Below, in pieces: positions 1 to 34,571 of a stretch of 34,571 nucleotides of DNA. This DNA is from Acidobacteriota bacterium (lineage in GTDB: Bacteria > Acidobacteriota > Terriglobia > Bryobacterales > Bryobacteraceae), in assembly GCA_005808865.1 (NCBI GenBank), contig SYKU01000210.1:1-34571 (forward strand), in the 5' to 3' direction. The translations under genes were made by a program, and so were the position numbers. Every line of letters starts with the position of its first letter. Position 1 is the first letter of the stretch. Under the pieces are notes generated by a model. It saw nothing but the letters and a program-made list of their open reading frames with translations, was not told where the DNA came from and did no database searches.

Positions 1-3000
1 ACCGCGGACATCACGCTGCAGGTGGGCGCGACAACCGAGAGCGTGGAAGTCAGCGCATCGAGTGAAGTCCTCCAAACTTCGTCCGCGACGCTCGGCAATG
101 TCGTCGAACAACGGGCGATCGTGAGTCTGCCGCTGAACGGCCGCAATCCGCTCAACCTTCTGATGTACGAACCGGGCGTTACGCAACGCTCCGGCAATAC
201 GGTCAATGTAAACGGCGCGCGCTCGACCGCCGTGAATGTGACCATCGACGGCATCGACGCCAACGAGTCGACCAATCCGAACCCGACCAACAACATCTTC
301 CGCCTGAATCCGGATAATGTGCAGGAGTTCAAGGTCACGACGTCGAACCCCAGCCCCGAGGAAGGCCGCAATTCCGGCGCCAATGTGTCAATTGCGACGC
401 GTTCGGGAACGAACCAGTTGCATGGATCGCTTTTCGAGTTCTTCCGCAACACCGCGCTGAACGCTCAGGAGTTTTACGCGAATGCTCAGGGACTTACGAA
501 GCCCGTCATCAACTTGAATCAATACGGATTCGAGTTCGGCGGCCCTATCCGGCGCAACAGGACGTTCTTCTTCGTCAGTTGGCAGGGCCAGAAGGTGAAC
601 TTCGCCGATCCCGTCGATAAGGCATTCGGAGAGAGCGTGGACCTTTATACACCCGCTGCGCTCTCTGGAATCTATCGCTATTGGGTAGCGAATCCCGCGA
701 ACCCCCAGGTAATCTCCGGGCAAAGGACCATACAGAATTCCTCGCTTCTCGTGAATCCGGGAACCGGACAACTCGCGCCGGGAGTGCGGAACTGCGGCTC
801 TCCCACGGATTCGAACTGCGTCGCCTCCTACAACATCTTTGCAAACGATCCGGCGAGGATCGGCCTCGATTCCGCGGTGAAGTCCGTACTTGGCGGCTAT
901 CCTGCGCCGAATTCATACAATGGCGGCGATGGGCTGAACACCGGCATCTATCAGTGGAACTCCCCGTTCCAGGTACGCGGGCCACAGTATCTTTTTCGCG
1001 TGGACCACACGCTGAACTCGAACCACTCCGTCTTCGTGCGGTACCTTGGCGCGAAGCAGAGCACGCTGAACGGCGACCCGTTGAACGACCGGCCGGTTGT
1101 AATCCCCGGTTATCCACCGCGCGGTGAGGTGTTCCGGCCCTCTAACAACGTGGCTGCCGGTTTCCGCAGCGTCCTTTCGGCGCGCCTGGTAAACGAACTG
1201 ACTATTGGATTCTCGCGATGGCAATTTCTGTTCACGCAGGGCGAGGCGAATCCGGTGTTCCCCAACGCACCACGATTCACGTTTAACAACTCGGATGTCG
1301 ATTACACCGCGAATCCCCACACCTATCGCGCGGTGAACACGCCGCAGATCGTCGAGAACCTGAGCTATCTCACGGGCAAGCATGTGATGCGTTTCGGCGG
1401 AAACTTCCGGTTCTACCAGCACAACGATCAACGGGGCGACGTCGGCGGCACGAGCCTTACGCCCGCGATTTCGCTCTCGCGCATTACGCGCCCGCCGGCC
1501 GGATTCACCCTGCCCGCCGCCGGTTCCGCCACGGTCCCGGGAATCCACGCCACGGACCTGAACCGCCTCCAGGGCACGATCAACGATCTGTTGGGAATAC
1601 CGGCAGGTCTGACTCAGGTCTTCATGGGAGACCTCAAGCACGATACTTATGCGCCATTTCTATCGGGGCCGAAGACCGTAAACGTGTGGGCGCAGGGCCA
1701 GCGCGCGCGACAATTCAACTTTTTCGTTCAGGACGAATGGAAACTGCGGCGAGACCTCACGATGAACTACGGTGTCCGGTGGGAAGTCAATCCACCGGCG
1801 ACCGAAGCCGGAGACCGGGCCTACGTTCCAGACAAGGCGATCGACGGCAGCCAGGGGCCGGTGACGTTCGTCCACGCGGATCGCTGGTGGAAGAACTATA
1901 ACCGCGCCGCGCTCGCCCCGAGGTTGGGCTTCGCGTGGTCGCCGGGCGGATCGTCCAGGATGGTAGTACGCGCGGGCTATGGCATCGCGTTCGACCCGGT
2001 GGGCACGTTCCAGGTCACGTCGGTAGCGGCGTCCGTTCCGGGCCAAACCTATATTTGCCGGGCAACCTTCAGCGGCGCCAATGGCGCGCTGGCCACAACT
2101 CCCGGGTGCGCGGGCGTGGCCGACATCCGATTGGGCGCGGGGTTCCCCAACAGCCTCCCGCCTCCCACCGCGAAGCCCACGAGTTTCCTGAAGCCGCCCG
2201 CGCAGGTGCGAAGCAACGCTCCAGCCGTACGGGTATTCGATCCGAACCTGAAACTGCCCACCGTCCACATGTGGAATCTCACTATCCAACGCGAGTTGCC
2301 GGGGGGGTATGTCGTCTCGGGCGGTTACGTGGGACGTCGCGGTACGCGCCTCTACCGCGCCTGGGACGTGAATCAGATCGACTCCGCTCCGATTCTGCCA
2401 TCGTTTCTTGCGATGAAGGGGAACGTCGGTCTTGGCGGCGGCTGCCGTCCGGATGGCACCTTGGCAAGCGGGAGTGCATGCGCGGGCGCGGCGCCGGTCG
2501 CGATCCTGCAACGGGGAATCGTCAACCAGACATTCATCAACTCTGCGACCACGGTGACGGATCTGGACCAGAACGCAGCCGGCAACTTCGCGGGACGCGT
2601 TGAGCAAACGACTCTGCTGGCGGGGCTGCGGCCGAATCCGCAGTTTGCGCAGATTCTTCAGATCGACAATGGCGGCGACTCCAATTATCACGCCGCGCAG
2701 TTCACGTTCCGAAAACGCTACGACAAGGCGGGCTTGCTGGTTCATGGGGCTTACACACTGTCGAAGTCGATCGACGACCTCTCCATCGATCCGGTGGCGG
2801 CTGCGGTCGGCGGTGGATTGACCACGACCAATGCCCGTACTCCCGCGGACGGCCGCAACTATCGTAACGAGCGCGCGCGCAGCGATTTCGATCAGCGGCA
2901 TGTGGTCAACTTCACCGGAATCTACGAACTGCCGTTCGGCCGCGGCAAGCGCTTTTTCGACGCAGTTCCCAGGGCGGTGAACGCCCTGATTGGCGGATGG

Positions 3001-3507
3001 AGCCTGAACGGGCTCTACACCTATCAATCCGGCGAGCCGTTTACAGTGCGCTCCGGCGTGCTCACGGCGAACTTTACGGCGCAAAGCCGCGCCGCTTTGA
3101 AACCTGGAGTTCCACTTCCGCAGGCACAATTGCAGTCAAAGGACGGGGTGCGGGGACCGGTTTACTTTCCGAATGCGGAGGCATTTACGTTTCCCGCGCC
3201 CGGAGAGCTTGGGATTGGCCGTAACGTTTTCCAGGGACCGAGCTACTGGAACCTGGATGCAGGCGTGACCAAGGGTTTCCAGTTCACGGAGCGAGTGAAG
3301 ATGGTTTTCCGCGCGGAGTTCTTCAACGCCTTGAACCATCCGAACTTCCGCAATCCGCGCGACGCGAGCGTTGGCAGCCCGGCGATCACGTCCGGCCTAT
3401 TTGGGCAAGCGTGTTGCGTTACACTCTCGACAGCGAGTTCGGCAACCACGAACCAGAACGGCGAGAGCTGGCGAGTCGTGCAACTTGCACTGAAGCTTTC
3501 GTTCTGA
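1..3507 (+). CDS. Oar-like TonB-dependent outer-membrane receptor, 5'-truncated by window edge
   Basis: The reading frame is open from the first base, so the N-terminus lies outside the window; the GTG at 22 is an internal Val codon. About 1168 residues are visible. The visible start matches the end of a CarboxypepD_reg-type domain (TLQVGATTESVEV) followed by a plug-like region (LPLNGRNPLNLL, ATRSGTNQLHGSLFEFFRN). The rest is a long beta-barrel with alternating strands, including FFVQDEWKLRRDLTMNYGVR and a C-terminal stretch ending in LALKLSF with a terminal Phe, as is usual for outer-membrane barrels. The barrel contains the Acidobacteria-typical motifs YELPFGRGKR and GGWSLNGLYTYQSGEPF. In this family such receptors are thought to import large substrates such as glycans; the substrate here cannot be read from the sequence. 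It converges on the GT2 gene with 84 bp between them. Confidence 0.93.
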   Translation, partial: TADITLQVGATTESVEVSASSEVLQTSSATLGNVVEQRAIVSLPLNGRNPLNLLMYEPGVTQRSGNTVNVNGARSTAVNVTIDGIDANESTNPNPTNNIFRLNPDNVQEFKVTTSNPSPEEGRNSGANVSIATRSGTNQLHGSLFEFFRNTALNAQEFYANAQGLTKPVINLNQYGFEFGGPIRRNRTFFFVSWQGQKVNFADPVDKAFGESVDLYTPAALSGIYRYWVANPANPQVISGQRTIQNSSLLVNPGTGQLAPGVRNCGSPTDSNCVASYNIFANDPARIGLDSAVKSVLGGYPAPNSYNGGDGLNTGIYQWNSPFQVRGPQYLFRVDHTLNSNHSVFVRYLGAKQSTLNGDPLNDRPVVIPGYPPRGEVFRPSNNVAAGFRSVLSARLVNELTIGFSRWQFLFTQGEANPVFPNAPRFTFNNSDVDYTANPHTYRAVNTPQIVENLSYLTGKHVMRFGGNFRFYQHNDQRGDVGGTSLTPAISLSRITRPPAGFTLPAAGSATVPGIHATDLNRLQGTINDLLGIPAGLTQVFMGDLKHDTYAPFLSGPKTVNVWAQGQRARQFNFFVQDEWKLRRDLTMNYGVRWEVNPPATEAGDRAYVPDKAIDGSQGPVTFVHADRWWKNYNRAALAPRLGFAWSPGGSSRMVVRAGYGIAFDPVGTFQVTSVAASVPGQTYICRATFSGANGALATTPGCAGVADIRLGAGFPNSLPPPTAKPTSFLKPPAQVRSNAPAVRVFDPNLKLPTVHMWNLTIQRELPGGYVVSGGYVGRRGTRLYRAWDVNQIDSAPILPSFLAMKGNVGLGGGCRPDGTLASGSACAGAAPVAILQRGIVNQTFINSATTVTDLDQNAAGNFAGRVEQTTLLAGLRPNPQFAQILQIDNGGDSNYHAAQFTFRKRYDKAGLLVHGAYTLSKSIDDLSIDPVAAAVGGGLTTTNARTPADGRNYRNERARSDFDQRHVVNFTGIYELPFGRGKRFFDAVPRAVNALIGGWSLNGLYTYQSGEPFTVRSGVLTANFTAQSRAALKPGVPLPQAQLQSKDGVRGPVYFPNAEAFTFPAPGELGIGRNVFQGPSYWNLDAGVTKGFQFTERVKMVFRAEFFNALNHPNFRNPRDASVGSPAITSGLFGQACCVTLSTASSATTNQNGESWRVVQLALKLSF

Positions 3508-3591
3508 GGACGACGGCTTCCTTCAGCGCAAGCAAGAGCGCCGTTGCCGTCCCCGACGATCCCCGGTACTTCAACGCCCGAGTACGTTCAC

Positions 3592-4290
3592 TCACCGCAA
3601 AACCGCCAAACGAAACACAAGCCAGATAATCTTGATTCCCGCGAGGACGCTCCCTTTCAAATTGCCGGACACCTTACTAACACCGATGCGGCAGTGGTAA
3701 GTCACAGGCACCTCCATCACGCGCAGCCTGTGGCGAAGGGCCTTGATCTGCATCTCGACGGTCCACCCGTAATTGCGGTCGCACATGCCGAGCGTCCGCA
3801 ACGACGACGCGCGGATCGCCCGGAACGGACCCAGATCCGTATACCGGTGGCCATAAATGATGCGCATCAGCAGCGTCGCCAGCCAGTTTCCAAACCTCTG
3901 GTGCGGCTGTAGAGCACCGGCGTCCGCGTTCCCCAGCACCCTGGAACCGATCACGAAATCCGCGCGTCCCTCCATGATAGGAGCGATCAACAGGGCAGCC
4001 TCGGCGGGTTCGTCGCTCGCGTCGGCATCCATGAAAACCACGATTTCGGTATCCGGCGAGGCCGCACCGACGGCGCGCAAGCAGGCCGCGCCGTATCCGC
4101 GTTCCGCCTCGAAAACCACCGTCGCGCCATGCGCTCGCGCCACTTCCGCGGTCCGGTCGGTCGAACCATTGTCGGCTACGAGAATCTGGCGGTACAGGCC
4201 TTTGGGAACCCGGTCGAGCGTACGCCCGATCGCCGCTTCCTCGTTCAAAGCCGGTAGCACCAGAACTGTTCGCGGCGCTTCGGATGGCAT
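3592..4290 (-). CDS. GT2-family (DPM1/polyprenyl-phosphate type) glycosyltransferase
   Basis: This is a 232-residue GT-A glycosyltransferase that probably transfers a sugar from a nucleotide donor to a polyprenyl phosphate or glycan on the cytoplasmic face. The N-terminus has the family signature VLPALNEE, followed by VADNGSTDRT and the metal/nucleotide site FMDADASD. A conserved GSR and the DLGPFRAIR segment follow, as in DPM1/UDP-glucose-type GT2 enzymes, with a hydrophobic C-terminal patch. The frame is open up to 4416, but that extra N-terminus would overlap the divergent signal peptidase gene. I chose the ATG at 4290, immediately before the conserved fold; an ATG at 4308 is also possible. 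It is divergent from lepB with only 22 bp between starts, so the two must share a very compact promoter region. Confidence 0.88.
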   Translation of the reverse strand: MPSEAPRTVLVLPALNEEAAIGRTLDRVPKGLYRQILVADNGSTDRTAEVARAHGATVVFEAERGYGAACLRAVGAASPDTEIVVFMDADASDEPAEAALLIAPIMEGRADFVIGSRVLGNADAGALQPHQRFGNWLATLLMRIIYGHRYTDLGPFRAIRASSLRTLGMCDRNYGWTVEMQIKALRHRLRVMEVPVTYHCRIGVSKVSGNLKGSVLAGIKIIWLVFRLAVLR

Positions 4291-4312
4291 AAGATGAGAA
4301 AGGCACATCAAA

Positions 4313-4867
4313 GTGGAACAACCCGGCCCTGAAACATCTTCGGCATCCAGATCGGCGGTCTCAAGCTTGTTGTTCTGGCTGCGCGACCTGCTGCTGTCCG
4401 TCCTTTTGGCGTTCATCCTGATCGTCTTCGTTTACCAGCCGGTAAAGGTGGAAGGCACCAGCATGATGCCTTCGCTCACGGACCAGGAACGAATCTTCAT
4501 CAATAAGTTCACCTACCGCGTCGGAGCGATCGAGCGCGGCGACACGGTGGTGTTCTGGTTTCCGCTCGACCGGTCCAAGTCCTATATTAAACGTGTTGTC
4601 GCCGTACCAGGCGATACCGTCGAAATCGATCTTGGCAGGGTCCTGGTCAACGGCCGAGAAATCGACGAGCCGTACGTTCCACAGGAATACCGCGACCGTG
4701 TCTCGTACCCGCCGACGGAGATCGGCGAGAGGCAATACTTCGTCCTGGGCGATCATCGCAGTTCTTCGAACGACAGCCGGGCCTGGGGGACCGTGGAGCG
4801 CGGTTTCATCTACGGCAAAGCCGTCTTCGTCTACTGGCCGCTCCAACACATGGGCCGTTTGCGGTAA
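4313..4867 (+). CDS. lepB: Signal peptidase I
   Basis: A 184-residue inner-membrane serine protease that removes signal peptides from exported proteins. One N-terminal membrane anchor (about residues 19-41) is followed by the catalytic box VEGTSMMPSL, with nucleophile Ser50, and the general-base box YIKRVVAVPGD, with Lys93. The later conserved box GDHRSSSNDSRAWG is also intact. The length fits the short single-anchor form of the family. The start is a GTG preceded by AAAGG nine bases upstream. It faces away from the GT2 gene and converges with the DUF2905 gene, leaving three bases between stop codons. Confidence 0.97.
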   Translation: MEQPGPETSSASRSAVSSLLFWLRDLLLSVLLAFILIVFVYQPVKVEGTSMMPSLTDQERIFINKFTYRVGAIERGDTVVFWFPLDRSKSYIKRVVAVPGDTVEIDLGRVLVNGREIDEPYVPQEYRDRVSYPPTEIGERQYFVLGDHRSSSNDSRAWGTVERGFIYGKAVFVYWPLQHMGRLR

Positions 4868-4870
4868 TCA

Positions 4871-5080
4871 TCAGCGCTTCCCGAACAGCCACATCCCAAA
4901 CGTCAGCACGGCGCTCACCACGAGACACGTGACAACGGGAAAATAGAATACGGAGTTTCTGCCGCGGATCTCGATGTCGCCCGGCAGCCTACCGAGGCGC
5001 ACTGGCCACTTTTCTCCGATGGTCATAAATAACCCGATGCAGACCAGCAACAACCCGGCGGCGATCAGACTCCGTCCCAT
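4871..5080 (-). CDS. DUF2905 family small membrane protein
   Basis: A 69-residue protein with two membrane segments (about residues 5-19 and 45-65) separated by the family signature RLPGDIEIRGRNSVFYFP. This matches DUF2905, a small inner-membrane family of unknown function. The ATG at 5080 lies one base after the TGA of the upstream thuA-like gene, so translation is probably coupled. A TTG at 5095 would add five residues and overlap that gene, but fits the family less well. Confidence 0.88.
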   Translation of the reverse strand: MGRSLIAAGLLLVCIGLFMTIGEKWPVRLGRLPGDIEIRGRNSVFYFPVVTCLVVSAVLTFGMWLFGKR

Positions 5081-5081
5081 C

Positions 5082-5945
5082 TCAGCGGGTGGCAACCCGA
5101 TCCGCCGACGGCAAATCCCGCAGGAGTTTCTGCTTCACTTTCCCTGTGGCCGCCCATTCGGTTCCGCGCCGCAGAGTTACCATGAATCCGGTGCAGTTCA
5201 TCGCTTCCATGTCGTGCCCAAGCATGGTGTGAAAGACCCGCCCGTTTCCATACTTGACGGTGAAGAGCAGTGGTTCGTGCTCACCTGTGCCGCCGAATTC
5301 GGTTTTTGACAGCGCTGTTCCAAGGACGTGCATGTTCTCCGCGGGACCGCGCATGCTGTCGTACAATTCGTCCTTCGCGTGCATCCAAAGCCGAGGCATT
5401 CCTTTCATGATGGGATGCTGAGCGTCGCGGGTCGCAATCTGGTATTCATGCCGCTGTCCGTGGTGGCCGCCCTTTCCCGGCTTCGCCTCCACCACCAGCC
5501 TGCCGTCGCGGAAACGGGCCATCGGCCCCGATTTTTCGTCGCGCCCGCCCCATCCGCCGAGCGCGATCATTTGATTGAACGCCTTCCACTCGGGAAATGC
5601 GTTGTCGGCCGCGTGATAACTCACGAAGCCGCCGCCGTTACGGACGAACTTCTCGAAGTTGTCCATGACGGCCTGCGGCCAAGGCTCGCCGTTGTAGTTC
5701 GAAACCACCACCGGATACTTCGCGAAGTCCGGGTTAAAGCCGCTGAAATCGCCCTTTGCGGGCGGGGATGTCACGACGTCGCACGCGAACAGTCCTCCCT
5801 CCTCAAGTTGTTTCTTGAGGATCGGCGTGGTCTCTTGCCATTTGTGATTGTTCTGTCCATCGATAATCAGGCACTCTAGGGGAGCGGCGGCGAACACCGA
5901 CGCCGCGAAGAAAATCGGAAGTGTGAATTGAAGTGTTCGGAACAT
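5082..5945 (-). CDS. Secreted ThuA-like protein
   Basis: A 287-residue protein with a clear Sec signal peptide (about residues 1-20, ending ASVFAAA) and a ThuA-like domain, a glutamine-amidotransferase-like fold first noted near trehalose-use genes. Family landmarks are IIDGQNNHKW near the N-terminus, NGGGFVSYHAADNAFPEW around the middle, the paired His region HHGQRHEYQI, HPIMKGMP, and GRVFHTMLGHD near the end. In Acidobacteriota and Planctomycetota such proteins often sit with sugar or glycoside catabolism genes; the reaction is not established. It is divergent from the propeller-PHP gene (36 bp apart) and coupled to the DUF2905 gene downstream. Confidence 0.9.
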   Translation of the reverse strand: MFRTLQFTLPIFFAASVFAAAPLECLIIDGQNNHKWQETTPILKKQLEEGGLFACDVVTSPPAKGDFSGFNPDFAKYPVVVSNYNGEPWPQAVMDNFEKFVRNGGGFVSYHAADNAFPEWKAFNQMIALGGWGGRDEKSGPMARFRDGRLVVEAKPGKGGHHGQRHEYQIATRDAQHPIMKGMPRLWMHAKDELYDSMRGPAENMHVLGTALSKTEFGGTGEHEPLLFTVKYGNGRVFHTMLGHDMEAMNCTGFMVTLRRGTEWAATGKVKQKLLRDLPSADRVATR

Positions 5946-5981
5946 GGCGGAATCCTGTGTACGAATGATACTATCACCCTC

Positions 5982-8498
5982 ATGATACGCCGTTTCGCCG
6001 CACTCGTCCTGGCAATCTCAGTTTGCACGCCGCCGCTTGCCGCGCAGGGAAAGAACACCGATGGCCAGAAAAAGAAGGGCGCGAAAAAGAGCGCGGAGCC
6101 GAATCCCGAAGCCGCGGTAGTGCTCACCCTCGCGCCCGCCGCGATCGCCGGCGAACTTCCCGGCGAACGCGCGAGCGATCCTGGCAAGCAGTCCGACTGG
6201 CCCTCGATCGCTTACGCATCCGATGGCGCGGCCTTCGCCGCATTCATCGAATGGAACGACAAGGACGCCGACCGCGTGCTCGTGCGGCGAAAGCCACCCG
6301 GCGGAGCCTGGAGCGCGGCCACGGAACTCGCGGACGGCAACTGGGATCACTACTCTCCCGCTGTAGCCGCGAGGGGAACCGGCGCGCTGGTGGTATGGTC
6401 CGGGCAGTCCGACGGCAACTTCGAATTGCATGCCACCGAAGTATCGGCCGACGGCAAAGCGTCGAAGCCCGAGCGCCTGACCCGAGCCCCATTCGGCGAT
6501 TTCAACGCTCGCGCGGTGTCGGACGCCGCAGGCCAGGTAACCGTCGTCTGGCAATCGTTCCGCGACGGTCAGTCAGACATCTACCTGCGACGCCTCACCG
6601 GTAAGCGGTGGGGTCCGGAAATAAAAGTTTCGACCAGCGGCGCGAACGATTGGGAACCCGCCGTTGCGCTCGACAGGCGAGGCGTCGCGTGGATCTCGTG
6701 GGATTCCTATCAGGCAGGCAACTATGATGTCTTTCTGCGCTCGTTCGACGGACGAAAACTGAGCGCGCCCGTCGCCATCACCACCGAAAGCGCGGCGCAG
6801 TTTCATTCGACCGTGGCCGTGGACGGCGAAGACCGCGTCTGGGTGGCTTGGGACGAGGGCGGAGAGAATTGGGGTAAGGATTTTTCGCGCTCAAGCGCCG
6901 CACCCGGCAGCATGGGTCTGCACCATTCGCGCAAACTGGGCCTGCGAACGTACGCAAACGGCCGCGTGCAGAACACCGCGGCCGATCTGGCTCCGGTCCT
7001 GACCGGCCGCATGACGCGCTACGCCGAACTGCCGCACCTCGCCTTCGACGGAAGCGGCGCGCTGGTTCTGGTTTTCCGGCATTGGACCTCCACGCGGCCC
7101 AACGAAATTTATCATTTCTACGCAACGCGCCTGAGCGGCTCCGCATGGTCGCTGCCTTACCGTTTCGCGCAAAGCTCGGGGCACAACTCGCAGCATGCGT
7201 CGCTCGCAAGAAACGCATCGGGCGCGATCGAGACTGCCTACGCGAGCGACGGACGATCCGAAACCAACGTCCCCACCGATCAAGCCCATGCGCTCCACTA
7301 CAACGTCTACGTTTCCACAATTCCGAAGGGGAGCGCGCCGCCGGCTCCCGCGTTCGCGGACGCCGCGCTGCCGTCACCGGGTTCGCGCCCCGCTCAGCGT
7401 CCGCGCCACTCGATGACCGTCGCGGGCAAGACCTACAAGCTGTTGATGGGTGACGCCCACAGGCACACGGACATCCGTGGCCACAGCGGCGTCGATGGCT
7501 CGGTGCTCGATACCTACCGTTACGCCATGGACGCCGCGCAACTCGACTGGCTGGGCACGGCCGACCACAACGAGGTCCTTGGCGGGCGTTGGCCCGACGG
7601 GCTTCGCGACTATCAGTGGTGGACGGTTCAGAAGACGGTCGATCTGATGACGCACTCGCCTGTGTTCACCGGCGTTTACAGCTACGAGCACAGCATGCAG
7701 AGACCGGCGGGGCATCGGAACATTTTGTTCCTGAAGCGCGGCGCGCCGCTACGCATGATCGACCGCGAGAGGAAGAGCGACGACAACCTGCCGCCTGAGT
7801 TGTGGCGGTGGATGGAGGCGAACGTCTTCACGCAGAAGGGGCAAAAATCCGTGATCGTTCCGCACACTTTTGGAGCGGGCCCGCTGGCGGATTTCAATTG
7901 GCCGAACGCGCGCTTCGACTGTTTGCTCGAAATGTACCAGGGCTGCCGGGGCAGTTACGAATCCTTCCGTGCGCCAGAGAAAGAGAAACGCGGACCCACG
8001 CAGGTGGACGAGCCGGGTCACTTCGCGCAGGACGCGCTCGCCAAGGGCAATGTCTACGGGTTTGTGTCGTTCAGCGACCACGGCTCGACGCACAATAGCT
8101 GGGCGGCCGTCTGGGCGCTCACCGAGGACCGCGCAGGAATCCTCGATGGCATGTACGCGCGCCGGACGTACGCGGCAAGCGACGAGATCATTCTAAAGGT
8201 CACGGCGGATGGACACATGCCCGGCGAGGAGTTCGCCGCGCCGGGCGGCAGCGCGCCTCTTATTGAAGCGAGCGTCAATGCGCCTGACACGATCCTACGG
8301 GCCGACGTCATAAAGGATGGCAAGTATGTGTTCACGACGCGTCCGATGAGCCCCACGGCCACGCTGAAGTTCCGCGACAACGATACGAAGGCGGGAAGGT
8401 CATACTACTACGTGCGCGTATTTCAGCGTGATCCGGAGAATCCCGATGGCGATCCGGAGATTGGTTGGGTCTCGCCGTTTTACGTGACGTATCCGTGA
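5982..8498 (+). CDS. Secreted beta-propeller plus PHP-like (DUF3604-type) protein
   Basis: 838 residues from the ATG at 5982, which begins a good Sec signal peptide (MIRRFAALVLAIS..., cleavage near PLAAQ). The frame is open further upstream, but that part lacks signal features. A Lys-rich stretch follows, then about residues 55-450 contain repeats with W-x-A/W-x-S and D-G-x-A elements (for example VAWISWDSYQAGNYDVFLRS), suggesting a sialidase/WD-like beta-propeller. From about residue 485 comes a PHP-like metal site: GDAHRHTD with His493 and His495, then LDWLGTADHNE, and later VPHTFG and SFSDHGSTH, as in DUF3604. The role is probably that of a periplasmic metal-dependent hydrolase with a binding propeller; the substrate is unknown. 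The amidase gene starts eight bases after its stop. Confidence 0.82.
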   Translation: MIRRFAALVLAISVCTPPLAAQGKNTDGQKKKGAKKSAEPNPEAAVVLTLAPAAIAGELPGERASDPGKQSDWPSIAYASDGAAFAAFIEWNDKDADRVLVRRKPPGGAWSAATELADGNWDHYSPAVAARGTGALVVWSGQSDGNFELHATEVSADGKASKPERLTRAPFGDFNARAVSDAAGQVTVVWQSFRDGQSDIYLRRLTGKRWGPEIKVSTSGANDWEPAVALDRRGVAWISWDSYQAGNYDVFLRSFDGRKLSAPVAITTESAAQFHSTVAVDGEDRVWVAWDEGGENWGKDFSRSSAAPGSMGLHHSRKLGLRTYANGRVQNTAADLAPVLTGRMTRYAELPHLAFDGSGALVLVFRHWTSTRPNEIYHFYATRLSGSAWSLPYRFAQSSGHNSQHASLARNASGAIETAYASDGRSETNVPTDQAHALHYNVYVSTIPKGSAPPAPAFADAALPSPGSRPAQRPRHSMTVAGKTYKLLMGDAHRHTDIRGHSGVDGSVLDTYRYAMDAAQLDWLGTADHNEVLGGRWPDGLRDYQWWTVQKTVDLMTHSPVFTGVYSYEHSMQRPAGHRNILFLKRGAPLRMIDRERKSDDNLPPELWRWMEANVFTQKGQKSVIVPHTFGAGPLADFNWPNARFDCLLEMYQGCRGSYESFRAPEKEKRGPTQVDEPGHFAQDALAKGNVYGFVSFSDHGSTHNSWAAVWALTEDRAGILDGMYARRTYAASDEIILKVTADGHMPGEEFAAPGGSAPLIEASVNAPDTILRADVIKDGKYVFTTRPMSPTATLKFRDNDTKAGRSYYYVRVFQRDPENPDGDPEIGWVSPFYVTYP

Positions 8499-8506
8499 GC
8501 TTGAAC

Positions 8507-10036
8507 ATGAAGCGGCGTTCGTTCCTTTCGGCTGCGGGCGCGGCCGCGGTCGAAGCGGCATGCTCGAAGTCCACGGCCGATTTTGAATTAGACGGCATCA
8601 GCCTCGCCGACATCGCCGCCGGTCTCAACAGCGGGAAGTGGACGTGCACGCGCCTGGCGGAGTTGTACCTCGATCGCATCGAGGCCGTGGATCGCAAGGG
8701 TCCGCAACTCGCGTCGGTGATTGAAGTGAATCCGGATGCGATGGCTCTCGCCGCGCAGTTGGACCGGGAGCGCAAGGACGGCCGTATCCGCGGCCCGCTG
8801 CACGGTATTCCGATCCTGGTTAAGGACAATATCGATACCGGCGACCGCATGCGTACGTCGGCGGGATCCCTGGCGCTGGCGGAATGGCGCGCTCCTCAGG
8901 ACGCATTCGTGGTGAGGCGTCTGCGCGCCGCGGGCGCTCTCGTCCTCGGAAAGACGAATCTCAGCGAATGGGCGAATTTCCGCTCGACTCATTCGAGCAG
9001 CGGATGGAGCGCGCGCGGCGGCCAAACCCGCAACCCCTTCGCGCTCGACCACAGTCCCTCGGGATCGAGCTCGGGTTCGGGCGTAGCGGCAGCCGCGAGC
9101 CTTTGCGCCGCGGCCATCGGGACCGAGACTGACGGATCCGTGACGAGCCCTTCCTCGATCAACGGCATCGTGGGTATCAAGCCCACGGTGGGACTCCTTA
9201 GAGGCTTGGGAATCATCCCGATCTCCGCCAGCCAGGACACCGCCGGTCCAATGTGCCGCACGGTTCGCGATACCGCCCTTGTGCTCAACGCCATGCTTGG
9301 CCCGGACATACCTCAGGACTATACGCGGTCTCTCGACCCGCGCGGCCTTCGCGGCGCGCGACTGGGCATCGCACGAAGATTTTTCGAGAGTAATGCGCCG
9401 CTCGATCGTTTCCTCAACACTTGCGTCGACATACTGAAAAAGGCGGGTGCGGAGGTCATTGACCCAGCCGACCTTCACACACACGGCCAGATGGAGGGCC
9501 CTGAGATGGAGGTGTTGCACTACGAATTCAAGGACGGGCTGAACCGTTATCTGGAGCGACTGCCGGATGGCAGTCCGGTGCGGTCGCTTGGGGATCTGAT
9601 TGTGTTCAACGAGAAGAATCGCGATCGTGAGATGCCGTTCTTCGAGCAGGAATTGCTCGTGCGGTCCGTAGCGAAAGGTCCGCTTACGGAGGCGAGGTAT
9701 CTGAAGGCTCGCGCTGATTGCCTCCGCTTGTCGCGAACGGAAGGCATTGACGCCGTCATGGCGAAGCACAAGCTGGACGCGCTTGTGACGCTGACGTCCG
9801 GACCCGCGTGGTTCATCGATCATGTGAACGGCGACCGCGATACCGGCGGATGCACGACGCCGGCCGCGGTCGCGGGCTATCCTCACATAACCGTGCCGGC
9901 GGGATTTTACCGCGGCCTTCCGGTCGGGCTGTCGTTCTTTGGATTGGCCTGGAGCGAAGCGACGTTGTTGAAGCTGGCTTTCGGCTGGGAGCGGGAGTCT
10001 GAGGCGCGGCGAAAGCCGACGTTCGCGGCGGGTTGA
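8507..10036 (+). CDS. Amidase-signature enzyme, Tat-type lipoprotein
   Basis: 509 residues from the ATG at 8507. The amino end MKRRSFLSAAG carries a twin-arginine motif, and VEAAC (Cys19) resembles a lipobox, so export as a Tat lipoprotein is likely. The amidase-signature catalytic triad is visible: Lys106 in IPILVKDNID, the cis-Ser within the GSSSGSG stretch at about 186-192, and nucleophile Ser211 in GTETDGSV. The fold's later blocks (VGIKPTVGLLRG, ISASQDTAGPM, GYPHITVPAG near the end) are intact. Such enzymes hydrolyse C-N amide bonds; the substrate cannot be named. It is probably co-transcribed with the propeller-PHP gene. Confidence 0.94.
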   Translation: MKRRSFLSAAGAAAVEAACSKSTADFELDGISLADIAAGLNSGKWTCTRLAELYLDRIEAVDRKGPQLASVIEVNPDAMALAAQLDRERKDGRIRGPLHGIPILVKDNIDTGDRMRTSAGSLALAEWRAPQDAFVVRRLRAAGALVLGKTNLSEWANFRSTHSSSGWSARGGQTRNPFALDHSPSGSSSGSGVAAAASLCAAAIGTETDGSVTSPSSINGIVGIKPTVGLLRGLGIIPISASQDTAGPMCRTVRDTALVLNAMLGPDIPQDYTRSLDPRGLRGARLGIARRFFESNAPLDRFLNTCVDILKKAGAEVIDPADLHTHGQMEGPEMEVLHYEFKDGLNRYLERLPDGSPVRSLGDLIVFNEKNRDREMPFFEQELLVRSVAKGPLTEARYLKARADCLRLSRTEGIDAVMAKHKLDALVTLTSGPAWFIDHVNGDRDTGGCTTPAAVAGYPHITVPAGFYRGLPVGLSFFGLAWSEATLLKLAFGWERESEARRKPTFAAG

Positions 10037-10048
10037 CGCTCGGAGTTG

Positions 10049-10334
10049 ATGTGGTCAGGCAAAACCAAAATCGCCGGCATCAAGATCCACGACACCCGGA
10101 TGATGCGACTGATGGATGTACTGCTATACGGAGGCACGCAACTCAACGGATGGCGTTCCGCCGAGATCCATCAAACCATCCTCGCCACCTTCGGCCTGTC
10201 CGCCGGTGCCTACACCCTCACTCAAACTCCGCTACGACCTTCGCAAGATGAAAGCCCATAGCCTGCTCGAACGGATCGGACGAAGCTACCGCTACCGCCT
10301 CTCCGACAAAGGAGCCAAAGCTGCACTCATATGA
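10049..10334 (+). pseudogene. Relic of a winged-helix DNA-binding protein, frameshifted and truncated
   Basis: Two frames together give one plausible protein end. From the ATG at 10049 the frame reads KTKIAGIKIHDTRMMRLMDVL, and so on, to AGAYTLTQ. The same sense then continues in another frame as LRYDLRKMKAHSLLERIGR and YRYRLSDKGAKAAL. A single extra A near 10224 (CAAACTC in place of CAACTC) would explain the switch. The YRYRLSDKG block looks like the wing of a winged-helix domain that I recognise from stand-alone proteins in Acidobacteriota. The end at 10334 comes soon after the wing, where intact relatives usually continue. The rest of the gap to 10371 shows nothing recognisable. Confidence 0.5.
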
Positions 10335-10371
10335 TCAGGTACTTGCGCTTTAAGGTGCCTGGAACTTCGGT

Positions 10372-12351
10372 CTAGAAGCGTGAGGGAAGAACGGGGCGAA
10401 TAGTGGCGACGATTTCGTGGACTGCCCGCAGATCGGATGCAGCCTTCGAGGCAGCGTCGCGCGATCGGAATGGGCCGAGGCGGACGACGTGCCAAGTGCG
10501 TTGCCCGCGGTCGATCTGGTCCGACAGGGTCGCCTCGTAGCCTCTGTTCCGGAGCACTCCTGCCAGGCGCTCAGCGTTGCCCTTTTTCGAAAACGAGCCG
10601 GCCTGTACGGTTAGTTGAAGGTTCGTCGCATTTGCAGCGGCAGACTCAGTTGGATCCGGCGTAACAGCAGAAGCCGGCGCGGGCGTGGAGGATTCTTCCG
10701 TCTGTTGCTCCACTGGCGGAGCAGGGAGCGGGGTGGAATCGACGGGCGGTTCCGGGCTTGGCGATGTACGCGCCAGATCGGGAGGGTTCGGAACGGCGGG
10801 CGTTTCCGGCGCAGGCGGCGCCGACGGAGGCGCTTTCGTGGGCGGTTGCTCGTGTGGCCTGCCCGCAGGGTCTGATTGCGAAAGCGGCACCAGGCTCTCA
10901 AACGGCATGGCTTCCGCCGGCGCTCGTAACGCAACGGACCCGGTGATAGCCATCCCGGGAGTTCTCATCTCCCTGCCCGTGTTCGGTTCGAGAAACTTCT
11001 CCGGGTTCCGCACACCAGGAACCGGCTGCCCAGCCGGGATCGGGCGAACCAGTTCGGGTGTAACGATCACGATCAGCTCCGTGTTCTGCTTTCTCTCCGA
11101 TTTGGACTGGAATAGCTTTCCTAACACTGGAATATCGCCGATAAAAGGGATCTTCTCCAGCGTTTGGCTCAGTCTGTTATCGATCAGGCCCCCTATTGCG
11201 AAGCTCTGACCCTCGCTCAATTCCACCTCGGTGCTCAGTTTTCGTACGCTGAGTGCGGGGACGTTGAAGCCGCTCACAGACAGGCCGTTCGTGAAATCGA
11301 GCGCGCTAACCTCGGGCGCGACCTGCAGGTTGATGGTTCCGCGGGGAGTGATGGTCGGTAGAAACTTGAGGCGCACTCCAAACTCGCGGAATTGAATGGA
11401 GACCGTGGGACCGGTCCCCGCGCTCGCATTTTGTACGGTGGGAAAGGGAAACTCTCCACCGGCCAGAAAGTTGGCTTGCGTCTTGTTCAGAGTCAGTAGA
11501 TTTGGCTCGGCGAGTACCTGAAGCAACCCTTTCACCTGCAGCGCTTCGATCACGGCGCCCAGATTCAGGTCGGGCCTGAAGAAGAAAAGATTGAGCGCGT
11601 CGGAGAGCGTGGCCGTGCCTTTGCCCTGAGTCACCGACAACGCCGGCGGTGAGAACTGTTGCGTGGTGATCGATCCAACGGTGTTGGTGGCGCCGGTACT
11701 AAATATATTGACTCCGAGTTGGGTGCTGACGCTCCGGTCGACGCTCGCGAACTTGACGCGCAGCAGGATCTGCGCTTCGGGTGGAGGCACATCCACGTAC
11801 AGCAGATTCACGAACTTCCCCATTGTGGTAGCGATGGCGGCAGCGCGATTCGCGTCGGTCAGCGTCTTCACCCGCCCGCGGAGGAACACCACCTCTCCCT
11901 CGAAGCTCACATTCACTGTCCCGCCTGGGAGTTCTCTTGATATTTGGCGGGAGATGGCTTCCACCTGCCGCTCCATGGCTTCCACGCGGCTAGCGGCCGC
12001 GAAACGGCTGGGCTGAACGGTAACGTCGTAGAACAGCCTGCTTCCGTCCTCAAGCCAAAGAATAAGGTTGGTAGCTCCGGGCGCCTTTCCGTTAAGCAGT
12101 ACCTCCTTCGGACTGATAGCAGTCGCCTCCGCCACGGCGCTTGAACCGACGGAGACGCGTTGCATGGGCGCGACGCTGCTTATGAGCCGCGACAGCCCAA
12201 CAGTGATGGAAATGGTCTCCGGATCCTCGCGGCTGCTCTGTATCTTCGCAGCAGGGCTCGCCGCACCCGGCAGCTCCGCCCCATAGGCCAAGCAGGGTCC
12301 AAACAAACAGATTGCGGCGGCTGACAGATTCCTTCGCGAACTGGCTCTCAT
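10372..12351 (-). CDS. cpaC: Tad pilus secretin (CpaC/RcpA) with C-terminal SPOR domain
   Basis: 659 residues. A signal peptide (about 1-24) leads into an N-terminal domain with VSVGSSAVAEA and LLNGKAPGATNLILW, the T2SS/T3SS secretin N1-like region of CpaC, then a BON-like segment (VNVSFEGEVVFLRGRV). The secretin channel domain spans about 190-440, with VLAEPNLLTLNKTQANFLAGG and the signature EGQSFAIGGLI plus PFIGDIPVLGKLF. This is the outer-membrane channel of the Flp pilus. Oddly, the protein continues with a Pro-rich linker (about 485-576) and ends in a SPOR-like domain (about 577-659: LTVQAGSFSKKGNAERL, then TWHVVRLGPFRSRDAASKA). SPOR domains bind denuded peptidoglycan. Its ATG overlaps the cpaB stop by four bases. 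It is the last gene of the Tad operon. Confidence 0.93.
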   Translation of the reverse strand: MRASSRRNLSAAAICLFGPCLAYGAELPGAASPAAKIQSSREDPETISITVGLSRLISSVAPMQRVSVGSSAVAEATAISPKEVLLNGKAPGATNLILWLEDGSRLFYDVTVQPSRFAAASRVEAMERQVEAISRQISRELPGGTVNVSFEGEVVFLRGRVKTLTDANRAAAIATTMGKFVNLLYVDVPPPEAQILLRVKFASVDRSVSTQLGVNIFSTGATNTVGSITTQQFSPPALSVTQGKGTATLSDALNLFFFRPDLNLGAVIEALQVKGLLQVLAEPNLLTLNKTQANFLAGGEFPFPTVQNASAGTGPTVSIQFREFGVRLKFLPTITPRGTINLQVAPEVSALDFTNGLSVSGFNVPALSVRKLSTEVELSEGQSFAIGGLIDNRLSQTLEKIPFIGDIPVLGKLFQSKSERKQNTELIVIVTPELVRPIPAGQPVPGVRNPEKFLEPNTGREMRTPGMAITGSVALRAPAEAMPFESLVPLSQSDPAGRPHEQPPTKAPPSAPPAPETPAVPNPPDLARTSPSPEPPVDSTPLPAPPVEQQTEESSTPAPASAVTPDPTESAAANATNLQLTVQAGSFSKKGNAERLAGVLRNRGYEATLSDQIDRGQRTWHVVRLGPFRSRDAASKAASDLRAVHEIVATIRPVLPSRF

Positions 12352-13250
12352 GGCTTTTCCGTGACACGCTTGAATAGAGTTTCAGTGCGCTTGGACCCAT
12401 TGAATACCTCAATCGCATGAGGCATTCGAACGATGTCATCTTGCCCTCCCGCGGGCCCCTTCTCCCTTGGGTGCCTTAAGGGCGGTCTCCTCACGGGCCG
12501 GCCATCCGATGGGCTTGCGGTCTCACCCGGAATCGGCGCCCTCAATTCGCCGTACAGTTCGGCCATCATAGTCCCCGGCGGTCTTGAGATCTCTCGATCC
12601 ATGGGATTCCGTAATACCAATTGGACGTGAGCTTCGCTCGCCAAACTGAGAATTTCGGCCTGGCTTGGCGTGACCATGAGGTTTACGACCTGCACTTGTT
12701 GCGGCTTCCCCTGGTCGTCTTTCTGAAAGTTCGCGCCGGCGGAAAGGACCTGAATATTCTGGAGAAGAGTCCTCGCCTCCGGTCCGCGTGGGACGGTTGT
12801 ACCTGGCCTTACTCCTGTGATCAAGACATCGACACGCATGCCTGGTATCACAAATCCCGCAAGGCCCGCGACCTCGTTCACCCTGACCGCGCACGCTCTC
12901 ATCCCGGGAGGGATCGTCACCGCGAGACCGGCCCCTGAACCTATCGCGGCGACCCGGTCCTCCGTTATCGGCTCCCCTTCGTAGATCTTGGCCACAACAC
13001 CCCGGCCTACAGAGTTGGCCCTTTGCAGAATGGCGCGCTTCGGTATCGGCACGGTCCAACTCGCGGACTTCACGTCAACCTCCCGAATAAGAGTGCCGGT
13101 CTCAAGGTCCCGGGCGGCGACAACAACCTGTACAACTGGCTGGGCCGCAGCCGCGGAGGGTTGACCGCTCACCATCCGGTAAACCAGGTAACTGACGCAA
13201 ACAGCGGCGAGGAGCGCACAGGTGAAGACCATCAACAATCGCCGGTTCAT
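12348..13250 (-). CDS. cpaB: Flp pilus assembly protein CpaB/RcpC
   Basis: 300 residues from the ATG at 13250 (MNRRLLMVFTCALLAAV), which starts an N-terminal membrane anchor; the frame is open further upstream without support. A SAF-type domain follows (VVVAARDLETGTLIREVDV, VPKRAIL-like turn, GEPITEDRV), then the RcpC domain (GMRACAVRVNEVAGLAGFV, IPGMRVDVL). It is thought to gate or stabilise the secretin in the periplasm. The C-terminal 60 residues are Pro/Arg-rich and end with EVFNGSKRTETLFKR. The stop codon overlaps the cpaC start (ATGA). A 144-bp gap without a convincing gene separates it from tadG upstream. Confidence 0.93.
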   Translation of the reverse strand: MNRRLLMVFTCALLAAVCVSYLVYRMVSGQPSAAAAQPVVQVVVAARDLETGTLIREVDVKSASWTVPIPKRAILQRANSVGRGVVAKIYEGEPITEDRVAAIGSGAGLAVTIPPGMRACAVRVNEVAGLAGFVIPGMRVDVLITGVRPGTTVPRGPEARTLLQNIQVLSAGANFQKDDQGKPQQVQVVNLMVTPSQAEILSLASEAHVQLVLRNPMDREISRPPGTMMAELYGELRAPIPGETASPSDGRPVRRPPLRHPREKGPAGGQDDIVRMPHAIEVFNGSKRTETLFKRVTEKP

Positions 13251-13394
13251 ATGGCTTTGCGTGGCAATTCGATGCCCAAACACGGGCACTTTGAAAAGAG
13301 CCACTTATCACACTGGACTGTAAGCTCCGGTGGACATGCGCCCCAACGTTGTACGACTGGCTTGACACTTGGGCTCCATGCGGCATTCGCAGGG

Positions 13395-14840
13395 CTATTT
13401 CACCAGAGCTGCCGATCTGGTATTCAACCACGGCGCTCCAGCAAGATTGAAAGTAACATTAGCCGTGCCGCCGGTGGAAAGCGTGCCGACAACAATCAGC
13501 CCGTTTATCTGAATGGTAGAGTTCCCGGCCAAGCTTAGACCTTGGTAGTGGCTGGCATCGGCGAGCATGGTGGCGGCCGGGTTGGTCAGATAGAGCGATC
13601 CGGTGAGGACAATTCCACCACCACCGCTTAAGGCGTGGGTTTGCGCCACAGCGTTTCGGTCTTCGAAGAACAACAGTCCTTTGTAGACGGACGCGTTGGC
13701 GGATCCGACCAGGTTCGCCGAGCTGTTTGCACCGAAATCGAGTATTCCAATGCCAGTGTTGTAAACAACCATGCCCTGCCCCGTGTCTGGGTCGTCGGCA
13801 AACCCGGTGGACATGACCGAGTGCCCGTTAGCGTTATGCTTGAAGCCGCCACCGTCAATGTAGTAGAGCCCGGGCTTGAATACGGCGGTCTCGTTCTTGA
13901 CGTCGATACCACCCGTGTAGAGACCCGGGGAGTAAAGTTTGCATGCCTTCTTCGGGGCCGCCGGACATCCGCTAACGCCGTCTGCCAGAGCTGTTATCGC
14001 CGGGTGGACCGCAGGCACCGCTGGAGCGGCGACGCCGGCATATGGATCAGTGACCGGTGAAGAGGGCTGACGATAGTGGCCCGTTGAACCCAGGGAAATA
14101 CCCGCTTGTGCTGCCGCAGGTCCCCCAAAAACGCCGAAATCAGCGCCAGTGCCGGCAGAGCAATCACCGGAATCGGCGGGCCCTGCGTGGCTCAAATCCG
14201 CTTCGGCGGACGTCGCAGCCGTTGCGCTGCTGGAATTTATCTGAATACTCCTGTTCGTGCCGCCGCAAACCCTCAGCGAACCGGCTCCAGTAGAGATCGC
14301 GTCCGCGAGCGTCGGGTGAGTTACCAGTAGTGGGATAGGGCCAACAGTACTGGCGATACCTCCATTGGCTTTTGCCGTAACGCTGGACGTCGCCGGTCCC
14401 AGAAAGCGGATCAAGCCTGTTTGACGCGTCCGCTGCACGGTGACCATGATTGCCGGTACGAAGTCGGAAGAAAGCGAGGCGCCTGCCACACTGACCGGGA
14501 AGCTCACGGTAACGGTATCGGCGGCGGTCGAGCCGAATCCGTTGTTTCTCACGTAGACACAGGGAGTTCGGCTATCGGTGGTAGAGCAGGTGAAGGAAGC
14601 GGTCGGACTCCCGGTTCCGAACGGGTAGGGGGAGGTGGCGTTGGTCCCATTCATGATGCTCATCATTCCGGCGAGCGCGCCTGCATCCGCCGCCGTCTGA
14701 GCCATCTGCCAGTGTGCGTACATTTGCGCGCCGTCAATCGCAAGCCCGAGGGCCCCCATCAGGAAGATACTCATGGCGACAACCAGGACGGTGACCATCT
14801 GCCCCGCCTGTCGATCTCTTCTTCTGGCGGATGCGATCAA
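13395..14840 (-). CDS. TadG-like pilus-associated protein with long beta-rich C-terminal region
   Basis: 481 residues. The N-terminus has the TadG/TadE-like anchor: RQAGQMVTVLVVAMSIFLMG, then QMAQTAADAGALAGM, typical of Flp pilus-assembly TadG N-terminal domains. The start is a TTG at 14840 that overlaps the TGA of the tadE gene above it (TTGA), with AAGGGG about ten bases upstream. The large C-terminal part (about 150-481) is Gly/Ser/Ala-rich, with repeated short strands (SPGLYTGGIDV, PGLYYIDGGG, GGGGIVLTGSLYLTN, NGLIVVGTLS). By eye this resembles a beta-solenoid, though I cannot assign a family. It is probably a minor surface or periplasmic component of the pilus. Confidence 0.82.
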   Translation of the reverse strand: MIASARRRDRQAGQMVTVLVVAMSIFLMGALGLAIDGAQMYAHWQMAQTAADAGALAGMMSIMNGTNATSPYPFGTGSPTASFTCSTTDSRTPCVYVRNNGFGSTAADTVTVSFPVSVAGASLSSDFVPAIMVTVQRTRQTGLIRFLGPATSSVTAKANGGIASTVGPIPLLVTHPTLADAISTGAGSLRVCGGTNRSIQINSSSATAATSAEADLSHAGPADSGDCSAGTGADFGVFGGPAAAQAGISLGSTGHYRQPSSPVTDPYAGVAAPAVPAVHPAITALADGVSGCPAAPKKACKLYSPGLYTGGIDVKNETAVFKPGLYYIDGGGFKHNANGHSVMSTGFADDPDTGQGMVVYNTGIGILDFGANSSANLVGSANASVYKGLLFFEDRNAVAQTHALSGGGGIVLTGSLYLTNPAATMLADASHYQGLSLAGNSTIQINGLIVVGTLSTGGTANVTFNLAGAPWLNTRSAALVK

Positions 14841-15280
14841 AAGACAATGACCCCTTGCGCCTTACTCCCGAGGCGTACGTTCAGTGAAAAATATCTCAAG
14901 AAGCGATCGTACGGGTACACAACGGTTACATCGACGGTTTTGCCTGGAGCGTTTGATGCCTCAGGATAAGCCACGGCTATTTCCAGGTTGTTCGTATCCA
15001 GCAGTCCGGTGCCTGCAAAGCTTTTGATCACGGTCGAAACCTCAGGGGGATTATTCGCCGGACCGCTTGGGCCATCAACGCCCGAACCGGTCCGGCTGCT
15101 GCCGTGAAGGGTTGCGTAACGGACGCCGGCGCCCGCGGCGTTAGCCACAGCCACATAGACGAGTAACATTCGACACATTTCGGCCACACCCAGGAGCATC
15201 ACGAGCGTTAGAAGGGCAACCAGGCTGAACTCCACGAGAGCTTGGCCGCTTACCGGCCCGAAACGCTTCCCGGCCTTCAT
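14837..15280 (-). CDS. tadE: TadE-like minor pseudopilin
   Basis: 147 residues. A short basic N-terminus is followed by SGQALVEFSLVALLTLVMLL (residues 11-30), the TadE signature with conserved Glu17, and ANAAGAGVRYAT after the membrane segment. TadE proteins are prepilin-peptidase substrates that act as minor pseudopilins in Flp pilus assembly. The C-terminal domain (residues 60-147) is periplasmic. The ATG overlaps the stop of the PilZ-TadE gene (ATGA), and its own TGA overlaps the TTG of tadG, so three pseudopilin-like genes are translationally chained. Confidence 0.9.
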   Translation of the reverse strand: MKAGKRFGPVSGQALVEFSLVALLTLVMLLGVAEMCRMLLVYVAVANAAGAGVRYATLHGSSRTGSGVDGPSGPANNPPEVSTVIKSFAGTGLLDTNNLEIAVAYPEASNAPGKTVDVTVVYPYDRFLRYFSLNVRLGSKAQGVIVF

Positions 15281-16164
15281 TGCAGCATTCTCATCACGCT
15301 CTTCCGATGAATGGCGGTTGGCGGAAGGGTGGCGTGGATTCCGAGGCTGGGAAACTCAAACAAGGGAATGTAGGGTTGGTATGTATAGGTCACATCAATG
15401 GCTGCCAGAACATAAGACAGAGGCTCCGGATCCGCCGGCGTCAGACCCGTTCCCGTTCCCGTACATGCAATCACGGAATTCCTGTTCGTGCAGACGCGGA
15501 CTGCCAGGGTGGCCTTGTTCAGGAGAGACGAAATGTTATTGGCGACAACCGCGGATATCTGGGCGTGCGTCGCGGGCGATGGAGAGCCAATCGTGGCGCC
15601 CGCCCTGGTACCGTACTCAGCTCCGGCGCGTGCCGCATTCGCGACGGTAATCCAGGCGAAGAAGAATCCCCCAAAATTGACAATGTTTACAACTAGAAGA
15701 AACAGCAGCGGGACGAGCAACGCGAGCTCGACAAGCGCCTGGCCGCTTTCCGGCGCATCGAGCCGGGTTCTTTTGCGCTCATTCGGTATCGCCTTAACGA
15801 AATCGAGCAGGTTCGTCTTCTCCCCAGGCGTTGTGAACACAAACTCAACCCCCACGCCGTCGTCGCCATGCCGCACAACGCGGCACGGAATGCATGCGGA
15901 CCGGTCCGGCGGACCGCTCGCTTCCTCCGAATTCGCAATCCCCCGCCGCCGTAGCATCAGTGTGACGATCTCCCCGATGTCCCAGCGTTGCCGAGTACAA
16001 ATATAAGCGCCTGTCTGGCTGATGTCCCGCACCCCGTCGCCCTTCGGAGCGGAGCCGTCCCAATAGTAAACAAGCGACGAGGGGTCGGCGGCCCTCGCCG
16101 CACGCCGCGGGTCCTTCGGATTTGCGCCCCGCAGCTTGACAAGACCGCTCAGCAAACGAATCAA
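15277..16164 (-). CDS. PilZ domain fused to TadE-like pseudopilin
   Basis: 295 residues from a TTG at 16164 that overlaps the TGA of the DUF192 gene (TTGA) and has GGAGG four bases upstream; a GTG at 16227 would need a 67-bp overlap. Residues about 17-115 form a PilZ-like domain with both c-di-GMP motifs: RRAAR (Arg20-xxx-Arg24) and DISQTG (Asp47-x-Ser49-x-x-Gly52), then CRVVRHGDDGVGVEFVF. Residues 139-295 are TadE-like: ESGQALVELALLVPLLFLLV, then ANAARAGAEYGT. A cytoplasmic c-di-GMP receptor joined to a pseudopilin-type membrane segment is an unusual arrangement. Prepilin cleavage near the GQALVE region would release the PilZ part. It lies between DUF192 and tadE in the Tad operon. Confidence 0.85.
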   Translation of the reverse strand: MIRLLSGLVKLRGANPKDPRRAARAADPSSLVYYWDGSAPKGDGVRDISQTGAYICTRQRWDIGEIVTLMLRRRGIANSEEASGPPDRSACIPCRVVRHGDDGVGVEFVFTTPGEKTNLLDFVKAIPNERKRTRLDAPESGQALVELALLVPLLFLLVVNIVNFGGFFFAWITVANAARAGAEYGTRAGATIGSPSPATHAQISAVVANNISSLLNKATLAVRVCTNRNSVIACTGTGTGLTPADPEPLSYVLAAIDVTYTYQPYIPLFEFPSLGIHATLPPTAIHRKSVMRMLQ

Positions 16165-16637
16165 GCTCCCTCCTGAACTCCATATCTCATGAGGAGACAC
16201 CGTCTTTGGGCCTGAGCCCGATGCCACGTTTCCATGTCTTCCGCTGCGCAGATCAGTAATTCATCGTTAAGCTGAGTGTGAGAGTAATGGATTGCGCGGA
16301 GTGGAAGCTCAAGAAAGCTGACGCAGCCAGGCCTGACCGGCAAGACACGGAAGGGCTGAATATTCTCCACAAGTCCGGTCACGCGATTCATGCCGTCCAG
16401 GCAGATTAAGTCGATCGGAAACAACGTACTGACCGTACGAATGCGTGGCAAGGGAGTCATCCACAGGCCGTCACCGGACTTCAGTCTTTCGCAACTCAGC
16501 AACCCCCTGAGACGCCTCAGAAGTGTATCCGCCGGCGTGACTGACATTCCCAGGAAGGACTCGCGTGTGCAATTGAAAGCGCAGAGCGCTCGCTTCGGCT
16601 TCCTTCTTTCTCCCAATGCTATTGGCTCCACTTGCAC
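16161..16637 (-). CDS. DUF192-like protein encoded within the Tad operon
   Basis: 158 residues from a GTG at 16637 with a strong GGAGG five bases upstream. The frame is open to a TTG at 16754, which overlaps the stop of the small upstream gene and would give a longer, atypical N-terminus. The core resembles DUF192: TPADTLLRRLRGLLS, SGDGLWMTP, RTVSTLFPIDLICLD, VLPVRPGCVSFLELP. DUF192 proteins have no settled function. There is no signal peptide from this start, so it should be cytoplasmic. In my recollection acidobacterial Tad loci often carry such a gene. Its stop overlaps the PilZ-TadE start, which ties the two products together. Confidence 0.72.
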   Translation of the reverse strand: MQVEPIALGERRKPKRALCAFNCTRESFLGMSVTPADTLLRRLRGLLSCERLKSGDGLWMTPLPRIRTVSTLFPIDLICLDGMNRVTGLVENIQPFRVLPVRPGCVSFLELPLRAIHYSHTQLNDELLICAAEDMETWHRAQAQRRCLLMRYGVQEGA

Positions 16638-16750
16638 GGATTCCTCCGCTCCGCTGCTTTGCTCAACCGTCCCTACTAACCAGCATGGGACCCGCCGGGG
16701 CGCGAAGCAGCCGCTTCCGTGCCGCAACCCGCCCCGCCGCTCCCGAAGAT

Positions 16751-16846
16751 TCAAGACGCTTTCTTGCGCCGGCGCTGGATTAGCACACCCAAAAGCATGG
16801 CAAAACAGATACCCGCGATCATCTGAATCATAGTTGTATCAGTCAT
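16751..16846 (-). CDS. 31-residue single-pass membrane peptide
   Basis: A small gene starting at the ATG at 16846 behind a very strong ribosome site (AAAAGGAGAAG, five bases or fewer from the ATG). It encodes 31 residues: MTDTTMIQMIAG, a hydrophobic stretch ending GVLIQ, and the basic tail RRRKKAS. This is a short N-out, basic-in type membrane segment. It sits 45 bases after tadC and before the DUF192 gene. No family is recognised. It could be a small subunit of the TadB/TadC platform, or a leader that couples translation. Confidence 0.6.
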   Translation of the reverse strand: MTDTTMIQMIAGICFAMLLGVLIQRRRKKAS

Positions 16847-16891
16847 AGTCTTCTCCTTTTTTCTAAAGTTGCTTCCCATTTGAAGCGTTCG

Positions 16892-17803
16892 TTAATTCAA
16901 GAACTTCGCGAAACCTTCGAACATCACGATCATTGAAGGGCCAAGCGTAACTACGAACAACGAGGGGAAAATGCACAAGACCAGCGGAAACACCAATTTC
17001 ACGGTGGTCTGTGCCGCCTTCTCTTCCGCGTCCTGGCGACGGCGTACGCGCAACGATTCGGAATGAGCCCGTAGAGTCTTTCCGACACTGCTGCCAAACT
17101 TATCGGCCTGAATCAGAATTACTGTAAGAGAGCGAATTGTTTCGACGTCGGTTCTTTCGGCAAGAGTCTTCCAGGCATCGGCGCGCGGACGTCCGGCCCG
17201 TTGCTCCAGGCATACGAGGTTCAGTTCGTCGGAGATGTCCGGCTGACTCAGGCGGAGCTCTTCAGCGGCGCGCAACACCGCTTTGTCCAGACTCAACCCC
17301 GCTTCAATGCAGATCACAATCAGATCCAGTGCTTCGGGCAGTCCGAGGGCAAGTTCCATTTTTCTCCTCGAGATGAGACGGTCCAGGCAAAAATCAGGGA
17401 GGAGAAAGCCAAGCCCTAGAACGACGGGGTACACAAACATCGGGCCTATCGTATAGACCCGTGTAATTGTGGCCAATAGACACAGCAGCAATGGGACCAG
17501 GACTTTTGCGCCGTAGAAAATATTCACGTACGCCTGTTCGCGATAGCCTGCTCGAATGAGCCGCTTCTGGAGCGCCGATACTTCCTGTGGGCTCCGGGGA
17601 AGTATTTTCTGAAATGGCTCAACAAGTTTCTCGATTCTTGCTCCAGGCTGCTCTACCGAGATACTGCGCAGGAGCCGGTCGTTCGAACGGTTCAGAACTG
17701 CATTCAGCAGTTTGTCGAGCGTGTCCTGGCGATAAAACACCAGAAGGCCCACGCTCGAGATCAGCAGAAAGGCCGCTATGAATGCGAGAAGAGCAGGTGC
17801 CAT
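16892..17803 (-). CDS. tadC: Tad pilus inner-membrane platform protein TadC
   Basis: 303 residues with an N-terminal membrane segment (about 5-23), two central membrane segments (about 97-135) and a C-terminal pair (about 268-298). The type II secretion F domain lies at about 150-270: GLPEALDLIVICIEAGLSLD, LERRAG-like EQRAGRPRADAW, and VETIRSLTVILIQADKFGSS. With TadB it forms the inner-membrane platform that the TadA ATPase works on. The gene starts ten bases after tadB, in the usual TadB-TadC order. Confidence 0.94.
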   Translation of the reverse strand: MAPALLAFIAAFLLISSVGLLVFYRQDTLDKLLNAVLNRSNDRLLRSISVEQPGARIEKLVEPFQKILPRSPQEVSALQKRLIRAGYREQAYVNIFYGAKVLVPLLLCLLATITRVYTIGPMFVYPVVLGLGFLLPDFCLDRLISRRKMELALGLPEALDLIVICIEAGLSLDKAVLRAAEELRLSQPDISDELNLVCLEQRAGRPRADAWKTLAERTDVETIRSLTVILIQADKFGSSVGKTLRAHSESLRVRRRQDAEEKAAQTTVKLVFPLVLCIFPSLFVVTLGPSMIVMFEGFAKFLN

Positions 17804-17813
17804 AAAGCGACTC

Positions 17814-18776
17814 TCAAACTCGAATTTGGACGATCTTCCGTATGGCGAAAGACCCGACGGCTTCCATAACGATTGCGGCTCGCAGGATTTTCCGGCCGAT
17901 CGGCCGCGTCCATAGAACGCTGATTCCTTCCGGGTGAACGGCGTACATAGCCAGCCCGAGCACCACTGGAAGAAGAGAGAGCACCCAACCGGTTGCCCGT
18001 CCCTGGGCCGTGTGGACCATGATCTGCTTCTTCATTCGAAACCGCTGACGGGTCGTGACAGCTACCTTTTCCAACACTTCGGCAAGATTTCCCCCGCTTT
18101 CCTTCTGTATCAAGACGGCTGCGACGAAAATACGGACGTCCTGAACGGGGACTCTGCCGGCGAGATTCAACATGGCGGTCCGCAGGTCAATACCAAAGGT
18201 TTGTTCGTCGAAGCACTTACGGAATTCCCGCCCAACCGGCCCGGCTACCTCCTGGCCCACCGAGTGAATCGCCGTGATCAGACCGTGCCCGACCCGAAGA
18301 GCGCTGACCATCATGTCGAGAGCCTCGGGCAGTTTTTGCTCGAACTCGAGAAATCGCTTTGCGCGTTTCCGCAGAACATAGGCAAGCGGCAGCGGCAGGG
18401 CAGCCGCCGATAGGGCGAGTGAGGTCAGCGCCTCTTGTGTCCGCAGGTACAGGACACAGCCTGCTCCAGCCCACGCCGCGAGCGACACCATGACTAGAGT
18501 TCCGGGCGACGATTTCACATCCGCCTGGTAGAGAAGCATCTGAAATGCCGCGACGTTTATCTTGTTCAACCACGGGTTCATCCAGGCGATCCGGCTGACG
18601 CGTTCCTCTCGTCGAATGTCGGCGGGCAGTTGTTCGTCTGACCTCGGTGCGCTCTGAGCCTCCAGAGCGGAAAGCCTTGCTTGCACCTTCTTCGAACGGC
18701 GGTCGGTTTTCGCCGTGATTACTAAAACGGAGATGGTGAAGACGCCCAGGAAAACTGCCGCGATCGTAAGCCACAT
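17814..18776 (-). CDS. tadB: Tad pilus inner-membrane platform protein TadB
   Basis: 320 residues from the ATG at 18776 ([19 protein letters not shown]), preceded by GGGGAGG; the frame extends upstream over the tadA end without support. An N-terminal membrane segment is followed by a cytoplasmic linker, two membrane segments (about 100-145), the T2SSF domain ([49 protein letters not shown]) and C-terminal membrane segments. It is the partner of TadC. It follows tadA by 22 bases. Confidence 0.94.
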
Positions 18777-18798
18777 ATTTCTGCCTCCCCCAGCCGGA

Positions 18799-20073
18799 TT
18801 ACCTCTCCGAGCGTTCAAAAAGCTCACCCGGCAGATTGATGCCGGCCACGCGTAATCGTTCAAGGAAATGCGGCCGGATGCCGCTCGGTTGGAATGATCC
18901 GATGACCTTCCCGTCGGGCCCAATGCCTTTCCTCTCGAAGTTAAAGAGATCATGCATCGTGATAACGTTTTCCTCGAGGCCGGTGATCTCGGATATATTG
19001 ACCACCTTCCTCGATCCGTCCGTCATACGCGAGACCTGGACGATGACGCTGATGGCGGAGGAAATCTGCTGGCGAACCGAACGCTCAGGCAGGTTTACGC
19101 TTGCCATGGCCACCATGGACTCCAGCCTGGAGATGGCGTCCCGCGCCGTGTTGGCGTGGATGGTCGCCATTGAGCCTTCGTGTCCTGTGTTCATGGCTTG
19201 CAGCATGTCAAATGCTTCGTCACCGCGAACTTCGCCGATAATGATCCGGTCCGGCCGCATTCGTAGACTGTTGATCAAAAGCTGTCTTTGACGAACCGCG
19301 CCCAGCCCCTCCACGTTAGGCGGCCGCGTTTCCAAACGCACCACATTCTCCTGCTGCAGTTGCAGTTCGGCGGCGTCCTCAATCGTCACCAGCCGCTCGG
19401 TTTCAGGAATGAAGCCGGAGAGGATGTTCAGGAACGTGGTTTTTCCGGCTCCGGTGCCACCGGAGATCAGAATGCTGATGCGTGCCTTGACGGCAGCCGC
19501 CAGGATCTGCAGCATTCCGGGAGAGATGCTGTTCAGCTTTACCAGCGACTCCGCCGCGACGGGCCCGCTCCCGAAACGGCGGATGGACATGCACGGTCCG
19601 TCAAGCGCCAGCGGCGGTATGATTGCGTTGACGCGAGAGCCGTCCGGCAGCCTGGCATCAACCATGGGCGACAATTCATCAACTCTTCTTCCCACCCTGG
19701 ACACGATGCGATCGATCACCTGCATCAAATGACGGTCGTCGCGAAACATCGCGGACGTCTTCCGAAGCATGCCTCTCGATTCCACGTAAACCGTACGCGG
19801 ATTGTTGACGAGAATATCGGAGATCGTCGGGTCCTTCAAGAGCGTTTCGAGCGGGCCCAAGCCGAAGACTTCATCGAGCACTTCGGACTCAACCCTTTCC
19901 TTTTCGCCGGCGCTCAGCGGCACCCTTTCGCTGACGACGATTTCCTGAACCATGGTTGCTACGGCCAGCCGGGCCCTTCCGCTGTCGACCGAGGCCAATT
20001 TCTCAAGATCAATCTTGGAGATCAGCGTCTTGTGCAGCTTTGCCTTAAAATCTTCGAAATCGAGAACTTCCAT
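18799..20073 (-). CDS. tadA: Tad pilus assembly/retraction ATPase TadA (CpaF)
   Basis: 424 residues from the ATG at 20073 with GGGAGG seven bases upstream; the longer open frame overlaps tadZ and is Arg-rich, unlike the family. All VirB11/CpaF motor boxes are present: Walker A GGTGAGKT (205-212), the Asp box TIEDAAEL (230-237), Walker B IIIGEVRG (277-284) and the His box [11 protein letters not shown] (298-308). The N-terminal domain (about 40-190) includes [20 protein letters not shown]. This hexameric ATPase powers Flp pilus extension and, in Caulobacter, retraction. It is encoded directly after tadZ/cpaE. Confidence 0.97.
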
Positions 20074-20119
20074 TTCAGGACCTCCCATCCTTCCGTGCCG
20101 GCGGGAATTGCTTAAGCAA

Positions 20120-21334
20120 CTAGCCGAAAAAGCTGAACTTCTTCTTGATCTTCTTCTCCGGTTCGACAGCCTTGCCGCAAGCTGCCCGGGCCATCTGGAA
20201 TAAGACTCTCGATACCGGCGAATCCTCCTTGGCGAGCGGGTCGCCGCTGTTCTGAGCCCGGCGGACGGCGACATAGTCGTTCGGAACACTCCAGTTCACG
20301 GGCTGAGCGAGCGCGTTTCTGCTGCTGTTCTGATCGATCTCGACGGCTCGGGAATCGAACCGGTTCAGGATCACTTCCAAACGGCGATTCCCGAACTTCG
20401 CCGTAACGTATGCAGTTATGCGCTTGGCGTTCCGCAGCGCCGGAATGTTCACTTCGGTCACAAGATAAATCGTTTCCGCCAGATCGAATGCGGCATCCTG
20501 CATCTCTCCAGCGCCGTTACCGGCATCTACCACCACATATTCAAATTGCTCTCGCAGAAGACTCAGCACCTTGGCCGCATTCTTTCCCCGGGGGTCGAAA
20601 GACTGGTAAACGTCCGGCGCCGCCAGGACCGTCAGGCCGCTATCGTGCCGGATCAATAGCGTGGAGAGGAAATCCGAGTCAAGGCGGTCTGTGTGGGCCA
20701 TGGCGTCCATGATCGAAAAGGTTGGACTAACGTTGAGATTTAGAGCCACTTCGCCAAGCGCAAGGTCCAGATCCACAATCACAACCTTCCCCGCGGATTC
20801 TTTGGTGAGAGCCACGGCGAAATTGGTGGCGATCATGGTAACCCCGGCTCCGCCTTTGGCTCCGATAAAGGTGACCAGCTTACCTGGGGCCTTCTTATGC
20901 TTAGGAGTCTGGCAGCGAGCCGCCGCCCTTGCAAGGGCCTCGTCAATTGTTCCCGGGAGCACGGGTTCGATCAGAAAATCGCGTGCGCCGGCGCGCATCG
21001 AACGGACCAACAAGGCCGCGTCGTTCTTTCCGCAATAGGCCATCACGGTAGCGGAAACGTTTTGGCAAATGGCCTCGATCAACTCGAGCGCCCGCTCAGC
21101 ATTGGTGTCCAGTTCGACGACGACTACGTCGAAATCAGACAGCTTCAATTCCGAGAGAGCCTGGGGACTCGGGTACTCGGCAACGGTGCGGGAGAGGGTC
21201 GCGAGCGGGCCGTCGAGCAGTTTGCAGAGCGTCTGCCGCAATTGCGGATTGGGCGCGATGAGGACAACAGATAGAGCGCCGCCCGGAGTGGCGGGATGTT
21301 CTAGCTTCGTCGAATTGTCAAGAAGGTTGGGCAT
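20120..21334 (-). CDS. tadZ: TadZ/CpaE localisation factor: pseudo-receiver plus ParA/MinD-like ATPase
   Basis: 404 residues. Residues about 21-140 form a response-regulator-like domain ([15 protein letters not shown], then DVVVVELD, then [13 protein letters not shown]). The usual phospho-acceptor position carries Glu74 instead of Asp, so it is probably a pseudo-receiver. From about 152 comes a ParA/MinD-like domain with a deviant P-loop, GAKGGAGVT (158-166), in which the usual Lys before Thr is Val165. This is common in CpaE/TadZ proteins, which bind ATP weakly and mark the pole for pilus assembly. A later ATPase block is [13 protein letters not shown] (184-196). The C-terminus is Lys-rich ([12 protein letters not shown]). 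It lies between the prepilin peptidase and tadA. Confidence 0.92.
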
Positions 21335-21352
21335 CCTGTCCGCGGTTCGGAT

Positions 21353-21862
21353 TCAAAGCGATAGAAAAGAAAATAAGGTTCCGATGGCAATGGCCGGCGC
21401 ATAGGGCATGGCACGCGCCCCGGGTGTGTCGAGACGGGGAACCGGATGCCGGATGCCTTTGTTCCACCTCCAGATGAGATCCCCCGCGCCATCGAACGAG
21501 CTCTTGAGGGAACCGTGGCTCGCAGCCCAGATCAGCGCCATTACGCCTCCGGCGAGACCGGTCGCTACCAGGGCCGTGCCCAACTGAGCCGCTCCAACCC
21601 AGGCGCCCACCGCCGCGCACAGCTTCAAGTCGCCCATACCCATCCCGCGAAGCCAGCACGGAATTCCGGTTACCAGCACGGCGAGACCTATGCCGGCAGC
21701 GCTCTGTCCAAGCCCTGCCAGTCCCAACGTTGCGGTCGAGACAATGATCCCGGCAAGCAGATAGGGAATGACCAGCCAGTTCGGTATCCGGCGGCTGCGG
21801 ATGTCGATGACTGTCGCGATTGCGATCAACAGGAGTATTGGCCACCAAGTGATTGAGCGCAT
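21353..21862 (-). CDS. cpaA: A24-type prepilin peptidase of the Tad system (TadV/CpaA)
   Basis: 169 residues from the ATG at 21862 (MRSITWWPILLLIAIATVID); a TTG at 21901 would reach into the flp end. It is an integral membrane aspartic protease with about five to six membrane segments. The catalytic Asp residues are visible in VIDIRSRRIPN (Asp20) and GMGMGDLKL (Asp78). It lacks the Cys-rich N-methyltransferase domain of PilD enzymes, as expected for TadV/CpaA. It should cleave the Flp pilin and the TadE-like pseudopilins. It starts 35 bases after the first flp gene. Confidence 0.92.
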   Translation of the reverse strand: MRSITWWPILLLIAIATVIDIRSRRIPNWLVIPYLLAGIIVSTATLGLAGLGQSAAGIGLAVLVTGIPCWLRGMGMGDLKLCAAVGAWVGAAQLGTALVATGLAGGVMALIWAASHGSLKSSFDGAGDLIWRWNKGIRHPVPRLDTPGARAMPYAPAIAIGTLFSFLSL

Positions 21863-21897
21863 GTGTTGCCCGTTGGGACTGGAGCGGATGCGACCTG

Positions 21898-22104
21898 TCA
21901 ACTCGTATACGTTTGCATCTTCGTGCCGATGCTGGTGAAGCCGGCGTTTATTTGCCCAGCGATGCCACTCATGCCTGCTGTGGCTGCCAGAGCGATCAGG
22001 GCTACGACAAGTGCGTACTCGATCAAATCCTGTCCGCTCTCGGACGCGAATAGATCTCTCAGGCCGTGAGCCTTAACGCACGTTTTCAGATAAAGGTCTT
22101 TCAT
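21898..22104 (-). CDS. flp: Flp-type pilin 1
   Basis: 68 residues from the ATG at 22104, preceded by AAGGAG nine bases upstream; the longer open frame is not supported. The Flp signature is SESGQDLIEYALVVALIALA, where the peptidase cleaves after a Gly just before QDLIEY with the conserved Glu at +5, followed by a hydrophobic helix and a short C-terminus FTSIGTKMQTYTS. It is the major structural subunit of the pilus and the first gene of the 11.7-kb Tad operon. A sigma-54-like element lies 28 bases before the ATG. It is a paralogue of the second flp gene at 24006; 45 of 68 residues are identical by my hand count. Confidence 0.95.
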   Translation of the reverse strand: MKDLYLKTCVKAHGLRDLFASESGQDLIEYALVVALIALAATAGMSGIAGQINAGFTSIGTKMQTYTS

Positions 22105-22131
22105 ACCCGCGTTCTCCTTGAGCGCGTATCT

Positions 22132-22147
22132 TGCATGTCGAATGCCG
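22132..22147 (-). promoter_or_regulatory. Sigma-54-like -24/-12 promoter of flp1
   Basis: Read on the minus strand the element is CGGCATTCGACATGCA: GG, ten bases, GC, with GGCA at -24 and TGCA at -12. The consensus is TGGCACGNNNNTTGCA. The GC lies 28 bases before the flp1 ATG, which would put the transcript start just before the AAGGAG ribosome site. The element before flp2 shares GGC-N3-CGAC-N-TGC and nearly the same distance. GG-N10-GC alone is common by chance in GC-rich DNA, so the agreement between the sites is the main support. Confidence 0.55.
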
Positions 22148-22222
22148 TTTGGAGAAGCGAGCGTAAATTGAACGGCTTGCACGATACAGGCGTGTCAATC
22201 CGGAGAATATTTCAGCCGGAGT

Positions 22223-22238
22223 GTAAACGGCTCCTTAC
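22223..22238. promoter_or_regulatory. Putative activator-binding near-palindrome between flp1 and the GT-C gene
   Basis: On the minus strand this reads GTAAGGAGCCGTTTAC, 14 of 16 bases identical to the perfect palindrome GTAAACAGCCGTTTAC upstream of flp2. Its centre is about 85 bases from the flp1 GG and about 84 bases from the GT-C gene GG, an almost symmetrical position between two divergent sigma-54-like promoters. This is a normal spacing for an upstream activator site. A weaker core match (AACGGCT) lies at 22171-22177. Confidence 0.55.
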
Positions 22239-22312
22239 GATTGGCGGCGAGCGGAGACCTGAGGGGTGGACACCAGGCACCCGGATCGCCACCTCATAGA
22301 GGATACCTGCAC

Positions 22313-22328
22313 TGGCTTCCCAATTGCA
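22313..22328 (+). promoter_or_regulatory. Sigma-54-like -24/-12 promoter of the GT-C gene
   Basis: TGGCTTCCCAATTGCA matches the sigma-54 consensus at TGGC and TTGCA with the required ten-base spacing; it is the best match of the three in this region. The GC ends 12 bases before the ATG at 22340, so transcription would begin at or next to the start codon, which would make a leaderless mRNA. No ribosome-binding sequence is visible before the ATG, which agrees with this. Confidence 0.6.
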
Positions 22329-22339
22329 GCGCCATTCCC

Positions 22340-23962
22340 ATGAAATACCGCGCTTGGCTGGACTACGTTGTGCTGGTTTCGCTCATGGCGATCACCCGTG
22401 TCGCCTTCAGGAGCCATTACCTCTACGATGTCGATTCGGTCAATTTCGCGCTGGCGCTCGACCGGTTCGACCCGAGCGCTCATCAGCCGCATCCGCCGGG
22501 ATACTTCCTGTACGTGTGTCTCGGGAGGCTCGCGAACGAGATCTTTCAGGATGCGAACACAGCGTTTGTCGCGATCAGCATTCTCGCCGGATGTGGCGCC
22601 ATGGCGATGATCATTGCACTGACACGAAGCTGGTTCGACGCCAGCGCGGCCCGATTCGCCGGGCTCATCTTTCTGTTGTCGCCTCTGGTCTGGTTTCACG
22701 GCACCGTTGCGCTCACCTATATCGTGGAAGCTTTCTTCTCCGCCCTCGCCGGATACCTGTGTTGGCGCGTCAATCGCGGATCGGTGGAGTTCATCGTACC
22801 GGGCGCGATCGTGGTTGGCATCGCCGCCGGCTTTCGGCCGTCCTCGATACTGTTCCTGGGGCCTCTACTGCTGTTCTCCTGCCGCGGGGCCAGTCTCGGG
22901 CGGGCGCTAGCCGGTCTTGGAACGCTGGCGCTGACGGTGCTCGCCTGGCTGGTTCCGATGATTCGGGAGAGCGGTGGGCTCGCCATCTACACTTCTTCGC
23001 TGTTGTCTTTGTGGCAAGTGGCCGGAGGAAGGCAGACCGTCTTCAATTCCGCAGCGGCCACGTCAATTGTCAGATTTTGCTGCATTGCCGGCATCTATCT
23101 GCTCTGCTTCGGATGCGCTGCAATGCTCCCGCTCCGGACGCTCGGACGGGCCCGTCTCGTGGACCCTCGTATCAAGGCGTTCACGTGGGTCTGGGTCGGG
23201 CCTGGGCTCTTGTTTTTCACATTCATCTTTCTGAGATTCGTGAACAGCGGATACCTTCTGATCCTGTGCCCGCCCGTTTGCGGTTGGCTTGGTTACTGGG
23301 CTTCCTCGTGGTATGCGGAGCTGGAACTGCGGAGGCCGCTTAAGCTCGGCATCGCCGGCGGGCTGGCACTCGTGAATTTCCTGGTCTACCTTTATGCACC
23401 CGTGTACTGTTCATTCACCGAGGTGCGCAAGTTCGAGGCGGAACTCGAGAGCGTTCTAAAAGCCGTGCAGGAGGCCACGATTCCTCTGGATACTCTAATC
23501 GTTGGATTTGATTCGCATTTCCTGGGATACCGGCACGCCGGATACTATCTTCCCCGCTACCGGACGGTTCAGTTTCCGGAAGTTCAACTGCCAGAAGGCA
23601 GGCACGTCTTTGCGATGCAGCATCGGAACACCGGGATCGAGCGCAGGCTTCCTGTAAGTGGTTCGGAGAACTTCATCCTCTTTCCCCTGCCCACGGGAGC
23701 GGGCGAATACCGGAACTTCATGTCGGAGATCCAGGCGCGCTTTCCCGAGGGCACGCTGCTCACCATAGCGAGCGGAGAGCGGCGGTTCGTCACCGGGCGG
23801 GCGCCTGACCTGCATTTCCTGTTCCCACAGGTCAGCGGCCTGCCGCTCAATGTACACGAAGACACACGCCTCGATGCGCCCATTGTAAACAGCCGTTTAC
23901 GCCCGGGCGCTCCATCAGGTGGCCAACTGGCGCAAAATACTGATTCGCAAGGTCAACCTTGA
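22340..23962 (+). CDS. GT-C-type (GT39/ArnT-like) multipass membrane glycosyltransferase
   Basis: 540 residues from the ATG at 22340 (MKYRAWLDYVVLVSLM), the start of the first membrane helix; the frame continues upstream without coding character. It has about ten or more hydrophobic segments. After the first helix comes the loop YLYDVDSVNFALAL with paired acidic residues (Asp30, Asp32), then HQPHPPGYFLYV, as in lipid-linked sugar transferases of the GT39/RgtA-like group. A soluble-looking C-terminal domain covers about 400-540. These enzymes use polyprenyl-linked sugars at the outer face of the inner membrane. Position between two flp genes suggests a pilus-related glycan target, but that is inference. 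The flp2 operator lies within its last codons. Confidence 0.78.
   Translation: MKYRAWLDYVVLVSLMAITRVAFRSHYLYDVDSVNFALALDRFDPSAHQPHPPGYFLYVCLGRLANEIFQDANTAFVAISILAGCGAMAMIIALTRSWFDASAARFAGLIFLLSPLVWFHGTVALTYIVEAFFSALAGYLCWRVNRGSVEFIVPGAIVVGIAAGFRPSSILFLGPLLLFSCRGASLGRALAGLGTLALTVLAWLVPMIRESGGLAIYTSSLLSLWQVAGGRQTVFNSAAATSIVRFCCIAGIYLLCFGCAAMLPLRTLGRARLVDPRIKAFTWVWVGPGLLFFTFIFLRFVNSGYLLILCPPVCGWLGYWASSWYAELELRRPLKLGIAGGLALVNFLVYLYAPVYCSFTEVRKFEAELESVLKAVQEATIPLDTLIVGFDSHFLGYRHAGYYLPRYRTVQFPEVQLPEGRHVFAMQHRNTGIERRLPVSGSENFILFPLPTGAGEYRNFMSEIQARFPEGTLLTIASGERRFVTGRAPDLHFLFPQVSGLPLNVHEDTRLDAPIVNSRLRPGAPSGGQLAQNTDSQGQP
23885..23900. promoter_or_regulatory. Perfect 16-bp palindrome upstream of flp2
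   Basis: GTAAACAGCCGTTTAC has six-base arms (GTAAAC/GTTTAC) around AGCC. It lies in the last codons of the GT-C gene, about 73 bases before the flp2 GG. A 14/16 copy in the same orientation relative to the pilin gene lies upstream of flp1. The spacings to the two flp promoters differ by about 12 bases, close to one helix turn. Confidence 0.55.
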
Positions 23963-23963
23963 A

Positions 23964-23979
23964 TGGCCGCCGACGTGCT
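23964..23979 (+). promoter_or_regulatory. Sigma-54-like -24/-12 promoter of flp2
   Basis: TGGCCGCCGACGTGCT has TGGC, ten bases from GG to GC, then T. The GC ends 27 bases before the flp2 ATG, against 28 for flp1. The internal CGAC and TGC are shared with the flp1 element. The fit to the full consensus is moderate; the shared layout with flp1 is the stronger argument. Confidence 0.5.
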
Positions 23980-24005
23980 TTTGGTATCAGCGGAGGAAAC
24001 AACGC

Positions 24006-24212
24006 ATGTACAACTTGTACTTGAAGGTATTCGTAACACTCGACGGCCTCAAGAGGTCATTGACGGACGAAAGCGGCCAGGATCTGATCGAGTACGCCCT
24101 CGTCGGAGCCTTGATCGCCCTGGCCGCGACTGCGGGCATGACCAGTGTCGCCACGCAAATCGGCGCCGCATTTACGAGCGTCGGAACGAAACTGGCGACT
24201 TACACCAGCTAA
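24006..24212 (+). CDS. flp: Flp-type pilin 2
   Basis: 68 residues from the ATG at 24006 behind GGAGGA about nine bases upstream. It has the Flp core DESGQDLIEYALVGALIALA and the same length and C-terminus (FTSVGTKLATYTS) as pilin 1. Differences cluster in the leader and around residues 46-64. It should be cut by the TadV peptidase before QDLIEY. It is transcribed opposite to the main operon, away from it, and separated by the GT-C gene. It may be an alternative pilin or a minor subunit. Confidence 0.94.
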   Translation: MYNLYLKVFVTLDGLKRSLTDESGQDLIEYALVGALIALAATAGMTSVATQIGAAFTSVGTKLATYTS

Positions 24213-24435
24213 GCCGGCCAGCCACGATCATGAACCAATCCGCGCCTGGTGTCTTGACGCCAGTCCCCCCCTCCTTGATCGTCAGCGAAGCACCAGCGGT
24301 TGCGGTTGCGGGCCGAATCATGCCGCTTTCAGGCACGGCGAGACCAAATCGGCGGAGTTTCGATAGACGCCGCTTCGAGCAGTCTATTCGATCCTCCGCG
24401 AATCATCCCCGTGTTTTTTGCCGAGGCCGATCCAC

Positions 24436-26154
24436 ATGATCGAATCCTCAGGGCTTACGGCATCCGCCGGGCCGTCTTTGTTTATCATTGAGACGGGCGC
24501 TTCGTTGATCGCTTTCGCCGCCGCGTTGTTCTGGCCGCGCGCCGGCTCAAGGTGGTTCTCAAAAGCTGAAGTGTTCCTTGGACGGTTGGCGCGGAGACGA
24601 GGCCTCTCTGTCGCGGTTGTCGCCCTGGCCGCTGTTTCGATTCGCCTCGCAATTCTTCCGCTATCTCCCATTCCCCAGCCATTCATCCACGACGAGTTCG
24701 CCAATCAATTGGCCAGTAACACGTTCGCCACCGGCCGGCTGACAAACCCGACGCATCCCATGTGGGTGCACCTCGAAAGCTTCCACATTACGCAAAAGCC
24801 GACTTACATGTCTATGTATTTCGCGGCACAAGGGCTGGTTCTGGCCGCGGGGGAAGCGTTGACCGGCATGCCCTGGTTTGGCGTGGTACTTAGTACGGGA
24901 ATCATGTGTTCGGCAATTTGCTGGATGGCGCAAGGATGGGTGCCTCCAGGATGGGCGCTTTTCGGCGGTATGCTCGCGGTCGGGCGTTTGGCGCTATTCA
25001 GCTACTGGGTGGACGGATACTACGGCGGCTCGGTCGCGGCCGTGGGGGGCGCGCTCGTGCTCGGAGCGCTGCCGCGAATCAGACGCACCGCACAAATTCG
25101 ACATGGCCTGTTGATGGTATTGGGCGTGGCGATACTCGCCAACAGCCGCCCCTATGAAGGACTATTGGTTTGCATACCGGTAGCGTGGGCTTTGGCCAGG
25201 TGGCTGCTCAAGGATGCCCACCCGCCGCCGGCAGTTCTCCTTCGCAGAGCCCTCGCGCCCGCGACTTTGGCGCTCGTTGCCGCTGCGATGACGGGTTACT
25301 ACAATTACCGAGTCTTCGGAAACGCTCTCACGCTTCCTTACCAGGTGAATCGAGCGACCTACGCGTCGGCTCCGGTCTTTCTGTGGCAATCGCCGCGGCC
25401 CCAACCCGAATACCGCCACGAACTGATGCGCGAGTTTTACGTCAAGTGGGAAATGGGTGACTTCCGGGAAGCACGCTCGTTGGCCGGATTCGGGAGGAGA
25501 ACCGCACAGAAAGCAGGAGTCGCGGTGCTCTTCCTCTGTGGCGTTGTCCTTCTGGCGCCATTGGCCATGTTTCCGCGGGTGCTGCGGGACCGCCGAGTCC
25601 GATTCCTGGTCATTGCCGGCGCCGTTTATGCAGCCGGTCTGACTGTGAATGCTTGGCTTTTCGCGCATTATCTCGCGCCGCTTACCGCGGCAGCGTACGT
25701 ACTCCTTCTTCAGGCGATGCGCCACCTGCGCGTGTGGGGTTCCGACGCGCAGCCATGGGGTAGGGCCTTGATGCGTGCGATTCCGGTTGTCTGCCTGATC
25801 CTCATCGGAGTCCGGCTGTTTGCAGCGCCGCTCGGCATCGCGATTCCGCGCTGGCCTACCATGTGGTATGGCACCGAACGTTTGGGCCTTCCGCGCGCCG
25901 GCGTCCTGGATGATCTGAAGAGCCGTCCTGGAAAGCAACTTGCGGTGGTCAGGTACGCGCCGGGTCACCCTCCCTTCGACGACTGGGTCTACAACGCCGC
26001 GGACATAGACAAAGCCCAGGTAGTGTGGGCGCGCGAGATGGACGCCCAACATAATCGGCAGTTGCTTCGGTATTTCGACGATCGGCAGGTTTGGCTAGTT
26101 GAACCCGATCAGACTCCGCCGCGCATCTCGCCATACCGCCTGGCAGCACAGTGA
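24436..26154 (+). CDS. Multipass membrane protein, probable GT-C-like glycosyltransferase
   Basis: 572 residues from the ATG at 24436, with GAGG about nine bases upstream. At least nine hydrophobic segments are visible. After the second comes the loop PFIHDEFANQLASNTFATGR, whose Asp-Glu pair resembles the catalytic acidic motif of GT-C enzymes, then NPTHPMW and KPTYMSMYFAAQG. The C-terminal 110 residues are soluble (VLDDLKSRPGKQLAVVRY). I recognise this as a membrane family widespread in Acidobacteriota but cannot name a characterised member. It lies 223 bases after flp2 and converges on the activator gene. Confidence 0.68.
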   Translation: MIESSGLTASAGPSLFIIETGASLIAFAAALFWPRAGSRWFSKAEVFLGRLARRRGLSVAVVALAAVSIRLAILPLSPIPQPFIHDEFANQLASNTFATGRLTNPTHPMWVHLESFHITQKPTYMSMYFAAQGLVLAAGEALTGMPWFGVVLSTGIMCSAICWMAQGWVPPGWALFGGMLAVGRLALFSYWVDGYYGGSVAAVGGALVLGALPRIRRTAQIRHGLLMVLGVAILANSRPYEGLLVCIPVAWALARWLLKDAHPPPAVLLRRALAPATLALVAAAMTGYYNYRVFGNALTLPYQVNRATYASAPVFLWQSPRPQPEYRHELMREFYVKWEMGDFREARSLAGFGRRTAQKAGVAVLFLCGVVLLAPLAMFPRVLRDRRVRFLVIAGAVYAAGLTVNAWLFAHYLAPLTAAAYVLLLQAMRHLRVWGSDAQPWGRALMRAIPVVCLILIGVRLFAAPLGIAIPRWPTMWYGTERLGLPRAGVLDDLKSRPGKQLAVVRYAPGHPPFDDWVYNAADIDKAQVVWAREMDAQHNRQLLRYFDDRQVWLVEPDQTPPRISPYRLAAQ

Positions 26155-26172
26155 AGTGCGATCGAGCCTGAT

Positions 26173-27534
26173 TTAGGCGACATGGATACCGTTTTCGACG
26201 GCTTCCCGGATGAGCTGGTGCAGGTAAGCCCGCGATATGTTCAAACTGCGAGCAGCCAGGGTCTTATTGCCGTTGCATTTTTCGATTGCAGACCGGGCGA
26301 GTTTGATCTTATAGTCGCGCAACTGCTCTTCGAACGATGGTTCGGAAGGAAAATCACCCACGCAGGAAAGGTCTGGGCACTGGAACGCCTCCGGGAGGTT
26401 CTCCGGGGCTATGTGGTCGCTGTCGGCAGCAACGATCGCGCCCTGTATTACGTTCTCGAGTTCACGAACGTTCCCGGGCCAGTGATATGCAATCAGTCTG
26501 GTCATCGCGTCCGGTGCGATGCCGGTAACGGATTTCTGAAAGGCCTCTGAATACGTCCTCAAAAAGTGATGCGCCAACAATGGAATGTCTTCAGTGCGGT
26601 CGCGAAGGGCAGGGGCTCGTATAGACATCACGTTCACACGGTAATAGAGATCCTGCCTGAAACTTCCCTGGGCCACCATCTGCTCGAGATTGCGATGCGT
26701 GGCGCATACTACGCGTGCGTTTAGCGGGATAACCCCGTGATCGCCCACGCGGCTGAATGTTCTTTCCTGGAGCACGCGCAAGAGCTTCACCTGAGTATTG
26801 AGACTGAGTTCGCCGATTTCATCGAGAAACAGGGTTCCATCGCCGGCGTGCTCAAGGTATCCTTGCCTTCTTCCCACTGCCCCGGTAAATGCACCCTTTT
26901 CGCACCCGAACAACTCCGTCTCAATAAGAGTCTCGGGAATTGCCCCGCAGGAAACCGCCACAAATGGAGACTTCTGTCGATTCCTGAGATTGTGGATCGC
27001 ACGCGCAATCAGTTCCTTCCCTGTTCCGCTTTCCCCGGTGATCAGGACTGAGACGTTCAAGCCCGCGACGCGCCGGATCAGGCCGTAAACCGCCTGCGAC
27101 CTTGCGCTGTTTCCGATCATTTTGTCGCACGTCGATGCAACCCGGCACAGATCTCCGTCTTCGAACTTACGCCTCAGAATGCCGTGTTCGTGGGCCTTTC
27201 GAACGATGGCCTTTAGCTCCGGCAGGAACGGAGGCTTCCGAAACTGGTCGTATACACCTCGCTCCACAAGCTCTAGAACCGTAGACCAGCAGTCGTCGTT
27301 TGCCATCGCAACAACGGGTACGCGCGGATTACGGATTTCCTGCAGGAAAGCAAGCTGCCGCTCCTCAAGACCAACCTCGAGATCCAGGATGAGCACGTCA
27401 CAGAGTTCGGCCGCCACGAGCGCCTTCACCCGGTCCTCTCTTGATTCAACCGCCACCTTGAATTCGCTCCCGAGGGTCGGCCCCAGCAGAAATTGGAGCT
27501 TTGCGTCTTGCGAGAAAATCAGTAGACGAATCAT
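26173..27534 (-). CDS. NtrC-family sigma-54-dependent transcriptional activator
   Basis: 453 residues from the ATG at 27534; a GTG at 27549 is possible. Residues 1-120 are a receiver domain with Asp51 (VLILDLEV) and Lys100 (FRKPPF), but the usual Thr/Ser switch position is Ala78 (VVAMAND), so signalling may be altered. The AAA+ domain (about 140-375) has Walker A GESGTGKE (167-174), GAFTGA (214-219), which contacts sigma-54, Walker B TLFLDEIGE, and the arginine-finger region. A Fis-type helix-turn-helix closes the protein (NGNKTLAARSLNISRAYLHQ). No kinase gene is seen nearby. Likely targets are the sigma-54-like promoters of the two flp genes and the GT-C gene. Confidence 0.95.
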   Translation of the reverse strand: MIRLLIFSQDAKLQFLLGPTLGSEFKVAVESREDRVKALVAAELCDVLILDLEVGLEERQLAFLQEIRNPRVPVVAMANDDCWSTVLELVERGVYDQFRKPPFLPELKAIVRKAHEHGILRRKFEDGDLCRVASTCDKMIGNSARSQAVYGLIRRVAGLNVSVLITGESGTGKELIARAIHNLRNRQKSPFVAVSCGAIPETLIETELFGCEKGAFTGAVGRRQGYLEHAGDGTLFLDEIGELSLNTQVKLLRVLQERTFSRVGDHGVIPLNARVVCATHRNLEQMVAQGSFRQDLYYRVNVMSIRAPALRDRTEDIPLLAHHFLRTYSEAFQKSVTGIAPDAMTRLIAYHWPGNVRELENVIQGAIVAADSDHIAPENLPEAFQCPDLSCVGDFPSEPSFEEQLRDYKIKLARSAIEKCNGNKTLAARSLNISRAYLHQLIREAVENGIHVA

Positions 27535-28043
27535 GGAAATCAGAAGCACCCAGCGAACGCTTCGCTTCCGGCGATCCCGATGCGATCCGTTCTCGAGACC
27601 TCCGGCTCACGACGTCTGCGATACCACGGAAAGGAGTGACCAGCTTGCCGGAGCAGGCGCATGGAGATCATCGGGAAAGAAATGGGTTGGAATGGAACCA
27701 TGCTTATGTAGACCGTATCGGCTCGGAATGTCCGGATTTTAGGGAATTCAGCAGAAGCTTCGGCGGGAACGTTTTCGCCTTCGCAAGGTTGGCGTATGGT
27801 ATGGCAGTCGTTGGGTGTTGGGCACTTCGAGACAATCTGGTCGATATATAGGACGATTGCCGCGACTGGTCGTGTCGTCTGTCCCGCCCGGCACTGCTGC
27901 CGCCGGCGCGCCAAGCGTTCGCCACGCCGTCGGAAAACCGGTCGCGGCTTTCGGCGTGGATGGGTTTCGAAGCAGACGAGGCCGTGGTGGCCGGGTTGCG
28001 CGAAGCCCGCGTGCCGGGCTGTCGCGCAACGTAGCGATGCCGG
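27535..28043. other. Intergenic stretch, no convincing gene
   Basis: About 510 bases lie between the activator gene start and the end of the second receptor gene, both on the minus strand. Short open frames exist on both strands but share no family signs and lack ribosome sites. The part near 27535-27700 must carry the activator promoter, though I cannot point to a clear one. The only distinct structure is the strong hairpin at 27995-28030. Confidence 0.5.
27995..28030 (-). terminator. Long GC-rich hairpin after the receptor gene
   Basis: The left arm 27995-28009 pairs with the right arm 28015-28030 as a 15-bp stem with a five-base loop and one bulged G (28021). It begins 13 bases after the TAA-side end of the minus-strand receptor gene at 28044. 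There is no T-run after it, so it may act as an mRNA 3'-end stabiliser or a Rho-related stop rather than a classic intrinsic terminator. Confidence 0.5.
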
Positions 28044-31000
28044 CTAAAAAGTGAGCTTGAGCGCGCCCTGCCACGACCGGGGCGGATCCTGTCCCGTGAT
28101 GGTTCCGAACGCGCCCGACGTTACGGCAGTGTTCGGGTTCGCCAGGTTGGCATAGTTTGCCACGTTGAAGCTTTCGGCGCGGAACTGCAGGCGCCAGCGC
28201 TCGGTGATCATGAAGTTCTTGATCAGGCCGAAGTCCCAACGGGCCTGGATGGGTCCGCGAATGCCGCCGAAGCGGATGGGGAATTGCCGCAGGTTCGAGG
28301 CCAGTTGCAGCGCATTGTTGCGCTGAAAGCCGGCGTTGACGTTGAACCACTGGTCCACGCTGCGCTGGCTTTTCGGCAGCAGCACATCGTCGAGGTCGCC
28401 GTTAAAGATAGCGTTGCCAAAGCCGAGCGGTGCGCCCGATTGATACTGCATAGCGCCGTTCAACTGCCAGCCGCCCGCTACGCCATCCACCCAACGGTTC
28501 CAGTTGGCGCCGAAGCGCCGGCCCTTGCCGAACGGGAGTTCCCAAATGCCGGAACTGGTCACGCGCAAGGTGCGGTCGAGATCAGAAATCACTTCGTAGG
28601 GCCGGATGTCCTGATCGTTCAGCATCTCGGTGGCCTGCATGTTCTTTGACCACGTGAACGACGTCTGGCTGGTGAAGCCCTTGCTGAAGCGCTTTTCAAG
28701 ACGCATCTGCAGCGAGTGGTACCAGGCATAGCCAATCGGCTCGTAGATGTTCACGTTGCCAAACTGCGGAAACGGGCGCAGCAGGCTGTTGCGGTTGGTG
28801 TTCGCGCCGAAGATCGGGTCGGTGCCCCGCAGCGGATTGGGGAAGTTCTGACCGAGGAAGTTAATGGTGGCTTGATCGCGCACCGGGCTGGTGGAGAGGT
28901 ACTGCGCTGGAATGAAGTTCATGTTGCGCAGGACATTTAGGCGGGTGGAACGGTTGCCGACGTAAGAGGCTTCCAGGAGGAAGCCGCCCAGGAGCGTCCG
29001 TTGCAGGCCGAAGCTCCAACGTTGCGCGTAGGGATTCTTCCGCGAGTTCGGGAAGCCGTTGACGCCTTGGCCGATGTTGGTGAGCAGTCCGCCGGCCGGA
29101 CCCAGCGGCCGCGACAGGCCAGTGGGTAGCGGATTCGCCATGGTGGCGACGTAAGTGAGGCCGTTGTCGAGCGAGGCTTGAATGGGAGTGTTCAAGCTGA
29201 AACCTGCCGGTTCAGTATTGGTGTAGAGCGTGCCGAGCGGCGCTGTGTAGAAGCCATAGCCGGCGCGAAGCACGGTCTTGGTGTCGAACTGATAGGCGAT
29301 GCCGATGCGCGGCATGAAGTTGTTTTTGGCCGGCTCCCAGTAGCCGCGCGGATTGCCATTGGTGTTGGTGAAGGTGAGTCCGCCGAGCACACGGAACTGG
29401 CTGACGGGCAGTTCGGGAATGGGCGAAGCGGCGTACTGCGCCCGCGCCTGCGCGTCAACCGGATTGGGAGTGGTGCTGTCGAAGTTGCGTACGGCGCGGT
29501 TGTAGCGCTCCGTAGTGGGCGATTCCACTTCGTAGCGCAGACCGATGTTCACGGTTAGCTTTTGGGAGACCTTATAGTCGTCCTGCACGTAGAAGCCGTA
29601 GATGGAGTTGCGCTCGGCATACGACGCGTTCACGCCCATGTTGCCGCCCGGAATGCCGAGCAGGAACGAGGCGATTTCACCACCCACCTGCGGCGGCGCG
29701 GCTGTATCGAGCGGGCCGCGGGTAAACACGGAGCTAAAGTTTAGGTCGGGTGCGGTGCTGGTGGGGAAGCGATTGCGATTCTCGCGCAGATTGCGCCAGT
29801 CGAAGCCGAAGCGGACATTGTGCTTGCTCTTGTTCCACGTCAATGTCGAGTTCAGATTGTGAATCAGCGAGGCCGTGGTGCCGTCGCCGGATTCCCAGTT
29901 GGACATCGGCGACCAGGGGGCGACTTGCAGGCGCGGGAACGTCGCGGTCGTCTTGTCGACGGAGCTCACCAGTGCCGGATTGAAGCCCAGGGTCGAGAGG
30001 TCGAAGCCGCGTGAGACACGCTGTTCCGGGAATTCCTGCTGCGTCAAACCATAGCGGACGTTCAAGAGCAGCGACGGGTTGATGACGTAGACATCGTCGA
30101 ACGCCGCACCGCGGTTGATGCGATTGAGAATCACGCCTTCTGGAGCCTGCGGGCCAAAGAAGCGTCGCTTGTCCTCCTGCCAGTAGTCGCGATGCAGCCG
30201 GACGAAGATGCGGTGATTCTCAGAGAAGGCGTGGTCCACGCGGCCAATGTTGGACCAGTAGGTTTCGAGCGCCTTGTTGGCGAGAAAGAAGTTCTGGCGG
30301 AAGTCAGCCGTGCCCGGCTGATTCGGCAGCGGGAAAAACGAGACCATCTTCTGCGCCACAGGATCGAGCCGCGAGGCCGGAATGATGTTGCCGGGGATGG
30401 GCATGCGCTGGAAGCGTCCACCGGCAACGGCCGTGGTGGAGGCCGGGTCGTAGACCTGATTGTTCGCGCTCAGCCGGAGCAGTGGCGAAAGGTCGCCACG
30501 GCGCGCCTCGGCGGTGGGTACGGTGACGATGGCCGCGCCATTGGGGTCACCGAAGAGATTGACTTCGAACGCGTAGAGCCAGAACGTCCGGTTCTTCCCC
30601 GAGTAGAGCTTCGGCAGCAACAAGGGGCCGCCCGCGGAAGCGCCAAAACGATTGTCCTGGTAGAGCGGCAGCTTCTGGCCGACGCGATTCTGGAAGATGG
30701 TGGGCGCATCGAGCTTGGAGTGGCGCAGCCACTCGTGAAACTCGCCATGAAGCAGGTTGGTACCGGACTTCGTGGTGACGTTCACATTCGAGCCGAGCGA
30801 AAAACCAGCCGAGGCATCGAACGAGCTGGTTTGTACCTTGAACTCGGCGATGGAAGTTTGCGGGGGCGAAAAGGCGACACGGGGCGCGGTGCCATCGGAG
30901 TAGACATTCACCACGCCGTCGATGGTGAAATCGTTATTGTTGTTGCCCGTACCGTTGGTGCCGAAGCTGCTGGGCGCGGCATTAAACGGCGCTTTGCGCA

Positions 31001-31490
31001 GGCGCAGGTTGGTGCCGTTGACGGTGCCGGGCGCCAGATGGACCAAGTCCATGGCGTTGCCGGCGAAGAGCGGCAACTCTTCAATCCGGCGCTGGTCGAT
31101 CACCTGGCCGAGCGTGACGTCGGCGGCATTGAGGAGCGGCGTCTCGGCTTTCACTTCGATGGACTCGCTCACCTGGCCGACCTTTAGTTCCAGGTCGAGC
31201 GTAACGGTTTCAGTGCTGCGCACCTGGATGCCGGGGCGCAACAGTTTGCTGAAACCCTGCGCCTCCGCCTCCACGCGATACTCACCGGGGTTCAGGTAGG
31301 GCGCACGGTAGTCGCCGGCGCCGGTGGAGGTGGCGGTGATCGCAAGGCCCGTCGCCTCGTTGATCACCTTGATCGCAACGTTGGGAATGGGGCTGCCGGA
31401 GGCATCCGCAACGCGGCCGAGAATGGTGCCGCGCGGATCCTGGGCGAACAGAGCCAGAGTGAGCAAGACCGATAGAAGCAGCTTTTTCAT
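28044..31490 (-). CDS. Oar-like TonB-dependent outer-membrane receptor, complete
   Basis: 1148 residues. A Sec signal peptide (MKKLLLSVLLTLALFAQD) is followed by a CarboxypepD_reg domain (about 20-105: GTILGRVADASGSPIPNV, then LNPGEYRVEAEAQGF) and a plug domain (about 120-250: IDQRRIEELPLFAGNAMDLV, FTIDGVVN, TKSGTNLLHGEFHEWLR). A long barrel then runs to the terminal SWQGALKLTF, with Phe at the end. Typical inner landmarks include YGFYVQDDYKVSQKLTVNIG and IWELPFGKGRRFG. It has the same architecture as the receptor at the window start but is divergent in sequence. GGAAG lies four bases before the ATG. The ligand is unknown; family members take part in uptake of large substrates or surface functions. 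Confidence 0.95.
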   Translation of the reverse strand: MKKLLLSVLLTLALFAQDPRGTILGRVADASGSPIPNVAIKVINEATGLAITATSTGAGDYRAPYLNPGEYRVEAEAQGFSKLLRPGIQVRSTETVTLDLELKVGQVSESIEVKAETPLLNAADVTLGQVIDQRRIEELPLFAGNAMDLVHLAPGTVNGTNLRLRKAPFNAAPSSFGTNGTGNNNNDFTIDGVVNVYSDGTAPRVAFSPPQTSIAEFKVQTSSFDASAGFSLGSNVNVTTKSGTNLLHGEFHEWLRHSKLDAPTIFQNRVGQKLPLYQDNRFGASAGGPLLLPKLYSGKNRTFWLYAFEVNLFGDPNGAAIVTVPTAEARRGDLSPLLRLSANNQVYDPASTTAVAGGRFQRMPIPGNIIPASRLDPVAQKMVSFFPLPNQPGTADFRQNFFLANKALETYWSNIGRVDHAFSENHRIFVRLHRDYWQEDKRRFFGPQAPEGVILNRINRGAAFDDVYVINPSLLLNVRYGLTQQEFPEQRVSRGFDLSTLGFNPALVSSVDKTTATFPRLQVAPWSPMSNWESGDGTTASLIHNLNSTLTWNKSKHNVRFGFDWRNLRENRNRFPTSTAPDLNFSSVFTRGPLDTAAPPQVGGEIASFLLGIPGGNMGVNASYAERNSIYGFYVQDDYKVSQKLTVNIGLRYEVESPTTERYNRAVRNFDSTTPNPVDAQARAQYAASPIPELPVSQFRVLGGLTFTNTNGNPRGYWEPAKNNFMPRIGIAYQFDTKTVLRAGYGFYTAPLGTLYTNTEPAGFSLNTPIQASLDNGLTYVATMANPLPTGLSRPLGPAGGLLTNIGQGVNGFPNSRKNPYAQRWSFGLQRTLLGGFLLEASYVGNRSTRLNVLRNMNFIPAQYLSTSPVRDQATINFLGQNFPNPLRGTDPIFGANTNRNSLLRPFPQFGNVNIYEPIGYAWYHSLQMRLEKRFSKGFTSQTSFTWSKNMQATEMLNDQDIRPYEVISDLDRTLRVTSSGIWELPFGKGRRFGANWNRWVDGVAGGWQLNGAMQYQSGAPLGFGNAIFNGDLDDVLLPKSQRSVDQWFNVNAGFQRNNALQLASNLRQFPIRFGGIRGPIQARWDFGLIKNFMITERWRLQFRAESFNVANYANLANPNTAVTSGAFGTITGQDPPRSWQGALKLTF

Positions 31491-31923
31491 GGTGCTTCCA
31501 GTTTACTCCGATACGGTCAGTGCGCCTTGCGGGCGAGCCGGAAGGTGCGATTGCCCCGCCGCGTCAGCAGGTCGTTGAAGAAGGGTGCGGCGGGGCATGG
31601 CGTTACGGATGACCGGGGCGAGTTCCGGGTGGCCGGCTTGGCCGCTGGTAAGTATCCGGTCTCCTCGAATAAGAGTAGCCCGCAGATGCAGAGAAATGCG
31701 CCTAAGTTCCGGCAAATGAAGCAGCGGGCCTTTATCTGCGCGCGTTTTGGAAATCGTTACTCGCTCAAGGCCACGTCGCTCCGTCTCACGCGTGAATGTG
31801 TCCCGCACGACTTCGGTTATGCTGCTTTCGGAGAGGCGGTCTTATCTAACCGCCGTTTGAACTTCTCTCCCGGGTTTTCTTGCCCAGGCGGCGGAACTGG
31901 ACTCACCCAGAACTACCTCGAAA
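31491..31923. other. Intergenic stretch with a small relic of a CarboxypepD_reg-type domain
   Basis: About 430 bases between the receptor start and the prepilin peptidase end. On the plus strand at 31602-31661 the translation VTDDRGEFRVAGLAAGKYPV matches the common end of carboxypeptidase-regulatory-like domains in acidobacterial proteins (TDDRGEFR-x-x-GL-x-x-GKY). The frame around it carries no further homology, so it looks like a decayed gene remnant. An inverted repeat at 31552-31597 lies next to it. The rest shows nothing recognisable. Confidence 0.5.
31552..31597. repeat. 11-bp perfect inverted repeat with 24-bp loop
   Basis: The left arm TGCCCCGCCGC (31552-31562) and right arm GCGGCGGGGCA (31587-31597) are exact reverse complements. 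It lies 62-107 bases upstream of the receptor ATG, so it could form a hairpin in the receptor's leader or be debris of the nearby relic. Confidence 0.5.
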
Positions 31924-32745
31924 CTACACCAGCGCCTCATACCACTCCATCCACGCACTGCCGAAAAAAATCACCCCCAGTGCGCCGATGCCGAGAAACG
32001 TCCCGAACGGCAGGTAGTATTCCCTGCCCTTGCGCGCGATTGCGATGTACGCAAGCCCGACCAGAGATCCGACGGTCGATCCCACGGCCAAGGCCAGCAG
32101 CGTCTCGCGGAAGCCCAGGAACGAGCCGAGCATCGCGAGCATTTTGACGTCGCCGAATCCAAGCCCTTCTTTATGACGCAGTTTCTCGAAGAGCCACCCG
32201 CCAGACCACAGGATCCCGGCCGGCACGGCTGCGCCTAGCGCGGCCTCCGCGAGCGAAGCCGTTTGCCTGCCTGCGTCCAGTCCGGCTAGTGACAATATTG
32301 CCTGCGCTGTCCCATCCCGCACCGGAACCAGCCACGCGAATGCGAACCCGGCCGCCATGCCGCCCAAGGTCATCTCATCGGGCAGAATGCGGGATTCGAG
32401 GTCGGCGACGATCAGACCTACTACCAGCGCGCACAATAGCGCCGCCTTTGCGGCAATCAGCGTGGGTCCCCACAGGATTACGCAGGCGGCGAATAACGTT
32501 CCCGTGAAAACTTCAACCAGAGGATACCGCAGCGGAATTAGCGCCTTGCAATTCCGGCAGCGGCCTCCGAGGAGCAGGTAACTCAACAGCGGAATATTGT
32601 CGAACCAGGCAATCCCTTGCTCGCATCCGGGGCAGTAGGAGCGTGGCCGCACCACCGAAAGATCAAGCGGCAAGCGATAAATACAAACGTTCAGAAAGCT
32701 GCCGGTCAACAGTCCAAAGAGTCCGGCGAGCAGCTCCTCGGTCAT
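31924..32745 (-). CDS. pilD: Prepilin peptidase/N-methyltransferase, PilD type
   Basis: 273 residues with the full PilD architecture. The N-terminal N-methylation domain has GSFLNVCIYRLP and two Cys pairs (CPGC near 38-41 and CRNC near 63-66). The A24 protease part has the catalytic Asp residues in VADLESRILPDE and GLGFGDVKML. About eight membrane segments are visible. It should process type IV pilin or type II secretion pseudopilin precursors and differs from the short TadV-type enzyme at 21353. The start overlaps the GT4 stop by four bases (ATGA), placing it last in a coupled cluster. Confidence 0.95.
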   Translation of the reverse strand: MTEELLAGLFGLLTGSFLNVCIYRLPLDLSVVRPRSYCPGCEQGIAWFDNIPLLSYLLLGGRCRNCKALIPLRYPLVEVFTGTLFAACVILWGPTLIAAKAALLCALVVGLIVADLESRILPDEMTLGGMAAGFAFAWLVPVRDGTAQAILSLAGLDAGRQTASLAEAALGAAVPAGILWSGGWLFEKLRHKEGLGFGDVKMLAMLGSFLGFRETLLALAVGSTVGSLVGLAYIAIARKGREYYLPFGTFLGIGALGVIFFGSAWMEWYEALV

Positions 32746-33614
32746 TTCAAAATCCGCCGGTAGACTTTGATTGTGCCGTGAACCATCGCCTCCACCGAAA
32801 AGCGTTCTTCCACCATGCTACGGGCGCGCGCGGCGCATGCTTCGGCGAAAGGGCGGTCGTCAAGCATGCGGCGGATCGCGACCGCGATGGAAGCGGGATT
32901 GTTCGCTGCGAGCAAGCCGGTCTCGCCGTCGCGCACGATCTCCGGAAGGCCGCCAACGTTGCTCGCCACGACGGGCACACCCGCGGCCATCGCGAGCAAC
33001 ACTCCCGACCCCAGTCCCTCGGCGTGGCTCACGTAGACGAACAGACTCGCATCCTTAAGGTCCCGTTCCAGGTTTGTGACCGTGTGGACTTCGACGCCCA
33101 GTTCACGGGCCGCAGCCTCGGCCAGCCCGGCGTGCTTACGGGGGTCGTTGACGAGTATTCGTCCGGCGGGATGAAGCCGGAAGCCGCAAAGCGGAACGCC
33201 ATCGCCCACCACCGTGATCTTGCGAGCCGGAATCCTCGCTTGCAGGAGCATTCCCTTCACATGTTCCGACACCGCGATATAGTGCGTGGCGGCTGCGTAC
33301 TTCAACCGCGAGACCGGATCCAACCGGATCGGAAAGGCGACCCGCCGGGAGACGACAAGCTTCGCCGGAAACGCCAGAGCCGCCAAGGTGTGCGACCGTG
33401 CGTCGTGCGCGTGGACGATGTGCGCTTCGCGGACAAAGCGCACAAGTCTGGCGAACGTGAGCGGGAACGTTTTCACTCCGCCGCGCTGCGCTTCCTTCAT
33501 CAGCGGCGATCCGGAGCGCGCGAGCAGCGTCCCGCCGTTCCGCTCCACAAGGCGCAAAACCTGCCACTGTCCGCCGCCCATCTCCCGCCCGGTATCGAGA
33601 TGAAGTACGTGCAC
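32742..33614 (-). CDS. GT4-family glycosyltransferase
   Basis: 290 residues with a GT-B fold. The start is a GTG at 33614, one base after the TAA of the upstream GT2 gene. The N-terminal half opens with HVLHLDTGREMGGGQ and includes VHAHDARSHTLAAL. The C-terminal half carries SHAEGLGSGVLLAMAAGVPV, the conserved GT4 acidic E-x7-E region, then ASNVGGLPEIVRDGETGLL. The linker between the halves is short, with about 60-80 residues fewer than usual GT4 enzymes. It probably adds a sugar to a lipid-linked or LPS-core glycan. It overlaps the pilD start. Confidence 0.92.
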   Translation of the reverse strand: MHVLHLDTGREMGGGQWQVLRLVERNGGTLLARSGSPLMKEAQRGGVKTFPLTFARLVRFVREAHIVHAHDARSHTLAALAFPAKLVVSRRVAFPIRLDPVSRLKYAAATHYIAVSEHVKGMLLQARIPARKITVVGDGVPLCGFRLHPAGRILVNDPRKHAGLAEAAARELGVEVHTVTNLERDLKDASLFVYVSHAEGLGSGVLLAMAAGVPVVASNVGGLPEIVRDGETGLLAANNPASIAVAIRRMLDDRPFAEACAARARSMVEERFSVEAMVHGTIKVYRRILK

Positions 33615-33615
33615 G

Positions 33616-34353
33616 TTAGCTCATGTTCCGCGCCTTGACGTACTTAAGGAACGTGTAGAGCGCCGCCATGTGCGCGATCGTCAAACCTTCGAGGCCATCG
33701 AGGAAGCCGCGTTGGATGAAATACGTACGCACGAACGCCCACGCGGGATCCGCGATCAGACGCCGCATCCCGACCTTTTCCTTTCGCGCCACGATCTCCT
33801 GCGCCGCCAGCGTGGTGTAGCGGTCCGTGGTCTTAAGATGTTCGGAAAGCGAGTCGCAAGTGAAGTGCAGCAGGTTCGACTGCAAATGGCCCACGCGTCC
33901 GCCGGTCTTGACGCTTTCGTGAACGAAATCCCCCACCCAGCGCGCTTTGTGGCGGTTGTAAAGGCGGATCTTCCGGTCCGGATACCAACCGCAATGAAGG
34001 ATCCAGCGGCCCAAATATTGGGCAAGGCGCGGCATGGTGTAGGCGTCATAGAGCGGCCCCTCTTTTTTCAGACGCCAGATTTCGCCTTCGAGACTCTCAC
34101 TGAGCGCCTCATCGGCGTCGATCGAAAGTACCCAGTCGTGGGTGGCCTGTTCGGCTGCGGCGTTCTTCTGTCCTGCGTACCCGCGCCATCCTACTTCGAC
34201 GACTCGCGCGCCCAGTTTCTCCGCTATCTCCACGGTGCGGTCGGTAGACCCGCTGTCGAGCACGACAATCTCGTCGCAGCAGCGGAGGCTTTCGATCGCC
34301 CTCGGGATATTGCGTTCCTCATTCAGCGCGATGATGGTGGCTGAAATCTTCAT
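33616..34353 (-). CDS. GT2-family glycosyltransferase, WaaE/KdtX-like
   Basis: 245 residues. The GT-A fold has ATIIALNEERNIPRAIESL, VLDSGSTDRT, and the metal-site DADEAL (SIDADEAL). WYPDRKIRLYNRHKARWVG and HESVKTGG are characteristic of the WaaE/KdtX group, beta-glucosyltransferases acting on the LPS inner core. The C-terminal amphipathic part may touch the membrane. The ATG overlaps the stop of the upstream site-2 protease gene (ATGA). Together with GT4 it points to LPS-core or surface glycan synthesis; the exact acceptor is inferred. Confidence 0.92.
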   Translation of the reverse strand: MKISATIIALNEERNIPRAIESLRCCDEIVVLDSGSTDRTVEIAEKLGARVVEVGWRGYAGQKNAAAEQATHDWVLSIDADEALSESLEGEIWRLKKEGPLYDAYTMPRLAQYLGRWILHCGWYPDRKIRLYNRHKARWVGDFVHESVKTGGRVGHLQSNLLHFTCDSLSEHLKTTDRYTTLAAQEIVARKEKVGMRRLIADPAWAFVRTYFIQRGFLDGLEGLTIAHMAALYTFLKYVKARNMS

Positions 34354-34571
34354 GAGGCGTCAATGGGCACGAAGGTGAAACACAACAAAAAAACCGCCAG
34401 CGCGACCAAGCCCAACTTGCGGCGGCCGGAACCGAGGTCGGTACGGTCGAATAGAGACGGATGGCTTCCGAAAAAGAAAAGCGCCACTGCCCAAAGCAGC
34501 CAGCCTTCCCAGAAGATCAGGCCGATGGGCACCAGCAGGATCGAGAAAATCTTCGACAGCCTTCGGTGGCT
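34350..34571 (-). CDS. C-terminal part of a site-2-protease-like membrane protein, cut by window edge
   Basis: The frame is open to the window end; the GTG at 34532 is an internal Val. The visible 73 residues contain a membrane helix (GLIFWEGWLLWAVALFFFG), a loop with HPSLFD, and a final helix ending LLCFTFVPIDAS. I recognise this ending from acidobacterial site-2 protease (M50) proteins (GWLLWA...LFF, then a final CF-x-P), but the catalytic HExxH and the NPDG-like region lie outside the window. Its stop overlaps the GT2 start (ATGA), so it begins the coupled cluster as seen here. Confidence 0.6.
   Translation of the reverse strand, partial: SHRRLSKIFSILLVPIGLIFWEGWLLWAVALFFFGSHPSLFDRTDLGSGRRKLGLVALAVFLLCFTFVPIDAS

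Follow-up and report, generated by a model that had tools for sequence, protein, structure and literature searches.

Why should a minor pilus protein be headed by what appears to be a c-di-GMP sensor, on the part normally removed before assembly? The question is raised by a 34,571-nucleotide stretch of an Acidobacteriota genome (Bryobacteraceae; contig SYKU01000210.1), analysed in full and called here the window, in which a PilZ domain precedes a TadE-like pseudopilin. In some soil Acidobacteria, such an arrangement would tie the second messenger closely to the pilus. We examine the fusion gene, its operon and its relatives, and weigh what the PilZ domain may act on.

Architecture of the fusion

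The fusion gene occupies positions 15277..16164 of the minus strand, running from a TTG at 16164 to a stop codon at 15277, and encodes 295 amino acids. An AGGAGG ribosome site lies 4 nt 5' of the TTG, which aligns with the start codon of a same-genus relative, whereas an alternative in-frame GTG at 16227 has a weak ribosome site at best; translation thus begins upstream of the PilZ part, as a sequence-only reading of the window had supposed. The gene overlaps its neighbors by 4 nt at both ends, with the end of a DUF192 gene (TTGA) and with the start of a second TadE-like gene (ATGA), suggesting translational coupling to both.

The PilZ domain (PF07238; 15793..16107, minus strand) spans residues 20-124 with an E-value of 9.4e-10 and 39.2 bits against a Pfam cut-off of 22.5. 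Both c-di-GMP motifs are intact and exactly where they had been placed, RxxxR at residues 20-24 (R20-xxx-R24) and DxSxxG at 47-52 (D47-I-S49-Q-T-G52). An AlphaFold model built on 18 homologous rows (mean pLDDT 77) arranges the chain as PilZ barrel, C-terminal helix, long pilin helix and pilin head, with the strands of a six-stranded barrel within residues 30-108, a helix at 113-125, a low-confidence linker at 129-140 and the pilin helix at 140-187. A sequence search with the PilZ part against solved structures returned nothing meaningful. By fold comparison with the PDB, the modeled PilZ part matches the PilZ domains of Alg44, YcgR, MrkH and BcsA with Z 11.2-11.7 over 97-108 residues, the best matches including 9b8v, 5kgo, 4rt1 and 5y6g; the PilB-binding PilZ of the Xanthomonas type IV pilus is a weaker match (Z 5.6-6.9). 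Since the best matches, c-di-GMP-bound structures among them, are canonical c-di-GMP-binding PilZ domains, the window PilZ resembles the ligand-binding class, and its profile, fold and motifs mark it as a candidate c-di-GMP receptor. The messenger could be made by GGDEF proteins, of which there are at least four in the window genome.

Behind the PilZ domain, in the same frame, lies a TadE segment (PF07811; residues 141-182, E 1.3e-10, 41.7 bits against a Pfam cut-off of 22.9), whose class III signal sequence and pilin helix map to 15619..15744 of the minus strand. Its pseudopilin processing motif, G141-QALVE, stands ahead of the hydrophobic helix (140-187), with G141 at -1 and E146 at +5. Both residues are invariant in 18 of 18 aligned TadE rows, fused or not, and conservation extends through the entire TadE head domain. 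The predicted cleavage site therefore follows the PilZ part, as had been proposed, and cleavage after G141 would probably fall to the peptidase of the operon. With domain search and structure prediction in agreement, the PilZ-TadE fusion itself is confirmed.

The leader ahead of the cleavage site measures 128-172 residues across the fusions and about 140 in the window. In the window, about 14 low-confidence residues, 7% identical to those of the closest relative, link PilZ to the cleavage site. In three other fusions (L072, L074, L075), only 3-4 residues separate the two and the PilZ C-terminal helix doubles as the basic tail of the leader.

A complete Tad operon around the fusion

The fusion is part of a complete tad/flp cluster on the minus strand. 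The cluster begins with a probable Flp major pilin bearing a G-QDLIEYALV motif (21898..22182; PF04964, E 8.8e-7, slightly below the curated cut-off) and a CpaA/TadV-type A24 prepilin peptidase (21353..21901; PF01478, E 4.2e-17). These are followed by a CpaE/TadZ-like protein (20120..21334; CbiA and a weak Response_reg match), the CpaF/TadA ATPase (18799..20289; T2SSE, E 4.6e-61) and the TadB-like (17814..18953) and TadC-like (16892..17803) platform proteins, both T2SSF. Next come the DUF192 gene (16161..16754; PF02643), whose own start codon is uncertain, the fusion, the second TadE-like pseudopilin (14837..15280; PF07811), a TadG-like minor pilin (13395..14840; PF13400 Tad), CpaB/RcpC (12348..13304; PF16976, SAF) and the CpaC/RcpA secretin (10372..12351; Secretin, T2SS-T3SS_pil_N). 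The secretin carries a peptidoglycan-binding SPOR domain at its C-terminus. A second, full-length prepilin peptidase (A24_N and A24) is encoded at 31924-32745, about 10 kb upstream of the operon.

Distribution and conservation of the fusion

About 18 of the Terriglobia genomes sampled, from two families, carry the fusion. In a search of relatives' genomes covering the window's lineage, the 257 genomes of its order yielded 11 full-length fusions (the window included) and one divergent one, in the window's family; in a second family of the same class, six genomes have the fusion. Named records identify the first family as Bryobacteraceae; the second is probably Acidobacteriaceae. Among the named carriers are Candidatus Sulfopaludibacter and Acidobacteriaceae bacterium KBS 96. 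Across the phylum, full-length fusions were found only in the window's class; a scan of genome contigs gave six fusion or near-fusion loci, of which those with a named phylum all belong to Acidobacteriota, and a plasmid collection gave no match. A full-length homologue in the same genus is 66% identical and, together with the presence of the fusion in two families, excludes a chance joining.

An artefact, whether a frameshift, a wrong start or an assembly error joining two separate genes, might be suspected in a draft genome of 493 contigs. This explanation is hardly credible and was rejected: independent genomes carry the same fusion, near-complete ones included (G010 in two contigs, G300 in one), and the ribosome site stands directly before the start at 16164. 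The PilZ part also evolves with a dN/dS of 0.10-0.35 in four pairs, indicating that the domain is maintained by purifying selection.

By a simple pattern test, 10 of 15 TadE-fused loci and every DUF192 fusion retain both RxxxR and (D/N)x(S/T)xxG. L123 has lost DxSxxG, as have two Acidobacteriaceae fusions, L074 and L075, which read REISSDK there and keep the fusion; the first Arg of RxxxR is Lys in L033 and L038. One of the four pairs under purifying selection lacks DxSxxG, and fusions of this kind show that the domain can persist even where c-di-GMP binding is not evident.

PilZ changes partners within one operon slot

Is PilZ bound to TadE, or to the operon? To sample loci without bias, the DUF192 neighbor alone served as query; 25 of the best 30 loci fell in the two families, and in 22 of these 25, picked without reference to PilZ, a PilZ domain follows TadC-DUF192. 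The 25 comprise 12 TadE fusions, six separate PilZ genes, three DUF192 fusions, one TadG fusion and three loci that lack PilZ apart from a remnant in one of them (G677). PilZ was not found in the remaining five of the 30 loci, from other families.

The same variety is seen among the relatives at large. In L041 and L035, PilZ and TadE are encoded by two genes that overlap; L035 comes from a genome of another family of the same order (G037), where the overlap is ATGA. In the second family, PilZ sits on the C-terminus of DUF192 in nine loci (L079, L081, L083, L126, L127, L139, L140, L143, L144), and in a single genome it is fused N-terminally to a TadG-like minor pilin (L129:9476-11185; Pfam PilZ, Tad and Tad_C). 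On both pilin partners, TadE and TadG, PilZ is thus on the leader side. In L120, a close relative, most of PilZ is lost and TadE is kept. On a quick tree of CpaF-TadB-TadC, in which gains are indistinguishable from losses, the state of the slot changes at least nine times, and five changes are required for the TadE-fusion label, of which well-supported branches force four.

PilZ is therefore a regular component of this Tad operon, and its partner tracks gene order, the fused partner being simply the adjoining gene. Compared with one another, the relatives argue against an essential link to TadE as such.

Several observations concern the slot more broadly. The DUF192 gene is likewise a fixed member of the operon, PilZ-fused in many relatives, and many relatives have a second DUF192 gene after the secretin. 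We know of no function for this family, which gains a likely role beside the pilus machine. In one genome (G572, L123:7368-10825), a tandem duplication has produced the order DUF192-PilZ-DUF192-PilZ-TadE, in which the PilZ domains contain a large insert, and three genomes (G744, G754, G605) hold several paralogous PilZ copies of the subfamily, many in long frames and some with DUF192.

What does the PilZ domain act on?

We favor, at about even odds, the reading that PilZ is a dedicated c-di-GMP receptor of the Tad machine, carried here as a cleavable TadE leader and acting on the common machinery. PilZ would form an oversized cytoplasmic leader on the minor pseudopilin, which would insert through its hydrophobic helix; the A24 peptidase of the operon would then cleave behind G141 and release the PilZ part beside the assembly platform. 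Once bound to c-di-GMP, PilZ would most likely act on CpaF/TadB/TadC or on initiation at the TadE/TadG tip, and the fusion would serve one-to-one production and co-localization more than a private switch on TadE. The target is probably the common machine because the fused partner is a mere neighboring gene and TadE persists without PilZ. Counting against this reading, the fusion persists in several lineages, the domain is kept in fusions without DxSxxG, and the 3-4-residue spacing in some Acidobacteriaceae would not be needed for a merely convenient fusion.

That spacing speaks instead for control in cis, the mechanism put forward by the sequence-only reading: while joined to the pre-pseudopilin, PilZ in its c-di-GMP-bound or free state would block or expose the cleavage site, or retain TadE, so that the messenger times maturation of a tip pseudopilin. 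The parts of that proposal hold, namely PilZ with both motifs, an in-frame TadE and a peptidase in the operon; the holding or releasing of the pseudopilin by c-di-GMP is the conjectural step. The cleavage site does follow the PilZ C-terminal helix, and the fusion has been retained across long divergence. In Myxococcus, moreover, TadE/F/G-type minor pilins form a tip that primes Tad pilus polymerization (PMC12075869), so gating minor pilins would gate the pilus, and under either model it is pilus initiation that comes under control. Set against this are the poorly conserved, low-confidence linker of the window, the loss of the motif from retained fusions in L074/L075, the survival of TadE after PilZ loss in L120, and the occurrence of PilZ in the same slot as a separate gene, on DUF192 or on TadG. 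We therefore regard gating in cis as a tentative idea. Gated processing has its strongest support in fusions of the L072/L074 type, in which the PilZ helix nearly reaches the cleavage site. Its strictest form seems unlikely to us: a single-use switch in which the pro-domain, through its ligand state, would determine whether the peptidase can cut and hence whether a Tad pilus can start, the switch being removed by its own processing.

Alternatively, the fusion may never be cut, the TadE helix serving only to fix a c-di-GMP receptor in the inner membrane, at the base of the pilus. PilZ domains are common on membrane proteins, among them BcsA and Alg44, both top structural matches and both membrane proteins of polysaccharide synthesis, and to our knowledge no folded leader of this size is a prepilin-peptidase substrate. 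A plain anchor is nevertheless improbable: every fusion has G-1 and E+5, the head domain is conserved throughout and two peptidase genes lie within the window.

The whole-machine reading makes PilZ, as a standing tad-operon receptor, a concrete candidate for the missing c-di-GMP effector in Acidobacteria, and the question of the receptor can now be tested with a handful of purified parts.

Comparison with known systems

In the literature searched, with subscription journals outside its reach, no paper described PilZ fused to a pseudopilin. Alg44, YcgR, MrkH and BcsA share the fold and both motifs with the window PilZ, but none is fused to a prepilin. The TadE and TadF pseudopilins, TadV substrates according to Tomich et al. 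(2006, as cited in PMC5513912), have the processing motif, pilin helix and tad operon position in common with the window fusion; they carry a short leader peptide, in contrast to the long leaders with a folded domain seen here. Control of a type IV filament by c-di-GMP at the machine, as we propose, is known from the Xanthomonas type IVa PilZ-PilB-FimX system and from Vibrio MshE, where it runs through the assembly ATPase (PMC6581867, PMC11656802). The closest precedent comes from the Zetaproteobacteria CP strains, in which PilZ genes with RxxxR and (D/N)x(S/A)xxG motifs likewise lie beside tad loci and were suggested to couple c-di-GMP to Flp pili (PMC5513912). The neighborhood and the proposed link are thus already published; there, PilZ is a free-standing gene, whereas here it stands on the leader side of TadE.
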